Shown: positions 1-64,000 of the stretch, one piece after another | Numbering within the stretch: position 1 is the first letter of the stretch | Layout: every line of letters starts with the position of its first letter | Source of the DNA: a bacterium | GTDB taxonomy: Bacteria > CAIWAD01 | Assembly (NCBI GenBank): GCA_030685015.1 | Contig: JAUXWS010000043.1 | Location: forward strand, 62,001-126,000 | Reading direction: 5' to 3' | DNA length: 64,000 nucleotides | Notes under the pieces: model-generated | What the model saw: the letters and a program-made list of their open reading frames with translations, nothing else | Databases searched by the model: none | What the model was told of the DNA's origin: nothing | Translations under genes and position numbers: made by a program

Positions 1-1279
1 AGAGCTGGCCCCCTTCGCGTACCGGACCCAGTTCCAGCGTGCTGGCCGAGCGGCGGTGCACGGCCACGCCCAGGCTGTCCTCCCCGCTCCGCTGCCAGGC
101 TCCCTCCGGCCGGCAGGAGACGGCATGGCGCGCCTCCAGGGTCAGGACGCCCTGGCGCCAGGCCTGGCCCAGGCCGCCGGGATCGATCAGGGACTCCCGG
201 AAGGCAGCGGGGGGCGGCCGCAGCTGCAAGGTGTCCCGCCCGTCCACGAGCGCCAGGTGATGGGGCAGGGAATCCGCCTCCTCGGCCAGGAAAAGCAGCC
301 ATCCCTCCGGCGCCGCCTTCAATCCGGAAAGTGGAACCTGACGCCCGGACTCGCACGTCAGGCGCAGCAGGTCCAGCCGCAGGCTGTCCGCCGCCGGGCC
401 GCGGCGCAGGGAATCGGCCCACCCGGCCAGGGCGGGCGCCTCCAGCCAGGCGCGGAACTGGATGCGTTCCCGGTCGAGAAAGTGGCCGCCCAGCAAGGAG
501 AGTGTATCCGGACCGGCCAAGGTGCCCAGGCGGAAGAGGACGGGCTGTCCGGCCAGCGTGTCCGGCACGGCGAGCGCGCGACTGGGCAGGGCGGCGCGCT
601 CCCGGTCGGGGTCCCACCAGCCGTCCCGGTTGAGGTCCTCCACGGCCAGGGCGAACCAGGCGCCGGGGGGCAGTCCCTGGAAAAGGACGCGGCCCCGCTC
701 GTCGGGACTGCTGCGCCAGGGAGCCCGCGTGAAGCGCCGCGACGGACGCTCTTCGGCGGGCCACAACCACAGTTCGGCCCGACCGCCGCCATCGGGCGGC
801 GTCACTTCCAACATGAGGAAGAGGGTGTCCAGTTTCGCACCCGTGGAAAATGGGATGCGCAGGGGTGAGGGCAGGTGGTTGCCCGCCAGGTCGCGGGCCG
901 CCGTGCCAAGTTCCAGGGTCCAGGTGCGATCGGGCGGCAAGGGGCGGGATGGCCTGACCCGCAGGCGCCGCCCCCGCCAGTCCAGCTCCAGCTCCCCCTC
1001 CGGGCGCGGATTGAGGCTGAGGGCGGAGCGCACGCTGGCCCGATCCATGTACTCGCTGAAATGGAAGACGAAATCTGGGCGGGCCTCCACCTGGGTGGCC
1101 CCCGGCTTGAGCCGATCCAGACGAAGGGTCGGCGGCTGAGTGTCGGGTGGTCCGCCCGGTGGGGGCTGGATGCGGGCGCACCCGACCAGCAACAGGACAA
1201 GGCCGATGCCTACCCCAAGCAGCCAGGCCAATGGGCGGCCGCACAGCCGGCGCATCAAGCCGCGGTCCAGGCCATCCAT
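1..1279 (-). CDS. Ig-like domain lipoprotein (partial, C-terminus beyond window)
   Basis: The reading frame is open from the ATG at 1279 to the left edge of the window, about 426 codons, with no stop seen. A second ATG at 1255 (MRRLCGRPLAWLLG...) gives a cleaner signal peptide. A hydrophobic stretch ends in the lipobox LLVGC, and the mature protein starts with ARIQPPPGGPPDTQPP. This Cys plus GGPPDTQPP signature is typical of Bacteroidota-type lipoproteins with an N-terminal SbsA-like Ig domain, followed here by a FHFSEYMD-type Big_5 motif. Predicted to be a lipid-anchored envelope protein of unknown substrate. It lies 142 bp downstream of the UDP-glucuronate decarboxylase gene on the same strand. 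I see no clear Shine-Dalgarno sequence for either start. Confidence 0.8.
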   Translation of the reverse strand, partial: MDGLDRGLMRRLCGRPLAWLLGVGIGLVLLLVGCARIQPPPGGPPDTQPPTLRLDRLKPGATQVEARPDFVFHFSEYMDRASVRSALSLNPRPEGELELDWRGRRLRVRPSRPLPPDRTWTLELGTAARDLAGNHLPSPLRIPFSTGAKLDTLFLMLEVTPPDGGGRAELWLWPAEERPSRRFTRAPWRSSPDERGRVLFQGLPPGAWFALAVEDLNRDGWWDPDRERAALPSRALAVPDTLAGQPVLFRLGTLAGPDTLSLLGGHFLDRERIQFRAWLEAPALAGWADSLRRGPAADSLRLDLLRLTCESGRQVPLSGLKAAPEGWLLFLAEEADSLPHHLALVDGRDTLQLRPPPAAFRESLIDPGGLGQAWRQGVLTLEARHAVSCRPEGAWQRSGEDSLGVAVHRRSASTLELGPVREGGQL

Positions 1280-1421
1280 GGACGCGGCGGCCCTGCCGGG
1301 CGGGTGGTGTGGGTCAGGGCGACCAACATGCATTGTTGAAGCAATCTCCGCCTGCCGTGCCGACCAACGCTTGCGCATATCAGATACCGGTTGCGGCTGA
1401 AACCCTCGTCCCGATCCGGCT

Positions 1422-2354
<933 letters not shown>

Positions 2355-2416
2355 GGACCTTCCGGAACTGGGAGGACCCGCCGCGGCGGGTCCCCGGTTG
2401 CTGCGCCGCGCGTGGC

Positions 2417-3718
2417 CTATGGGCGGCCGATGGACTGATACTCGAAGCCCAGCTTGCGCATGCGATCGGGCCGATAGATGTTGCGGCCGTCGAACACGAT
2501 GGGCGACTTCATCAGGTCCAGCATTCGTGCGAAGTCCGGCTCGCGGAAGTCGGACCATTCCGTCGCCACGATGAGGGCATCCGCCCCGCGCAGGGCCTCG
2601 TAGTTGTCCGCGGCGAAGGCCACGTCCTCCCCCAGCCGGCGCCGGGCCTCGTCCATCGCCTCCGGATCGTAGACCTGGAAGGCGGCCCCGGCCGCGTGCA
2701 ACCCGGCGATGATGTCCAGGGCCGGCGCCTCGCGCATGTCGTCCGTGCGGGGCTTGAAGGCCAGGCCCCAGAGCGCCAGGGTGCGACCGCTCAGATCCTG
2801 TCCGAAGCGGGCCTTGACCCGCTCCACAAGCAGGCGCTTCTGCTCGGCGTTCACCTCCTCCACGGCCTTGAGAATGCGGAAGTCATAACCGTGCTCGCCC
2901 GCCGTGCGGATGATCGCCTTGACATCCTTTGGGAAGCAACTGCCGCCATAGCCCACGCCCGGAAAGAGGAACTGCTGGCCGATGCGCGTGTCGCTGCCGA
3001 TGCCCTGTCGCACCATCTCCACGTTGGCGCCCACCCGGTCACAGATGCGCGAGATCTCGTTCATGAAGGAGATCTTGGTGGCCAGCATGGCGTTGGCCGC
3101 ATACTTGGTCAACTCCGCGCTGCGCACGTCCATCATGATGATGGGGTGGCCCGTGCGCACGAAGGGGGCGTACAGCTCGAGCATGGCTTCCCGCGCCCGC
3201 TCCGTGTCCGCTCCGACCACCACCCGGTCGGGCTTGAGGAAATCGTTGATGGCGGCGCCTTCCTTGAGGAATTCGGGGTTGGAGACCACATCGAACTCGT
3301 GGCTGGTGGCGGCGCGGATCACCTCGCGCACCTTGTCGGCCGTGCCCACGGGCACGGTGGACTTGTCCACCACCACCGTGTAGCCGGTCATGGCGCCTCC
3401 CACATCCCGCGCTGCGGCCAGCACGTGCTGCAGGTCGGCGCTGCCGTCCTCGTCGGGGGGGGTGCCCACAGCGATGAACACCACCTGTGAACGGGCAACG
3501 GCGCCAGCGGTGTCCGTCGTGAAGCCCAGTCGCCCTTGCTTGACCACACGGTCCAGCAGCTCCTTGAGGCCGGGTTCAAAGATGGGGATGCGGCCCGCGT
3601 TGAGCAGGTCGATCTTGCCCTTGTCCACGTCCACGCAGACGACATCATTCCCCACTTCGGCGAAACAGACCCCCACCACCAGGCCCACATAGCCCGTGCC
3701 GATCACGGTGATCTTCAT
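2417..3718 (-). CDS. ugd: UDP-glucose 6-dehydrogenase
   Basis: 433 aa. It oxidises UDP-glucose to UDP-glucuronate in two NAD-dependent steps. N-terminal Rossmann motif GTGYVG at residues 7-12, STVPVGT near 120, the central helix [10 protein letters not shown] with Lys205, and the catalytic-cysteine motif [10 protein letters not shown] with Cys261. Length is normal for the family (about 430-450 aa). The ATG at 3718 overlaps the TGA of the upstream nucleotidyltransferase gene (ATGA), indicating translational coupling; an upstream in-frame extension is ignored. It is followed 62 bp later by the decarboxylase gene, so the three genes form a UDP-glucuronate/UDP-xylose unit. Confidence 0.95.
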
Positions 3719-4431
3719 CCTGCGACTCCTGCAATCAATTGGTTGGCCAAGGCCAGCGACTCGAAGGTGCCGGCATCCGTCCACCACCCGTCGAGCACTT
3801 CACTGCGCAGAGTGCCACGCCGGATGTAGGCATTGTTCACGTCGGTGATCTCCAGCTCGCCCCGGCCTGATGGCTTGAGCGTGCGGATGATCTCGAAGAC
3901 AGCGGCGGTGTAGTAGTAGATGCCGGTCACGGCATAGTTGCTGCGGGGCTGCCTTGGCTTCTCCTCGATGCCGGACACCCGGCCCTCCACCACCTCGGCC
4001 ACACCGTAGCGGCCGGGATCGGACACCTCCTTGACCAGGATCTGCGCCTCGGCGCCGGAGCCAAGAAAGGCCGCGCTGGCGTCGACCAGGGAGGATTGGA
4101 AGATGTTGTCCCCCAGGAGGACCAGCATGGGGTCCGTGCCGACAAAGCCCTCGGCCAGGCCCAGGGCCTGGGCGATGCCCCCCGCCTCGTCCTGCACGCG
4201 ATAGGTGAGGCGGCAATCGAAGGCCCGGCCGCTGCCCAGCAGGTTGACCACATCGCCCATGTGTTCTAGGCCGGTCACCACCAGGATATCCCGGATGCCC
4301 GTCTCCAGCATCTTCTTGAGAGGGTGGTGGATCATCGGCTCACGGCCGACAGGGAGCAGGTGCTTGTTGGTGACTTTGGTGAGGGGGTGCAGGCGTGATC
4401 CCGTTCCACCCGCGAGGAGGATGCCCTTCAT
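3715..4431 (-). CDS. Sugar-1-phosphate nucleotidyltransferase (RmlA-like, short form)
   Basis: 238 aa starting [29 protein letters not shown]. The LAGGTGSRL nucleotide-binding motif lies at residues 6-14, LLGDNIF follows near 110, and the DAGTFESL C-terminal motif is present. The family adds NMP to sugar-1-phosphates, giving dTDP-glucose (RmlA) or UDP-glucose. The protein is about 50 residues shorter than classical RmlA, lacking most of the C-terminal allosteric region. Because it is translationally coupled to ugd (ATGA overlap) and no rmlB/C/D lies nearby, UDP-glucose synthesis for the downstream enzymes is as likely as dTDP-glucose. Nucleotide specificity cannot be read from the sequence. 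Confidence 0.85.
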
Positions 4432-4606
4432 GGTGCCCTTCAACTGGAGGCTCAACACAGCCCCGGCGGGAAAGGCAGGATCCCCCGGCTGGACCGCGTC
4501 CTTCCCTCCCGCTGCGGAGGGGCGGCCCGCCCGGCGCCCATCTTGTTCATCAACTGATCCGCCGGCCTGCTCACGCCGATTGAAGGTAAAGAAGCACCGC
4601 CAGACC
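4432..4606. other. Intergenic gap between anti-sigma and nucleotidyltransferase genes
   Basis: 175 bp with no supported gene. On the minus strand a GC-rich hairpin (arms CCCTCCGC and CGGGAGGG, near 4517-4534) could terminate the sigma/anti-sigma operon, but no T-tract follows. The promoter for the sugar-nucleotide operon must lie here; I see no convincing -35/-10 pair and no -24/-12 match. Confidence 0.4.
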
Positions 4607-5233
4607 TCAAGGCAGGGTGGTCACCGGGGTCAGGCGATCCTGATGGTCGGGGCGGCGCGACGCGGCGGCGGAGGAATCCTCCTCCCAAATACGTTCAGCC
4701 AGGACGCCGTACTGCGGCGGGGTGGGGGTGGTCGTGGCCAAACTATCCTCCAGCATGACCGGACCGGCCGCTTCACCCTCCGCGGTGGCATTGGCCAATT
4801 GCCCGGCTCCCGGAGAGGCCGGACCCGACCACCTGCCCAGCAGGCCAAGCACGAGGGCGGCGGCCGCGCCGGCCACCACGAGGGCGGCGGGACGCCGCCA
4901 CCAGGAGCGATGGCGCAGCTCCACCACCATGCCCCGAGGCGCCAGCCCGGCGCCCCCTTCCAGCTTGGCATCAGGCTCAAAGCGGTCGGCGGCCGGGTCG
5001 CTGCCGTTGGCGCGCAGCGATTCCAGACGGCTGAACAGGTCCTGTTCAAAGGAGGGGTCGGGCGCTTGGCGCAAGCCGGGGAGGCTGGCGCGCAGGCTGG
5101 CAATGCGGTCGGCCGTCAAGCGGCAGGCGGCGCAGAGCTCCAGGTGCCCCTGGATGGCGCCACCCTCCGGATGGCCCGCCGGGTCCGCCAGCCAATCCCA
5201 CAGTTCCGAAGAAACCTGGTCGCAAGGAATCAT
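4607..5233 (-). CDS. Anti-sigma factor with zinc-binding (zf-HC2) domain
   Basis: 208 aa. The N-terminal motif His30-x3-Cys34-x2-Cys37 (GHLELCAACR) is the zinc-binding anti-sigma signature, with an earlier Cys4 as likely fourth ligand. A single transmembrane helix follows at about residues 115-133 (PAALVVAGAAAALVLGLLG), then a periplasmic tail of about 70 residues without a recognised domain. Such proteins hold their partner ECF sigma factor at the membrane until an envelope signal. The start codon overlaps the stop of the sigma gene (ATGA), the normal arrangement for a cognate pair. Confidence 0.88.
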   Translation of the reverse strand: MIPCDQVSSELWDWLADPAGHPEGGAIQGHLELCAACRLTADRIASLRASLPGLRQAPDPSFEQDLFSRLESLRANGSDPAADRFEPDAKLEGGAGLAPRGMVVELRHRSWWRRPAALVVAGAAAALVLGLLGRWSGPASPGAGQLANATAEGEAAGPVMLEDSLATTTPTPPQYGVLAERIWEEDSSAAASRRPDHQDRLTPVTTLP

Positions 5234-5808
5234 GGGCTCTCATCCTTGATGTTTTTCGCCAACAGTGTCATCAACCGGCCACGGGCGCGATTGATCCTGC
5301 TCTTGACCGTACCCAATGGCACACCGAGCATTTCAACGATCTCGTCATAGGAAAGTTCCTCAAGCTCCCGCAGGATGATCACTTCCCGGAACTCGTCCGG
5401 CAGTTGATCGATGGCCGCCCGCACCAGCTCGATGGTCATGTTGCGGTGGACCTGACTGTCCACGGCGGGGCCGGGGTGCGGCAGCTCGATGGGCCGGTCG
5501 CCCGGCTCGCGCGGTTCGAGGTCCACCCGCGGCTCGCGGGCCTGTCGACGCATCTCGGAGCGCACCAGATTCCCGGCAATGGTGTAGATCCAGGTGGAGA
5601 AGCGGGCGATGTTGCGGTACTTCAGCTTGTGGCGCCACAGGCGGATGAAGGTCTCCTGCAGGAGATCCTGGGCCAGGGGGCGATTGCGCACCATCTGGTC
5701 GATGAAAGTGAACAAGCGGTCACGATAGCGACGGACCAACTCGTCGAATGCCTCCTGCTCATCCTGCTGGAAGCGTTCCATCACCTCTTCATCGGTCAGA
5801 TGGGTCAT
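5230..5808 (-). CDS. ECF-type RNA polymerase sigma factor (sigma-70 family)
   Basis: 192 aa from MTHLTDEEVMERFQQD. Region 2 is at about residues 20-90 (FDELVRRYRDRLFTF, DLLQETFIRLWRH, FSTWIYTIAGNLVRSEMRR). Region 4 is at about 130-185, with the HTH segment LSYDEIVEMLGVPLGTVKSRINRARGRL. The ATG at 5808 overlaps the holA stop codon (ATGA); another ATG at 5820 would add four residues and cannot be excluded. It is followed directly by its anti-sigma partner. It directs transcription of an unknown regulon, plausibly including its own operon. Confidence 0.93.
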   Translation of the reverse strand: MTHLTDEEVMERFQQDEQEAFDELVRRYRDRLFTFIDQMVRNRPLAQDLLQETFIRLWRHKLKYRNIARFSTWIYTIAGNLVRSEMRRQAREPRVDLEPREPGDRPIELPHPGPAVDSQVHRNMTIELVRAAIDQLPDEFREVIILRELEELSYDEIVEMLGVPLGTVKSRINRARGRLMTLLAKNIKDESP

Positions 5809-6863
5809 GGGCGTCGGCATAGTCGGACCACCAACTGGAAGGTGATTTGTGACGGAGGAAGCGGGCTGTCGCCCTTGAGGGCCATGTCCGCCTCGAGCAC
5901 CAGGCGGAGGGCCTCCTCCAGCCTGTCCTGCGGCCATCGGGCCAGCGCGCCCGCCATGGGACGCATCTGGTAGGGGTTCAACTTGAGCCGCGCTTCGATT
6001 TCAGGCAGGGGATGCCCCCGGTCGCGCAATTGGGCGGCGAAGGCGAGGCGGCCCAGGCTCTTGCCCAGGATGCCCGGCAGGATGAAGGCGTTGTCCGGAA
6101 CACGCGAAAGGCTGCGCAGGATGGTCAGGGCGCGGGGCGTGTTCTCCGCCAGGATGGCGTCCACCAGGTCGAAGGGCCGGGCGTCGGCCTCCATGCCCAG
6201 GGCGTGGGCCAGGTCGAGCTCCCGCACCTCCGCGCCATCCTCCACCAACAGGCAGATCTTCTCGACCTCCTGCCGGGCCATGCGCAGCGGGATGTGGGCC
6301 AGCTGTTCGGCCAGGCCGGCCGCCAGGGCGGGCGGCAGCCGGCGGCCCAGCCCGGCGCAGGCCTCGCCCAGCCAAAGGGCCAGCTGGCGTGATCCCAGCG
6401 GCGGAAACTCGAAGACGGCCGCCTCCTTGAGCACGCGCGTCCAGACCTTGCGCCGCTTGTCCAGGGGCCAGCCGATGAGGAGAAGGCAGGTGGTGGGCGA
6501 GGGCTGGTCCAGGTAGCTCAGCAAGTCCTTGAGCAGGGCCGCCGGCGCCTTCTCGCAGCGCTTGAGCACCACCAGCCGCCGTTCCGCCATCATGGGAAAG
6601 GAGCCCGCCTGGGCGAACAACTCCTCGGCCCGCACCTCGTCGGCGTGGAAGAGGTCGCGATTGAAATCGGCGGTGGCAGGATCCGTCACCTTCTCCCAGA
6701 AAAAGCGGAAAGCCTCCTCGACCAGGTATTCCTCGGCGCCCTCGGTCCGGCCGCTTCCTGTGAGCAGGACAATGGGCGGCAGCAGGCCGCCGCGCAGATC
6801 CTCCTCGGTGGGCAGGCGCTTCCAAAGGCCCGTGCGGGCCGTGCCGGCCTGGGTCGGGCTCAG
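5805..6863 (-). CDS. holA: DNA polymerase III subunit delta
   Basis: About 352 aa, close to the usual 340. HolA opens the sliding clamp in the clamp-loader complex. Recognisable segments include PPIVLLTGSG, the AAA+-like strand and linker (ADEVRAEELFAQAGSFPMMAERRLVVLKRCE), and the C-terminal collar (ENTPRALTILRSLSRVPDNAFILPGILGKSLGRLAFA). There is no in-frame ATG, GTG or TTG between the stop of the preceding gene and the first conserved residues. The best candidate start is a CTG at 6863, which overlaps the upstream TGA and sits just after a strong GGGGGAGGG ribosome-binding sequence. The start is therefore tentative; the identity is firm. Confidence 0.85.
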   Translation of the reverse strand: MSPTQAGTARTGLWKRLPTEEDLRGGLLPPIVLLTGSGRTEGAEEYLVEEAFRFFWEKVTDPATADFNRDLFHADEVRAEELFAQAGSFPMMAERRLVVLKRCEKAPAALLKDLLSYLDQPSPTTCLLLIGWPLDKRRKVWTRVLKEAAVFEFPPLGSRQLALWLGEACAGLGRRLPPALAAGLAEQLAHIPLRMARQEVEKICLLVEDGAEVRELDLAHALGMEADARPFDLVDAILAENTPRALTILRSLSRVPDNAFILPGILGKSLGRLAFAAQLRDRGHPLPEIEARLKLNPYQMRPMAGALARWPQDRLEEALRLVLEADMALKGDSPLPPSQITFQLVVRLCRRP

Positions 6864-7630
6864 CCGGCCCTCCCCCGCCGCCGCTCGACGGCCACCAGGA
6901 AGGAGGCCATGAGGGCGGTGGTCAGGGGAGATCCGGCCATCCGCTCCGGATGCCACTGCACGCCCAGCAGGAAAGGGTGGCCGCCCAGGCGCACCGCTTC
7001 CACCACCTCCGGCTCGCCCACCGCCGTGGCCAGGACTTCCAGATCCTGCCCCAACCGCCGCAGACCCTGGTGGTGGGTGCTGGTGACCCATGCTCCGCCC
7101 ATCGCCCCGATGAGGGGGTCCTCCGCTGGTCCGACAGCGAGCAGGCCGTGCACCAAGTCGAAGGGATCGTCGCCGCCGGGATGGCCCGCCCGCCCCACCT
7201 GTCGCTCCAGATCCTGCCACAGGTCGCCGCCCAGGCTGACATTGAGCTGCTGCATGCCGCGGCAGATCCCCAGCAGGGGCAGGCGGCGCTCCAGGGCGGC
7301 CTTGACCAGGACGTCCTCCCATCTGCTGCGCACTCGTTCGCTTTCGCCCAGGGGCAGCACATGGCCGCCCGCCTCCAGCTCCTCCTCCCCCCACAAGACC
7401 GGATCCAGATCCGAGCCGCCCGACAGGAGCAGGCCGTCCAGCCGCTCCACCAGCTCAGCCGCTTCGACGGGATCCTGCCCCACGGCCAGCAGGACGGGCC
7501 TCGCTCCGGCGGCCCGCACCATGGCGGGATAGGTGGACAGGAGGTAGTCCAGCCGATGGCCCGGCTTGAGGGGGCGCGCTCCCGCCGGGTCGAAGCTGGC
7601 CTCCATGCTGATGCCGATCAGGGGTCTCAT
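6860..7630 (-). CDS. Gamma-glutamyl-GABA hydrolase-like class I glutamine amidotransferase (peptidase C26)
   Basis: 256 aa starting MRPLIGISMEASFDP. The family cleaves gamma-glutamyl amides in polyamine or GABA catabolism (PuuD). The catalytic nucleophile Cys123 is in LLGICRGMQQLN, the LSGGSDLDP oxyanion region is near 69-78, and the catalytic His is in LLGVQWHPERM near residue 229. Length matches the family. It overlaps uppP (ATGA) upstream and holA downstream, so it is embedded in a housekeeping operon and not a putrescine cluster; the true substrate is uncertain. Confidence 0.88.
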   Translation of the reverse strand: MRPLIGISMEASFDPAGARPLKPGHRLDYLLSTYPAMVRAAGARPVLLAVGQDPVEAAELVERLDGLLLSGGSDLDPVLWGEEELEAGGHVLPLGESERVRSRWEDVLVKAALERRLPLLGICRGMQQLNVSLGGDLWQDLERQVGRAGHPGGDDPFDLVHGLLAVGPAEDPLIGAMGGAWVTSTHHQGLRRLGQDLEVLATAVGEPEVVEAVRLGGHPFLLGVQWHPERMAGSPLTTALMASFLVAVERRRGRAG

Positions 7631-8451
7631 GCAAAGCTCCCCAGCAGAAGGGCCGCCAGTCCGACGACGAAGCAGTAGCAGGCGAAATAGGTCAGGCTGC
7701 GGTGCCGCACGGCAATGAGCAGCCACTGCAACGCCAGGTAGCCCACCACCGCCGAGCAGATGAAGCCGGCACCCAAGGCGGCGGGGGAGGTGCTGAGGAC
7801 CGCCTCTCCGGTCCACAGGTCGCGGGCTTCCAGCAAGGCCGCTCCGCTCACCGCCGGAACGCTGATCAGGAAGGAGAAGCGCGCCGCCTCAACCGGGCGC
7901 AGGCCGCAGAGCAGCCCGGCGACGATGGTGGATCCGGAGCGGCTGATGCCGGGCAGGATGGCCAGGGCCTGTACCGCTCCCACGCCCAGGGCCCGCGGCA
8001 GGCCCAGTTGCTCGGCCAGCCGGTTGCCCTGGCGCAAACGATCGCCCACGAAGAGGATGGCCGCCGTTCCCATCAGCAGCAGGGCGACCAGCCGTGGATT
8101 GCCGAAGACCTGCTCGATCGGCCCCTTCATCGTAAGACCCACCAGCGCGGCGGGCAGGGTGGCCACCACCATGGCCAGCAGGAGCCGATGGTGGCGACGA
8201 CGCTGGTCCTCCTCCATGCGACGGGCGGTCCCCGGCCAGAGCGAGGCAGCCAGGCGCAGGAGGTCTTGGCGATAGGCCACCACCACGGCAAGCAGCGTTC
8301 CCAGATGCAACACCACCTCGAGGAGGAGACCCTGGCTGCCGTGGGGCGCCATGCCCAGGAAATGCTCGCCCAGCACCAGGTGTCCGGAGCTGGAAATGGG
8401 CAGGAACTCGGTCAGGCCCTGGAGGATGCCCAGCAGCATGGCGTCCAGCAT
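7627..8451 (-). CDS. uppP: Undecaprenyl-diphosphatase
   Basis: 274 aa polytopic inner-membrane protein that recycles undecaprenyl pyrophosphate to the monophosphate carrier for peptidoglycan and O-antigen synthesis. It shows both family signatures: LTEFLPISSSGHLVLGE at residues 13-29, with the conserved Glu and Ser cluster, and PGISRSGSTIVAGLL in the second half. About eight hydrophobic segments. The ATG overlaps the stop codon of the upstream periplasmic-binding gene (TGATG), and its own stop overlaps the amidotransferase start. Resistance to bacitracin is a known family effect. Confidence 0.96.
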   Translation of the reverse strand: MLDAMLLGILQGLTEFLPISSSGHLVLGEHFLGMAPHGSQGLLLEVVLHLGTLLAVVVAYRQDLLRLAASLWPGTARRMEEDQRRRHHRLLLAMVVATLPAALVGLTMKGPIEQVFGNPRLVALLLMGTAAILFVGDRLRQGNRLAEQLGLPRALGVGAVQALAILPGISRSGSTIVAGLLCGLRPVEAARFSFLISVPAVSGAALLEARDLWTGEAVLSTSPAALGAGFICSAVVGYLALQWLLIAVRHRSLTYFACYCFVVGLAALLLGSFA

Positions 8452-10073
8452 CAGTTGGTCCCCTCCGCCCTTATGCGACCGCCCAACATCTCATAACTCC
8501 GGCCGTTCCAGCCCAGCAGCCAGGCTCCCGCCGCGCGCTGACGCTCCAGGTCGAGGGAGGGCCCGGCCAGGCTTGGCAGCGGCAGGCGGGCCAGGGTGCC
8601 GCCCAGGTCCAGGCCGGTGGCGGCGGCGCGCTCGCCGGCTCCGATCACCAGGCGGACACACTCGTGGGCGCGGCTCTCCGCCGCGGTCGGGGCGCGGTTC
8701 TCGCGCTGGAACAAGTCCCGGCGGTAGGCTTCCCCCGCCGCGCCCAAACCCGCCTGGCCGGCATAGCCCGGCGGCAGCCAGTCGGCCAGCAGGAGCAGGC
8801 GGCCTTCCAGGCCGGGAGGCATGCAATTTTCCAGCGCCACGCCCAGATCCCGGTCACCCAGCACCCGGTCGCCGACCGGAATGCGGGTGAGGACCTCGGC
8901 CAGCCGCTCACCCTCCTCCTCCGCCCCCAGCATCACCCACACCGCGGGGCCGGACAGGCCGGCGCGGTAATCCTGCAGATTCCCCAGCTGGACCTCCAGG
9001 CTGCGCGCGCCGGGAAAGTACCACTGCTCCGGCCCCATTGACCGCCCTGACCGGCGCAGCCCCCCATGCAGCCCCTGCAGGACCCGATGGGCCGGTCGGG
9101 AGGCGGGCGCGAGAAAGCAGATGCCGGAGGCGTCCAGGCTGTCGACGGCCACCTCCGCCAGGATGGATCCCAGGGCTTCTGCATCCAGTCCGAACTGCAG
9201 CAAATCGGGTGAGAGCGTGTGGAGCGGCGGCCCCCCATGCTCCGGCACGACGATGGGCCGACCCGCGCGCCAGCCGGCCGCCGCGGACAGGGAGGACGCA
9301 TCCCCCGACAGCAGGATGGCATCAGGGCCCTGGCTGGCGGCCCGCTGCAGCAGGTCGCGGGCAAGCCAGGGATCCGACTGGCTGTCATGGACGGACACCT
9401 GCCAGGAGGCGCCGCCGCCTCGGCGGTGCAGGCGAATGGCCGCCTCCGCCCCTTCGGCCAGGGCCCGGCCGTGGATCGCCTCGGATCCGCTCAGGGGCGC
9501 CACCACGGCCAGGGTGCGCGTCACGCGGCGGGAGTCCCGCCAGGCGGCCAGCCAGCGGCGGCCCGCCCCTCCGGCGGAGGACGACAGCTCGTCGCGTTGC
9601 CGGCCATCCAATTGCTCGCGCCAGAGCTCGGCAAACAGTCTTCCGGCCTCCTCCCGTAACCGTCCGTCTCCACCCGTGGCCGCCAGATCCAGCAGCAGGT
9701 GGGCCGCCGCCGACCCTTGGCCGCGCCGGGCCAGCCACCGCGCCAGCATCCAGTCGGCCGACTCCTGGTAGCGGGCAGCAGGCCAGGCGCGCCTGAACTC
9801 CTCCCGCCGACGGGGCAGCAGGCTGTCGTCTTCCCATTCGGCCCTCAGCCACAGATCGAGCCAGGCCCACGTGCTGGCCGAGGCGTCGCGGGCGGCCAGA
9901 CCCTCGTCCACCAGCAGGCGCAGGGCGGCCCGTTGGGCGGGATCCTCGCAACCGCCGCCCCGGGTCGCCAGCACCAGGATCTGGTCAAGCTCCGGGGTCG
10001 CGCCGCCCGCCGGTGTGCTGAGGAGCAAGACCGGCAGCAGCAGGAGACGGATGAGGGCGGATGGGCGACGCAT
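8451..10073 (-). CDS. Periplasmic binding-protein-like protein (type 1 / Leu-Ile-Val family)
   Basis: 540 aa. A signal peptide occupies residues 1-25 (MRRPSALIRLLLLPVLLLSTPAGGA). A helical region reaches to about residue 185, then a type 1 periplasmic-binding fold starts at TRTLAVVAPLSGSEAIHGRALAEGAEAAIRL and runs to the C-terminus. The helical N-terminal part before a Peripla_BP_6 domain recalls LpoA-type penicillin-binding-protein activators, which would fit its place between glmS and uppP, both cell-wall genes. This function is inference; an amino-acid receptor is the alternative. It starts immediately after the glmS stop with no gap. Confidence 0.75.
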   Translation of the reverse strand: MRRPSALIRLLLLPVLLLSTPAGGATPELDQILVLATRGGGCEDPAQRAALRLLVDEGLAARDASASTWAWLDLWLRAEWEDDSLLPRRREEFRRAWPAARYQESADWMLARWLARRGQGSAAAHLLLDLAATGGDGRLREEAGRLFAELWREQLDGRQRDELSSSAGGAGRRWLAAWRDSRRVTRTLAVVAPLSGSEAIHGRALAEGAEAAIRLHRRGGGASWQVSVHDSQSDPWLARDLLQRAASQGPDAILLSGDASSLSAAAGWRAGRPIVVPEHGGPPLHTLSPDLLQFGLDAEALGSILAEVAVDSLDASGICFLAPASRPAHRVLQGLHGGLRRSGRSMGPEQWYFPGARSLEVQLGNLQDYRAGLSGPAVWVMLGAEEEGERLAEVLTRIPVGDRVLGDRDLGVALENCMPPGLEGRLLLLADWLPPGYAGQAGLGAAGEAYRRDLFQRENRAPTAAESRAHECVRLVIGAGERAAATGLDLGGTLARLPLPSLAGPSLDLERQRAAGAWLLGWNGRSYEMLGGRIRAEGTN

Positions 10074-11897
10074 TCACTCCACCGTCACGGACTTGGCCAG
10101 GTTGCGGGGCTGGTCCACATCGCAGCCACGCTCCACGGCGATGTAGTAGGAGAGCAGCTGGAGGGGGATGGCGGCCAGGATGGGGAGGGTGGCGGGCTGC
10201 GCCTCCGGAATGAGGATGATCTCGTCCGCCAGTTCCCTGAGCTTCAGATCGTTCTCCGTGGCCACCACCACCACCTTGCCGCCCCGTGCCCTCACCTCCT
10301 GGATGTTGGAGATGACCTTCTCGTAGTTGTCGTCCCGCGGCGCGATGACGATGACGGGCATGTGCTCGTCGATGAGGGCGATGGGGCCGTGTTTCATCTC
10401 CGCCGCCGGGTAGCCCTCGGCGTGGACGTAGCTGATCTCCTTCAGCTTGAGCGCGCCCTCGAGGGCCACCGGGAAGAAGAGCCCGCGGCCCAGGTACAGG
10501 GCGTTGTTGTGGCCGGCCAGCTTGAGGGCGATGCGACGGATGTCGCCGGCACGGTCCAGGATCCATTGGACGCGCTCGGGCAAAGCCTTGAGATCGTCCA
10601 CCACCTGCCGGCCATGGTTGTAGCCCAGGTGGCGCAGCCGCCCCATGTGGACGGCAAGCAGGATGAGCACGACCAATTGGCTGGTGAAGGCCTTGGTGCT
10701 GGCCACGCCGATCTCGGGGCCGGCGTGGAGATAGACGCCGGCGTGGCTTTCGCGGGCGATGGCGCTGCCCACCCGGTTGCAGATGCCCAGCACGAGGGCG
10801 CCCTTGCGCTTGGCCTCCTTCATTGCCGCCAGCGTGTCCGCTGTCTCACCCGACTGGCTGATGGCGATGACGCAGCAGTGCTCGTCGATGACGGGATTGC
10901 GGTAGCGGAATTCGCTGGCGTACTCCACCTCCACGGGGATGCGCAGCATGTCCTCGAGGATGTACTCGCCCACCAGGGCGGCATGCCAGCTGGTGCCGCA
11001 GGCGGTGAGGATGAGGCGCCGGCAGCCCTTGAGACGCTCGATGACGGGGGCGATGCCGCCCAGCCGCACCCCTCCCTCCTCCGGCAGCAGGCGCCCGGCA
11101 AAGGCGTCGGCGATGGTGCGCGGCTGCTCGAAGATTTCCTTCAGCATGAAGTGCGGATAGGCGCCCTTGTCGATGCGCTCCAGCTCCTCCTGCAGCTCCA
11201 CCGCCTCCCGGTGCACGGGGCGCATGTCGATGGTGAAGACCGAGACGTCGCTGGCGCGGACGACGGCCATCTCGCCGTCCTCCAGCACGATCACGCGGTC
11301 GGAATGGCCGACCAGGGCCTGCTGGTCGCTGGCCACAAAGGATTCGTCAGCTCCCAGGCCGATGAGCAGGGGTGAGCCCATCTTCGCCACCACGATGCGG
11401 TCCGGCTCGTCCTGATGGAGGACGCAGATGCCGTAGGCACCGTCCACCAGCCCCAGGGTGATGCGGACCGCCTCGGCCAGATCCCCCCGATAGTGGCGGG
11501 CGATGAGATGGACGAGCACCTCGGTGTCGGTCTCGCTGCGGAAGACGACGCCCTCCTGGCGCAGCTCCTCGCGCAGGGGGGCATAGTTCTCGATGATGCC
11601 GTTGTGGATGAGGGCGATGCGTCCGTCGACGCTGAGGTGAGGATGGGCGTTGGCCTCGCTGGGCACGCCGTGGGTGGCCCAGCGCGTGTGCCCGAAACCG
11701 ATGTGCTCGGGGCGGCCATGGCTGACGCGCTGAGCCAGGTGGCTCACCTTGCCCACGGCCTTCATCACCTGGAGGCCCTGCTCCCCCAGCAGGGCGACGC
11801 CCGCCGAGTCATAGCCCCGGTATTCGAGGCGCTTCAAGCCCTCAAGCAGGAAGGGCACGGCCGGCTTGGGCCCCACATATCCGACAATCCCGCACAT
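10074..11897 (-). CDS. glmS: Glutamine--fructose-6-phosphate aminotransferase (isomerising)
   Basis: 607 aa starting MCGIVGYVGPKPAVPFLLEGLKRLEYRGYDSAG. The enzyme makes glucosamine-6-phosphate, the first step to UDP-GlcNAc for peptidoglycan and LPS. Cys2 is the N-terminal nucleophile of the class II amidotransferase domain (residues 2-220). Two SIS domains follow (CGTSWHAALVGEYILE, SQSGETADT, GPEIGVASTKAFTSQL), and the C-terminus LAKSVTVE is canonical. Full length. Its leader (11898-11948) contains a GC-rich hairpin, but no glmS ribozyme motif is evident. Confidence 0.97.
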   Translation of the reverse strand: MCGIVGYVGPKPAVPFLLEGLKRLEYRGYDSAGVALLGEQGLQVMKAVGKVSHLAQRVSHGRPEHIGFGHTRWATHGVPSEANAHPHLSVDGRIALIHNGIIENYAPLREELRQEGVVFRSETDTEVLVHLIARHYRGDLAEAVRITLGLVDGAYGICVLHQDEPDRIVVAKMGSPLLIGLGADESFVASDQQALVGHSDRVIVLEDGEMAVVRASDVSVFTIDMRPVHREAVELQEELERIDKGAYPHFMLKEIFEQPRTIADAFAGRLLPEEGGVRLGGIAPVIERLKGCRRLILTACGTSWHAALVGEYILEDMLRIPVEVEYASEFRYRNPVIDEHCCVIAISQSGETADTLAAMKEAKRKGALVLGICNRVGSAIARESHAGVYLHAGPEIGVASTKAFTSQLVVLILLAVHMGRLRHLGYNHGRQVVDDLKALPERVQWILDRAGDIRRIALKLAGHNNALYLGRGLFFPVALEGALKLKEISYVHAEGYPAAEMKHGPIALIDEHMPVIVIAPRDDNYEKVISNIQEVRARGGKVVVVATENDLKLRELADEIILIPEAQPATLPILAAIPLQLLSYYIAVERGCDVDQPRNLAKSVTVE

Positions 11898-11917
11898 GCG
11901 CTTGGCTCCCCTCTGCC

Positions 11918-11938
11918 GCCCGGCCCCGCAGGCCGGGC
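11918..11938 (-). terminator. GC-rich hairpin between guaA and glmS
   Basis: Perfect 8-bp inverted repeat (GCCCGGCC / GGCCGGGC) around a 5-nt loop, in the 51-bp gap between guaA and glmS. No T-tract follows, so it could be a weak or Rho-aided terminator, or an mRNA-processing or stabilising hairpin in a polycistronic transcript. Confidence 0.45.
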
Positions 11939-11948
11939 CGCGTGTTGA

Positions 11949-13493
11949 TCATTCCCATTCGATGGTGGCGGGCGGCTTCGAGGAGACGTCGTAGACGACC
12001 CGGTTGATGCCGGCCACTTCGTTGATGATGCGATTGGAGACCCGCCCCAGCAGCTCCCAGGGCAGGCGGCTGAAATCGGCGGTCATGGCGTCGGTGGAGT
12101 CCACCACGCGCAGGGCCAGCACATTCTCATAGGTGCGCCTGTCCCCCATCACGCCGACCGTGGAGACGGGCAGGAGCACGGCCAGGGCCTGCCAGGTGCG
12201 GTCGTACCAACCGCTGGCGCGCAGCTCGTCCACCAGGATGCGGTCCGCCTTCTGCAGGGTGCGCACCCGTTCGGCCGTGACCTCCCCCAGCACGCGGATG
12301 GCCAGCCCGGGCCCCGGGAAGGGGTGCCGCCAGAGCATGGAATGGGGCAGGCCCAACTCGGCGCCCACGGCGCGCACCTCGTCCTTGAACAATTCGCGCA
12401 GCGGCTCCAGCAGGCGGAACTGCAGACGATCGGGCAGGCCGCCCACATTGTGGTGGGTCTTGATCGTCTGGCTGGGTCCGCGCTGCATGACCGACTCGAT
12501 CACGTCCGGGTAGAGGGTGCCCTGGGCCAGGAACTCCACGTCCTCCAGCCGGCGGGATTCCTCCTCGAAGACCTCGATGAAGGCGTGGCCGATGATGCGC
12601 CGCTTCCGCTCGGGATCGCTCACCCCCTGCAGCAAGGTGAGGAAACGTTCCGCGGCGTCGACGGCGACCAGGTTGAGCTGGAGGTTGTCCCGCAGCATGT
12701 GCTGCACGGCTTCGGATTCCCCCTCGCGCAGGAGGCCGTTGTCGACGAAAATGCAAGTGAGGCGCGGGCCGATCGCCTGGTGGATGAGGGCGGCGGTGAC
12801 GGTGGAGTCCACCCCGCCCGAGATGCCGCAGATGACGCGGCTCTTCTCCCCCACCGTGGCGCGGATCATCTCCAGCTGGCGCTCGATGAAGCGTCCGGCC
12901 GTCCAGCTGGGTTCGCAGCGGCAGATGGCGAAGACGAAGTTCTGCAGCATCTCCCGGCCATGGATGGTGTGGTGCACCTCGGGATGGAACTGCACGCCCC
13001 AGAAGGAGGCGGCGGGGACGCGCAGCACGGCGCAGGGCGTGTTGGCCGTGGTGGCCAGCACCAGGGAGCCGGCGGGCGGACGGGCGATGGAATCGCCGTG
13101 GCTCATCCACACCTGGCTTTCCCGGGGCAATCCGGCGAGCAGGGGGTCCTCCTCCTGGAGGGTGAGGGTGGCCAGGCCGTACTCCCGCCGCGAGGAGGCG
13201 CGCACCTCTCCGCCCAGCGCCTGGCCGGCGATCTGCAGGCCGTAGCAGATGCCCAGCACGGGAAGGCCCAGCTCAAGCAGATCCAGCTGCAGGCCGGGCG
13301 CCCCCTCGTCGTAGACGGAGTTGGGACCGCCGGAGAGGATGATGCCGCGCGGCTGGTGGGCCAGGATCTCCTCCCGCGTGGCCGTGCAGGAGAGAATGGC
13401 CGAATCCACATGCAGCTCGCGGATCTTGCGGGCGATCAACTGGGTGTATTGCGACCCGAAATCCAGCACCAGGATCTGATGCGTCTCGCTCAT
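11949..13493 (-). CDS. guaA: GMP synthase (glutamine-hydrolysing)
   Basis: 514 aa starting MSETHQILVLDFGSQYTQLIARKIRE. It aminates XMP to GMP. The class I amidotransferase domain has Cys83 in GICYGLQIAG and the His170/Glu172 dyad in GVQFHPEVHHT. The ATP pyrophosphatase domain has the P-loop SGGVDST at residues 225-231. The dimerisation domain ends in the canonical KPPATIEWE. The ATG at 13493 overlaps the surE stop (ATGA); a longer upstream extension is not family-like. Confidence 0.98.
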   Translation of the reverse strand: MSETHQILVLDFGSQYTQLIARKIRELHVDSAILSCTATREEILAHQPRGIILSGGPNSVYDEGAPGLQLDLLELGLPVLGICYGLQIAGQALGGEVRASSRREYGLATLTLQEEDPLLAGLPRESQVWMSHGDSIARPPAGSLVLATTANTPCAVLRVPAASFWGVQFHPEVHHTIHGREMLQNFVFAICRCEPSWTAGRFIERQLEMIRATVGEKSRVICGISGGVDSTVTAALIHQAIGPRLTCIFVDNGLLREGESEAVQHMLRDNLQLNLVAVDAAERFLTLLQGVSDPERKRRIIGHAFIEVFEEESRRLEDVEFLAQGTLYPDVIESVMQRGPSQTIKTHHNVGGLPDRLQFRLLEPLRELFKDEVRAVGAELGLPHSMLWRHPFPGPGLAIRVLGEVTAERVRTLQKADRILVDELRASGWYDRTWQALAVLLPVSTVGVMGDRRTYENVLALRVVDSTDAMTADFSRLPWELLGRVSNRIINEVAGINRVVYDVSSKPPATIEWE

Positions 13494-14278
13494 GGCTCCT
13501 CCGCTCGCAGGGTGTCCAATCGCCAGGGCGCCAGCAGCCCGCGCCAGTCCGGGTGGCTGAGATCCAGCCGGAGGGGGCTCAGGGTGATCCAGCCATCGTG
13601 GACCTGGCAATCATCGTGCTCGGGGTCCGTGTCGTCGCCGTTCTTGGCGCCGTCCATCCACCAATAGCTCTCCCCTCCCGGATCGACGCGCTCGGCGAAG
13701 GCCTCGTGAAAGCGGGCGTGGCCCATGCGGGAGACGCGGAAGCCGCGCATGCGGCCAAGTGGCAGATCCGGCACATTGACGTTGAGCAGGACCTCGGCGG
13801 GCAAAGGGTGGCGCTCCATCAGCCCCACCAGGCGCCGCACGACCCGGGCGGCCGTCGCCAGCGCCTCCTCCCGCACGGGACCGTGCCCGGTGGCGAGGGA
13901 GACCGCCATGGCGGGGATGCCGGCAAAGGTGCCCTCCGCCGCCGCCGCCACCGTCCCGGAATAGAACAGGTTCTGTCCCGTGTTGGCGCCGTGGTTGATG
14001 CCGGACACCACCAGGTCGGGCGGAGCCTCGTGGCAGAGCACGGTCAGGCCGAACTTGACAGCGTCGGCGGGCAGTCCTGTCACGCCGTGGTAGAGAACCC
14101 CGTCCTCTTCCACGCGGCGCACCCGCAGCGGGTCGTGCAGGGTGAGGCCGTGGCCCGTGGCCGAGCACTCCCCGGCCGGGGCGGAGACGACCAGTTCGTG
14201 GTCCGGGGCGAGGACACGCTGGAGGGCGCGCAGGCCCGCGGCACGGTAGCCGTCGTCATTGCTCAGAAGGATTTTCAC
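13490..14278 (-). CDS. surE: 5'/3'-nucleotidase SurE
   Basis: 262 aa beginning VKILLSNDDGYRAAGLRAL, with a GTG start at 14278 overlapping the accD stop (GTGA). The metal-binding pair Asp8-Asp9, the loop SAPAGECSATGHG and the motif SGINHGANTGQNLFYSGTV are diagnostic of SurE. The enzyme dephosphorylates nucleoside monophosphates and short polyphosphates and is linked to stationary-phase survival. Translational coupling to accD upstream and guaA downstream suggests a housekeeping operon. Confidence 0.95.
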   Translation of the reverse strand: MKILLSNDDGYRAAGLRALQRVLAPDHELVVSAPAGECSATGHGLTLHDPLRVRRVEEDGVLYHGVTGLPADAVKFGLTVLCHEAPPDLVVSGINHGANTGQNLFYSGTVAAAAEGTFAGIPAMAVSLATGHGPVREEALATAARVVRRLVGLMERHPLPAEVLLNVNVPDLPLGRMRGFRVSRMGHARFHEAFAERVDPGGESYWWMDGAKNGDDTDPEHDDCQVHDGWITLSPLRLDLSHPDWRGLLAPWRLDTLRAEEP

Positions 14279-15186
14279 GCGAAGGCCGGTTCCTCGCCCT
14301 CGTCGGAGGAGTCCTCCCCCGCGCCGGCCGGCGCCAGGTCCGGCGGGACGTTCAATAGATGACAGAAGAGGCGATGCAGGGTCGCCTTCAGGTCGGAGCG
14401 CGGCACCACCTGGTCGACAAAGCCGTGCTCCAGCAGGAATTCGGCCCGCTGGAAGCCGGCCGGCAGGTCCTCGCCAATGGTCTGCTTGATCACGCGCGGC
14501 CCGGCGAAGCCGATGAGGGCTCCCGGTTCGGCGATGATGACGTCTCCCAGCATGGCGAAGGAAGCGGTCGTGCCGCCGGTGGTGGGATCGGTCAAGAGGC
14601 TGATGAAGGGCAGCCGCGCCTCGGCCAGCCGGGTGAGCAGGGCGGAGGTCTTGGCCATCTGCATGAGGGATAGGGTCCCCTCCTGCATGCGCATGCCGCC
14701 CGAAGCGGAGAGGATGAGCAGGGGCGTCCGCCGCTCCACGGCACGCCGGATGGCGATGGCCATCTTCTCGCCCACCACGCTGCCCACGGATCCGCCGAAA
14801 TGGGAGAAATCCATCAGGGCGCCCGTCACGGCCAGTCCGTGGATGCGGCCGGTGCCTGTCAGCACGGCGTCGTTGAGGCCGGTCTTGCGCGTGGCGGCGG
14901 CCAGGCGCCCGGCATAGGGCTCCGTGTCCACGAAGGACAGGAAGTCGCGCGAGCGGAGGTCCTGCCCGAACTCCTCGAAGGATCCGGTGTCGAACAGGAT
15001 GTCCCGGTAGCGCCGGCTGTTGATGCGCATGTGGTGGCGGCACTGGGGGCAGACTTCCAGGTTCTTCTCCAGCTCCTTGCGGTATAGGATCTGGCCGCAA
15101 CTGGTGCATTTGATCCACAGTCCGTCGGGCACGGTACTGGCGACCGCCTTGCGTGGCCCTTCGGGGCTGCGTTTGAACCAACTCAT
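14275..15186 (-). CDS. accD: Acetyl-CoA carboxylase carboxyltransferase subunit beta
   Basis: 303 aa starting MSWFKRSPEGPRKAV. The zinc ribbon is formed by Cys27, Cys30, Cys46 and Cys49 (CTSCGQ...CPQC). The crotonase-like carboxyltransferase core carries GALMDFSHFGGSVGSVVGEK, SASGGMRMQEGTLSLMQMAKT and DPTTGGTTASFAMLGD. With AccA it transfers CO2 from biotin to acetyl-CoA, the first step of fatty-acid synthesis. An acidic tail (GEDSSDEGEEPAFA) ends the protein. A longer open frame upstream lacks similarity, so the ATG at 15186 is chosen. Confidence 0.97.
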   Translation of the reverse strand: MSWFKRSPEGPRKAVASTVPDGLWIKCTSCGQILYRKELEKNLEVCPQCRHHMRINSRRYRDILFDTGSFEEFGQDLRSRDFLSFVDTEPYAGRLAAATRKTGLNDAVLTGTGRIHGLAVTGALMDFSHFGGSVGSVVGEKMAIAIRRAVERRTPLLILSASGGMRMQEGTLSLMQMAKTSALLTRLAEARLPFISLLTDPTTGGTTASFAMLGDVIIAEPGALIGFAGPRVIKQTIGEDLPAGFQRAEFLLEHGFVDQVVPRSDLKATLHRLFCHLLNVPPDLAPAGAGEDSSDEGEEPAFA

Positions 15187-15241
15187 GTGCGGATTCCTGC
15201 CTGTTTGACGCCGGACAAAAGTAAGGAACGGCGGGGTGGGG

Positions 15242-15736
15242 TCAACCGCCGCTTGAGTGGCCACCTGCCTCCTCGGCCGGCTCCAGATCCAGCCGGAAGA
15301 TGAGGGCGTCCTCGCCGTCGCCATAATAGCGGGGCCTTCGCCCCGTGGCGCGGAAGCCGCAACCCTGGTACAGGCGGATCGCCGCCTCGTTCGAGACGCG
15401 CACCTCCAGCCAGACGACACGGGCCCGCCGCCGCGCGGCCCGGTCCAGGAAGGCGCCCAGCAGTTGTTTCCCCCATCCTTCCCCCCGATGGACGGGATGG
15501 ACGGCGATGGAGTGCAACTCCGCCTCGTCGGCCGCCACCCGACCCAGCGCCGCACCCTGCAGGCGGTCGTCCTGGCAGAGGCCGAGGGCGAGCACACCGC
15601 CACTCGCCAGGGCCGAGGCAAACAGGCCGGCCGGCCAGGGATCGTCGGCGAAGCAGATCTTCTCCAGCGCGGCCAGGGCCGCCACGTGGCGATCGTCCAG
15701 GTCGATCAGCTCCACGAGGCACCGTCCTCCAGCCAC
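15242..15736 (-). CDS. rimI: Ribosomal-protein-alanine N-acetyltransferase (GNAT)
   Basis: 164 aa GNAT enzyme. The acetyl-CoA-binding loop is in SIAVHPVHRGEGWGKQLLGAFLDRA, and the conserved LEVRVSNEAAIRLYQGCGFRATGRRPRYY matches RimI, which acetylates ribosomal protein S18. The listed start at 15736 overlaps folP by 31 bp. A GTG at 15715 (VELIDLDDRHV) gives a more typical N-terminus and a 10-bp overlap, and is my preferred alternative. A substrate other than S18 cannot be excluded. Confidence 0.82.
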   Translation of the reverse strand: MAGGRCLVELIDLDDRHVAALAALEKICFADDPWPAGLFASALASGGVLALGLCQDDRLQGAALGRVAADEAELHSIAVHPVHRGEGWGKQLLGAFLDRAARRRARVVWLEVRVSNEAAIRLYQGCGFRATGRRPRYYGDGEDALIFRLDLEPAEEAGGHSSGG

Positions 15737-16593
15737 CGCCAGACCCGCAGGGCCTGGACCGTCTCCGCCACGTCATGGACGCGCAGGATGCGCGCGCCTC
15801 GCCTCGCCCCCCAGATCGCCGCCGCCAGGGAGCCGCCCAACCGCCCGCCGGGGGGCGCGGGGGGCTGTCCTTGCTCCTCCTCCAGGGCCGCGACGAAGCT
15901 CTTGCGCGAGACGCCCAACAGCATGGCCTGCCCGGGCAGGGGCGTCCATCCGGCCAGCACTTCGCGAATGTGGCCGAGGCGCTTGCCAAAGCCGATGCCC
16001 GGATCCACCACGATGCGGTCGCGGGGCAGGCCCAGGGCGGTCAGCGCCCGGCTGCGCTCCACCAGGAACCCGCGCACCTCGGCCGCCGCGTCCTGATAGT
16101 GGGGTGCCACCTGCATGGTGGCCGGCGTGCCCTGCATGTGCATGACGACGGTGGGTACGCGGCAGCGGGCCACCAGGGGCCAGAGGGCGGGATCCCGCCG
16201 ACCGGCGCTGATGTCGTTGACGAGGACGGCCCCGGCCTCCACCGCGGCGCCGGCCAGGGCGGCGCGCTGGGTGTCCACGCTGAGCCAGGCGATCCCATCC
16301 CGGGCAAGCGCCCTGAGCAGGGGCAACACCCGGCCCATCTCCTCGTCCTCATCCACCGGCTGGGCGCCGGGCCGGGTCGATTCGCCGCCCAGGTCCAGCA
16401 GGTCGGCCCCCGCCGCCACCATCCGCCGGGCCGCAGCCAGGGCGCGTCCGAACTCGTGCGGACGACCCGTATCAACGAGCTGTCCCCCGTCGCTGAAGGA
16501 ATCAGGCGTCAGGTTGAGCACGCCCATGACGAGGGGGGGGCGCGTCGCATCGTGTAGACGGGCCAGGAAAGCGTTGACGGCGGCCCGGTTCAT
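15706..16593 (-). CDS. folP: Dihydropteroate synthase
   Basis: 295 aa. It condenses 6-hydroxymethyl-dihydropterin pyrophosphate with p-aminobenzoate in folate synthesis. The pterin-pyrophosphate loop NLTPDSFSDGG is at residues 27-37, DLGGESTRPGAQPV near 68, VNDISAG, VMHMQGTP, DPGIGFGKRLGH and the terminal ILRVHDVAET are all present. Normal length. The ATG overlaps the stop of the upstream TPR gene (ATGA). Confidence 0.97.
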   Translation of the reverse strand: MNRAAVNAFLARLHDATRPPLVMGVLNLTPDSFSDGGQLVDTGRPHEFGRALAAARRMVAAGADLLDLGGESTRPGAQPVDEDEEMGRVLPLLRALARDGIAWLSVDTQRAALAGAAVEAGAVLVNDISAGRRDPALWPLVARCRVPTVVMHMQGTPATMQVAPHYQDAAAEVRGFLVERSRALTALGLPRDRIVVDPGIGFGKRLGHIREVLAGWTPLPGQAMLLGVSRKSFVAALEEEQGQPPAPPGGRLGGSLAAAIWGARRGARILRVHDVAETVQALRVWRWLEDGASWS

Positions 16594-18119
16594 GGCGAAG
16601 GGGCTTCGTCCGGCGCCCTCATGGCCAGGGCCTGCTCCAGCAGGCGGCGGGACTGGGCCAGATCCACGGGATCGCCGCCCAGGGCCAGGCGCTTTTCCAG
16701 GTACTGGACAGCCACTTCCGGCCGTCCCTGCCGCAGATGACTGAGTCCCAGCAGGTGCAGCACGGTGGGGGGGCTGCCCAGGGCGACCGCCCGCTCCAGG
16801 GCCGGCACCGCCTCCGCCCAGTGGTTCAGGATGATGTGCAACTGGCCCAGGTTCAGCCAGGCGCGGGGATCATCGGGCCGGACCGCCAGGCTGGCCTGAT
16901 AGGAGGCGAGCGCCTGCTCATGATCCATCAGTTCATAGGCTAGGTTCCCCCGCAGCAGGTGCAGCTCCGCGTCGCGGGGGTAGGCGGTCAGCGCCGCCTC
17001 GGCCAGGGCCACCGCCCGCAGCCCCTGGCGGTGGTTCATCCAGTGGTTGGCCTGGACGAGCACGGCGGGCCGGAAGGCCGGCAGGAGGTCCAGGCAGCGG
17101 GAGCGGGCCGTGGCCTTGTCGGGATAGCCGAAGGCGGCCAGGCCCTCCTTGGCCATGTGGGCCAACTGCCAGTAGATGAGCGGATGGCCCGGCTCGCGGC
17201 TGAGGGCATTGGCCAGGGCCTGGCGCGCCTGCTCCCACTCCCCGGTGCGGGCGAACCAGGCGCTTGCCAGCAGCCAGGGCTCGGCGCCCAGTTCCGTCCT
17301 CTCCGCTGCCCAGGCCAGCGCCCGGTTGACCCCCTCGGCCACTTCGGGCAGGGGACCGGCCAGGGCCAGCTGCAGGCTGCTGCGCCGCAGATCCTCCCAG
17401 GGTGGCAGGGGGCCGGTCGGCAGGTCCAGCCAGGCCTGGGCGGAATCGGGCACGGGTTGGTAGAGGATCCGCCAGGAGGCATCCCAGGGTCGGCGCTCCA
17501 GGACGGCCCCCTCGACATGGCGGGCCAGCAGCCGGTCCAGGGCCGCCGCCAGTGAATCCGGGCGGTCCGGGTGGGGACAGGGCTCGCCGCCCTCCCGCGT
17601 GCAAACCCGCCAATCCCACCGCCAAAGGACCAGGTGGGGGCGATCCTGCGCCCCCACTTGGGACACGAGCAGGCGGACATCCAGGGCCGCCATCAAGCGG
17701 GCCGCCTCCGCCTCGCTCGCGGGCTGCGTGCGGCCCGTCTCGAGCAGATGCTGCACGATGCGCAGCGGCAGGGGCTTGCCCTGCCAGCGCAGGGTTCCCG
17801 ACGCCGCGGGTGGACGCAGGTTCTGTTCGGCGCGGGCGAAGACGGCCTCGCCGACGGGGCTGTCCCTCTCCTCCGGCGGCCAAAGAAGCAGACCCGCGGG
17901 GGGCGGCGCACTGAGCTGCAGGCGCAACAGGACGTGGATGCTGACGATGAGCAGCCAACCGGCGGCCAGCCACGGCAGGGGGCTGCGATCGCGGAAGACG
18001 CCGATGGGCCGGATGACCACCTGCACCAGGACGCCCCAGAGCAGCAGGGCGCCCACCAGCGGCAGCACGCCCCCGGGCAGGTCGCCGCCGGCCCAGTTCC
18101 AGATCCGCAGGAGCTTCAT
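16590..18119 (-). CDS. Membrane-anchored TPR protein of unknown function
   Basis: 509 aa. Two hydrophobic helices near residues 16-37 and 48-67 anchor the N-terminus. The middle region (about 80-260) has no domain I recognise. Tetratricopeptide repeats occupy roughly residues 280-490, with clear units such as PRDAELHLLRGNLAYELMDHEQALASYQASLAV and DPRAWLNLGQLHIILNHWAEAVPALERAVAL. TPR arrays mediate protein interaction. It lies in a coupled chain with two PEGA-domain proteins (overlaps at both ends), suggesting one envelope-associated complex. No enzyme motif seen. Confidence 0.75.
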   Translation of the reverse strand: MKLLRIWNWAGGDLPGGVLPLVGALLLWGVLVQVVIRPIGVFRDRSPLPWLAAGWLLIVSIHVLLRLQLSAPPPAGLLLWPPEERDSPVGEAVFARAEQNLRPPAASGTLRWQGKPLPLRIVQHLLETGRTQPASEAEAARLMAALDVRLLVSQVGAQDRPHLVLWRWDWRVCTREGGEPCPHPDRPDSLAAALDRLLARHVEGAVLERRPWDASWRILYQPVPDSAQAWLDLPTGPLPPWEDLRRSSLQLALAGPLPEVAEGVNRALAWAAERTELGAEPWLLASAWFARTGEWEQARQALANALSREPGHPLIYWQLAHMAKEGLAAFGYPDKATARSRCLDLLPAFRPAVLVQANHWMNHRQGLRAVALAEAALTAYPRDAELHLLRGNLAYELMDHEQALASYQASLAVRPDDPRAWLNLGQLHIILNHWAEAVPALERAVALGSPPTVLHLLGLSHLRQGRPEVAVQYLEKRLALGGDPVDLAQSRRLLEQALAMRAPDEAPSP

Positions 18120-19519
18120 GTCCCGATCCTCAGTTCCACCCGATAGAGCAGGGCGCGGCTACGCGACGCCTCGGTGGTCTGCACCTGGACCAGGTTGCGC
18201 CCTGTCTGCAGCAGGCTGGAGACCGGCCAGGCCCGCGCCTGCTCCGAGTCGGCCAGGGGCAACTCGCGGGCCAGGACGGTGCCGTTGATCAGCACGGTCA
18301 GGGCGGCGCCCCGCGTCAGGACCAGAGGGTAGCGTTGGCCGGAATCCGCGGCGACCAGCACCAGCTCGGCGCTCCACTCCGGGTTGACTTTCATGGGCAG
18401 GTCGAAGGCGAGACGCAGGGCCTGGGATCCGCCGGGACGACGGTCCATGAAGGCGCGGCCCAGCACAAGCGCCGATCCCGCGGCCCGGGGTCCGCTGGCC
18501 GCGTCGGCGCGGAAGTCCTCGCCCGGCATGACATAGCCTGTCGCCTCCAGGCGTATGCCGGATGAGCCCGCGGGGCGCCACTCCAAGCTCAGCGGCGCGT
18601 GGTGGGCAAGCTCCATGCTGAGGGGCGCCGTGGCGGTGAGAGAAAGCGGGGGCGGGGCGAGCAGGCCGGTCAGACGGGGGAAGCGCAGGACAAGCGGCAG
18701 CTCGAACCGATGGATCAGGCAGCGGCCGCGTCCCAGCAGTTCGTCCCCCCGGATGATCTCGGCCTCGGGCGGTTCGATCATCAGCTCGACGAAGTGCTCG
18801 CGGGGGGGCAGGGCCAGGCGGTGCATGCCGCCCCGCGCCAGCAGAGTGTCCAGCAGGACGCGGCCGCGCAGGTCGACTTGAAGGCGGCGGGGTCCGGGAT
18901 CGAGCGCACGCGCGGCGCCTTGGGGCAGGACGCGGCCGTCGATCTTCAGGCGGAAGGCGGCATCCCAGCGCGACCAGGCCAGGGTGTGGCCTTGCTCGAC
19001 CAGGTCGCTGTCCGCGGGATGAAAAGGCGCCGCGCCCAACTCCAACAGGCTGCCCAACCCCACGGGGCGGGGGGTCGGGATCGTCGCGGCGGCCGCGGAA
19101 GGAGGTGCGCCGCCGACTTGCTGCACGGGGGTGGGCTGGGCCAGCTCGACCAGCTTGAAACTGAGGCTTCGTGTTCCCGCGGCCAGGTCCTTCCGCTCGA
19201 GGCGGTGGGAGATCGGTTCGGCCTCATGGCCGGCCAGCCGCACCTGGATGAGGGCCGGACGATGGGCGGGCAGGCTCAGGCTTCCCGGCGTGAGGCCGTG
19301 CCCGGCCCGCAGGTTGACCAGGATCTCCGCGCCGGCCGGTTCGCTCAGCACCGTCACCTGGCAGCTGCCCGCCTGCTCCCGCCGACTCCAGAGCAAGGTG
19401 GCCAACAGGAGCAGAATCGCCCCCAGCAGGCTGGCCCAGAGCAGATGGCGCCGCCGGCCGGGCTCTTCATCGTTCATCTGAAAGCCCTTCCCGGCATGAA
19501 AGACAGGCTTGTTGCTCAT
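18116..19519 (-). CDS. PEGA-domain membrane protein
   Basis: 467 aa. After a short cytoplasmic segment, one transmembrane helix lies at about residues 27-45 (LLWASLLGAILLLLATLLW). An extracytoplasmic PEGA-like unit follows (CQVTVLSEPAGAEILVNLRAGHGLTPGSLSLPAHRPALIQVRLAGHEAE), and beta-rich regions continue to the C-terminus, including a second PEGA-like stretch (HFVELMIEPPEAEIIRGDELLGRGRCL). The C-terminal part (VLINGTVLARELPLADS...LQTGRNLVQVQ) looks like a small carbohydrate-binding-type beta-sandwich. Function unknown. ATGA overlaps join it to its neighbours. The ATG at residue 15 (MNDEEPG) is a possible alternative start. Confidence 0.7.
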   Translation of the reverse strand: MSNKPVFHAGKGFQMNDEEPGRRRHLLWASLLGAILLLLATLLWSRREQAGSCQVTVLSEPAGAEILVNLRAGHGLTPGSLSLPAHRPALIQVRLAGHEAEPISHRLERKDLAAGTRSLSFKLVELAQPTPVQQVGGAPPSAAAATIPTPRPVGLGSLLELGAAPFHPADSDLVEQGHTLAWSRWDAAFRLKIDGRVLPQGAARALDPGPRRLQVDLRGRVLLDTLLARGGMHRLALPPREHFVELMIEPPEAEIIRGDELLGRGRCLIHRFELPLVLRFPRLTGLLAPPPLSLTATAPLSMELAHHAPLSLEWRPAGSSGIRLEATGYVMPGEDFRADAASGPRAAGSALVLGRAFMDRRPGGSQALRLAFDLPMKVNPEWSAELVLVAADSGQRYPLVLTRGAALTVLINGTVLARELPLADSEQARAWPVSSLLQTGRNLVQVQTTEASRSRALLYRVELRIGT

Positions 19520-20124
19520 CGAAGCGGGCGCAAGCGGATGGACAGGTCCACGCTGCCGCGCGGCTCCAGCTGGATCACCTGGAAGGGTTCGTCGGCGGGC
19601 AGATAGCCAGGCAGGCGCAATTCCAAAAGGTGCTCGCCCGGACTCAGCTCCAGACGGGCGTCCGTCACCAATCCTGTGTCCTGGCCGTCCACGAAGATGC
19701 GCGCCCCGGGCACGTTGCTTAGCACAACCACCGTTCCCCGGTCGTCCAGCAGATACCAGGCGCCCAATCCAACGGCCAGGACGATGAGGGCCACCCAGCC
19801 GGCCAGCCGCAGCCAGACACGGCGCCGGGCCTCCTCCAGGTTCTCCACGTGCTCTTCATAATCGAAGTAGCCCTCGCGCGCCAGGATCTGCTTGCGGGTG
19901 AGCCACTCCGTGTCGCCGTTCTCGTTGACGTATTCGAAGTAGTCCGGCGAGTTCTGGTAATAGGAGCGGGCCTCTTCGGCCATGATGCGGCGTCTGGCCT
20001 GCTCCTGCAGGAACAGCTCCTCGGCCTCCCGGCGGGCCTCCTCCTCGTCGCGGCGCCGTTGATCCGCCTCCGCGATCTGCCGTCGCACTTCCTCGCGGAT
20101 GAGGGCTTCCTGTCGTGGATCCAT
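19516..20124 (-). CDS. Coiled-coil, single-TM, PEGA-domain protein
   Basis: 202 aa. Residues 1-60 are a highly charged, probably helical segment (EEVRRQIAEADQRRRDEEEARREAEELFLQEQARRR), followed by YFEYVNENGDTEWLTRKQILAREGYFDYEEHV. A transmembrane helix lies near 105-125, and a single PEGA domain follows (VVVLSNVPGARIFVDGQDTGLVTDARLELSPGEHLLELRLPGYLP). Predicted cytoplasmic coiled coil with an external PEGA domain. First gene of the PEGA-TPR-folP chain; the 164-bp gap upstream must hold its promoter. An upstream in-frame extension to 20244 is not supported by domain content. Confidence 0.72.
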   Translation of the reverse strand: MDPRQEALIREEVRRQIAEADQRRRDEEEARREAEELFLQEQARRRIMAEEARSYYQNSPDYFEYVNENGDTEWLTRKQILAREGYFDYEEHVENLEEARRRVWLRLAGWVALIVLAVGLGAWYLLDDRGTVVVLSNVPGARIFVDGQDTGLVTDARLELSPGEHLLELRLPGYLPADEPFQVIQLEPRGSVDLSIRLRPLR

Positions 20125-20288
20125 GCGCTCCGCCGCAAATGAATGGATGACAGCGGCTTCCGGGTCTTGGCCGAGCTGGACCCTGGTTGGCTTCGCCACC
20201 TGCCCCCGCCCACATCGCCTGGCGTCCGCCGGTCGGACTGGCAAGGGGGGAACTCCCGGCCATGGGTCGAGCAGCTTCCCAGGTCTGG

Positions 20289-22273
<1,985 letters not shown>

Positions 22274-22274
<1 letters not shown>

Positions 22275-22834
22275 CAGGCCTTCCGCCCGCTGTCCCGGCC
22301 GTCCACGCGCACGTAGATCTCCGGCAGATTGCGCCAGTTCTGGCGGAAATCCAGGCCGAAGCCGATGACGAACTCAGGGCCGATCTCAAAGCCGACATAA
22401 TCCAGGTCGAAGGAGAGGCGGCTGTTGTCGGGCTTGTGCAGCAACGTGGCGAAGCGGACGGAGGCGGGGGCCTGCAGGGAGAACTTCTGCCTGAGGAAAC
22501 TGACGGACAAACCGCTGTCCACGATATCCTCCACCACCAGGATGTGGCGCCCCCCCACCAGGCTGTCGTAGTCCTTCTTCATCTTGACCTCGCCGGAGCT
22601 GGACAGCTCGTCGCCGTAGCTGGAGATCTTGATGAAGTCCACCTCGCAGGGCACGTCGATCGCCCGCATGAGGTCGGCTCCGAAGACGAAACCGCCATTG
22701 AGGACGATCATGAGGATCGGGTTCAAGCCCTTGTAATCCTCCGAGATCCGCCGACCGAGGACGCGGACGCGCTCCTCGATCTGCGACCGGCTGATCAGGA
22801 CATCGAAGTTCATCTTTTCGATGGTCAGTGGCAT
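22274..22834 (-). CDS. hpt: Hypoxanthine phosphoribosyltransferase
   Basis: 186 aa. It salvages hypoxanthine or guanine to the nucleotide using PRPP. The PRPP-binding motif [17 protein letters not shown] is clear, together with [17 protein letters not shown] and the flexible loop [19 protein letters not shown]. The ATG at 22834 overlaps the tilS end by 10 bp. The tilS-hpt-ftsH order is a widely conserved bacterial arrangement, which supports all three calls. Confidence 0.95.
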
Positions 22835-24165
22835 GGCATCATCCAGATTGGCTCTACGTTTCCCACAGCATTCCCAGGCCAGGCGCGGGCGACGCCCGGA
22901 CACCAGACGACCTCGCCCCCCTGCTCCACAACCAGCTGCAGGCCCTTCTGCGCCGGGGTATAACCCAGTATTCCCATCAGGTCGGCCAGGAGTGGCCTGC
23001 GATCCGGCCCCTGACGGATGCGGTCACCGGCCCGCCAACGGCGCAGGCGCACGGCCGAAGGTCCGCCCATTGCCGCGGGGTGCCAGAGCAGCGCCACCTC
23101 CGCGGGTGGCGCACCCCATCCCACTCTCCAGACGCCGGCCCTTAGCTCTTGGCCGGGTCGCAACTCCTGGTCAAAGGGCCTGACAGCCTGCATGACCAGC
23201 CAGGCGCGAGGTCCACCGATCTCCAGCCAGGCCGACCCCAGCCGGATCCGACTCCCTCGCCGGCCGCTTTGCAGTGCCGCCACGGCGCGGTCCAGGTGGG
23301 TTGTCGAGGGATCGCGCCCCCACAGTCCAAGCCGCCTGCCCAGTTGCCTGAGCGTCTCCCGCACCACCGCTCCATGATATGATAGAATGGCTTCCCGTTC
23401 AAGCGAGCTGCCGCACTCGGTGGGCTGAAGATCAAGTTTGTCAAGCAGTTCCATGACTTTTTGCTTCCGCTCCCGGGACATCGCGGCGACCTCTCGGCCC
23501 ACCTCGTCCAGCAGGCGCTCCACCTCGGAGCCTCCCCGCCGAGCCAGCGGCCCCAGGATGTGGTGGCGCAGGTGGTTCCGCTCATAATCCGGCTCGCGGT
23601 TGCTGGCATCCTCGCGCCAGGGCAAGCCCAGGCGGCGGCAACGATCCCGAATCCAGTCCGGCTCCAATGTGATCAGGGGACGGATCCAGCGCCCCGTCCG
23701 CGCCTCCATCCCGGCCGCAGCCCAAGGAGACTTCCCCTTCAGCAGCGTGGCCAGCACCGATTCCCGCTGGTCACCCGCCTGGTGGCCGAGCAGGATCACG
23801 CCATCCGCTCCGGCCAGCTCCTCCAGGCAGGCCCGCCGGCAACGGCGGGCGGCGTCCTGCAGGTTGCCCGCCGGCGGTCGGGTCCAACGTCGGTCCTCCA
23901 CCACCAGGGGGAGTCGCAGGCCAGCCGCCAGGGCGCGCACGTGGGCCTCGTCGCGGTCAGCCGCCGAGCCTCGCAGGCCGTAGTTGACATGGGCGACCAC
24001 CAGGCGGGCCGGCCAACAAGAGGCCATGACCGCCGCCTGGAACAGCAGATAGACGGAGTCGGCACCGCCGGAGACGGCGACCACCCAGTGACGTTCTGAG
24101 GGAAGAAGCAACTGGCGCCAGCACTGGGCGACGGGTGGATCGGCCTCCAGGAGGGTCGCGGTCAT
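22825..24165 (-). CDS. tilS: tRNA(Ile)-lysidine synthase
   Basis: 446 aa. It converts C34 of tRNA-Ile(CAU) to lysidine, so the tRNA reads AUA. The PP-loop motif AVSGGADSVYLL starts near residue 29. VVAHVNYGLRGSAADRDEAHVRALA and ILLGHQAGDQRESVLATLLKG are conserved N-type ATPase segments, and the C-terminal domain (LRRWRAGDRIRQGPDRRPLLADLMGILG) binds the acceptor stem. Full length. Its start overlaps the stop of the upstream unknown gene (ATGA). Confidence 0.95.
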   Translation of the reverse strand: MTATLLEADPPVAQCWRQLLLPSERHWVVAVSGGADSVYLLFQAAVMASCWPARLVVAHVNYGLRGSAADRDEAHVRALAAGLRLPLVVEDRRWTRPPAGNLQDAARRCRRACLEELAGADGVILLGHQAGDQRESVLATLLKGKSPWAAAGMEARTGRWIRPLITLEPDWIRDRCRRLGLPWREDASNREPDYERNHLRHHILGPLARRGGSEVERLLDEVGREVAAMSRERKQKVMELLDKLDLQPTECGSSLEREAILSYHGAVVRETLRQLGRRLGLWGRDPSTTHLDRAVAALQSGRRGSRIRLGSAWLEIGGPRAWLVMQAVRPFDQELRPGQELRAGVWRVGWGAPPAEVALLWHPAAMGGPSAVRLRRWRAGDRIRQGPDRRPLLADLMGILGYTPAQKGLQLVVEQGGEVVWCPGVARAWPGNAVGNVEPIWMMPCH

Positions 24166-24794
24166 TCTTCCAGCTGAGGAACCTGGATCAGGTGATGGGT
24201 GGTCTGTCCGGGCTGCAAGGCCACGTCCGACTCCGAATAGATGGTGCGGTTGCGGTAGCGCACCTCCAGCAGGTAGGTGTAGGCGGAATCCGGCTCCGCC
24301 TCCTTGGCCAGGGGCAGGTTGAGGAAGACGAAGCGGCCCTGCATGTCTGTCTTGGTGCTGCGGAACTGGATGGCGGGGTTGTTGGCGCCAGAGCGGCGCA
24401 GGATCAACTGGACACCGCTGATGGGGTGGCGGTCGCTCTCGCTCACCACCTCACCCGAGATGTGGGACACGGCGGAACGCACGGAATCGCGGCGGTCCTG
24501 GCCCTCCTCCCGATCCGTGTCGAGCTGGCGACGGCGCTCCGGGCCGATGTAGTCATTGCCGCCGCGACGCTGCGCCATGGGGCCTGCGCCCGACCCGGCC
24601 GGCCGCGGACGGCCATTGGCTGGCACCTGGTCGCCCAGCTGGACCTTGAGGTTCATGATGGCGTCCTCGAACTCCCCAGGGACAAGAACACCCTTGCCCT
24701 CCAGCAGGAAGACGAGGGCATTGATCCTGCGGGACACGTCAGAGGCGGCGGACAGCGGCGCGGGATTGGCCGCTTTGCGGTGATTGCGCATCAA
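24162..24794 (-). CDS. Unknown protein with C-terminal carboxypeptidase-regulatory-like beta domain
   Basis: 210 aa, or 209 if the second Met is used. No signal peptide. Residues 20-55 form a short helical segment (VSRRINALVFLLEGKGVLVPGEFEDAIMNLKVQLGDQ). A low-complexity arginine-rich linker contains YIGPERRRQLDTDREEGQDRRDS. The C-terminal part (HISGEVVSESDRHPISGVQLILRRS...DMQGRFVFLNLPL) resembles a CarboxypepD_reg/Cna-B-like fold. It is translationally coupled to tilS. I cannot assign a function. Confidence 0.65.
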   Translation of the reverse strand: MMRNHRKAANPAPLSAASDVSRRINALVFLLEGKGVLVPGEFEDAIMNLKVQLGDQVPANGRPRPAGSGAGPMAQRRGGNDYIGPERRRQLDTDREEGQDRRDSVRSAVSHISGEVVSESDRHPISGVQLILRRSGANNPAIQFRSTKTDMQGRFVFLNLPLAKEAEPDSAYTYLLEVRYRNRTIYSESDVALQPGQTTHHLIQVPQLEE

Positions 24795-24913
24795 TTGTTC
24801 CGTTTTTCCTACCTGAGGGGCGGGACCCGTGTGATCTCGGGTCGCCGATGGTCCGGGTCATGTGGATTTGGGATGGTTCAGCGATACCAGCAAGCTCACC
24901 AGCCAGGCACTGA

Positions 24914-24987
24914 TAGCAGTGCAGGGACTCGAACCCCGGACACGCGGATTATGATTCCGCTGCTCTAACCAGCTGAGCTACACTGCC
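24914..24987 (-). tRNA. tRNA-Met (CAU), elongator
   Basis: 74 nt cloverleaf. Acceptor arms GGCAGTG / CACTGCT with a G1-U72 wobble, D stem GCTC/GAGC, anticodon stem GCGGA/TCCGC around the loop ATCATAA (anticodon CAU), and T arm with GGTTCGAGTCC. The GGC..GTGTAGCTCAGCTGG 5' end is elongator-type, not the Ile(CAU) type modified by TilS. No CCA is encoded. It lies 9 nt downstream of the initiator tRNA on the same strand. Confidence 0.92.
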
Positions 24988-24996
24988 AGTTTGATA

Positions 24997-25069
24997 TAGC
25001 GGGGACAGGATTCGAACCTGTGACCTTTGGGTTATGAGCCCAACGAGCTGCCAACTGCTCCACCCCGCA
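24997..25069 (-). tRNA. tRNA-fMet (CAU), initiator
   Basis: 73 nt. All initiator hallmarks are visible. Position 1-72 is unpaired (here U1 and U72), the D stem has A11-U24, and three consecutive G-C pairs (GGG/CCC) abut the CTCATAA anticodon loop. The 5' portion TGCGGGGTGGAGCAG matches bacterial fMet tRNAs except at base 1. The discriminator is A73; CCA is not encoded. It is upstream of the elongator tRNA-Met and 37 bp downstream of the homoaconitase-like gene. Confidence 0.95.
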
Positions 25070-25106
25070 ATGAGGACACGCAATATAGCTGGAAGCGGAG
25101 GCCATG

Positions 25107-27038
25107 TCAAGGCTGCAGCCGGGCCTTCACCCATTCCTCCAGCCCGCCGGCCAACACCAGTTCCTGCGCGGCCACGCCAATGGGAAAGAGCGGATAGGAG
25201 CGTCCCTCTGTCTCCAGCAGGCTGCGCCGCACATCCAGTCTTGCTTGCCAGCCCGTTCTCAACGTGGGGGCGGACGGAGTGGGAAAGGCCTGGCGAAGCG
25301 CCTCCACCAGTTCCGGTGCTTCCAGCGCCAGGAAGCCGTTGTTGAGGGCGTTGCGCTTGTAGGTTTCGCTGAAGCTGCCGGCCAGCACCAGACGAATGCC
25401 GAAATGCTTTAGGGCCGTGGCCGCCTGTTCGCGACTGGATCCAGTGCCGAAATTGTAGCCGCCCACCAGCAGGTCGCCGGGGCGCGCCAACCGGCGGAAC
25501 CGTGGATCATGGTTCTCCATCACCACGGCCACCTGGTCGGCCGGACCCATGTCGTCCTTGTAAGTCCACTTGCCGGCGTAGATGCCGTCCGTGTTGAGAT
25601 TGTCCACATCGCAGAAGATCAACTCCCCTGCCAGGGCCTCCGGGAATCCCGGCAGGATGCGCACCGCGGCGATGGTCGGCCAGGGTCGCTCCGGGCGATG
25701 CAGGGACACGCGCGGCAGAAGGGCGGGCAGGTCAGTGGCGGCGCAGATGACGCCGGCGCGGGCGGATGCGGCCACCACCGCTGGCGAGGCCAGGTAGGCC
25801 TTCGAGTCCGCGTGTCCCATCCGCCCCTTGAAATTGCGGTTGGTGGCGGAAATGCCGGTCTCCCCCTCCCCCAGAAGCCCCACGCCCAAGCCGATGCAGG
25901 GTCCGCATCCGGGTGGCAGGACGCGCGCGCCCGCCGCGACCAGATCCTGCCAATCCCCTGTTTGCTCCGCCGCCGCCTGCACCTGCGAGGAAGCGGCCGA
26001 GAGATAGAACTCCACCCCGTCCGCCACCCGGCCGCCACGCAGGACGGCGGCGGCCTGGGCCAGGTCGCCGGCCCGGCTGTTGACACAAGAGACGAGGTAG
26101 GCCTTCTGCACGGGTATGCACTCCAGCGCCAGCTCGGAGGCCGGCCGGGCCCGCTTGATGGCATTGGGACCGGCCACCCAGGGCGAGATGGTGGCGAGAT
26201 CGATCTCCAGCTCGACGGCGTAGGTGGCGTCCGCATCGGCGGCGGGAGGATTCCGCCGCAGCTCGCGCAGCCGGTAGGCGTTCAGGCGCGGATGCCCCGG
26301 ACGGGCGGCGGCCAGTGCCTCGAGCCAGGCCATCAGCCGCTCGTCCACCGGAAAAACCCCGGCCAGGGCGCCCCACTCGGTGGTCATGTTGGCCACAGCC
26401 AGGCGATCCTCGATGCCAAGGGTGGCCACGCCGGGGCCGGCGAACTCCACCGCATGATTCAATACCTCATCGCGGGAGAACTCGCTGCACAAGGTCAAGA
26501 TGAGATCCTTGCCCGTCACGCCGGGTCGAAGGGCGCCCCGCAGCGTGACGCGGGCGACCGGGGGAAGCTGCCACCAGGTGCGGCCGGTGGCCCAGATGGC
26601 CGCCGCATCCGTCCGCACCACCGGCGTGCCCAGACACCCCACCCCGCCGTACATGTTGGAATGGCTGTCGCTGGCCACGACCAGGGTGCCGGGCCAGGCG
26701 AAGCCCTCCTCGATCATGATCTGGTGGCCGATGCCCCGACCGGCCGGGAAAAACATGACTCCCATGTCGCGGGCAAAGGTCTCGATGCGCGCATACTTGG
26801 CCAGGTTGGCCTCGCTGGTGTCCTGCACGTTGTGGTCCAGGGCGAACACCGGCTGGCCGGGATCCGCCATGCGCACGGCGCCGATGGACCTGAACTTGGG
26901 CATGACCGCGCCGGTGTTGTCGTGCGTCATGACATGGGCGGGCCGGATGGAAAGCAGGTCGCCGGACTGGACCCACTGGCCGGGATCCAGATCCACGGCG
27001 TGGGCCTGGGTCAGTCTTTCCACCAGGTTCTGTGGCAT
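25107..27038 (-). CDS. Aconitase-family hydratase, homoaconitase-like
   Basis: 643 aa single-chain aconitase-superfamily enzyme. 4Fe-4S ligands are in YLVSCVNSRAGDL and LPPGCGPCIGLG. The substrate-binding HDNTGAVMPKF and ASDSHSNMYGGVGC motifs are present. The swivel domain carries NLNTDGIYAGKWTYKDDM and GYNFGTGSSREQAATALKHFGIR, which resemble fungal Lys4-type homoaconitase more than citrate aconitase. If so it would isomerise homocitrate in the alpha-aminoadipate lysine pathway, but no other lysine gene is in the window, so an aconitase or isopropylmalate role remains possible. ATG at 27038 follows a purine-rich AGGGGGA site. Confidence 0.8.
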   Translation of the reverse strand: MPQNLVERLTQAHAVDLDPGQWVQSGDLLSIRPAHVMTHDNTGAVMPKFRSIGAVRMADPGQPVFALDHNVQDTSEANLAKYARIETFARDMGVMFFPAGRGIGHQIMIEEGFAWPGTLVVASDSHSNMYGGVGCLGTPVVRTDAAAIWATGRTWWQLPPVARVTLRGALRPGVTGKDLILTLCSEFSRDEVLNHAVEFAGPGVATLGIEDRLAVANMTTEWGALAGVFPVDERLMAWLEALAAARPGHPRLNAYRLRELRRNPPAADADATYAVELEIDLATISPWVAGPNAIKRARPASELALECIPVQKAYLVSCVNSRAGDLAQAAAVLRGGRVADGVEFYLSAASSQVQAAAEQTGDWQDLVAAGARVLPPGCGPCIGLGVGLLGEGETGISATNRNFKGRMGHADSKAYLASPAVVAASARAGVICAATDLPALLPRVSLHRPERPWPTIAAVRILPGFPEALAGELIFCDVDNLNTDGIYAGKWTYKDDMGPADQVAVVMENHDPRFRRLARPGDLLVGGYNFGTGSSREQAATALKHFGIRLVLAGSFSETYKRNALNNGFLALEAPELVEALRQAFPTPSAPTLRTGWQARLDVRRSLLETEGRSYPLFPIGVAAQELVLAGGLEEWVKARLQP

Positions 27039-27163
27039 TTTTCCCCCTGCTTCACTTGACCAACCACACGAACCCGCCGGCACGCAGCGGATGCAGAAGC
27101 CGCACGGACTGCCGTCCGGCCTGGTGCAGGCCAGCCTGCGGTCCGGACCGCCCCGGGACTGCG

Positions 27164-27376
27164 TCAGGTCGCCTCGTCCATGACGCGGACCGCCTCCGCG
27201 GCGGGGCCCTTCTCCCCTTCCACCAAGCGGAAACTGACCTCCTGGCCGGGACGCAACACTTTGCGGCCCTTGGCCTTGATCTGGGAGTAGTGGACGAAGA
27301 TGTCCTGGTCAATGCCCAGACAGGTGATGAAGCCGAAGCCGTGCTTCTCGTCGAAATACTTGACTGTTCCCAGCAT
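27164..27376 (-). CDS. Cold-shock domain protein
   Basis: 70 aa CspA-type OB-fold protein. The RNA-binding motifs are RNP1 (KHGFGFIT, near residues 11-18) and RNP2 (DIFVHYSQI, near 24-32). Such proteins bind single-stranded RNA and act as RNA chaperones or antiterminators. It starts 9 bp after the carboxylase stop with a GGAG ribosome site, so it is probably co-transcribed. It has LGIDQD where canonical Csps usually carry a shorter linker before RNP2. Confidence 0.93.
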   Translation of the reverse strand: MLGTVKYFDEKHGFGFITCLGIDQDIFVHYSQIKAKGRKVLRPGQEVSFRLVEGEKGPAAEAVRVMDEAT

Positions 27377-27385
27377 GGCACTCCG

Positions 27386-29038
27386 TCAGGTCTGGATGAC
27401 GCCCGGATTGAAGCGCGGAATGTGCGGATTGTGGCTGGCCGCTTCAAGGCCCAGGTCGATGGCGCGGCGGATGAGACGCGGATCCAGGATCTCGTCCACC
27501 CAGAGGCGGGCCGCCCCATGGACCGGATCCATCTCCCGCACGTACTTCTCATGGATCTCGGCCAGGGCCGCCTGCTTCTCCGCTTCGCTTAGCTCCTTGC
27601 CGCGATGGGCCGCCTGGCCCAGCCGGATGTCGAGCAGGACCTGGGAGGCTTGGGCTCCCCCCATCACGGCGATGCGGGCGCTGGGGACGGCATAGATGAA
27701 GCGGGGATCGTAGGCCTTGCCGCACATGGCGTAGTTGCCGGCGCCGAAGCTGTTGCCCAGGATGAAGGTGAACTTGGGCACGGTGGAGTTGGCCACGGCG
27801 TTGACCAGCTTGGCCCCGTCCTTGATGATGCCGCCGTGCTCCGCCTGGCTGCCCACCATGAAACCCGTCACATCCTGCAGGAAGACAAGGGGGATGCGGC
27901 GCTGGTTGCAGTTGAGGATGAAGCGGGTCGCCTTGTCGGCGCTGTCCGAGTAGATGACCCCGCCCACCTGCAGCTCCCCCCGGCCACTCTTGACCACCAG
28001 GCGCTGGTTGGCCACGATGCCCACCGTCCAGCCGCACACCCGGGCCGTGCCGCAGAGCAGGGTGCGGCCGTAGTCGGGCTTGTACTCGAGCCATTGGGAG
28101 TCGTCCACCAGGCGGGCCAGGATCTCCCTCATGTCGTAGGGTCGGGAGTGGTCGCGCAGCAGCAGCGCGAGCAGATCGTCGGGCGGGAATGCGGGCTCGG
28201 CCGGCTCAGCCCGGGCAAAGGGTCCAGCCGGCACGGCCGGCCACTGTCCGAAGATCTCGCGGATGCGGTTCAAGCAATCGGAGTCGTTGGCGGCCTTGTA
28301 ATCGGTCACGCCGGAAATGGAGCAATGGACGGTGGCTCCGCCCAGCTTCTCGTTGTCGATCACTTCGCCAATGGCCGCCTTGACCAGGTGGCTGCCGGCC
28401 AGGAAGACGCTGCCGGTGCCCTCCACGATGAGGGCCTCGTCGCTCATGATGGGCAGGTAGGCCCCACCGGCCACGCAGGATCCCATGATGGCGGCGACCT
28501 GGGGAATGCCCCGCGAACTCATCACCGCGTTGTTGCGGAAGATGCGGCCGAAGTGCTCGCGATCGGGGAAGATCTCGTCCTGGAGAGGCAGGAAGACACC
28601 CGCCGAATCCACGAGGTAGACGATGGGCAGGCCGTTCTCGAGGCAGATCTCCTGGGCGCGCAGGTTCTTCTTGACCGTGATGGGAAACCAGGCGCCCGCC
28701 TTGACCGTGGGGTCATTGGCCAGGATCATGGCCAGGCGGCCCTGGATGCGGCCCAGTCCCATCACGGTTCCTGCCGCGGGCACCGCGCCATGGTGCGGAT
28801 AGAGTCCCTCGCCCGCCCACAAGCCCAACTCGAAGAAGGAACCCGGGTCCACCAGGGCTGCCACGCGTTCCCGGGCGCTGAGCTTGCCCCGCTTGTGCTG
28901 GCGCTCCAGGGCCGTCGCACCGCCGCCCTGACGGATGTGCTCGCGGCGCTGCTCGTGCGTCCGCAACAGCTCGAGGTAATCCTCCTTCTGCTGGCGCATG
29001 GCATCGGTGTCCGGGATGGGCATGCCCAGTGTGTTCAT
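27386..29038 (-). CDS. Acyl-CoA carboxylase, carboxyltransferase subunit
   Basis: 550 aa. Both carboxyltransferase halves are visible. The N-terminal half includes RGKLSARERVAALVDPGSFFELG and GSCVAGGAYLPIMSDEALIVEGTGSVFLAGSHLVKAAIGE. The C-terminal half includes LFxxDVTGFMVGSQAEHGGIIKDGAKLVNAVANSTVPKFTFILGNSFGAGNYAMCGKAYDPRF. This family carboxylates propionyl-, methylcrotonyl- or geranyl-CoA; the GSxxxGNYAMCG segment and length are closest to methylcrotonyl-CoA carboxylase beta. No biotin carboxylase gene is in the window. ATG at 29038 is preceded by AAGGAG. Divergent from the Fe-S oxidoreductase gene. Confidence 0.9.
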   Translation of the reverse strand: MNTLGMPIPDTDAMRQQKEDYLELLRTHEQRREHIRQGGGATALERQHKRGKLSARERVAALVDPGSFFELGLWAGEGLYPHHGAVPAAGTVMGLGRIQGRLAMILANDPTVKAGAWFPITVKKNLRAQEICLENGLPIVYLVDSAGVFLPLQDEIFPDREHFGRIFRNNAVMSSRGIPQVAAIMGSCVAGGAYLPIMSDEALIVEGTGSVFLAGSHLVKAAIGEVIDNEKLGGATVHCSISGVTDYKAANDSDCLNRIREIFGQWPAVPAGPFARAEPAEPAFPPDDLLALLLRDHSRPYDMREILARLVDDSQWLEYKPDYGRTLLCGTARVCGWTVGIVANQRLVVKSGRGELQVGGVIYSDSADKATRFILNCNQRRIPLVFLQDVTGFMVGSQAEHGGIIKDGAKLVNAVANSTVPKFTFILGNSFGAGNYAMCGKAYDPRFIYAVPSARIAVMGGAQASQVLLDIRLGQAAHRGKELSEAEKQAALAEIHEKYVREMDPVHGAARLWVDEILDPRLIRRAIDLGLEAASHNPHIPRFNPGVIQT

Positions 29039-29168
29039 CGGCGCTCCTTTTGCGGCTTGATCACGAATCATGGCTCCCGGCCAATGCCCACATGATAGAA
29101 ACCAATGGACGGAAGTACCTTGCGCGGGCGGGAGACAGCCCGACCCCCATCACCAACCCGGAGGCTCC

Positions 29169-31052
29169 ATGGCGACCTGGCTGCTGAAAGGACTGTTTTT
29201 CACGGCACTGACCCTCCTGGCGGCCTGGCTCTTCTGGCGGGAGCTGTCCCGTCGGTTGGCCGCCCTGCGCCGGGCGCGCGGACCGCTGCCCCGGGATCGT
29301 CCGGAGCGCCGCTGGGCCCGGGTCCTGCGCGAGGTGCTTTTCCAGACGAAGGTGATCCGCCACCGGCCCCTGCCCGGCCTGGCCCATGCCTTGCTGGTAT
29401 GGGCCTTCGGCGCCTACTTCCTGGAGACGCTGGACCACTTGAGCAGGATCTGGCAGCCCCGTGGCTTCCTGCCCGATCAGGGCCTTTTCCATGTCTTGTT
29501 TCACGGACTGGTCGCCGTCTTCGCCTGGGCCGCCGCCGCCGGCATCATCGTGCTGGCCGTCAGGCGCTTTGTCCAGCGCCCGGTGGAGCTGGGCCGCAAC
29601 CTGTCCTGGTCCAGCGGCGCCGTCGCCCTTTTCATTCTGCTTCTCATGTTGACCTACCTGGCCAGGCATCACGGCTGGGTGCCCGACCAGGGACCCAGGG
29701 CGGAGCTGAACTGGAGCCTGCACACGATCGTGCTGCTTGCATTTCTCGTGCTGATCCCCCGCTCCAAGCACCTGCACCTGGTCCTGGGCCCCTTTGCCGT
29801 CTTCCACCGCAACGAGACCCCGGGCGAGCTGGCGCCCCTGGACTTCGAGCGCGAGGAGATGGGCGTGGACACCTTGGCCGGGCTGGGCCAGGCCAACGCC
29901 CTGGCCTTGTTCGCCTGCGTCGAGTGCGGCCGATGCATGGAACACTGCCCGGCCACGCAGTCGGGCAAGGCCCTGGATCCCAAGGAGCTGGTCCTCCGCA
30001 TGCGGGATGGTTTCCTGACGGACCCGGAGCAGCCCGCGGTCGGGCCGCAGGTGCCGGAGGATTGGCTGTGGCAGTGCACCACCTGCGGTGCCTGCGCCGA
30101 GCAGTGCCCCACCGGCAACGATCAACCCCTCAGCATTCTCGAGTTCCGGCGCGGCCTGACGAGCGAAGGGCGCTTCCCCGACACCCTGCGCACCCTCTTC
30201 GACAACCTGGAACGCAGCGGCAACCCGTGGCGCCACGCCGCGGTCGATGCAAGCGCCTTCCTGCGCGAGGCGGGCATACCCCTGCATGACGGCTCACAGA
30301 AGGTCCTCTATTGGATGGGTTGCATGGCGCGCTACGATGAGGCTTATCGTCGCGTGGCCCTGGATTTTGTCGCGATCCTGCGCGCCGCCGGCGTGGACTT
30401 CGCCGTGCTCAAGGACGAGAAATGCACGGGTGACGCCGCCCGCCGGGCAGGCAACGAGTTCCTCTTCCAACAATTGGCCATGGAGAATGCCGCCCTCATC
30501 AACGAGGCGGCCCCCGACCTGATCGTCTCCACCTGCCCCCACTGCATCCGCAGCCTGGACGAATACAAGTCCTTGCCGGACGAGATGCGGCTGCTGGATC
30601 GGCCCATCCTGCACCACAGCCAGTTCATCCGCCAACTGATCGAGCAGGGACGCCTGCCCTTGTCCACGACCCATGGCGCTCCGGTTCAGGACCTGGCCTA
30701 CCACGACCCCTGCTACCTCTCCCGCTACGTGGATGAAGGGGTGGACGCTCCGCGCGAGGTGCTGCGCGGCGCCGGTGTCCGCGTGCGCGAGGCGGAGCGG
30801 CATGGACGGCGCAGCTTCTGCTGCGGGGCGGGTGGCGCCCAGCTCTTCATGGAGGAGCGCGAGGGGCGGCGGATCAACCACATCCGCACGGAGGAGCTGC
30901 TGGACACGGGAGCCGGGACCGTCTGTGTCTCGTGCCCCTTCTGTCGCACCATGATCAAGGATGGCATGACCGACAAGGGACGCGGGGATCTTCCCGTGCT
31001 GGACCTGGCCCAGGTGGTGGCCCGCTCCCTGGGCAAGGCGGCGGATGTGTAA
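29169..31052 (+). CDS. ETF:quinone-type membrane Fe-S oxidoreductase (HdrD/GlpC-like)
   Basis: 627 aa, one of only two + strand protein genes. The N-terminal third has about six hydrophobic segments resembling a nitrate-reductase-gamma-type membrane domain. Two 4Fe-4S motifs follow (CVECGRCMEHCPA and CTTCGACAEQCPT, near residues 258 and 315), then two CCG-type domains (EKCTGDAARRAGN, HDPCYLSRY, FCCGAGGAQLFMEE, CVSCPFC). Known relatives pass electrons from electron-transfer flavoprotein to menaquinone. etfA and etfB lie just downstream on the opposite strand. A GGAGG site at 29160-29164 precedes the ATG at 29169. Confidence 0.9.
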   Translation: MATWLLKGLFFTALTLLAAWLFWRELSRRLAALRRARGPLPRDRPERRWARVLREVLFQTKVIRHRPLPGLAHALLVWAFGAYFLETLDHLSRIWQPRGFLPDQGLFHVLFHGLVAVFAWAAAAGIIVLAVRRFVQRPVELGRNLSWSSGAVALFILLLMLTYLARHHGWVPDQGPRAELNWSLHTIVLLAFLVLIPRSKHLHLVLGPFAVFHRNETPGELAPLDFEREEMGVDTLAGLGQANALALFACVECGRCMEHCPATQSGKALDPKELVLRMRDGFLTDPEQPAVGPQVPEDWLWQCTTCGACAEQCPTGNDQPLSILEFRRGLTSEGRFPDTLRTLFDNLERSGNPWRHAAVDASAFLREAGIPLHDGSQKVLYWMGCMARYDEAYRRVALDFVAILRAAGVDFAVLKDEKCTGDAARRAGNEFLFQQLAMENAALINEAAPDLIVSTCPHCIRSLDEYKSLPDEMRLLDRPILHHSQFIRQLIEQGRLPLSTTHGAPVQDLAYHDPCYLSRYVDEGVDAPREVLRGAGVRVREAERHGRRSFCCGAGGAQLFMEEREGRRINHIRTEELLDTGAGTVCVSCPFCRTMIKDGMTDKGRGDLPVLDLAQVVARSLGKAADV

Positions 31053-31157
31053 GCCAGACCTGCCATGCCACCAGACCAGTTAACCCAGGATGGATGAACA
31101 CAACCAAAATGGTGCAGGCATGAGCGACCGTTTCGCTGCTCTCTCGATTGCGCCAGA

Positions 31158-31180
31158 TCGAAGCCATTGTCCAGCTTCGA
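31158..31180. promoter_or_regulatory. Dyad upstream of sigma-54 promoter (putative activator site)
   Basis: Perfect 7-bp inverted repeat TCGAAGC / GCTTCGA separated by 9 bp. Its centre is about 78 bp upstream of the predicted +1 (31247), the range in which bacterial enhancer-binding proteins usually dock. The binding protein is unknown. Confidence 0.45.
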
Positions 31181-31220
31181 CTTCACCACGGGAACAAAAG
31201 ATGCAGGCGGGCGTTTGAGG

Positions 31221-31236
31221 TGGCACGCTTGTTGCA
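31221..31236 (+). promoter_or_regulatory. Sigma-54 (-24/-12) promoter
   Basis: TGGCACG at 31221-31227, four bases, then TTGCA at 31232-31236. This matches the consensus TGGCACG-N4-TTGCA at every fixed position, with the invariant GG and GC at the required spacing. It predicts transcription start at about 31247 on the + strand. No open reading frame follows; a structured segment and terminator do. Confidence 0.8.
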
Positions 31237-31246
31237 AAAGCAAGCA

Positions 31247-31385
31247 GCGTCAAGGGCCGAGGCCCGGCAAGGGTCCAAAGCCTGAGACATCCGCCTACCC
31301 AACCCTCTCTGTATAGCTGTGTGTGACGCGACAGCCGTTGACAAGCCCCGTCAACGGGAAGGGCCCCACCCCGGGGCCCTTTTTG
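31247..31385 (+). ncRNA. Predicted structured small RNA under sigma-54 control
   Basis: About 139 nt from the predicted +1 to the U-tract. GCGTCA (31247-31252) can pair with TGACGC (31324-31329), closing a roughly 80-nt 5' domain exactly at the predicted first base. Inside is a small hairpin GGGC-CGAG-GCCC near 31253-31264. After the domain comes a strong hairpin with 8-bp arms (31335-31342 and 31350-31357) and a 7-nt loop AAGCCCC, then the terminator. No start codon with ribosome site is seen. It does not match 6S, tmRNA, SRP RNA or RNase P as I know them. Existence is predicted, not shown. Confidence 0.6.
31359..31385 (+). terminator. Intrinsic terminator of predicted small RNA
   Basis: Arms AAGGGCCCC (31359-31367) and GGGGCCCTT (31373-31381) around loop ACCCC, followed by a run of T. 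A strong Rho-independent terminator on the + strand; it may also end read-through from the Fe-S oxidoreductase gene. Confidence 0.88.
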
Positions 31386-31415
31386 TTTCCGCTTGCCCAT
31401 CATGGAAGGGTTGTG

Positions 31416-32360
<945 letters not shown>

Positions 32361-32371
32361 GACATGTTCTC

Positions 32372-33115
32372 CTAGAGGACCCGCGCTTCTTCCTTCAGCA
32401 GCCGCAGCAGATCCGTCGCCGCGCCCGCGCCCTGACCCACGATGCGTCCCGCCGGCCGGGCGGCGGGAGTCTCAAAACGTCCCGGCGAGGCCGGTCGGGC
32501 CTCCACCGCCACAATGGTCAGGGGCTTCTTCTTGGCCATCATGATCCCCTTCAACGAGGCGTAGCGAGGCTCGTTCAAGCCCTTGTCGGCGCTGAGTACG
32601 CAGGGCAGGGGCAGGCGCACGCGCTCGCGGCCTCCCTCCACCTCCCGCTCCACAAGCACGCCGCCTCCTTCACGCTCGAGGCGGCAGATGGCCGTGGCGC
32701 CCGGCCAACCCAGCAGCTCGGCCAGCATGCCCGGCGTGGCGCCATGGTCGAAGTCCACCCCCTGCTTGCCCGCCAGGATGAGGTCGGCGGGATTGGCCTT
32801 GAGCCAGCCGGCCAGCAATCCGGCTGTTGACAGGGGGTCGCTCAGGTCCTGTTCGACCTGGAGCAGGACCGCCTCGTCGGCCCCCATGGCCAGACCCTTG
32901 CGGATGGTGCTGTCGGCCGCCGCCTCGCCCACCGTGAGAAGGATCACCTCGCCCCCCTCCGCCTCCTTCAGCTGGAGAGCCGCCTCGATGGCGTATTCGT
33001 CGTAGGGGTTGATGATGAAGCTGAGCTCGCCCGTCTCGACCGCCGATCCATCCGCTGCCAGGCGAATGACGCTCTCCGTGTCGGGAACCCGTTTCAGGCA
33101 AACGACAATGCGCAC
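32372..33115 (-). CDS. etfB: Electron-transfer flavoprotein subunit beta
   Basis: 247 aa, GTG start at 33115 with GGGAGG ribosome site just upstream. The N-terminus VRIVVCLKRVPDTESVIRLAADGS and INPYDEYAIEAALQLKE, plus the AMP-binding region ADLILAGKQGVDFDHGATPGMLAELLGWP, are typical. The conserved recognition-loop region LSADKGLNEPRYASLKGIMMAKKKPL is present. Whether the pair is a simple ETF or an electron-bifurcating type is not decided by the sequence seen here. Confidence 0.96.
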   Translation of the reverse strand: MRIVVCLKRVPDTESVIRLAADGSAVETGELSFIINPYDEYAIEAALQLKEAEGGEVILLTVGEAAADSTIRKGLAMGADEAVLLQVEQDLSDPLSTAGLLAGWLKANPADLILAGKQGVDFDHGATPGMLAELLGWPGATAICRLEREGGGVLVEREVEGGRERVRLPLPCVLSADKGLNEPRYASLKGIMMAKKKPLTIVAVEARPASPGRFETPAARPAGRIVGQGAGAATDLLRLLKEEARVL

Positions 33116-33277
33116 GATACCTCCCTTGGCTTCTGTCGATGGGATGGCCTCTCCCTGGCGCTTGATCCGGCATGGCCGGGCGCCCGCACCGACGGCCAGG
33201 GCACGCGGCGTCCTTGGCGGGAACTGCTTCCAGGGAGGCGGGCCGCGCCTGTCCGGCTGGCGACCGGCGGCAATGTA

Positions 33278-34441
33278 TCACTGGATCCGCGCATTCTCCT
33301 CGTCGGCGCCGGCCCCGCGGTAGGGAGCCAGGCAGCGCTCGACGTAGGCCGGGTACCCGCCCGCCAGGATGGCCTGCCGGGCCCCTTCGACGAGGCGCAG
33401 GAAATAGCGCAGGTTGTGCAGGGTGCCCAATCGCATGGCGCTGAACTCCTCCACGTGGAAGAGGTGGCGCAGGTGGGCGCGATCGTAGGTGCGGCAGGTC
33501 AGGCAATCGCAGTCTGGGTCCAGCGGCTGGTCGAAAGCCTCGCGATGGCGGGCGGAACGGGCGGCGAAGCGGCCCTGGGTGGTGAACAGCGTCCCCTTGC
33601 GGGCATTGCGCGTGGGCAGGACGCAGTCGAACATGTCCACGCCCAGGGCGATGCTCTCGAGGATGTCCTCCGGTGTTCCCACACCCATCAGATAGCGGGG
33701 CAGTTCGGCGGGCAGCAGTCGCCCGCACAAATCCGTCACGCGCCGCATGTCGGTCTTCGCCTCGCCGACGGACAGGCCGCCGATGGCAATGCCGGGCCAC
33801 GGATCCTGCAGCAGCAATTCCATGGAACGGCGCCGCAGATCCTCGTGGACACCGCCTTGCACGATGGGAAAAAGTGCCTGCGGAAACCCATGGCGGGGTG
33901 CCCCCCCGAGCCAAGCGCGGCGGGCCCGACCGGCCCAGCGGGCACTCAGTTCCAGGCTGCGGGCGGCGTATTCCTCGCTGCACTGGCCGGGCGGACACTC
34001 ATCCAGCTGCATCATGATGTCGCTGCCCAGGTCACGCTGGATCTCCACCACGGACTCCGGCGTGAAGAGATGGCGGCTGCCATCCAGGTGGCTGCGGAAC
34101 TCGACGCCCTCCTCCTTCAGCTTGCGCAGCTCGCCCAGACTGTAGACCTGGAAGCCGCCGGAATCCGTCAGGATGGGTCCCGGCCAGCGCATGAAGCGGT
34201 GCAGGCCGCCGGCCCGGCGCAGGATCTCCGTCCCCGGCCGCAAATAGAGGTGGTAGCTGTTTCCCAGCAGCATGCGCACCTCCAGCTCCTGGAGGTCCCG
34301 GCTGTCCAGGGTTTTGACGCTGGCCCGCGTGCCGACAGGCATGAAGACGGGCGTGGGGACGTCGCCGTGCGGCAGCGCCAGCCGTCCCGCCCTGGCCCGG
34401 CCGCAGGTGCCCTCCACCTGGAAGATGCCGCTCAATTCCAT
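33278..34441 (-). CDS. tgt: tRNA-guanine(34) transglycosylase
   Basis: 387 aa. It exchanges guanine 34 for preQ1 in tRNAs with GUN anticodons. Catalytic region GPILTDSGGFQVYSLGELRKLKEEGVEFRSHLDG, second Asp in GVDMFDCVLPTRNARKGTLFT, and the zinc site CDCLTCRTYDRAHLRHLF...NLRYF near the C-terminus. Full length. It is preceded upstream by a strong terminator (34512-34543), so it needs a promoter in 34442-34511. 162 bp separate it from etfB; I see no clear signal in that gap beyond the etfB ribosome site. Confidence 0.97.
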   Translation of the reverse strand: MELSGIFQVEGTCGRARAGRLALPHGDVPTPVFMPVGTRASVKTLDSRDLQELEVRMLLGNSYHLYLRPGTEILRRAGGLHRFMRWPGPILTDSGGFQVYSLGELRKLKEEGVEFRSHLDGSRHLFTPESVVEIQRDLGSDIMMQLDECPPGQCSEEYAARSLELSARWAGRARRAWLGGAPRHGFPQALFPIVQGGVHEDLRRRSMELLLQDPWPGIAIGGLSVGEAKTDMRRVTDLCGRLLPAELPRYLMGVGTPEDILESIALGVDMFDCVLPTRNARKGTLFTTQGRFAARSARHREAFDQPLDPDCDCLTCRTYDRAHLRHLFHVEEFSAMRLGTLHNLRYFLRLVEGARQAILAGGYPAYVERCLAPYRGAGADEENARIQ

Positions 34442-34511
34442 CTGGGATTGACTCCTCTGGCTGCCCGACGCTGGGGGCGGGACGGGCCCGCGCCGCCTGT
34501 CATGCCCCTAC

Positions 34512-34543
34512 AAAAAAGTGCCCGCCCGACGAATCGGGCGGGC
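34512..34543 (-). terminator. Intrinsic terminator with UUCG tetraloop
   Basis: On the minus strand, arms GCCCGCCCGA and TCGGGCGGGC enclose the loop TTCG, followed by AC and six T. Very stable Rho-independent terminator, 70 bp upstream of tgt and about 270 bp downstream of the alkyltransferase-like stop. Confidence 0.93.
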
Positions 34544-34698
34544 GCCTTCTCCATGGCGGACGACGCGAAGCCGTCCATAGGGCAAACCGAAAGGGCTCTG
34601 CCGTAGCGGGGCAGATCCGGTTTGGCACTCGTCCTTCATCGATTCCCGATCGTATCCCCACATTCAGGAGCCGATGAAAAGGGTCACGACAAGCGCCG
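34512..34698 (-). ncRNA. Predicted structured RNA (~187 nt) under sigma-54 control
   Basis: Runs from the predicted +1 (about 34698) to the terminator. Minus-strand hairpins are as follows. Arms 34672-34678 / 34635-34641 form a perfect 7-bp pair (TTCATCG/CGATGAA) with a large loop. A nested pair has outer 7-bp arms 34618-34624 / 34583-34589 and inner 6-bp arms 34610-34615 / 34597-34602 with a 7-nt loop. Arms 34570-34576 / 34558-34564 form a 7-bp stem with a TTCGC loop. The terminator follows. Three A-N-GGA motifs occur, a feature of CsrA-binding RNAs, but this is weak evidence. No convincing ORF. A long 3' leader of the upstream gene is the main alternative. Confidence 0.55.
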
Positions 34699-34708
34699 TG
34701 GCTGGCAC

Positions 34709-34724
34709 AGCATCAATCATGCCA
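34709..34724 (-). promoter_or_regulatory. Sigma-54 (-24/-12) promoter
   Basis: On the minus strand TGGCATG, four bases, then ATGCT. The invariant GG and GC are exactly 10 bases apart as required, and TGGCA-G is retained; two positions differ from TGGCACG-N4-TTGCW. Predicted start about 34698, leading into hairpin-rich sequence that ends at the terminator 34512-34543. Confidence 0.6.
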
Positions 34725-34810
34725 ACAACTTGCTTGCGGGAAATCATTGCCAGGCTTGCAGATCACGACTTGCAAAGGGGTGGATCCAGGGTCATGGCTG
34801 TCCATCGTGT

Positions 34811-35164
34811 TCAAAATCCGGCCGGCGGCATGTCCCGCACCTCGTCCTGCGGGCACCAGGAGGCCAGGGCCATGTCCACCTGCTCCGAGGCCCGGAAAGG
34901 GACGTCCTCCAGCCAGAGCCGCTCGAACTGTTCCCGCCGGGCGGCCTCGTCCGGAATGCGGCTGCGGCCATCGGCCGACAGGACACGGTGCCAGGGCATG
35001 TCCGGCGCAGGCAGATGCCGGCACAACCAGGCGGCCAATCGCGCCTGGCCCGGCGCCCCGGCCAGTTCGGCCAGACGGCCATAGCTCAACACCTTGCCCG
35101 GCGGAATGCCCGCCATGATGCCACACATGCGATGGAGGACGCTGATGCGATCCACCCCTCTCAC
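34811..35164 (-). CDS. Alkyltransferase-like protein (ATL), MGMT family
   Basis: 117 aa. It is homologous to the C-terminal domain of O6-alkylguanine-DNA alkyltransferase (MAGIPPGKVLSYGRLAELAG, LPAPDMPWHRVLSADGR). The active-site PCHRV has become PWHRV, with Trp replacing the alkyl-accepting Cys. Such ATL proteins bind alkylated guanine and recruit nucleotide excision repair, without transferring the alkyl group. GTG start at 35164 overlaps the stop of the large secreted peptidase (GTGA). An ATG at MCGIMAG is an alternative. Confidence 0.9.
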   Translation of the reverse strand: MRGVDRISVLHRMCGIMAGIPPGKVLSYGRLAELAGAPGQARLAAWLCRHLPAPDMPWHRVLSADGRSRIPDEAARREQFERLWLEDVPFRASEQVDMALASWCPQDEVRDMPPAGF

Positions 35165-38100
35165 CTCACAAGCAGGACGCGACGAGTCTCCCGCCGGCCC
35201 TCCTGGCTGGCACTGAGCAGGTAGAGGCCACTGGCCAGCCTTTGTCCGTCGATGATGAAGGCGTGCCGCCCGGCCGCGAGGGGGCCGTTGTGCAGGATGG
35301 CCACTTCCTGGCCCAGCAGGTTGTGCAGAGCCAGGCGCAGGGCCTGGGCCGACCGGTTCTCCAGGTCAACCCGGCAGATGGGATTGAAGGGATTGGGCCA
35401 GGGAGCTCCCAGGGAGAAGCCCGCGGGCGCTTCCGTGGGAGGCGCGACGGCCAGGCCTGATTGGTTGACCAGGCGCAGATTGTCCGCGAAGTAGCCGATG
35501 TGGAAACCGTCGTTGTCGCCGTCCGCCTGGAAGCCAAATCGCAGCCGCAGCGTCGGCACGCCCTCCCATGGCGCCAGGGACAAGCGGCTCTCCGCCCAAC
35601 TGCGTCCCCCCGTGCGACTGGCCAACTGCTCCCAGATCACGCCGTCGCTCGACACTTCGATCCAGGCCTCGTCGTCGCCCGTCTCGAGGAACCAGGACTC
35701 CCACAGCACAAGGGCGGGGTCCGTCACTTGACGAAGGTCCAAGGTCGTCTGACAAGTGGCCCGGCCGCTGGCGAAGGGATCGTAGAAACCTGTGTCGCCC
35801 GTGCCCAAGGCCCAGGAGCCACTGTGGACACGGTTCTGCTGGGCAGTGAAATTGCCCATGAGCTGCCAGCCGGGCAAGAGCGGATTCTCGAAATCATCAA
35901 TCAGCTGCTGCACGCCCATCTGCACGGGCAGGGCCGTGGTGGCGGATTCCCATTGCTGGGCGGAGCCGTCGCGGGCCAGGGCGCGGAACTCCAGTTCTCC
36001 TGCGCCGGGCAGGGTCTGGAAGTCCAGATCGGCCGTCCATTGGGCGGGCGGCGACCAAGCCAGGTCCGCCACATGCTGCCAGTCCCCCGCGGCCTCGCGC
36101 CACTCCAGCCAGACCGCCTGCAGGGGTTGGTCCAGGTTGTCCACCGCCTCCACGTCCACCTGCCAGAGCGCCGACCAGCCGGCCACGTCATGGGGCGGAC
36201 GGCGGAAGGCCACCGTGGGAGGCGTCTGGTCCGGACCGACGTGGAAGGAGAACCAGGAGGCAGGGTCCTGCGGCAGGAATCCGACAAAGCCGCTCTCGCC
36301 CTCCACCTCCAGGCGGTACTCGACGGTCTGTTCCCAGAAGGGACCGGGAATGGCTGCCTGGTACCCACCCTCCGCCGCCTGCATGGCCAGGACCTGGGAG
36401 GCTCCACCCTCCACGCGCCAGATGAGGTCGAAGCGCTCGATGACGGTGGCCTCGTCCACCGATGCGGTGACGGTGAAGGCCTGCTGGTCGCCGTTCTCGC
36501 TGTCCCGCAAGGCCTCGTGCAAGACGACCGGCGGCGAGCGGAAGCCCAGAAACTCGAGCTGGTCCACATACCAGCCCGCATCCGAGACCATCGTGTCGGT
36601 CAGGAGATTTAGTCGCAGGCGCACGTGGTCTTCCGGCTCCACCAGCACGGTAAGATCGAAGGTGAGACGCTCCCACCCGTTCGTGTTGCCGGTCAGCGCC
36701 TCGACCAGGGGCAGGGCGTTGTTGTCCGGCGTCGTGAAGTCGTAGCCGCTCAGCGGCGTGATCAGCTGCCAGGGGCCGTTGTTGCGCGACAGTTCGACGT
36801 TGACACCATCCCAGCCCTCCTCCACGGCCATCCAGTGGCGCAGGCTGACAATCACCTGGGTCGGGTCGTCCACCACCTGCTCGTCGGTCACCAGGCGTGC
36901 AATGGTCATGTCCGGATAATTGCCGGTGAGGTTGGTGCCCCAACAGCGTTCACCCTCGAAAGCGCCACCGGGGCCGTCCTGGGGCGTACCCCACTGCCAG
37001 ACCTCGTTCATCGCCTCGGCCGCGGGTTCCAACTCAAAGCCCTGGCGGATGCCGGCGTTCCACACGAAGCGCGTGCGGTAGACCTGGTCGGGCGCCCCGG
37101 GGGGGCTGACGATCTCCACGCCGGCATCGTTCTGCACCTCGGCGTAATACTGCAGGACGGAATTCCATGGCAAACCGGGCAGGAGACCCGTCCACGCGCC
37201 ATCATCCTGCAGATCCAGCGTCACCGTCTGCGCCGGCTGGTCGGCCGTCCAGTAGTGGACCAGCACGGCCTGGGGAATGACAAAGGCGGGGGCCTGGATG
37301 ACGGCCCGTAAAGGCAGTTCCGTCATGGGCGGATGGATGAATGGCGGCTCGTCCAGGCTGAACGTGGTGCCCAGCCAGGTCAGCACGCTGCCGATCCCAT
37401 GGGCATTGAAGGCTTGGTTGATCAGCTCGTAGTTCGGCGTGAGGTTGCCCAGATCCCCGTCGTCATCATCGACCAGCAGGATCTCCAGGAAGTACTCGAA
37501 GCCCGCCCGGCCCAGGTTGGGATCGTCCGGTGTGCCCCAGCGCGCGAAGTGGTGCAGGGGGCGCACCAGGTCCAGGCCCATGGATTGGCGCAGGTCGTAC
37601 ATGGTGCCGCCGATGATGAGCCCATCGGAATGGACCTGGCCGCTGATGTTCTCCGGGTAGCGGTTGGTGTTGTCCAGGTTGCGAATGAACCAGCCCGGTG
37701 CCACGAAGCTCTCATCCTGCAGGTAGATGGAGGTGACGTCGGCCAGGCCCTCGTGCATGGCGCCGTTGCTCATGCCCCAGGGGGCGCCGGCCTGCCGGTA
37801 CTGGCGGTCGTTGATGCCGTGGCCATACTCGTGGTAGACCACGCCGGCCACCCGCGCCGTGTTGGGGCAGCCGCCGCCCTCCCGGAAGAAGTTGATGCTG
37901 GACCCGTCCCAGTAGGCGTTGCAGGTCTGGTTGATGTTGACTCGCACGGGCAATGGCTCGTTGAGCCAGGTGAAGGAGGGGTCCATGCCGGTGATGAAGT
38001 CATGGACACGGGTCGTGTGGTGATAGGCGTCCAGCTCTTCGATCTGGGCTTGGTCCAGCTCGATGAGCAGATCCTGCTCCGTGGCGGTCATCTGCAGTGT

Positions 38101-39066
38101 GAAGGCGGCGTCGGGGCCGTCCATGCGCTGCACGTCGGCGAAGTGCCCGAAGCACTGGCCCTCCAGATCCCAGGGTCCGCCCCCCGTCACGTCCACGCTG
38201 AAATGGCCCGTGCTGTCGGTGTGGAACTCCACCCCGTTCGCCACCAGCCTGAGATGAGGCATGGGCAAGGGCAGCTCAGGATCGGAGGGCTGCTGCTCCT
38301 CCACCCGGCCGCGCACCCGGCCCTGCAACGTGACATGGCGCACCTCGTTCCAGGCCCACAGGATCTCGCCGGTGATCCCGTCCACGAACACGCGGTAGAT
38401 GTGCTCGGGGTCGTCCAGCACCACGAGGCAGGGCCAGGCGCTGCGGAAGTGGAACGCGGCCGCGCCCAACAGGGGCAACACCACCCAGTCCGGCTCCGCC
38501 TCGGCCGTGACGACGGCCAGCCCGGTGGAGGCGGCCCCGGCGCGCTGCGCCGCCTCCGCCCCGCTGAGCCGCGGCGGCGCACAGGAGAGGCGGGGGTGGA
38601 GATCGCTGCCCGCCAGCATCAGCCGCCCCTCCGGACTGACTCGGAAAACAAGTTCCGACTCCGCCACGCGACGCCCCTGCCAGGTCTGGTGATAGGCGGC
38701 ATGCCAGACATCGCCGTGCCGGTCCAGATGGGAGGGCCGGAGCTGGTCCAGCCCCGCGTCGCCGCCATGCAGCAGACCGGGGTGCCCGGCCAGGAAGGCG
38801 CGCAGGCGCTGGTCCAGGTCACCCTTGTCCCGGATGGGGCCGCCGGGCAGTTCCAGGGCCGGACCGAAGACGCGATGCGGAAAGGCATGGTGACGGTCCC
38901 AATCCACCGGATGCCATCCGCTCTCACGTCCAAACTCACGCCAGGCCACCGTGGGACGGTCGCGATCCTGCGCGTGCAACCCAGGGGCCGCCTGGGGCAG
39001 GTCGAGTTCGGGGATCTGGGCAGCGGCCAGCTGGAAGGCCGCAAGAAGCATGAGGAGACGGATCAT
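35161..39066 (-). CDS. Large secreted zinc metallopeptidase (fungalysin M36-like) with T9SS-type C-terminal domain
   Basis: 1301 aa. Signal peptide at residues 1-16 (MIRLLMLLAAFQLAAA), then a long propeptide-like FTP region to about 240. The zinc motif HEYGH is at 412-416 and the third ligand is probably Glu439 in NGAMHEGLADVTS. The peptidase domain ends near 570. The middle carries several beta-sandwich or Ig-like segments. The last about 75 residues (NPFNPICRVDLENRSAQALRLALHNLLGQEVAIL...SGLYLLSASQEGRRETRRVLLVR) are a Por/T9SS type A or FlgD-like sorting domain. Predicted extracellular protease attached or released through type IX-like secretion. A GGAGAG site precedes the ATG. Confidence 0.88.
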   Translation of the reverse strand: MIRLLMLLAAFQLAAAQIPELDLPQAAPGLHAQDRDRPTVAWREFGRESGWHPVDWDRHHAFPHRVFGPALELPGGPIRDKGDLDQRLRAFLAGHPGLLHGGDAGLDQLRPSHLDRHGDVWHAAYHQTWQGRRVAESELVFRVSPEGRLMLAGSDLHPRLSCAPPRLSGAEAAQRAGAASTGLAVVTAEAEPDWVVLPLLGAAAFHFRSAWPCLVVLDDPEHIYRVFVDGITGEILWAWNEVRHVTLQGRVRGRVEEQQPSDPELPLPMPHLRLVANGVEFHTDSTGHFSVDVTGGGPWDLEGQCFGHFADVQRMDGPDAAFTLQMTATEQDLLIELDQAQIEELDAYHHTTRVHDFITGMDPSFTWLNEPLPVRVNINQTCNAYWDGSSINFFREGGGCPNTARVAGVVYHEYGHGINDRQYRQAGAPWGMSNGAMHEGLADVTSIYLQDESFVAPGWFIRNLDNTNRYPENISGQVHSDGLIIGGTMYDLRQSMGLDLVRPLHHFARWGTPDDPNLGRAGFEYFLEILLVDDDDGDLGNLTPNYELINQAFNAHGIGSVLTWLGTTFSLDEPPFIHPPMTELPLRAVIQAPAFVIPQAVLVHYWTADQPAQTVTLDLQDDGAWTGLLPGLPWNSVLQYYAEVQNDAGVEIVSPPGAPDQVYRTRFVWNAGIRQGFELEPAAEAMNEVWQWGTPQDGPGGAFEGERCWGTNLTGNYPDMTIARLVTDEQVVDDPTQVIVSLRHWMAVEEGWDGVNVELSRNNGPWQLITPLSGYDFTTPDNNALPLVEALTGNTNGWERLTFDLTVLVEPEDHVRLRLNLLTDTMVSDAGWYVDQLEFLGFRSPPVVLHEALRDSENGDQQAFTVTASVDEATVIERFDLIWRVEGGASQVLAMQAAEGGYQAAIPGPFWEQTVEYRLEVEGESGFVGFLPQDPASWFSFHVGPDQTPPTVAFRRPPHDVAGWSALWQVDVEAVDNLDQPLQAVWLEWREAAGDWQHVADLAWSPPAQWTADLDFQTLPGAGELEFRALARDGSAQQWESATTALPVQMGVQQLIDDFENPLLPGWQLMGNFTAQQNRVHSGSWALGTGDTGFYDPFASGRATCQTTLDLRQVTDPALVLWESWFLETGDDEAWIEVSSDGVIWEQLASRTGGRSWAESRLSLAPWEGVPTLRLRFGFQADGDNDGFHIGYFADNLRLVNQSGLAVAPPTEAPAGFSLGAPWPNPFNPICRVDLENRSAQALRLALHNLLGQEVAILHNGPLAAGRHAFIIDGQRLASGLYLLSASQEGRRETRRVLLVR

Positions 39067-39148
39067 GGATTCACTCTCCGATACGAAGTGTCAGGAAAGA
39101 CGCCCGCTGTGGCGGCCATTCTGGTGCCGGGAGGCACGATCAACATAG

Positions 39149-40489
39149 TTAAGCAAGAAGCGCGCCATCCGCCGCCAGCCTTCCCCGCAGCCAATCGCCC
39201 CGGTCCTCCAGCAGGATCACCTCGTGCAAGCCGCCGGCCAGGGCGGCCGCGGGAAGTCCCGCCAGGGGCAGCTCAACCCGGAGGTAGTCCGCCGTGTAGC
39301 CGAAGAGGGAGTCGCCCTGGGTCGAACCCTCCACCAGCACCTGGCAACGGCGGCCCAGGGCGGCCTGGTGGGCGGCACGTTGCAGGTCTTGGCCCAGGTC
39401 GAGCAACTCGCGGCAACGGGCGCGTTTGACGTCCCGCGGGACGGCGCCCGGCAGGCGGGCGGCTCCCGTCCCGGAGCGGGGACTGAAGGGAAAGACGTGG
39501 AGCCGGCTGAGGGGCAGGCGACGCAGCAGCTCCATCGTCTCGCGATGATGAGCGTCCTCCTCCCCCGGGAAGCCGGCGATCAGGTCGGTGCCCAGGCCGG
39601 CGCCGGGCAGCAGGCGCTCGATGCGGCCGAAGAGGTCGAGCAGGCCACGCCGGTCGATGCGACGGCCCATGGCCGCCAAGATGGCGTCGGAACCAGACTG
39701 CAGGGCGGTGTGCAAATGGGGGCAGAAGCGGGGATCGGCCGCCATGGCCCGCAGCAGGTCGTCGGTGATGTCCCACGGTTCGATGGATGAGAGGCGCAGG
39801 CGGATCAGGCCGGGCAGCTCCAACAGGCCCTGGCACAGCCAGGCCAACGAGCGCGCGGGCTGCAGATCCCGGCCGTAGTCCCCGATGTGGACGCCGGTGA
39901 CGACCAGCTCGCGGAAGCCCGTCTCGATCAACCGGCGGGCCTGTCGCAGCACGGCGTCGGGCAGCATGCTGCGGCTGCGGCCCCGGGTGAAGGGAATGAT
40001 GCAGAAGCTGCAGAACACGTCGCAGCCGTCCTGGATCTTCAACCAGGCGCGGGTCTGGCCCTCGAAGCCGTCCAGGGACAGCAGCTCGCGATCCTCCCGG
40101 CCACCCGGCCTGGCCACCAGCAGGATCGGTTCATCCTGCTTGGCGAGTGGCTCCAGACGTTGCGGCAGCTCCAGCTTGCCGCGCGTGCCCACCACGTAGT
40201 CCACGCCTGGTATGCGCGCCAACTCCCGCGCGGCGGACTGGCCGTAGCAGCCCATCACCACGACGATGGCCTCCGGATTCCGTCGGATGACCTGGCGGAC
40301 CAGGTGGCGGGCCTTCTGGTCGGCCCGGTCCGTCACGGTGCAGGTGTCGATCAGGACGAGATCCGCCTCCGTCTCGAAGGGCACGCGCACCCAGCCCAAA
40401 CGACGGAATTGGCCGACCACGGCCTCGGTCTCGTACTGGTTCAGTTTGCAGCCCAGCGTGGCTGCCGCGATGCGCCGCTCTTCCGCCAT
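39149..40489 (-). CDS. mtaB: tRNA t6A37 methylthiotransferase
   Basis: 446 aa radical-SAM methylthiotransferase that converts t6A37 to ms2t6A37 in ANN-decoding tRNAs. The N-terminal UPF0004 domain starts with ATLGCKLNQYETEAV, whose CKLNQYE motif distinguishes MtaB from MiaB and RimO. Other cluster cysteines are in DTCTVTDRAD and VVMGCYGQ. The radical SAM motif is CDVFCSFC in DGCDVFCSFCIIPFTRGRSRS. A weak TRAM-like C-terminus follows. It lies 80 bp downstream of rpsA, after a hairpin. Confidence 0.93.
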   Translation of the reverse strand: MAEERRIAAATLGCKLNQYETEAVVGQFRRLGWVRVPFETEADLVLIDTCTVTDRADQKARHLVRQVIRRNPEAIVVVMGCYGQSAARELARIPGVDYVVGTRGKLELPQRLEPLAKQDEPILLVARPGGREDRELLSLDGFEGQTRAWLKIQDGCDVFCSFCIIPFTRGRSRSMLPDAVLRQARRLIETGFRELVVTGVHIGDYGRDLQPARSLAWLCQGLLELPGLIRLRLSSIEPWDITDDLLRAMAADPRFCPHLHTALQSGSDAILAAMGRRIDRRGLLDLFGRIERLLPGAGLGTDLIAGFPGEEDAHHRETMELLRRLPLSRLHVFPFSPRSGTGAARLPGAVPRDVKRARCRELLDLGQDLQRAAHQAALGRRCQVLVEGSTQGDSLFGYTADYLRVELPLAGLPAAALAGGLHEVILLEDRGDWLRGRLAADGALLA

Positions 40490-40509
40490 GCGTTCCGGCC
40501 TCAGGCGAA

Positions 40510-40540
40510 GGCGGTCCGCACTGAATCAGCGCGGACCGCC
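40510..40540 (-). terminator. Hairpin downstream of rpsA
   Basis: Perfect 10-bp inverted repeat GGCGGTCCGC / GCGGACCGCC with an 11-nt loop, between the rpsA stop and the mtaB start. No clean T-tract follows on the minus strand (TTCGCC), so termination may be partial. Confidence 0.6.
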
Positions 40541-40569
40541 CACGGATCGTGTCAACCGATGGAACGGGA

Positions 40570-42321
40570 TCAGGAGTCCCGGTCGTCCCCGCCGAAGCCT
40601 GCCTCGCGGAAAGCATCGGCAATGGCACCGCCTCCGGCGGGCCGGGTGGTCTTCTTGTACTCGGCCACCGTCTTGGCCTCCTCGCTCAACTGGCGGGGCG
40701 TGGCCAGGATGACCTTCTTGTTGTCGCGGTCGTACTCGATCACCTTGAAGACCGTGGTGTCGCCCTCTTTCAGAGCCACCTTGCTGCCGTCCACTTCCAT
40801 GGGACGCAGCTTGCTGTTGGGCACAAAGCCCTCGAGGCCGAAGGGCAGCGTGACGACCACTCCCTTGTCGATGACCTTGGCCACCTCGCACTCCACCTCG
40901 GAGCCCACGTCGTACTGCCCCTCGAAGCTCTCCCAGGGATTCTCCTCGAGCTGCTTGACTCCCAGGGCGATGCGCCGCTCGTCACGATCGAAGGAAAGCA
41001 CCTGCACGCGCAGGGCGTCGTCTTTCTTCACCATCTCGCCCGGATGGCGCAGCTTGCGGGTCCAGGAAAGGTCGCTGATGTGGACCAGTCCCTCGATCCC
41101 CGGCTCCAGCTCGACGAAGACGCCGAAGGGCACCAAGTCGCGGATGACGCCCTCATGGACGCTGCCCACGGCGTACTTCTCGGCCAGGGCTTCCCAGGGG
41201 TTGGCTTCGGTCTGCTTCAGACCGAGGCTGATCTTGCGCTCGTCCTTGCGCACCTCAAGCACCATCACCTCCACCTCCTGCCCCACGGACAGGATTTGGC
41301 TGGGATGCTTGACGTGCTGGGTCCAGCTCATCTCGCTGATGTGGATGAGGCCCTCCACGCCGGGAGCCAGCTCGACGAAAGCGCCGTAGCGGGTCAGGCT
41401 CACCACCTTGCCGTTGACGCGGGTCTCGATGGGGAAGCGGGCCTCCACGTCGTTCCACGGATGCTCAAGCAGCTGTTTGAGGCCGATGCTGATGCGGTTC
41501 CGCTCGCGATCGAAGTTGAGCACCTTGACCGTGATCTTCTGGTCCAGCTTGACCACGTCGGAAGGATGATTGACCCGGCCCCAGCTGAGGTCGGTGATGT
41601 GCAGCAGGCCGTCCACACCGCCCAGGTCCACGAACACGCCGAAATTGGTGATGTTCTTGACCACGCCTTCGCGGATCTGGCCCACCTCCAGCTCGGTCAG
41701 GACCTTGTCGCGGATCTCCCGCATATCCTCCTCGATGAGGACCTTGCGGCTGACCACGATGTTCTTGCGCACGTCGTTGATCTTGACAATACGGAAGTCC
41801 ATCTTCTTGCCCAGCAGGCTGTCGAAGTCGCGCACGGGATGGATGTCGATCTGGCTGCCGGGCAGGAAGGCGTCGATCCCCATCAAGTCCACCACCAGGC
41901 CGCCCTTGATGCGACGCACAACCTTGCCTTCGATCACGGCGCCCTCGGTCTCCAGCTCCTTCAGGCGCATCCAGGTGCGTTCCACGTCGGCGCGCTTCTT
42001 GGAAAGCTGCAACGCGCCGTTGACGCCCTCGAATTTCTCGATGAAGACGTCCACCTGGTCGCCGATTTTGAGGTTGGTGGGATCCTCGAACTCGTCGATG
42101 GGAATCCAACCCTCGGATTTGAAGCCGATGTCCACCGCCACGTCCCGCTCGGTGATGTTCACCACCGTGCCGGTTGTGATGGAGTTCTCCTCATTGTTGC
42201 TGAAGGTCTTGTCGTAGAGTTGCTCCAGCTCCTGGCGCTCGTCGGTGGAATAGCTGAACTCATCCTGGAAGATGGCCTCGTCCCCGAAGCCCCCGGGGAC
42301 CTTGCGCTTGTCGTCGGACAT
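40570..42321 (-). CDS. rpsA: 30S ribosomal protein S1
   Basis: 583 aa with six S1 RNA-binding domains in tandem. The first two are divergent (TGTVVNITERDVAVDIGFKSEGWIPIDEF; IEGKVVRRIKGGLVVDLMGIDAFLPGSQ). Four typical ones follow (e.g. EGVVKNITNFGVFVDLGGVDGLLHITDLSWGRVNHP; NGKVVSLTRYGAFVELAPGVEGLIHISEMSW). S1 helps load mRNA on the ribosome. Length and domain count are normal. The C-terminus is Gly/Asp-rich (FGGDDRDS). An AAGGA site precedes the ATG; the 125-bp leader could hold an autoregulatory region, but no motif is clear. Confidence 0.96.
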   Translation of the reverse strand: MSDDKRKVPGGFGDEAIFQDEFSYSTDERQELEQLYDKTFSNNEENSITTGTVVNITERDVAVDIGFKSEGWIPIDEFEDPTNLKIGDQVDVFIEKFEGVNGALQLSKKRADVERTWMRLKELETEGAVIEGKVVRRIKGGLVVDLMGIDAFLPGSQIDIHPVRDFDSLLGKKMDFRIVKINDVRKNIVVSRKVLIEEDMREIRDKVLTELEVGQIREGVVKNITNFGVFVDLGGVDGLLHITDLSWGRVNHPSDVVKLDQKITVKVLNFDRERNRISIGLKQLLEHPWNDVEARFPIETRVNGKVVSLTRYGAFVELAPGVEGLIHISEMSWTQHVKHPSQILSVGQEVEVMVLEVRKDERKISLGLKQTEANPWEALAEKYAVGSVHEGVIRDLVPFGVFVELEPGIEGLVHISDLSWTRKLRHPGEMVKKDDALRVQVLSFDRDERRIALGVKQLEENPWESFEGQYDVGSEVECEVAKVIDKGVVVTLPFGLEGFVPNSKLRPMEVDGSKVALKEGDTTVFKVIEYDRDNKKVILATPRQLSEEAKTVAEYKKTTRPAGGGAIADAFREAGFGGDDRDS

Positions 42322-42446
42322 GTTGATTCCTTGTTGCCTGCTTGATGGTTTCTGGACGTGCCCCCGGCCTGACGTGCCGGATTGGGCAAGCCGTGAAGAT
42401 AGGATCTAAGAAGCGTCGGGAAAAGGCTTTCCGCCCTCGATTCCTG

Positions 42447-43760
42447 TCAACGGCCTTGCTCGCGGGCCAGGGCCTCGAGGCGGCCCTCCACGCGCTCGAA
42501 CTGGTCGTGCCCCGTGAAGGAGACACATGCGCGCAGTCCCTCGTGGCGGCTGCTCCCCGTGATCTCGAGCGTGATCATGCTGATCCCGTGGCGGAGCAGC
42601 TCCAGTTGTAGCTCCGTGCCGCTGAGTCCAGGCCGGCAGATGGTGAAGTAGAAGCCGTCGGCGATGGGCTGGCCCAGGTCGTTGTCGTAGACCAGCCGGA
42701 AGCCGTGGCGCAGGAAGCAGGCCTTGAGCCAGGCGGCGCGACTGGCGTACTCCCGCACGTTGTCCAGGAAGGAGCGGTCCCCTTCGTTGGCCATGCGCAG
42801 AAGGGCGGCCAGGGCATGCTGCCCGCTGTGGGTGACACCCGCCGTGCTGCAGTAGATCCCGCCATGGATAAAGGCGTGCAGGAAACGGTCGGTGCCGAAG
42901 TACGGCAGGAAGTTCTCGAAGCGGCGTGCGGCCAGGGTGGGGCTGACCACCATCATGCCCACTCGCTGCCCTGCAAAACTGAACAATTTGGATCCGGACA
43001 AGAGCAGGACCCAGGTGTGTCCACAACGCGCCACACTGGGCTGGTAAGGCGGCTCGCCCGGGTGGAACACATCCTGGCGCAGGTCCATTCCGAAATAGGC
43101 CGCATCTTCGATGAAGAGCACATCATGGCGGTCGCCACATAGGGCCAAACCGTCCAGTTCCTCTTGGGTCAGGCAGATCCAGGCCGGATTGTTGGGGCTG
43201 GACCAGATGACGGCCCCCACGTCGCCCCGGGCCAATCGCTCGTCCACGGCCTTGATGAGCCGAGCACCGCGATGGTCGTAGAAGTCAATGGAGTCGGACT
43301 TCAGGCCAAAGAAACGGGCCTGCATCTTGTTGACGGGAAAGCCGGGATCAAGGAAGAGCACGGTGTCCCGGCCCTTCACCATGCGGGCTCCCAGGATTAG
43401 GCTGACGAAACCGCCCTGCATGGCGCCGCAGGTGGGCATGCACACGTCGGGCGGCACCTCGATCCCCACGAAATTGCGCACGAAGTGGACGCATTCTTCT
43501 TTCAGGATTGGAATACCGTCGAAGGGCGGGTAGCTGCGCTGCACCTCCAGGGTGCGGATCGCTTCAATCTCGGCATCGACCGCCACCTGGGGCACAGGCA
43601 AATTCGGCACGCCAAACTCCATCCGGATGAAGGGCTCGCCGGCCAGGACCTCCAGGTGCTCAACCAGGCGCCGCAGTTCGCGGATGGCCAGTCGATCCGG
43701 ATGATAACCAAGAGATTCTATCTCGTGCAGAACCTGTTCGCGCGACAGCGGCAAGGCCAT
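42447..43760 (-). CDS. Pyridoxal-phosphate aminotransferase, class I/II fold
   Basis: 437 aa fold-type I PLP enzyme. Asn190/Asn191 in WSSPNNPAW, Asp219 and Tyr222 in IEDAAYFGMD, and the Schiff-base Lys258 in LLLSGSKLFSFAGQRVGMM are in the expected order. Ends with a small domain (RHEGLRACVSFTGHDQFERVEGRLEAL). It resembles aspartate/tyrosine-type aminotransferases, but the RSYPPFDGIPILKEE segment and length do not point to one substrate. It stands alone, with 125 bp to rpsA and 57 bp to plsC. Confidence 0.82.
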   Translation of the reverse strand: MALPLSREQVLHEIESLGYHPDRLAIRELRRLVEHLEVLAGEPFIRMEFGVPNLPVPQVAVDAEIEAIRTLEVQRSYPPFDGIPILKEECVHFVRNFVGIEVPPDVCMPTCGAMQGGFVSLILGARMVKGRDTVLFLDPGFPVNKMQARFFGLKSDSIDFYDHRGARLIKAVDERLARGDVGAVIWSSPNNPAWICLTQEELDGLALCGDRHDVLFIEDAAYFGMDLRQDVFHPGEPPYQPSVARCGHTWVLLLSGSKLFSFAGQRVGMMVVSPTLAARRFENFLPYFGTDRFLHAFIHGGIYCSTAGVTHSGQHALAALLRMANEGDRSFLDNVREYASRAAWLKACFLRHGFRLVYDNDLGQPIADGFYFTICRPGLSGTELQLELLRHGISMITLEITGSSRHEGLRACVSFTGHDQFERVEGRLEALAREQGR

Positions 43761-43817
43761 GGATCACTCCCTTGTTCCTGTCACCAGAGTAACACGTCAT
43801 AGGGGCCGCCGCAACGC

Positions 43818-44459
43818 TCAGGAGCGGGTCGCAGCGGCGTGCATGGCCTCGATCCGGCCGAAGACGGCGGCGGTCAGCGCCTCGGCCCGGGCGCTGCGCG
43901 AGCGGGACTCGCCACCCGCGACCGCTCCTTCCAGCGGAAGGCTGGCCCGCGCAATGACGGTTCCGAACTGCAGACGCAGGGTGGGCCGGAAGCCGGGCAG
44001 GCCGGGCCGCAGGCGGCTGCCCAGTACCAGGACAGGCAGGACATCGGCTTCCGCCGCCCCCACGATCATGCCCAGTCCGGCGCGGGGGCGTCCCAGGCGT
44101 CCATCCTTGCTGCGCGTGCCCTCCGGGAACACGATCAGGTCGCGTCCTTCCTCCAAGCGGGAGCGGATGGCGCGGATGGCCCGCCGGTCCACCCCGGCGC
44201 GATCGATGGGAATGGCGTTGAAATGGTGGAGCAGGCGGGCCATCCAGGCGCGGGCGAAGAGCTGCTTCTTGGCCACGAAGCTGATCTCGCGCGGGTAGAA
44301 GGCGCCGATGAGGGGAGGATCGAGGTTGGACTGGTGGTTGGCCGCCAGGATGAGCGGACGATCGAGGGGCACCTGTTCCAGGCCGACCACGTCCAAGCGA
44401 TAGGTCAGTCGAAAGAGGGACCGCAGCAGGAAGGCGGCCAGACGATAGCTGGGCCGCAT
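43818..44459 (-). CDS. plsC: 1-acyl-sn-glycerol-3-phosphate acyltransferase
   Basis: 213 aa. The HX4D catalytic motif is NHQSNLD (His42, Asp47), and the glycerophosphate-binding motif is VFPEGTRSKDGRLG near residue 108. It makes phosphatidic acid from lysophosphatidic acid at the inner membrane. The start lies 1 bp from the cmk stop, and cmk-plsC-rpsA is a frequent bacterial gene order. The C-terminus is slightly shortened but complete. Confidence 0.92.
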   Translation of the reverse strand: MRPSYRLAAFLLRSLFRLTYRLDVVGLEQVPLDRPLILAANHQSNLDPPLIGAFYPREISFVAKKQLFARAWMARLLHHFNAIPIDRAGVDRRAIRAIRSRLEEGRDLIVFPEGTRSKDGRLGRPRAGLGMIVGAAEADVLPVLVLGSRLRPGLPGFRPTLRLQFGTVIARASLPLEGAVAGGESRSRSARAEALTAAVFGRIEAMHAAATRS

Positions 44460-44460
44460 C

Positions 44461-45150
44461 TCAGGACGGTTCCCCGCCGCGCTCCAGGCCAGCGCGGATC
44501 AGGCCAAGGATGAGTTCCGCCTGCTCTTGCAGCCCAAGCCGGGTGGTATCCAGCTCCACGGCATCGGCGGCTTTGGTCAAGGGACCCGTGCTGCGGGCGG
44601 CGTCGCTTTCATCCCGCCGGCGCAGCTCTTCGGCCAGGAGCGCCAGCTCGACCGGTTGGCCGACAGCGGCCAGTTCTCTTTGCCGGCGGCGGGCCCTCTC
44701 CTCCAGGTCGGCCACGAGAAAGAACTTGAAGCGGGCCGCGGGAAAGACGACCGTGCCGATGTCGCGGCCGTCCAGCACTGTGCTTTCGAGGCTGCCCAGG
44801 CGTCGCTGCAGGGCCACCATCCAGGCGCGTACGGTGGGCATGGCGCAGATGGGACCCATGCGTACGCTCACCTCGTTGGCGCGGATCGCCTCCCCCACGT
44901 CCTCGCCGGCCAGCCAGATCCGGCCCTCCTGCAAGCGCAGATCCAGCGTCTCCAAGCGCTTCACCACAAGCGCTTCGGCCTCGGGGGAGACACCCTGGCG
45001 GAGGATGTCCAGCGTGAGGGCGCGATACATGGCGCCAGTGTCCAGGTAGCGGATGCCCAGCCCGGCGGCGACCAGCCGCGCCGTGCTGCTCTTGCCGGAG
45101 GCCGCCGGTCCGTCGATGGCCACCTGGAAGACGGCCCCTCCCTCAGCCAT
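44461..45150 (-). CDS. cmk: Cytidylate kinase
   Basis: 229 aa. It phosphorylates CMP and dCMP. P-loop DGPAASGKSSTAR starts near residue 13. YLDTGAMYRALTLDILRQGV, NEVSVRMGPICAMPTVRAWMVALQRRLG and VLDGRDIGTVVFPAARFKFFLVADLEERARRRQRE are family segments. The ATG at 45150 overlaps the rluB end by 8 bp; the long in-frame N-terminal extension is not family-like and is discarded. Confidence 0.96.
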   Translation of the reverse strand: MAEGGAVFQVAIDGPAASGKSSTARLVAAGLGIRYLDTGAMYRALTLDILRQGVSPEAEALVVKRLETLDLRLQEGRIWLAGEDVGEAIRANEVSVRMGPICAMPTVRAWMVALQRRLGSLESTVLDGRDIGTVVFPAARFKFFLVADLEERARRRQRELAAVGQPVELALLAEELRRRDESDAARSTGPLTKAADAVELDTTRLGLQEQAELILGLIRAGLERGGEPS

Positions 45151-46003
45151 GATGAGAGTTCCGGCTTGGCTTCCTGGCCTTGGTCGTTTTGAATCCGGCC
45201 TGCCTCGATCCTGGAACCCGCTTCCGGACCTGGCCAACACCCGGGGCGGGAGTGGAGCCGGGCGGGAGGCTTTTTTCCTCGCCGTCGACCAGCGGCCGAC
45301 ACAAGCGACGCAGCTGATCGATCTCTTTGCGCAGCAGCACGCGCCATTCACCGGGCTCAAGCCCTTCCACGGTCAAGCCGGCGATGCTGCGGCGATGCAG
45401 GCGCTCCACCGTCACACCCTGATCCGTCATCATGCGGCGGATCTGCCGATTGCGGCCCTCGGTCAGAACCATCCGGTAGCGGGGCCGGCTGCCCGGCCGA
45501 CCGATCCGCTCCAGTTCGCACGGTTTGGTGCGGCGCCCGTCCAGGCGCACGCCGGCCGTCAAGCGCTGCAGCTCCTCTGCCGTCAATTCCCGGTCCGTCA
45601 ACAGGATGTACTCCTTGGGCACATGGCCCGAGGGATGGAGCAGGCGATGCATCAGATCACCATCATTGGTCAGGAGCAGGGCGCCGGAGGAATCCCCGTC
45701 CAGCCGTCCCACCGGCACGACGCGCAGGTCAAGCTGCACCAGATCCAACACGGTCCGCCGGCCGTGCGGATCGCTGGCGGTGCAGAGAACCCCCTTGGGC
45801 TTGTTGAGGAGCAGGACCACTTGGCGGGCGGCGGACTGGACCAGCCGGCCCTCGGCCCGCACCTCATCCACGGCGGGATCAACCTGGCTGCCCAGCTCCG
45901 TGACCACCTGACCGTTCACCCGCACCTGGCCCGTGCGGATCAGATCGTCCGCCCGACGCCGGCTGCAATGCCCCCCCTGGGAGATGAAGCGGTTCAACCT
46001 CAT
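45143..46003 (-). CDS. rluB: 23S rRNA pseudouridine synthase (RluB/RsuA family)
   Basis: 286 aa. S4 RNA-binding domain at residues 1-60 (MRLNRFISQGGHCSRRRADDLIRTGQVRVNGQ), then the pseudouridine synthase domain with catalytic Asp in PVGRLDGDSSGALLLTNDGDL and the motif LTEGRNRQIRRMMTDQG. In the scpAB-rluB order it is usually RluB (U2605 of 23S rRNA). The C-terminal 40 residues are basic and low-complexity. Its ATG lies within the scpB end (overlap 4 bp). Confidence 0.93.
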   Translation of the reverse strand: MRLNRFISQGGHCSRRRADDLIRTGQVRVNGQVVTELGSQVDPAVDEVRAEGRLVQSAARQVVLLLNKPKGVLCTASDPHGRRTVLDLVQLDLRVVPVGRLDGDSSGALLLTNDGDLMHRLLHPSGHVPKEYILLTDRELTAEELQRLTAGVRLDGRRTKPCELERIGRPGSRPRYRMVLTEGRNRQIRRMMTDQGVTVERLHRRSIAGLTVEGLEPGEWRVLLRKEIDQLRRLCRPLVDGEEKSLPPGSTPAPGVGQVRKRVPGSRQAGFKTTKARKPSRNSHHG

Positions 46004-46770
46004 GCCGGCAGCCCATCCTGGCCAACCATCCCGCTATGGGCGATGTCCAACCCCTCGTCCAGAGGTGGCTGCCGGGGAGCGAGGGGATCGGGCGGCAAGT
46101 CCTCCGGCCCCCGATCCCGGGCGCCCTTGAGCCAGTCCTGCACCTCCCGCAGTCGGGGCAGATCCTGCAGCGACCCCAGGGCGAAGGTCTCCAGGAATTC
46201 CCGCGTGGTGCGATAGAGCAGCGGGCGACCGACTCCCTCGCTTCGTCCGCTGATCATCACCAGGCTCCTCTCGAGCAGGGTGCGCAGCACGGCGTCCGAT
46301 TTCACGCCGCGGACGGCTTCGATGTCACCCTTGGTCACCGGCTGGCGGAAGGCCACCACGGCAAGGGTTTCCAGGGCCGCCCGGCTCAATCGCGGCCGGA
46401 CCCGCTCCTTCAGGAGTCGGCGCAGGATGGGGGCATAGCGGGGACAGGCCGCCAGTTGCCAGCCGCCGGCCAGATGAACCAGGCGAAAGGAGCGGCCCTG
46501 GGCGGCATAGTCCTGGTTGAGGGCGGCGATGAGATCCTGCAGCTCTTCTTCGCTGCGTTCCAGGAGCCTGGCCAGCCGGGCTGTCTCCAGCACTTCATCG
46601 GAAGCGAAAACGAGCACCTCCAGGACATCCCGGCCATCCATCGGGAGGTCCTCCGGCCGCGTCTCCTCGAAGTGGGGATCGCCCCCCTCCCACGATGTCG
46701 CCTCCTCCGTCGCGAAAAGCCCGGGCTGGATCTCTTCAGGTCCAGGCACAAGTCTGGGATGCTGTCTCAT
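46000..46770 (-). CDS. scpB: Segregation and condensation protein B
   Basis: 256 aa. With ScpA and SMC it forms the bacterial condensin. The two winged-helix domains are recognisable: VLEVLVFASDEVLETARLARLLERSEEELQDLIAALNQDY and LSRAALETLAVVAFRQPVTKGDIEAVRGVKSDAVLRTLLERSLVMISGRSEGVGRPLLYRTTREFLETF. ATG at 46770 overlaps the scpA stop (ATGA). About 40 extra residues at each end are low-complexity. Confidence 0.94.
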   Translation of the reverse strand: MRQHPRLVPGPEEIQPGLFATEEATSWEGGDPHFEETRPEDLPMDGRDVLEVLVFASDEVLETARLARLLERSEEELQDLIAALNQDYAAQGRSFRLVHLAGGWQLAACPRYAPILRRLLKERVRPRLSRAALETLAVVAFRQPVTKGDIEAVRGVKSDAVLRTLLERSLVMISGRSEGVGRPLLYRTTREFLETFALGSLQDLPRLREVQDWLKGARDRGPEDLPPDPLAPRQPPLDEGLDIAHSGMVGQDGLPA

Positions 46771-47546
46771 TCGGCCAAATCCCGTAATTCCTTCAACCAT
46801 TGGTGCTGACGCCGGGGCGGGAAGAGCCAGAGGTCTCCGCTGGTGCGCGTCTGTCGAGCGATCACCTCGCGCTGGCGCATCATGTCCAGGACAGCCAGGA
46901 AGCTGATGATGTGGCGGGGACGGTCCCGCTCCCCGCCTTCCAGACCCGAAAGGGGCATCACCTGCCGTCGCGTGAGCTGCTCGCGGATGGCGCGAATCTG
47001 GTCCTCGACCGTGAGGGGAAAGAGCTCGACATGGTGGTGCCGGGGTCGCTCGGGTCTGGCCACCAGTTCGGCATAACAGCGGCCCAAGTCGTAGAGCGAC
47101 ACGGCGCGCAGGCTGTCGTCCCGCAGGCCAGGCTCCACCAGATCCATGGCGCTCCATCCGCGCAGCCAGATGGATGCGCCCCTCTCCTCCAGCCGGCCCA
47201 GGCCCTGACTGAGTTCGCGCAGCCGCTGGTAGTCCAACAGGCGCAGGGCCAACTCCCGGCGCGGATCCTCCACCTCGTCCGCCTCTTCGTCTTCCCGCGG
47301 CAAAAGCAGACGCGCCTTGATGTGAAGCAGAGTGGCGGACATCAGGATGTAATCGCCAGCGTCTTCGAGGTCAAGCTCCCCGATGTCGTTCATCCAATCC
47401 TGGTATTGCCGGGTGATGGCGACGATGGGGATGTCCCAGATGTCCAGCTCGTTCTCGCTGATGAGAAAGAGGAGAAGATCGAGCGGACCCTCGAAATCCT
47501 TCAGCTGAAATCGGATGCCGGGTCGCGTGGCTGCCGCGTTGAACAT
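46767..47546 (-). CDS. scpA: Segregation and condensation protein A (kleisin)
   Basis: 259 aa kleisin that bridges SMC heads. The N-terminal signature FQLKDFEGPLDLLLFLISENELDIWDIPIVAITRQYQDWM and the ATLLHIKARLLLPR segment are diagnostic, and the C-terminal winged helix contains HIISFLAVLDMMRQREVIARQ. It heads the scpA-scpB-rluB-cmk-plsC chain. Divergent from the small sigma-54-linked gene at 47724. Confidence 0.95.
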   Translation of the reverse strand: MFNAAATRPGIRFQLKDFEGPLDLLLFLISENELDIWDIPIVAITRQYQDWMNDIGELDLEDAGDYILMSATLLHIKARLLLPREDEEADEVEDPRRELALRLLDYQRLRELSQGLGRLEERGASIWLRGWSAMDLVEPGLRDDSLRAVSLYDLGRCYAELVARPERPRHHHVELFPLTVEDQIRAIREQLTRRQVMPLSGLEGGERDRPRHIISFLAVLDMMRQREVIARQTRTSGDLWLFPPRRQHQWLKELRDLAE

Positions 47547-47685
47547 GGGGGCAACTTAGCGATCGAGGGGTAGGCCCGCATGGCTCACTTCAACCAACCC
47601 CGCTGAACTGCACCAGATGCCTCGGTTGACGAATCCGATTTCCGCATTGCTTGCTTCGGCTATCCGATAGATGAATGGAAATTCC

Positions 47686-47701
47686 TGGCACGGATGCTGC
47701 A
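47686..47701 (+). promoter_or_regulatory. Sigma-54 (-24/-12) promoter
   Basis: TGGCACG at 47686-47692, four bases, then CTGCA ending at 47701. Only one position departs from the consensus TGGCACG-N4-TTGCA, and the GG-GC spacing is exact. Predicted start about 47712, immediately in front of the AGGAGG ribosome site (47713-47718) of a small gene. Confidence 0.75.
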
Positions 47702-47723
47702 ACTGCCCGGGCAGGAGGTGCTC

Positions 47724-47897
47724 ATGCATGCTTGGTTGCCATGGATCCGCCGCCCGGAGCATGACATGATGGACGATCAGGGCGCGGTGTGGCTTGACGA
47801 GGAGAGGGTTCTGGCGGGGCGGCATATGGTGCTGGCGGCCGGACAGTTGCTGGCCGCCCATGTCCTGGCCTGGACGCTTATCATCGCCTTCGTCTGA
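47724..47897 (+). CDS. Small membrane protein (57 aa), sigma-54-linked
   Basis: 57 aa starting MHAWLPWIRRPEHDMMDD. The N-terminal half is polar and partly acidic. Residues about 35-57 (MVLAAGQLLAAHVLAWTLIIAFV) form a probable transmembrane helix reaching the C-terminus. Support for a real gene is a perfect AGGAGG at 47713-47718, 5 bp from the ATG, right after a near-consensus -24/-12 promoter. The predicted leader is only about 12 nt. It is a + strand gene among minus-strand neighbours, convergent with the efflux permease. A longer start at 47694 would lie upstream of the predicted transcript. No known family recognised. Confidence 0.6.
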   Translation: MHAWLPWIRRPEHDMMDDQGAVWLDEERVLAGRHMVLAAGQLLAAHVLAWTLIIAFV

Positions 47898-47935
47898 ACC
47901 GACTGCCCGCCACCGATGGCTGGCGACGCTTCCTC

Positions 47936-49186
47936 TCAATCTTCGGGCGCGTCATATCCAGCTTCACGCACGGCCAATCTGAGCTGAGGAAGCAGCGTGG
48001 TGCGGTCCACGCCGATCCGCGGCCAAACCCGGACGCTGCCCGAAGCCAGGTCCACCGACAGGTCGGCCACCAGCCCCGTGTCGCGCAGGGCCAGATCCAC
48101 CCGGCCGGCACAATGGGTGCAGGTCATGCCTGCCACGCTTAGACTCAGATCTTCCGCGCTGGGCAGGGCCGCATCCGGCCCGCCTTGCCGGAAGGTCGCG
48201 CCGAGCTTGTCGACGTAGTGCCACGCCAACAGCAGGACCATGGCCAGCCACCCCGCCCCGGTCAACCAGCTGATTTCGTGCCCATGGGCATGGCTATGGG
48301 CGGCGGGCAGGGCCGATCCCGTCCAGAATTCGCCAAGGAGCCAGCCCGCCAACAAGGAGACGCCGGCGATGGATGCGATGTACACGGCCAATGAGCGCCA
48401 ACCCAGGGTGCTGCGCAGCAGGACGAGGGTGACCATGTTGGTGGCTGGTCCAGCCAACAGGAAGACGAGGGCCGCCCCCGGATGCAATCCCTTCATCACC
48501 AAGGCGGCGGCGATGGGTGTGGCCGCCGTGGCGCAGATATAGACCGGCAAGCCAATGAGCAGCATGGGAAACATGGAGAGCAAGGGATTGCGGCCCTGCC
48601 AGCTGTCCAACCAGCCTTCCGGCAGCAGGACGAGAATGAGGGCGGCGACGGCGAGGCCGATCAGCAGGTTGTTGGCCAGGCTGCCTGTCAACTCGCGGAC
48701 ATGACGCCAGAAGGCCAGCGGTGCCGTCCGCCAGACGATCCCAGGGGATTCAAGCAGCTGGGGAACGGCTTGCCCGGAAGGTTGGGCGGTCCGATCCAGG
48801 GCCACGCCGGCCACCAGGGCCGTGACGGCCGAAGCGGCAATGCGAAAGAGGGCGAAGAGCGGCCCCAGCAGGCCTTGGGTGAGAAGGAAGGAATCGGCGC
48901 CGATCTGGGGCGCCGCAATAAGAAAACTGACGCTGGCTCCATTGGTGGCCCCCTTGCGCCGCAGTGAGGCCACCACTGGCACCACGCTGCAACTGCACAA
49001 GGGAAGGGGAATCGCCAGCAGTGTGGCCTTGACCACAGTCCACCAGCCCGGCCGGCCCAGATGGCGCAGCACGGCCCGCTCCGAGACCAGCACATGCAGG
49101 ATACCGGCCACGATCAAGCCCAGAAGCAGGAGGGGAGCGATGTCCAGTGACAAGCGCCAAAGCTGATCAAGGAAGACTCTTGCCAT
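47936..49186 (-). CDS. SO_0444-type Cu/Zn efflux permease with C-terminal HMA domain
   Basis: 416 aa. About eight to ten transmembrane helices of the DUF318/permease family. The signature IPLPLCSCSVVPVVASLRRKGATNGASVSFLIAAPQIGADS carries Cys residues that may guide metal, and a second conserved block is AGPATNMVTLVLL. A His-rich loop (AHSHAHGHE) precedes the last helix. The C-terminal about 65 residues form a heavy-metal-associated domain with CxxC in AGMTCTHCAGRV. Predicted inner-membrane exporter of copper or zinc with its own metallochaperone domain. Confidence 0.88.
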   Translation of the reverse strand: MARVFLDQLWRLSLDIAPLLLLGLIVAGILHVLVSERAVLRHLGRPGWWTVVKATLLAIPLPLCSCSVVPVVASLRRKGATNGASVSFLIAAPQIGADSFLLTQGLLGPLFALFRIAASAVTALVAGVALDRTAQPSGQAVPQLLESPGIVWRTAPLAFWRHVRELTGSLANNLLIGLAVAALILVLLPEGWLDSWQGRNPLLSMFPMLLIGLPVYICATAATPIAAALVMKGLHPGAALVFLLAGPATNMVTLVLLRSTLGWRSLAVYIASIAGVSLLAGWLLGEFWTGSALPAAHSHAHGHEISWLTGAGWLAMVLLLAWHYVDKLGATFRQGGPDAALPSAEDLSLSVAGMTCTHCAGRVDLALRDTGLVADLSVDLASGSVRVWPRIGVDRTTLLPQLRLAVREAGYDAPED

Positions 49187-49265
49187 GGAAACAACGTGTC
49201 AATCAGTCGACCCTTTGGCAAGGCGAAGTCGGAGGGATCAAGCGAGGATCTGCCATCGACAGAGC

Positions 49266-50144
49266 TCAGCGGCCCTTGACCGGAATCCATTCCAGATCGA
49301 CGCTGCCCATGCCCACTGACAACTGCAAGGAGAGATTGCCCGGCCCCTCGCGCCAATTGGACGAGAACCATGTGTCGCTGCTGGTTCGCTCCAACCGGTC
49401 GAACTCATGGCTGGAGAGGAAATTGTCGTCGTGACGGATCTTGACACCGATGTTTTCGGGAACGCGCAGATCCAGGCTTCCCATGCCCACATCCAGGGTG
49501 ACATCCAGACTCTGGCGATATTGTCCGCTGAATTCCAGCACGGCTGATCCCAGTCCGCCGGCGAACTGGAACCGCTTCATGCGCAAATTGGACAGGCCAC
49601 GCACCTCCATCGAACCCAATCCCGTGGCCAACTCCACGTTGCGGGCCTCCCCCTGGCATGGCGTCGAGAAGTTCAGTTCAACCTCGCTCAACCCCGTTGC
49701 GAACTTCAGCTCCTCGATGTTCAAACCTCCAAAATCCGCCTGGCCGGAGCCCAATCCGAACTCAACATCCAGGTTGCAGGGCAGGTCACGCGACAGGCTG
49801 ATCGTCCAGGTGTCCTTGAATGTGCCGCCCTTGCGGCTTCCCAGGATGGAGAAACCCTGTCCTTCCCCTTGGCCGGAACTGATGTTCAAGCGGCCATCCC
49901 CGCCCACCACCGCGTAGTCGATCTTGGGCGCGGATCCACTGGCATGGCTGATGTCCAGCCGCACCATGGGCGGACCTTTGTGCGTGGTCATGGTCATGGT
50001 GGCAGCCCCCACCTGCAGGTTGAGGACCAACCGTTTGGCGCCGTCCGCATTGAACTCCCGCTGCAGGCGCACCTGCTGGGCCAGCGCCGCTGGCACGGCC
50101 AGAGTGGCAAGCACCAGCAGACTCGAGATCATGGCGTTCCACAT
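49266..50144 (-). CDS. Secreted adhesin-like beta-roll protein (toastrack/LiaF-C-like)
   Basis: 292 aa with signal peptide (MWNAMISSLLVLATLAVPAALAQ). The mature part is a repetitive beta-solenoid-like region with recurring glycine-rich turns (FGLGSGQADFGGLNIEELKFATGLSEVELNF, ELATGLGSMEVRGLSNL, FAGGLGSAVLEF, DVGMGSLDLRVPENIGVKI). This resembles DUF4097 and toastrack folds found in envelope-stress regulons. Last gene of the ECF sigma operon (16 bp after the outer-membrane protein). Probably periplasmic; ligand unknown. Confidence 0.75.
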   Translation of the reverse strand: MWNAMISSLLVLATLAVPAALAQQVRLQREFNADGAKRLVLNLQVGAATMTMTTHKGPPMVRLDISHASGSAPKIDYAVVGGDGRLNISSGQGEGQGFSILGSRKGGTFKDTWTISLSRDLPCNLDVEFGLGSGQADFGGLNIEELKFATGLSEVELNFSTPCQGEARNVELATGLGSMEVRGLSNLRMKRFQFAGGLGSAVLEFSGQYRQSLDVTLDVGMGSLDLRVPENIGVKIRHDDNFLSSHEFDRLERTSSDTWFSSNWREGPGNLSLQLSVGMGSVDLEWIPVKGR

Positions 50145-50160
50145 GATGGTCTCCCCAGCG

Positions 50161-51708
50161 CTAGAATCGGCGCTGAATCCGGCACAACAGCCTCCAGTCC
50201 GCCTCCCCCGAATCGGTGGCGCGGAACAGGGCCAGTCTGAAGTCGTCGTCCTCGTCGGCGATGCCAATGCCAAAATCCGAGCGGAAACCGGCCTTGGTCA
50301 TGTCACGGATGCCCCCCGCCACCACTTGACCCAGGTCGGCCATGAGCAGCAAATCGAAGGAAGATAGCGGCCAGATGTTGAACAGGTCGCCAGAGAAGCG
50401 ATTCTCGATGCTGGCCAACACCATGGAGCTGCCGCCGACCAAGGTGGGACTCATCCGATCGAAGGAGTCGTCCTTCCCCACAAGATCAATCGACTTGGGC
50501 CGGTAGCCAGGCAGGGCATCGGGTCCGCCCAGACGAAAGAGATAATGGGCCGGCAGGCGTCCGGACTGGTTGCCCGCCAGGATGCGGCCGCCGAAGTGCT
50601 CACGGTGGCGAGCGCCAAAGGGCATTCCAAAGCGGATGTTCGCCAGAATCCGCTCGTAGGCATAGTCGTGGCCACTTCCCTCGAGGCCACGTTCGTAATT
50701 GATGGTCAGCCCCGCGCGCTTGGCCCACGCATCCTCATGCCGCGTTGCCTTCCACATGTACAGATCCAGTCCGACGCGCACTCCCTGGTTCTGACTGGTT
50801 GGATAACCCGTGCTGTCTGAATACAGATTGAGGCGATAGGGGCTGTCATTGCCGGACCAATTCCACTGGGTGCCGACATCCAGTGGACCGTAGTGCTCGC
50901 GGAAGGCGCCGACATTGACTTGCAAGCGGTCCTTGAAGAGGAAGCTGCCCGTCTCCGCCATGTAGCCACGATTGTCGTAGAAATCATGGAAGTCCAGCTT
51001 CAAGAGCCAACCGGACAGGGAGTTCTCTGTCGAGCTGAGCATCCAGCCATCCTGCGTGTCCGTGTAGCGGTGCATGCCGGCGGCGAGGTAGAAACGGCCG
51101 TTGTGGAGCAGCTTGCGGCGCAGTTTCAGTTTCCATTCTGGCCGCTTGGTGCCGAAGGCCCAGGCCGCGTAACCGTTCAGATCGACCAGATCCTTGATGC
51201 TGACCGGTCTTCGGCCAGATGGCAACGCGAGACCGATCTGCAAGCCCGCCACCCGGTTGAAGGAGAGATGGAGGTCGGTGTCTTCGCTCTCCCAAGTGCG
51301 GGTCGTTTCTACCTCCGTTTCACTGCTGGAAGAACTCTCACTGGAAAGGGGAACGGATTCCATGGCGAAGGGCGACGACCCATCCCGCGCCGCCGATTCA
51401 AGGAAATCCCGTTGGGAGATGCGGCCGGTGATCTGGGCAGGGTCATGCAACTCGAGCCCGCCTTGCACCACCACCAGATTGCCAAGAACCGCTCCTCCCT
51501 CCTCGATCCGGCAATCGCCGAACATCACGGCCACATTGCCCCGCACGGTCCCCCAGACGATGAGCTTGCCGCGGTAGACCGACAAATCACCATCCAGGGT
51601 GTCGCCGGCCTGGACGGTGATGTCCTTGAAGAAATGGCTTTGCGCACCATGGGCGATGGGGGCCAGGGCCGCCACCAGTGCAACCAGGAAGACCCGGGTC
51701 AATCGCAT
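50161..51708 (-). CDS. Outer-membrane beta-barrel protein with bactofilin-like N-terminal repeat
   Basis: 515 aa. Signal peptide at residues 1-22. Residues about 27-100 form a polymer-forming, bactofilin-like right-handed repeat (DITVQAGDTLDGDLSVYRGKLIVWGTVRGNVAVMFGDCRIEEGGAVLGNLVVVQGGLELHDPAQITGRI). A Ser/Glu-rich linker follows, then a C-terminal half rich in alternating strands (KLRRKLLHNGRFYLAAGMHRY, GRILAGNQSGRLPAHYLFRLGGPDALPGYRPKS) ending in RIQRRF with terminal Phe. It matches an Omp85/BamA-type barrel. The fusion is unusual. It lies in the ECF sigma operon. Confidence 0.78.
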   Translation of the reverse strand: MRLTRVFLVALVAALAPIAHGAQSHFFKDITVQAGDTLDGDLSVYRGKLIVWGTVRGNVAVMFGDCRIEEGGAVLGNLVVVQGGLELHDPAQITGRISQRDFLESAARDGSSPFAMESVPLSSESSSSSETEVETTRTWESEDTDLHLSFNRVAGLQIGLALPSGRRPVSIKDLVDLNGYAAWAFGTKRPEWKLKLRRKLLHNGRFYLAAGMHRYTDTQDGWMLSSTENSLSGWLLKLDFHDFYDNRGYMAETGSFLFKDRLQVNVGAFREHYGPLDVGTQWNWSGNDSPYRLNLYSDSTGYPTSQNQGVRVGLDLYMWKATRHEDAWAKRAGLTINYERGLEGSGHDYAYERILANIRFGMPFGARHREHFGGRILAGNQSGRLPAHYLFRLGGPDALPGYRPKSIDLVGKDDSFDRMSPTLVGGSSMVLASIENRFSGDLFNIWPLSSFDLLLMADLGQVVAGGIRDMTKAGFRSDFGIGIADEDDDFRLALFRATDSGEADWRLLCRIQRRF

Positions 51709-51743
51709 GCCAACCTCCCGCCTGGACTCCAGGATTTCTGCCC

Positions 51744-52637
51744 TTAGCGCCCCATCTCTTGCACCTGCATCTGCTCCGTCTCCTCCGACAGGACGCCGTG
51801 AGCAAGTTGGCGCAGATCCTGGGCAGGATCCTCGACCATCATCTTGATGAAGGACTGTCGGACCATCTCGTTCTGGCGATCGTCCTGCAGGGCCAAGGCG
51901 GCCTCGCGGCGGACCGAGGCCACCGGATCCTGGGTCATGGCGTAGACCAGCACTTGGCAGGACTCCTGCCCTCGGCAGTGCTTCTCCAACAATTGGATCG
52001 CCGTCTGTCGCCGCTGGGGGTCGCGGTCGTTGCGGACGATGTAGCTCAAAGTATTCTGGATGTCCCGGTCCGAGGTCTGCCCGTTGATCTCGTAGCTGTT
52101 CGTCTCGCGCAGCAGGATGCGCACCTGTTGATCGGCATCCACCGCCAGATCCTGGACATCCAGATGCCTCTGGCGGGGCGGCCGCTGGGAACCGGCCTCG
52201 ACCACCCCATCCACCCGTTGCAGGAGATCTTCCTGCCCGTCCACCAGGCGGGCCCCGATCTGATCGGTGGGGGCCTGGGGCAGACCCCGCCCCAGTAGAA
52301 TCCCAATGAAAAGCGCCGCGGCGGCGACCGGAACCCAGCGCAAGCCTGCCGTCAAGACCTGGCTTGGCCACCAGGGGCGCCCATCGCGCCGGAGGGCCGG
52401 CGAGGCCCGCAATGCGGCCATCACCTGACCGTGGGCCGCCTCCAGATCAGCTTCGCTGGTGGTGGGAGCAGGCAGCAGCACCAAATCGGCGTCCAGCGAT
52501 TGCAGCTCCCGCATTTCCTCGCCCGCCTGTGGGTTCTGCCCAAGCCAGAGTTCAAAGGTGCGCCGCCGGGTCGCGTCCAAGGATCCGTCCAGAAAAGCGA
52601 TCCAATCCTGTTCGCAGGGCTGGAATGGCGCGGTCAT
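51744..52637 (-). CDS. Anti-sigma-like membrane protein with C-terminal HEAT-type repeats
   Basis: 297 aa. The N-terminus (CEQDWIAFLDGSLDATRRRTFELWLGQNPQAGEEMRELQSLD) is like an anti-sigma N-terminal domain but lacks the HxxxCxxC zinc site. One transmembrane helix is at about 97-115 (WVPVAAAALFIGILLGRGL). The C-terminal 120 residues show helical HEAT-like repeats (IVRNDRDPQRRQTAIQLLEKH, YAMTQDPVASVRREAALALQDD). The start overlaps the sigma gene stop (ATGA), so it is the likely partner. Signal probably sensed by the HEAT region. Confidence 0.8.
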   Translation of the reverse strand: MTAPFQPCEQDWIAFLDGSLDATRRRTFELWLGQNPQAGEEMRELQSLDADLVLLPAPTTSEADLEAAHGQVMAALRASPALRRDGRPWWPSQVLTAGLRWVPVAAAALFIGILLGRGLPQAPTDQIGARLVDGQEDLLQRVDGVVEAGSQRPPRQRHLDVQDLAVDADQQVRILLRETNSYEINGQTSDRDIQNTLSYIVRNDRDPQRRQTAIQLLEKHCRGQESCQVLVYAMTQDPVASVRREAALALQDDRQNEMVRQSFIKMMVEDPAQDLRQLAHGVLSEETEQMQVQEMGR

Positions 52638-53248
52638 TGAACTCCATCCTTAAGTTGAGCGCGAATGTGCCGGATCGCCCGGAAGGCGAGGATCTTGACA
52701 GTTCCATCCGGCATGTCGAAGATCTCCGAAATCTCCTTCACCTGCATCCCATGCTGGTAGCGAAGGCAGAAGATCAGTCGCTGCTTTGCGTTCAAGGTTT
52801 CAACCGCCCGCCAGATTTTTTGCAGCCGCTCCGTTTTACCCCGATCCTGTTCCCGCCCGTCCCCGTTCAAGCCGTGCACATGGATGGTCCGCTCCAGCCA
52901 TTCATCATCCTCCTCTCCTCCCTCCAGCGGCGTGGCGTGGAGTTTTTCGCGACGACTCCGCTGGTCATGCCAGGTCAGGCAGCGGTTCACGGCAATGCGA
53001 TACAGCCAGGTGTAGAAACTGGATTCCAGGCGGAAGCGCTTGATTCCCAAATAGACACGGATGAAGACCTCTTGGAACACATCCGCCGCATCCTCCGGAT
53101 TCCGGATAAGAGAGCGGATGAGTCCCATGATCCTCCGCTCATAGAGGCGCATCAAGCGCTCAAAGGCGGCGTGGTCCCTTTCCTGGACCAGACGAATCAG
53201 TTCCTGTTCATCCATTTCGCAAGTGATGTCTTCCTGATGGTCAGCCAT
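52634..53248 (-). CDS. ECF-type RNA polymerase sigma factor
   Basis: 204 aa from MADHQEDITCEMDEQELIRL (a later ATG at 53215 is possible). Region 2: AFERLMRLYERRIMGLIRSLIRNPEDAADVFQEVFIRVYLGIKRFRLESSFYTWLYRIAVNRCLTWHDQRSRR. Region 4: LNAKQRLIFCLRYQHGMQVKEISEIFDMPDGTVKILAFRAIRHIRAQLK. The linker between them is long and acidic. The anti-sigma partner follows at once, then two envelope proteins that are likely targets. Confidence 0.93.
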   Translation of the reverse strand: MADHQEDITCEMDEQELIRLVQERDHAAFERLMRLYERRIMGLIRSLIRNPEDAADVFQEVFIRVYLGIKRFRLESSFYTWLYRIAVNRCLTWHDQRSRREKLHATPLEGGEEDDEWLERTIHVHGLNGDGREQDRGKTERLQKIWRAVETLNAKQRLIFCLRYQHGMQVKEISEIFDMPDGTVKILAFRAIRHIRAQLKDGVQ

Positions 53249-53358
53249 TGCCGGCCCAAGATCAGGAAATCGCAGGGGCGGGCCAACCGGGCTCCCTTCC
53301 ATCCAAAGGCAGCAAGGCGGAGCTGTCGTTGCTGGTCGAGCGCTGCCGCCCAACTTTC

Positions 53359-54876
53359 TCAATCTTGAACGGCCATGGCGTGAAGGCAGGTCCGCGCCCC
53401 ATCCTCCAAGCGCAGCAGGTAGACGCCGGAGGGCAGGCGGCGCCCACGCACCAGGCCATTCCAGGCGAAGCGGGGAGTCGCCGGCTCACACCGCTCCAGG
53501 CGCTCGCCGTCCAGCGTCCAGATCTCCATCACCCAGCGTCCATTGAATCGCTGGTTCTCGATGACCAGCAGGTCCTGCCCGCTCACACCGGGCCTGATCA
53601 GCAAAGTGTTGACCAGCCACGCTCCGTGCAGGGTCGTGCCTGGATCGATAGGTGATCCAGGACACCCGGCGGCCATCGAGGGATCGGCCACCCAATTGCC
53701 AGGATCGTCCCCGGCGGCGGCAGCGTCCAGGCGGCGCCAGGGGGCATCTTGGGCCGGCCTCGTCGTCGGCCAGACGGCGGCATCCAGGATGAGCCCGTTT
53801 GCTCGTTTGAAGGCCATGGACCCTTCACGGGCCAGGACCAGCGAGCCTGGGACGTGCAGGGCGTCCGCGCAGACCGCTTGGGCGGCGCCGGCCAACAGAC
53901 GGCCGCGCGGTGGCAGCCATCCCCCCAGGCGCAGGCGGAATCCGCGCCCTTCCAGGAAAAGGCCGTCCAGCAGACAGGGACAGCTGTCCGGCAGGGCGAC
54001 CTGCACCCAGTCCACTCCGTTGGGCTGGACCACCTCGATGAAGGGCTGCCGCCCGGGAGCGGCGGCCCAGAGCAGGGTGTCCAGCAGGAGGCGCTGGTTG
54101 CCGTCCTCGGCCAGGCTGGTTGCCAGGAGGGGATTGCCGCCCGCCAGGGGCATAGGGGGCAATTGGAATGTCCGTTCGCCTCGAGCAGGCAGGTCGAGCT
54201 CATCCAGGCGCAGGCCGGCCTGACAGGGCGGCTGTCCGACCGCCAGCTCCACCATGCCGCGAAATCCCTCGCCACCCGAGGCGATGAGGTGCAGCCCATC
54301 CTCCACCACGCGCGCCCGCAGGTCCAGGCGACGTGGCAACACGCTGTTGGGTTGGCCCGGAGTCCCGCCCACGATTTCAGCGGCCACCCAGCAGCTGTCG
54401 CAGAGGGCGAGCGGACATCTGCGCTCCAGACTGACCGCCTCAGGCAGGGAAGGCCGCGTCAGCACCTCATCCACCAGCGCTCCCGATCGATTGTAGAGGG
54501 AGATCATCTCCGGCGAGGAATTGGACAGGCCGTTGGATCCCAGGGCTCCATTGGGCACGGTGAGCAGCAGGGTGCCCGGTGTGATCAGATGGTCGTAGGC
54601 TCCCGCGTAATCAGCGTCGAGGATGAGAGCCAGGCCACCCGGTGGAAGGATCATGGCGACGCCTCCCACTGCCACGAGGGGATCCACGCCCTGGCCGTCG
54701 GAGATGGACCAGCCGGCCAGGTCCATCTCCCCCTCGTCATTCCCCAGCAATTCGATGTACTCGTCGCTGTGCTCCGGTCCCGCCGGATTGTTCATGATCT
54801 CGTTCAGCAGGACGGCCCTCCCCTGGCCGACACCGGCCAGCAGGGCGAACATGGATAGAGGCAGGGAATGGCGCAT
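53359..54876 (-). CDS. Secreted lamin-tail-domain protein
   Basis: 505 aa. Signal peptide (MRHSLPLSMFALLAGVGQGRA). Residues about 21-135 form a lamin tail domain (VLLNEIMNNPAGPEHSDEYIELLGNDEGEMDLAGWSISDG...ILPPGGLALILDADYAGAYD). A second weaker LTD-like region appears near 290-400. The last 60 residues (WVMEIWTLDGERLERCEPATPRFAWNGLVRGRRLPSGVYLLRLEDG) resemble a FlgD-like or T9SS sorting domain. Exported, possibly surface-bound; function unknown. Confidence 0.8.
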   Translation of the reverse strand: MRHSLPLSMFALLAGVGQGRAVLLNEIMNNPAGPEHSDEYIELLGNDEGEMDLAGWSISDGQGVDPLVAVGGVAMILPPGGLALILDADYAGAYDHLITPGTLLLTVPNGALGSNGLSNSSPEMISLYNRSGALVDEVLTRPSLPEAVSLERRCPLALCDSCWVAAEIVGGTPGQPNSVLPRRLDLRARVVEDGLHLIASGGEGFRGMVELAVGQPPCQAGLRLDELDLPARGERTFQLPPMPLAGGNPLLATSLAEDGNQRLLLDTLLWAAAPGRQPFIEVVQPNGVDWVQVALPDSCPCLLDGLFLEGRGFRLRLGGWLPPRGRLLAGAAQAVCADALHVPGSLVLAREGSMAFKRANGLILDAAVWPTTRPAQDAPWRRLDAAAAGDDPGNWVADPSMAAGCPGSPIDPGTTLHGAWLVNTLLIRPGVSGQDLLVIENQRFNGRWVMEIWTLDGERLERCEPATPRFAWNGLVRGRRLPSGVYLLRLEDGARTCLHAMAVQD

Positions 54877-55005
54877 GACCGCTCTCCGGTTTCCTTGCCC
54901 CCTTCTACCGTCGATCCGCGCCGGCGACCTCCCGTCGCGCGGCACCAGGGCGCAAATTCTCCTCGCGTGTCAAGGAAGTGGATCGGATGGGCGGGGAAGG
55001 TCGGG

Positions 55006-55905
55006 TCAGGTGGCGGAAGGGACGGATTTCATGGACGGCTCGGCGGAGGACTCCAGGTCCAGCATCTGGCCACCCCCCGGATAGGAGGAGGCAACGGCCC
55101 GTCGCAGGCCGGAGAGGAGGCTGAGCACGCGGCCCAGGCGGCGGACCTGCTGCTGGATGATCTCCAGCTTGTCGATCGCCTGTCCATCCCGGCCTTCCAG
55201 GTGCAGGGCGAGCAGTTCCGCCTGTCCGGAGATGATGGTCAGGGGATTGTTGATCTCGTGGTTCATGGCGGCCACCAGATCGGCGATGGCCTTCACCCGC
55301 TCACTCTCCACCAGCCGGGCCTGCATCTCGCGCAGGCGCGCGTTGCGGTCGCTCAGCTCCTGGTTGCTGAGGTGGAGGGCAGCCACCAGGTCCAGGTTCT
55401 TCAGAAGCAGGGCAATCTGCGTGCCCAGGATCTCCAGCACGCCGCTCTCCACCCGGGCGAAGGCATCCGCCCGGGAGTGGCCGAAACTGAGCACGCCCAC
55501 CAGCTCGTCACCCGCCACCAGAGGCAGTCCGATGTAGGAGCGCAGATCGTGCTGGTCGAGACCGCTGCGCCGGCGCAGGCTGGGGATGACGATGGGACGC
55601 CGCTGCTGTGCGATCCAGGCGGAGAGACCGAAGCCCATCTCGAAGCGGATCACATCGATGGGATTGACCTCGGCCTCGCCCACCCGATCGCGGCAGACCA
55701 GGCGGTGGCGGCCGGCGTCGTTCTGGAAGAGCGTGGCGCTTTCATAGGGCACGATGCGCCGCAACAGCTGGAACAGGGGCTGCAGGCTGTCCACCCCCGA
55801 GAGCGAGGCCTGCAGCAGGGAGGAAATCTGGCGCAGGACGGCAAGACCCTCGTCGCGACTGGCGCCGGCCTCGGGAGGAGCGGGACCTGTCGGCCTTTCA
55901 GCCAT
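55006..55905 (-). CDS. GAF-DHp sensor protein without ATPase domain
   Basis: 299 aa, soluble. GAF domain at about residues 40-175 (ESATLFQNDAGRHRLVCRDRVGEAEVN...YIGLPLVAGDELVGVLSFGHSRADAF). A helical linker follows, then a HisKA-like dimerisation segment with the phospho-acceptor sequence AAMNHEINNPLTIISGQAELL. The protein ends about 50 residues later, so the HATPase_c domain is absent, and no frameshifted ATPase remnant is evident downstream. It overlaps the next gene upstream (8 bp) in the motility-linked cluster. It may accept phosphate from another kinase or act as a scaffold. Confidence 0.8.
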   Translation of the reverse strand: MAERPTGPAPPEAGASRDEGLAVLRQISSLLQASLSGVDSLQPLFQLLRRIVPYESATLFQNDAGRHRLVCRDRVGEAEVNPIDVIRFEMGFGLSAWIAQQRRPIVIPSLRRRSGLDQHDLRSYIGLPLVAGDELVGVLSFGHSRADAFARVESGVLEILGTQIALLLKNLDLVAALHLSNQELSDRNARLREMQARLVESERVKAIADLVAAMNHEINNPLTIISGQAELLALHLEGRDGQAIDKLEIIQQQVRRLGRVLSLLSGLRRAVASSYPGGGQMLDLESSAEPSMKSVPSAT

Positions 55906-57307
55906 TGCCCACCCGCCCGGCCTGCTCACGCAACTCCAGATGCAGGCGCACTTCGTCAACGCCCAGGTTCAGCTCCTCGGCAATCTCCACGATGGACTTC
56001 CGCTCGTCCGCCAGCTGGTAGACGCGCTCCTCGATGGACGCTTCGCCGCGGGCCTGCCGCGTCTGGGTCGCGCCCTGTCCTTCGGCCTGGGCGGGCGTGG
56101 GCTCGCGCAAAATGGGGGCGCCCTCCTCCTGCATCACCTGCCCCAGCTCCTCACGCACACGCCGGGAGACCTCGGCGTACTCGGTCAGATCATCCTGCCG
56201 AGGCAACACCGGCGAGGGCCGGGGCGAGTCCGAGTTGAGGATGCGCTCGCGCACCAGGGCGTCCACCTTGCGGCGCAGGCGCAGCTCGGCGACCGCGAAG
56301 GCGACCAAACCCAGGACCGCGCCCATGAGCAGGCCCGGCACGATGGTCATGCTCCCCTTGCCGGCTTCCTTCTCTGGTTTACGATAAAGATCGGCCGGAC
56401 CCAGGCCGCCCCCCTGGCGCAACACGGCCAGGTAGAAGCTGAGATCCTCCTCCACCATCTCGCCGCCCGGCACGACTCCCTGGGCGTCGGGCGAGGCCAG
56501 GCGCGCCAGCAGCGGCTGCAACTGGGACTTCCATTTGGCATCGCCCGTCAAAGGCTCCAGGAGGGCCCTGGCCCGGTATTCGTCCCCCTTGCCCAGATAG
56601 GCCTGCGCCAGGAGAAAGCGGCCCCAGGGGTGGTTGGGATGGCGGGCCGCCACCTGCTCCAGATAGGCCATCGCCCCGGCGCTGTCGCCCAGTTGAAGCA
56701 GAAGCTCGCCCACCAGCAAGCGGCGACGCTCGTCGGCGGGCAGGCCATCAAGGCGTCGATCGGAAGCGGTCAACTCATCCTTGCCGGCTTTGGCGGGGGC
56801 TGGCGGCGGGCTGCCCGTCTCTTTGGAAGGCACTGGCGTAGACGGCCTGGGCTGGGCGGGTGCGACCGCGGCCGCTTCCTTGGCCGGCCCGCTCTTGGAC
56901 GCCTCACCCTTGTCACGGCCAAGCCCTCCCCGCGAATAGAAATCGAGGGCGATCTTGTAGGGCGTCTCATCCAGCGACATGTGCCGGACCCGGTCCATGC
57001 CCTGCGCCTGGATGCGCCATGTGAGCGAGTTGTCCGTCTTGCGCAGTTGGCTGGCATCCAACACGCCACCCGTGTTGATGGAGACCTTCTCCGCCATGCG
57101 GCGATTGATGTCCCCCTGGAGGATCAGGTCGACGTAGCCTTCCGCCAGATTTTCCGCCACTTGGTACTGGGTGGGTGCGGACAGGTCGAAGACGACGCGC
57201 ACAAAGGACTGGTGTGGGAACCAGCGCAGGCCCTCGAGCCAGGTCGCCCGCCCGGGGATGGTCAGCAACAGGATGGCCAACAGCCAGGCGGCCAGTTTGG
57301 AATTCAT
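55898..57307 (-). CDS. AMIN-like/TPR membrane protein with C-terminal HTH-like segment
   Basis: 469 aa. Signal peptide or N-terminal TM at residues 1-21. Beta-rich AMIN-like region (QSFVRVVFDLSAPTQYQVAENLAEGYVDLILQGDINRRM) at about 30-130. A Pro/Ala linker, then TPR-like helices at about 190-255 (RRLLVGELLLQLGDSAGAMAYLEQVAARHPNHPWGRFLLAQAYLGKG). A transmembrane helix near 325-345. The C-terminus ends with EERVYQLADERKSIVEIAEELNLGVDEVRLHLELR, an HTH-like segment seen in proteins next to flagellar genes. The topology suggests the last part is cytoplasmic. Role unknown. Confidence 0.72.
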   Translation of the reverse strand: MNSKLAAWLLAILLLTIPGRATWLEGLRWFPHQSFVRVVFDLSAPTQYQVAENLAEGYVDLILQGDINRRMAEKVSINTGGVLDASQLRKTDNSLTWRIQAQGMDRVRHMSLDETPYKIALDFYSRGGLGRDKGEASKSGPAKEAAAVAPAQPRPSTPVPSKETGSPPPAPAKAGKDELTASDRRLDGLPADERRRLLVGELLLQLGDSAGAMAYLEQVAARHPNHPWGRFLLAQAYLGKGDEYRARALLEPLTGDAKWKSQLQPLLARLASPDAQGVVPGGEMVEEDLSFYLAVLRQGGGLGPADLYRKPEKEAGKGSMTIVPGLLMGAVLGLVAFAVAELRLRRKVDALVRERILNSDSPRPSPVLPRQDDLTEYAEVSRRVREELGQVMQEEGAPILREPTPAQAEGQGATQTRQARGEASIEERVYQLADERKSIVEIAEELNLGVDEVRLHLELREQAGRVGNG

Positions 57308-58566
57308 GGGTGGGCTACCTCCGGATCCGGGCTCGGCGGCTGCGCGGAGCTTTCCTCCAGCTTCGCGTCCGTCCCGCCGGGTTCGATGTCAAGCATGTCC
57401 GTCTCGCCCAGGTAGCGTACCCGGCGCACGACACTGACCTGCTCCAGCTTGTGGGCGACCGCCTCGATCTGGCGGGCGCTGCGCTCCGCCGTGTCGATGC
57501 GTTGCAGGATCTCCGGCGTGGCCAGGCCCTCCAACTCCCGGCGCAGGAGGAAGAGGTTGCCGACAATGGCCGTCAGCGGATTGTTGATCTCGTGGTTGAC
57601 CGTGACGGCGGCCAGCATGACCGCCTTGAGCGTTTCCGCCTCACGGGCCTGCTCCTCCAGGCGACGCCGCTCGGTCAGATCGCGCAGAATGATCATGCAG
57701 GTGGCCTCGCTGGGGTGGGTCGGCGCCAGCGGACTGAGGGAAAGCTGGGCCAGGACCGGTCCCAGGCCGGGCAAGGCGGGATTGCAGAGGTCCAGCTCGA
57801 GCAGGGCCCGCTCCCGCCGCTGGATGCCTCCCAGCAGGGCGGACCCGCCCTCGCCCGTTCTCGCGAAGTCCGGCAGGCACCGGCCCACCAGGCGCTCACG
57901 GGGCTCGCCCAGCCACTGCGTGCGGGCGTTGGCGTAGGTGATCCGCCCCTCGTCGTCCACCAGCAGGATCAAGTCGCTGGCGCTGTCGATCATCTCCTGC
58001 AGCTGGCGCCGGCTGTCCTCGAGATGCTCCACCAGGCGGGCGTTCTCGAGGGCGGTGGCCGCCTGGCCGGCGGCAAAGGCCAGCAGGTCCATCTGGTGAC
58101 TGGTGAGGTCCTCGTCCAGCTGCGGCGACCGGACCAGCAGCACGCCAATGCCCGTTCCCATCACGATGAGGGGAATGAGCAGATCGCTGCAATCGGGGGA
58201 GGCGTCATCCAGGCGGGGCACGGAGATGGGTCGTTGCTCGTCCAGCACCCAGCGCGTGATGCCATCCTCCTGGAGGGAGTGCAGCGTGTGGCGCAGGCCC
58301 AGGGAGGGATCGCCCACCGCCACCAGGTCTTCGCCCTGCAACAGGAAGAGGCCCGTCTCCGGCGCCGGCAGGACATGGCCCAGGATGTCGGTCAGCCCGG
58401 CGAGGATCTCCTCGGGCGAGGCGGAACTGCGGATGGTGCGGGCCAGGGCCTGGATCTCGCGCAACTCGTCCAGGCTTTCCCGCAGCTGCCGGACCTTCTC
58501 CTCGAGCAGGCGGAACTCCTCCCCCAGATCGCCGCCCGGCGCACCGTCGCGGAGTGCCTCAGACAT
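57304..58566 (-). CDS. GAF-PAS-DHp sensor protein without ATPase domain
   Basis: About 420 aa (ATG at 58566; 58569 also possible). A coiled N-terminus, GAF domain at about 30-170, PAS domain at about 185-300 (MIDSASDLILLVDDEGRITYANARTQWLGEPRERLVGRCLPDF...ILRDLTERRRLEEQ), then a HisKA-like segment with AAVTVNHEINNPLTAIVGNLFLL. As in the neighbouring sensor at 55006, the chain ends about 100 residues later with no HATPase_c. The shared NHEINNPLT core shows the two are related. Start overlaps the HDOD gene. Confidence 0.82.
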   Translation of the reverse strand: MSEALRDGAPGGDLGEEFRLLEEKVRQLRESLDELREIQALARTIRSSASPEEILAGLTDILGHVLPAPETGLFLLQGEDLVAVGDPSLGLRHTLHSLQEDGITRWVLDEQRPISVPRLDDASPDCSDLLIPLIVMGTGIGVLLVRSPQLDEDLTSHQMDLLAFAAGQAATALENARLVEHLEDSRRQLQEMIDSASDLILLVDDEGRITYANARTQWLGEPRERLVGRCLPDFARTGEGGSALLGGIQRRERALLELDLCNPALPGLGPVLAQLSLSPLAPTHPSEATCMIILRDLTERRRLEEQAREAETLKAVMLAAVTVNHEINNPLTAIVGNLFLLRRELEGLATPEILQRIDTAERSARQIEAVAHKLEQVSVVRRVRYLGETDMLDIEPGGTDAKLEESSAQPPSPDPEVAHP

Positions 58567-59479
58567 CATGGCCCACCTCGCTGTCCGGCAGGGGACGGCC
58601 CAGGACCAGGCCGCGGAAGGTCTCCGCCCGCTGCAGCTCGGCCTGGAACTGTTCCAAGTACCAGACCAGGTCGGTCTCGCCGCGGGAGTTGCGCCGCAGG
58701 CCCAGGACATCGGCCGCCCCCTCCTCCACGCCGCCCAGCCGGCCCTCTTGATGAGGATTGCGGCTGCTGCGGTGGGCCATGTACTCCGCCACGTGCAGAA
58801 TGCAGGTGAGGGGACTGCGCTCCTCCTGCCGCATGGGCATGTGATGCCAGTGGATGGCGTCGCAGATGGCCTCGGGCAGATTCCAGTGTCGACAGAGGGT
58901 GCCGCCGATCTCGGCGTGGCTCATGCCCAGCAGCTCGTGCTCGATGGTCCAGAGGGGCTGGTCGCTCCCCGCCAGCGCTTCCTGGATGCGCTGGAACTCC
59001 TCGGGCAGGTAGCGGGCCACGACCAAGCGACCGATGTCGTGCAACAGGCCCGCCACGAAGGCCTCGCCCACCGTGCGGTTGTGGGCCGTGCGCTGCAGCA
59101 TGCGCGAGGCGACGGCCGTGGACACGCTGTGCTCCCAGAAGTCGCCCATGCCCCCGTCGCCCTCGTGGCTGAGGTTGATCCGCTCCACCAGGCTGGCCGA
59201 GACGGCCAGGTCGCGCACCGTGTTGAAGCCCAGCACGACAATGGCCAGGTTGATGGTGCCGATGCGCCGGGGGAAGCCGTAGTAGGCGCTGTTGGCCATC
59301 TTCAGCATGCGGGCTGTGAGGGCGGGGTCGCCCGCGATGAGGCGGGCCAGCGTGGCGGCGTTGGTGCGCGGATTGTCCACCAGCTGGATGATCTTGGCCA
59401 CCACGGTGGGCAGGGTGGGCAGATCGTGGATGCCCTGCGCGATCCGGCGGATGCGGCCTATGTTGGCGGTCACGGTCAT
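58559..59479 (-). CDS. HDOD-domain protein
   Basis: 306 aa. HDOD domain over about residues 12-230 (IHDLPTLPTVVAKIIQLVDNPRTNAATLARLIAGDPALTARMLKMANSAYYGFPRRIGTINLAIVVLGFNTVRDLAVSASL). The partial HD motif GLLHDIGRLVVARY is retained. HDOD proteins act in signalling and often affect motility. ATG shares a base with the stop of the upstream small gene. Likely soluble. Confidence 0.9.
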   Translation of the reverse strand: MTVTANIGRIRRIAQGIHDLPTLPTVVAKIIQLVDNPRTNAATLARLIAGDPALTARMLKMANSAYYGFPRRIGTINLAIVVLGFNTVRDLAVSASLVERINLSHEGDGGMGDFWEHSVSTAVASRMLQRTAHNRTVGEAFVAGLLHDIGRLVVARYLPEEFQRIQEALAGSDQPLWTIEHELLGMSHAEIGGTLCRHWNLPEAICDAIHWHHMPMRQEERSPLTCILHVAEYMAHRSSRNPHQEGRLGGVEEGAADVLGLRRNSRGETDLVWYLEQFQAELQRAETFRGLVLGRPLPDSEVGHDV

Positions 59480-59835
59480 CAGACGCGCAGGTCCAGATGC
59501 TGCCCCGTCTCCGGTGAAGCTGTCTTGCCGCGCCGCCGCACCACCTCCGCCTCCTCCCCGCTTGCGGCCTCCCGGCCGCGGATGTCCAGGCGATCCACCG
59601 GTTCCAGGGGCGCCGCCTCCGCCACCGGCGGCTCCATCGCCGGCCCGGCCCGGTCGGCCTCCTCCTGCTGACGGGCAAGTTCCTCTTCGAAACGGCGGCT
59701 CTCGCGGCCGTCGACGGGAGGCCGCTCTTGATCAGCCGGCGCCTCGCGGCGGATCCCCTGCCGCACCCGCGGACGCTGTCCGCCGTCGATGGGCGCCACT
59801 CGGCGCTCCGTCTCCTGTCGCCGGATCGTGTTCAT
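59479..59835 (-). CDS. Small unknown protein in fliA operon
   Basis: 118 aa, hydrophilic, rich in Glu, Arg, Pro and Ala, probably disordered (RQETERRVAPIDGGQRPRVRQGIRREAPADQERPP). The C-terminus ends GKTASPETGQHLDLRV. Predicted coding because its start lies 1 bp after the fliA stop and its stop overlaps the HDOD start. No family recognised. Confidence 0.6.
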   Translation of the reverse strand: MNTIRRQETERRVAPIDGGQRPRVRQGIRREAPADQERPPVDGRESRRFEEELARQQEEADRAGPAMEPPVAEAAPLEPVDRLDIRGREAASGEEAEVVRRRGKTASPETGQHLDLRV

Positions 59836-59836
59836 C

Positions 59837-60598
59837 TCACATGCTTATCAGCCGTCGGATGTGCTGCTTCATGCTCATGATGATCTTGGTGTGGATCTGG
59901 CTGACCCGGCTCTCGGAGATGTCGAGCACCTTGCCGATTTCCTTGAGGGTCAGTTCCTCGTAATAGTACAGCGCGATGACCAGCTTGTCCTGTTCCGGCA
60001 GGCGGTTGATCAGCTCGATCAGGAGGGTGCGGATCTCCTTGCGCTCCATCAACTCCAGCGGGCTGTCGTTGGCGGAGTCGGCCACCAGGTCGTACAAGTT
60101 GCTGCTTTGGTCGCCGTCCCCCGAGAGAGGCCGGTCGAAGGAGAGCAGGGTGGTGGCGCTCACATCGTCCACCAGCTTGTGGTACTCGGCCAGGGAGAGG
60201 TCCATGCGATGGGCGATCTCCTCATCGGTGGGCAGACGGCCCATCTCGTTCTCGAGGAGCGAGATCGTGTTCTCCAGCAGCTTCTCCTTCGAGCGGATGG
60301 ACCGCGGCACCCAGTCGAAATCCCGCAGGCCGTCCAGGATGGAGCCGCGGATGCGCGGAATGGCGTAGGTCTCGAACTTGAAGCCGAAGTCCGGATTGAA
60401 GTTCTCCACCGAGTTGATCAGGCCCATGATGCCGGAGCCCACCAGGTCGTCCAGGTGGACGGAATGGGGCAGGGACATCTTCATGCGGCCGGCCACCTGT
60501 TTGACCACGGGCAGGTAGGCCACCAGCAAGGCCTCCTTGTTGCCCGCGCTGGGATCCTTGCGGTAGGCGTCCCACAATTGATCGGCCTGGATTCCCAT
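59837..60598 (-). CDS. fliA: RNA polymerase sigma factor FliA/WhiG family (sigma-28)
   Basis: 253 aa. Region 2 (LVAYLPVVKQVAGRMKMSLPHSVHLDDLVGSGIMGLINSVENFNPDFGFKFETYAIPRIRGSILDGLRDFDWVPRSIR) matches FliA. Region 3 is reduced but present, and region 4 ends with LTLKEIGKVLDISESRVSQIHTKIIMSMKQHIRRL. It directs late flagellar and chemotaxis genes. An AGGGGG site sits 8-9 bp before the ATG. Before the IS insertion the gene would have followed the small gene after flhG by about 38 bp; now 1.6 kb of IS separates them. Confidence 0.95.
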   Translation of the reverse strand: MGIQADQLWDAYRKDPSAGNKEALLVAYLPVVKQVAGRMKMSLPHSVHLDDLVGSGIMGLINSVENFNPDFGFKFETYAIPRIRGSILDGLRDFDWVPRSIRSKEKLLENTISLLENEMGRLPTDEEIAHRMDLSLAEYHKLVDDVSATTLLSFDRPLSGDGDQSSNLYDLVADSANDSPLELMERKEIRTLLIELINRLPEQDKLVIALYYYEELTLKEIGKVLDISESRVSQIHTKIIMSMKQHIRRLISM

Positions 60599-60636
60599 GC
60601 CCGCTTCCCCCTATGGCCCCCGTCGGGGACTTCCTG

Positions 60637-60639
60637 TCA
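60637..60639. repeat. Possible target-site duplication (left copy)
   Basis: TCA directly outside the left end of the IS, repeated at 62216-62218 outside the right end. Three bases alone are weak evidence. Supporting it, the right copy is the complement of the TGA stop of the interrupted operon gene. Confidence 0.45.
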
Positions 60640-60659
60640 GAGCTTGTGAATCAATTGCG
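60640..60659 (+). repeat. IS left terminal inverted repeat
   Basis: Starts GAGCTTGTGAA. Aligned with the right end read inward (62215 down to 62196, starting GAGTCTGTGAA) it matches at 12 of 20 positions, including the TGTGAA core. Confidence 0.6.
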
Positions 60660-60808
60660 ACCCCCGATCCTGCTCCTCGATCGCGTGGTGGATCGCAGCA
60701 GCCACATCACGACGTTGCGTCCCTTATGTGATCACCTGGTGCTCCTCTTGCGTCATGGTCCAGGCAGACGTGTGCCCCGGCTGTGCTTCCATCACAGGAT
60801 GCCTGACT

Positions 60809-62152
60809 TCAAGCGGCCTGGAGGGCAATCTCCCGTCTGAGGTTGTGCGCCAATGCATACCACAACAACACGGCGAGTGCCTTCAATCGACCGCGTACCC
60901 TGAATTGCCACAGGCCGCGGTTGCGCGCCTGCGCATTGACGCACTCCGCCGTCGCCGCACGCTCCTTGTAGAGATCCTTGCCTTCCTCGCTCCCCATCCG
61001 CATCCGCCAAGCCGCCACGGCGGGCGTGTCCGTGCGGTGCGCACGGTAGCGATCCCGTTGTGGATCCTTCGGCCGGGGAACTGGTGCGTAGACCGTCGTG
61101 CCCCGCCCGTCCAACACGTCGATCTGACCCAGATGGGTGTAGCCGCCGTCCACCAGCCAGGCCGTCGGACGCACACCATGCTGGACGCTCACCTGCTCGA
61201 CCATGGGTTCCAGTCGACCCATGTCGCTGCCCGTCATCACCACGTCCACACCCACAATCACCTGCGTGGCCGTGTCGGTGGCCAATTGCGCATTGTAGGC
61301 CGGACGAAAGCCACCATCCGCCATCTTCATCACATGCGCGTCCACATCCGTCGTCGATGCCCGCGGCTCATGTTCCTTCGGCTGGGGTGATCCGGGCTTC
61401 GACCCGCCCCGCTTCCGTGACGGGCGGGGTGAGCGCTGCTCCAACTCCTGCAAGGCCGTCAGCGCCGACTGCACCCGCGCCTCCCGTTCCCGCGCCGCAC
61501 GCTCCCGCGCCGCTTGACTGCGGGTCCGACTGGCGGCCGGATCCGCCTCCACCTCCTGCTTCAATGCCGCCACCTGCGCGTGCGCCTGACGAAGATGCTC
61601 CTTCAGCGTCTCCCGGCGACGAAAGCTGCTCGCCCCTGCCGATGCCCGGATCCGCATCCCGTCCTGCGCCACCCGCTCCATCCGCACAAGCCCCTTGTGC
61701 ACCAACACCGCCACATGGCGGGCCAACAGCTCATCCAGCATGTCGGGATGGCCCACCCGGAAATCCGACAGCGTGTGGTGATTCACGCCCACGCCACCGC
61801 ACATCCACCGGTAGGCATCGTGGCTTACGCACAGCCGCGCAAGCTCGCGGGCCGAACCGATCCCGTCCAGCGTGGCCAACAGCCAAAGCCCCAAGAGGAT
61901 CGCCGGGTCGATCGGGCTCCGGCCGCTCCCCCCTTCCACGGTCTGGATGCCCGCGTAGAAGCGCGACAGATCCTGCGCCTCCACGAAGGCCCAGACGGCG
62001 CGCGCCTGATGATCCCGGCCAAGGGTCGCATCCAGCTCGCAGGGTCGAAGCTCAAGCTGGTTGCGAATCGCCCGCTGCACGCGAAGCACACGCCCAAGAG
62101 TCGGATCCGGCAACGCCGGATCGTGCAGATGAGGGGAGTCAATCGGGTGCAT
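60809..62152 (-). CDS. IS1182-family transposase
   Basis: 447 aa from the ATG at 62152 (an upstream GTG/TTG extension to 62209 exists). DUF772-type N-terminal domain (IDPAILLGLWLLATLDGIGSARELARLCVSHDAYRWMCGGVGVNHHTLSDFRVGHPDMLDELL). A basic coiled segment follows. The DDE core has Asp in YNAQLATDTATQVIVGVDV, Asp in WLVDGGYTHLGQ, and Glu in ATAECVNAQARNRGLWQFRVRGRLKALAVLLWYALAHNLRR. Complete, apparently functional. Confidence 0.93.
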   Translation of the reverse strand: MHPIDSPHLHDPALPDPTLGRVLRVQRAIRNQLELRPCELDATLGRDHQARAVWAFVEAQDLSRFYAGIQTVEGGSGRSPIDPAILLGLWLLATLDGIGSARELARLCVSHDAYRWMCGGVGVNHHTLSDFRVGHPDMLDELLARHVAVLVHKGLVRMERVAQDGMRIRASAGASSFRRRETLKEHLRQAHAQVAALKQEVEADPAASRTRSQAARERAAREREARVQSALTALQELEQRSPRPSRKRGGSKPGSPQPKEHEPRASTTDVDAHVMKMADGGFRPAYNAQLATDTATQVIVGVDVVMTGSDMGRLEPMVEQVSVQHGVRPTAWLVDGGYTHLGQIDVLDGRGTTVYAPVPRPKDPQRDRYRAHRTDTPAVAAWRMRMGSEEGKDLYKERAATAECVNAQARNRGLWQFRVRGRLKALAVLLWYALAHNLRREIALQAA

Positions 62153-62195
62153 TAAGTACCTCCACGCTGGGCTTGTGTCACACAATAACTCAGTG

Positions 62196-62215
62196 GGAGG
62201 TTTTTTCACAGACTC
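62196..62215 (-). repeat. IS right terminal inverted repeat
   Basis: Read inward on the minus strand it begins GAGTCTGTGAAAAAAC. Pairs imperfectly (12 of 20) with 60640-60659. The possible TCA duplication is at 62216-62218. Confidence 0.6.
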
Positions 62216-62602
62216 TCAGTTGTCGGCCTTCTGCTCCGCGGCGCCCGCCTCGGCCGCCGGCGCGGCCGTGCGCCGCTCCTCGAGGACTTCCATCAGATCG
62301 CCCATTTGATCCCGCCGGCTGCGCCGCTCCTGCAGGATGCGCTGCTCGGACTCGCGGGCCCGATTGAGGTTGGCGTGAAGCTCTTGTTCACGCTGATGAT
62401 AAAGGTGGTACTTCCAGCCCACGCGGATCGTCCCACCCGTCAGGCTGACGACCAGCCAGACGAAGAAGGCCCGGTACATGGCCGTCCAGAGGGGCAGCTC
62501 GGCACCCAACCCCATCAGGAAGGCCCCAAGAAAGACCAGCACGCTCACCTTGGTGAAGATGAGGTCGCCGGAGGAGTTCGCACTCGCGGATTTGGCACTC
62601 AT
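62216..62602 (-). CDS. Small membrane coiled-coil protein between flhG and fliA
   Basis: 128 aa from the ATG at 62602, which overlaps the flhG stop (ATGA). Two hydrophobic helices lie at about residues 15-37 and 41-60 (LIFTKVSVLVFLGAFLMGLGA; TAMYRAFFVWLVVSLTGGTIRVG). A charged coiled coil follows (YHQREQELHANLNRARESEQRILQERRSRRDQMGDLMEVLEERR), ending in an Ala/Glu tail. Function unknown; likely inner-membrane. Its TGA is the right copy of the possible IS target duplication, so the protein appears intact despite the insertion. Confidence 0.75.
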   Translation of the reverse strand: MSAKSASANSSGDLIFTKVSVLVFLGAFLMGLGAELPLWTAMYRAFFVWLVVSLTGGTIRVGWKYHLYHQREQELHANLNRARESEQRILQERRSRRDQMGDLMEVLEERRTAAPAAEAGAAEQKADN

Positions 62603-63369
62603 GTCGGGATCCAATCAGTTGCCTTCGAGGCTTCCGCCACCGCGTGCCCTGCCACCGCAGCCTCCCTGGCCGGGTGGACGCCCGCCTCCGGCGATCGCAT
62701 CAACTGCCGGGCCGCTTGTCGCAGGCAGCGCGAGGCGGGATGGTTCGGGTACATGCGGGTGAAGGGCCGTCCCTCCCGCGTGCTGCGTGCGATCTCCGCC
62801 GCCGCGGGCAGGCAGCCCAGCTCGGGGGCCTGGATGCCGTAATGCCGCTCCAAGCGGCGCTGGAAGCCGGCCGCGCTGGTCTGCCAATTCCCCGGCCCCT
62901 CCATCCGGTTGTGCAGGAGGTGCAAGGTCCGGTCGGGCCAATGGCGCAGGACATGACCGGCCAGCATCAGGCTGCGGGAGTCCATCCCGGCGCGTCCGTC
63001 CACCAGCAGGAGGATCTCGCCGGCCGCCCGGAACCAGGGGTTGTCCTTGACGTGAAGACCGGTGAAACGGTCGACCAGGACAACATCTGCGTCCCGGGCC
63101 AGGACGGGCAGAAAAGCCGGCAGTGCCGCCTCGTCGCACAACTCCAGCGGAGCCAGGGTGGGACCCTGCTCCTGGGTCAGGAGGCAGGCCGGGCCATCCC
63201 GGCGGACCGGTCGGCCGGTGGGCAGCGCGGGACCCATCGTGCCCAGGGAGCTGACCAGCACCACGTCCCGCCCGACCCCGCACCAGGCGTCGGCCAGGGC
63301 CAGGGCCACCGTGCTGGCCCCCAGACCGGCGGGCAGGCCCGCCACCAGGATGATGCGTCCCTTGCTCAT
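62599..63369 (-). CDS. flhG: FlhG-like MinD/ParA-family protein with degenerate P-loop
   Basis: 256 aa. Position after flhF (ATGA overlap) and overall fold (VLVDRFTGLHVKDNPWFRAAGEILLLVDGRAGMDSRSLMLAGHVLRHW) identify it as FlhG/FleN, which limits flagellar number with FlhF. The P-loop reads AGLPAGLGASTVALALADAW, without the GKT lysine and without the signature lysine of the deviant Walker A. It may therefore not hydrolyse ATP. The last 40 residues are unrelated to known FlhG. Confidence 0.8.
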   Translation of the reverse strand: MSKGRIILVAGLPAGLGASTVALALADAWCGVGRDVVLVSSLGTMGPALPTGRPVRRDGPACLLTQEQGPTLAPLELCDEAALPAFLPVLARDADVVLVDRFTGLHVKDNPWFRAAGEILLLVDGRAGMDSRSLMLAGHVLRHWPDRTLHLLHNRMEGPGNWQTSAAGFQRRLERHYGIQAPELGCLPAAAEIARSTREGRPFTRMYPNHPASRCLRQAARQLMRSPEAGVHPAREAAVAGHAVAEASKATDWIPT

Positions 63370-64000
63370 GCCTCCAGCCGCGCCTCCGACACAAGGGCCC
63401 GGATCCGCTTCATGCTGTCGCTGCGCGTCTCCTCCAGCTGGAAGGTCTCGCCGCGCAGGATCCAGCGGGCCAGCAGGGCCGCCTCCGGCCGCGCGAGGTC
63501 ATCCGGTATGCGCTGCCCCGTCCCCACGTAGCTGACCGGCAAGGCGGCCTGGGCCGCCAGGTCGACCAGGGCGCCCAGGCCCGTGGCCTCGTCCACTTTG
63601 GTCAGCAGCAGGCGGTCGGCCCCGGCCTGACGCCAGGGGGCCAGGCAGGCCAACTGGTCCTCCAGACGCATGGTGGCGGCGAGCACGACGTGGACATGCC
63701 GGGTCTTCAGGCTGCGCAGGAAGGTCCGGGTCCGCTCCAGGCCCAGCCGCTCGCGGGGCCCCGTGCCCGGCGTGTCCACCAGGATCAGGTCGCAGCCGGA
63801 GAGGCGATCGAGCGCCGCCGCCAGGTCACCCGGGCGGTAGAGCTGCTCCAGGGGGACGCGCAGGATGCCCGCCAGGCGGCGGATCTGCTCCACGGCGGCC
63901 ACCCGCTTGGTGTCCAGGCTGAGCACGCCGGCCCGCCGATGGGGCAAGCCGTCGCGGTGGAGCAGGAGTTTGGCCAGCATCGTGGTCTTGCCCACGCCGG
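63366..64000 (-). CDS. flhF: Flagellar biosynthesis GTPase FlhF (partial, N-terminus beyond window)
   Basis: About 211 codons are visible; the frame is open at the right edge. It begins in the G1 loop GVGKTTMLAKLL and continues through LSLDTKRVAAVEQIRRLAGILRVPLEQL, DLILVDTPGTGPRERLGLERTRTFL (G3), LLLTKVDEATGLGALVDLAAQAALPVSYVGTGQRIPDDL (G4/G5). This is the SRP-GTPase G domain of FlhF, which places the flagellum. The N-terminal B and N domains lie outside the window. Confidence 0.93.
   Translation of the reverse strand, partial: GVGKTTMLAKLLLHRDGLPHRRAGVLSLDTKRVAAVEQIRRLAGILRVPLEQLYRPGDLAAALDRLSGCDLILVDTPGTGPRERLGLERTRTFLRSLKTRHVHVVLAATMRLEDQLACLAPWRQAGADRLLLTKVDEATGLGALVDLAAQAALPVSYVGTGQRIPDDLARPEAALLARWILRGETFQLEETRSDSMKRIRALVSEARLEA

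Follow-up and report, generated by a model that had tools for sequence, protein, structure and literature searches.

Qrr, GlmY and CrcZ are encoded by stand-alone small RNA (sRNA) genes, which are transcribed from a -24/-12 promoter and require an enhancer-binding protein (PMC10162802, PMC7073468, PMC3162934, PMC6292655). On one view, sigma-54 itself controls the bacterial exterior (PMC3162934). In the FopS/GibS family of Bacteroides thetaiotaomicron, paralogous RNAs carry a conserved single-stranded stretch followed by the terminator hairpin; the family, which has been deposited in Rfam, contains intergenic members and one member derived from a 3' UTR, and is bound by the RRM protein RbpB (PMC11697453). 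Among non-enteric bacteria, Myxococcus has the regulatory sRNA Pxr, with predicted stem loops (PMC5684412, PMC10217877).

The element described here, RNA1, is a predicted sRNA of about 139 nt located in a 64,000-nt stretch of contig JAUXWS010000043.1 (the window, to which positions refer). It belongs to a lineage in which post-transcriptional control has been little studied. The genome that carries it (G000) was compared mainly with two congeneric species (G001 and G002) and with a sister genus (G003). Like the genes of Qrr, GlmY and CrcZ, that of RNA1 is predicted to stand alone and to have a -24/-12 promoter; it differs from them in coming from a distant lineage, where no Hfq was found, and in having no Rfam relation to them. 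Qrr, GlmY and CrcZ work in Pseudomonadota, several of them with Hfq. The likeness to FopS is one of architecture only: a module made of a conserved single-stranded stretch and a terminator hairpin, which occurs in several copies, some of them in 3' UTRs. In RNA1, however, the module core is placed directly before the terminator, and one member of the set has a sigma-54 promoter. The RNA1 locus gave no match to an Rfam model in a copy of Rfam that may not include FopS and, because no Rfam family matches, RNA1 is left outside the FopS family. Pxr is also linked to sigma-54; it has a three-stem architecture, and the Rfam search gave no match between it and RNA1. BjrC68 (RF02353), an sRNA of Bradyrhizobiaceae, shares with RNA1 a hairpin followed by a GC-rich terminator. 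Its model scored 17.2-26.6 bits, the best value (26.6 bits, E 0.002) being that of G002, against a gathering threshold of 39 bits; membership of RNA1 was rejected at this sub-threshold score, the resemblance being confined to two generic hairpins.

The RNA1 locus

RNA1 is located in a 363-nt gap between the gene of an Fe-S oxidoreductase (29190-31052, plus strand; Pfam CCG and Fer4), whose counterparts next to RNA1 in the relatives are 75-76% identical, and the convergent etfA (31416-32360, minus strand; Pfam ETF_alpha and ETF), an arrangement also found in G001 and G003. The first-pass annotation, made on this DNA alone, had named the neighbours as an ETF:quinone oxidoreductase and etfA. The second assignment holds, while the upstream CCG-domain/4Fe-4S oxidoreductase, which lies next to etfBA, is not shown to be a classical ETF:quinone oxidoreductase.

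A sigma-54 promoter, TGGCACGCTTGTTGCA, lies at 31221-31236 on the plus strand. As had been proposed, it matches the full consensus exactly, and sites of this type occur four times in the 3.61-Mb genome against none for a reversed control pattern. A relaxed pattern, TGGCACRNNNNTTGCW (TGGCACR), gave 24 sites in the three congeneric genomes against two control matches, the control patterns occurring about once per 5 Mb. By these counts, the predicted sigma-54 sites are genuine in the genus. The orthologous RNA1 promoters read TGGCACGTTTGTTGCT in G002 and TGGCACATGGCTTGCA in G001. The machinery for their use is encoded as well: rpoN (Sigma54_DBD) is present once per genome in all five genomes of the phylum examined, each of which also has at least 13 matches to PF00158, the AAA+ activator family. 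Elsewhere in the genus the sigma-54 sites are often followed by genes for proteins with a signal-peptide-like N terminus. Of eight such proteins tested, two scored above the Pfam cut-off for a T9SS sorting domain and two belong to Peptidase_C25, a secreted-protein context in line with the idea that sigma-54 governs the bacterial exterior.

Upstream of the promoter two dyads deserve comment as possible activator sites. The 7-bp dyad TCGAAGC-N9-GCTTCGA, which had been singled out at 31158-31180, is indeed there, but it is absent from both orthologues and near chance frequency: shuffling of 220-nt upstream regions yields arms of seven or more at a rate of about 0.16 per region. A weaker dyad, CCA-AAA-TGG (31104-31112), has its centre 113 bp before the -24 element, and counterparts are found in G002 (CCCCAAGTTGGGG, about 113 bp upstream) and G001 (CCCCAATTCTGGGG, about 115 bp upstream); the distances of 113, 113 and 115 bp were counted by hand in three sequences only. 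On present evidence the weak dyads are the better candidate for an activator site, although still a weak one.

The predicted +1 is position 31247, and the U run of the terminator follows about 139 nt further on, so that the spacing between the -12 element and the terminator defines RNA1 as 31247-31385 (plus strand). Its 5' part (31247-31297), which includes GCGTCA, is variable in the alignment. The conserved part is the 3' half, in which a C/U-rich tract is followed by UAGCUGUGUGUGACGCGACA, then by a hairpin and finally by the terminator. The tract, CCAACCCTCTCT (31299-31310), resembles an anti-Shine-Dalgarno sequence, and its 12 bases are identical in the three species, as are the 20 nt of the invariant core TAGCTGTGTGTGACGCGACA (31314-31333); the first 11 bases of the latter, UAGCUGUGUGU (31314-31324), constitute the core of a module shared with other transcripts. 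An 8-bp hairpin, CCGTTGAC-N7-GTCAACGG (31335-31357), is present in all three species with a loop of 5-7 nt, and the intrinsic terminator (31358-31384) consists, by folding, of a 10-bp hairpin at 31358-31382 and a U run. The terminator had been predicted from the window and is kept in the relatives in spite of turnover of its sequence. A simple terminator scanner listed none between the Fe-S gene and RNA1; the same scanner also misses the terminator of RNA1, which folding reveals. That terminator is probably shared with the upstream Fe-S gene.

The folding of RNA1 as a whole is less distinctive. Its energy, for which a comparison with shuffled controls had been suggested, is only modestly below that of the shuffles (z -1.9; 6/200), and in folds of the full-length molecule the unpaired share of the core is only 31-52%. 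Conservation, too, is a property of the 3' half and not of a molecule folded as a whole from +1 onward. The pairing of GCGTCA (31247) with TGACGC (31324), which had seemed to agree with the predicted +1 to the base, is absent in both relatives, where the 5' ends are GGGTCG... and CTGAAC...; TGACGC is kept because it is part of the invariant core. Mechanical open reading frames overlap RNA1, yet none is kept across species, since indels break every frame. This agrees with the initial description of the region as non-coding, and a small-peptide reading was rejected on account of the same frame-breaking indels.

Conservation of RNA1

Among 60 relatives searched at the DNA level, only the two congeneric species have the RNA1 element. 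In G001 and G002 it lies downstream of the same Fe-S gene, each copy with a sigma-54 promoter, and the two orthologues measure 137 nt in one case and 150 nt in the other. The G001 contig has the convergent etfA on the far side of RNA1, and the G002 contig ends before that point. (G001 is CAIWAD01; the NCBI label of G002 (DYSB01), Acetofilamentum sp. (Bacteroidota), looks doubtful.) An exact 19-mer of RNA1 was found in a large genome collection in the two congeners only, and in viral contigs it gave zero matches. The covariance search in related genomes that had been recommended placed one full-length copy in each of the three species, with no convincing match for a second full-length copy, so that RNA1 is single-copy; in G003 and G004 the model gave weak matches only, mostly noise. 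One weak match, L043 on contig C46 of G002, led to the discovery of the shared module. The other expectation attached to that search, compensatory changes, was disappointed: the 8-bp hairpin is nearly invariant in the three species and shows none, and because it hardly varies covariation offers it no support.

The degree of conservation is better appreciated against the neighbouring gene. Between G000 and G001, etfA has 76% identity in protein and only 49% at fourfold-degenerate sites, hence neutral sites have diverged far. Despite this divergence CCAACCCTCTCT and the 20-mer TAGCTGTGTGTGACGCGACA are unchanged in the three species, whereas the first 50-65 nt are unconserved, with two or three identical columns per 20 over 31253-31292. 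In the sister genus the same convergent genes are separated by only about 160 bp, which hold a terminator hairpin but no RNA1. Hence the locus has seen either a gain of RNA1 in the genus or its loss in the sister genus. The opinion that the region encodes a regulated small RNA outside the standard families is supported by the promoter, core, hairpin and terminator conserved at the locus in three species, and by an Rfam search that, even at a loose E-value, gave nothing above threshold for RNA1.

A 3'-end module shared with other transcripts

The sequence TAGCTGTGTG occurs at only nine sites in the four genomes (G000-G003). Eight of them have one layout: a C/U-rich tract, (A/U)UAGCUGUGUGU, a short spacer, a strong hairpin and usually a U tail; the ninth lies within a coding gene, on the sense strand. 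TAGCTGTGTGT is exact in the eight module copies, which come from two genera, and the downstream hairpins differ between loci. Folding of the modules pairs the hairpin and leaves most of the core, like the C/U tract, unpaired. The pattern was drawn from RNA1 and L043, so these copies (the three of RNA1 and L043) are not a blind test; the five further sites comprise four in G003 that have the layout and the coding one. A simple terminator test misses three of the eight copies, and folds show hairpins there.

Besides RNA1 in its three species, the copies are found in various settings. L043 (G002:C46) immediately follows the stop codon of a response-regulator gene and reads CCCCTCTTTTAGCTGTGTGTGTTGT, with a hairpin and a U tail behind it. 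A G003 copy (G003:C51:70912) also lies in the 3' UTR of a response regulator, the same kind of protein as that of G002 with a similar receiver domain, and another G003 copy is found 280 nt downstream of it. The two remaining ones terminate duplicated RNA-like units of about 240 nt in G003, 93% identical to each other (C25, L114 309-550; C51, L115 1698-1940), which are near tRNA-Gln and tRNA-Met genes; in one of them the U tail is weak. One unit directly follows an Amidase_2 gene, and a 98% identical stretch in an Amidase_2 gene is shared as well. The unit may be part of a mobile element; searches with the repeat core in viral contigs and with the repeat in phage records gave zero matches. Judged by its layout, RNA1 belongs to a so far undescribed set of RNA modules at 3' ends, known from two genera only.

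Function of RNA1 and alternative readings

Comparison of the genomes shows, at the level of sequence, a conserved promoter, a conserved 3' half, absence of the element from the G003 locus and a core common to other transcripts. We consider it probable (about 0.6) that RNA1 is a sigma-54-dependent regulatory sRNA, similar to FopS in build and with no detected sequence relation to it. Its transcription would start at a sigma-54 promoter of its own, located downstream of the Fe-S gene, would end at its terminator, and would be switched on by an enhancer-binding protein. It would act in trans without Hfq: the Hfq model (PF17209) had no match in the five genomes of the phylum, the same search being positive in 5 of 14 control genomes. 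The C/U-rich tract may pair with target mRNAs at their G-rich ribosome-binding regions. UAGCUGUGUGU, placed just ahead of the terminator, may act as a docking or stability element, whose partner would probably be an RNA-binding protein. RNA1 would hence work in the manner of FopS, yet under sigma-54 control as Qrr, GlmY or CrcZ.

Searches for target mRNAs were negative. The complement of the C/U tract, RGRGRGGGTTG, is unenriched (26 matches against 23 for the control) and away from recognisable starts, the 5' regions of sigma-54-driven mRNAs pair with RNA1 no better than shuffles, and no conserved pairing with the neighbouring genes was found. A perfect 10-nt complement of TAGCTGTGTG occurs in no mRNA of the four genomes, since the only site outside the modules is on the sense strand. 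This favours protein binding over a simple antisense seed for the TAGCTGTGTG part, although pairing through G-U is possible.

The lack of a target also suits a simpler explanation, in which the C/U tract and UAGCUGUGUGU are a processing, stability or termination signal, RNA1 is no more than a conserved 3' UTR belonging to the Fe-S mRNA, and the sigma-54 promoter is incidental. The copies just after response-regulator stop codons speak for it, as does the lack of a listed terminator between the Fe-S gene and RNA1. We nevertheless regard it as unlikely. The promoter precedes the module at the locus in all three species, and its incidental presence is hard to explain because the control pattern occurs only about once per 5 Mb; moreover, the module is missing from G003, where the Fe-S gene and a terminator are nevertheless present.

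Two further explanations are less probable still. RNA1 could overlap the 3' end of the convergent etfBA mRNA and regulate its stability in cis, tying the output of electron-transfer flavoprotein to a sigma-54 signal; etfA is convergent in G000 and G001, and there is no clear minus-strand U tract for it ahead of RNA1. However, the core recurs at unrelated loci and is therefore not kept for pairing with etfBA, and G003 has the gene arrangement without RNA1, so the synteny is simply inherited. Equally improbable is a trans-acting sRNA in which the species-variable 5' part is the seed and the 3' half a stabilising scaffold. The free divergence of the first 50-65 nt beside a preserved 3' half speaks for it, but the seed is usually kept in conserved sRNAs and the 5' part is under no visible constraint.

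As a sigma-54-dependent sRNA with a FopS-like build, RNA1 would be of a known kind; as far as the tools show, the novelty lies in the family, its distribution and its link to sigma-54 in this lineage. Two known themes meet in it: sigma-54 as a regulator of the cell exterior, and multicopy sRNAs without Hfq. We tentatively extend this reading, with the odds against it, to the proposal that UAGCUGUGUGU and the C/U tract before terminators are a docking tag for an RNA chaperone in a lineage where no Hfq was detected. The tag would mark a whole class of regulatory RNAs, whose sources would be the 3' ends of mRNAs, duplicated RNAs and stand-alone genes; one of these genes would have come under sigma-54 together with surface and secreted proteins. 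RNA1 and the 11-nt signature of its family provide a concrete, testable sRNA gene in an uncultured phylum (five genomes examined), and the signature is a handle for the RNA-binding protein and for further members. The first reading of this locus was partly supported, and the observation on which it was built was mostly right.

A second sigma-54-promoted RNA

Another structured RNA with a sigma-54 promoter, RNA2, was observed in both genera. It is about 200 nt long and has its own terminator. Its sites are on G000:C67 (L096 ~5340-5557, minus strand), G002:C163 (L097 ~5809-6020), G001:C133 (L098 ~4985-5198, minus strand) and G003:C11 (L103, reverse complement, promoter at 1393). Within the genus it is 84-86% identical, and six pairs show two-sided compensatory changes among the three congeners; Rfam gave zero matches for it. 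About 620 nt upstream of RNA2 there is another sigma-54-type promoter, followed by a conserved transcript (L096 5919-6144, minus strand; L097 5213-5438; L098 5587-5814, minus strand; L103, reverse complement, promoter at 789). The transcript encodes a protein of 49-51 amino acids with one hydrophobic span (MEKIFEVH...FLILLLVLCLFGM in G000), present in four species of two genera and with zero matches in Pfam.

GCAAAATC is carried by two sigma-54 transcripts (L061 and L056), in both at the 5' end (predicted +3/+4). It can pair over about 12 nt, a length judged by eye and including some G-U pairs, with the conserved GUUUGAUUUUGCU of RNA2, a possible target rule for this RNA. The promoter region of RNA2 (L097 ~5785-5850) has CAAGAAGCCCATTCG upstream and CGAATGGGTTTCTTG downstream, which form an inverted repeat flanking the sigma-54 promoter. 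Most of this repeat is preserved within the genus, and part of it in G003.
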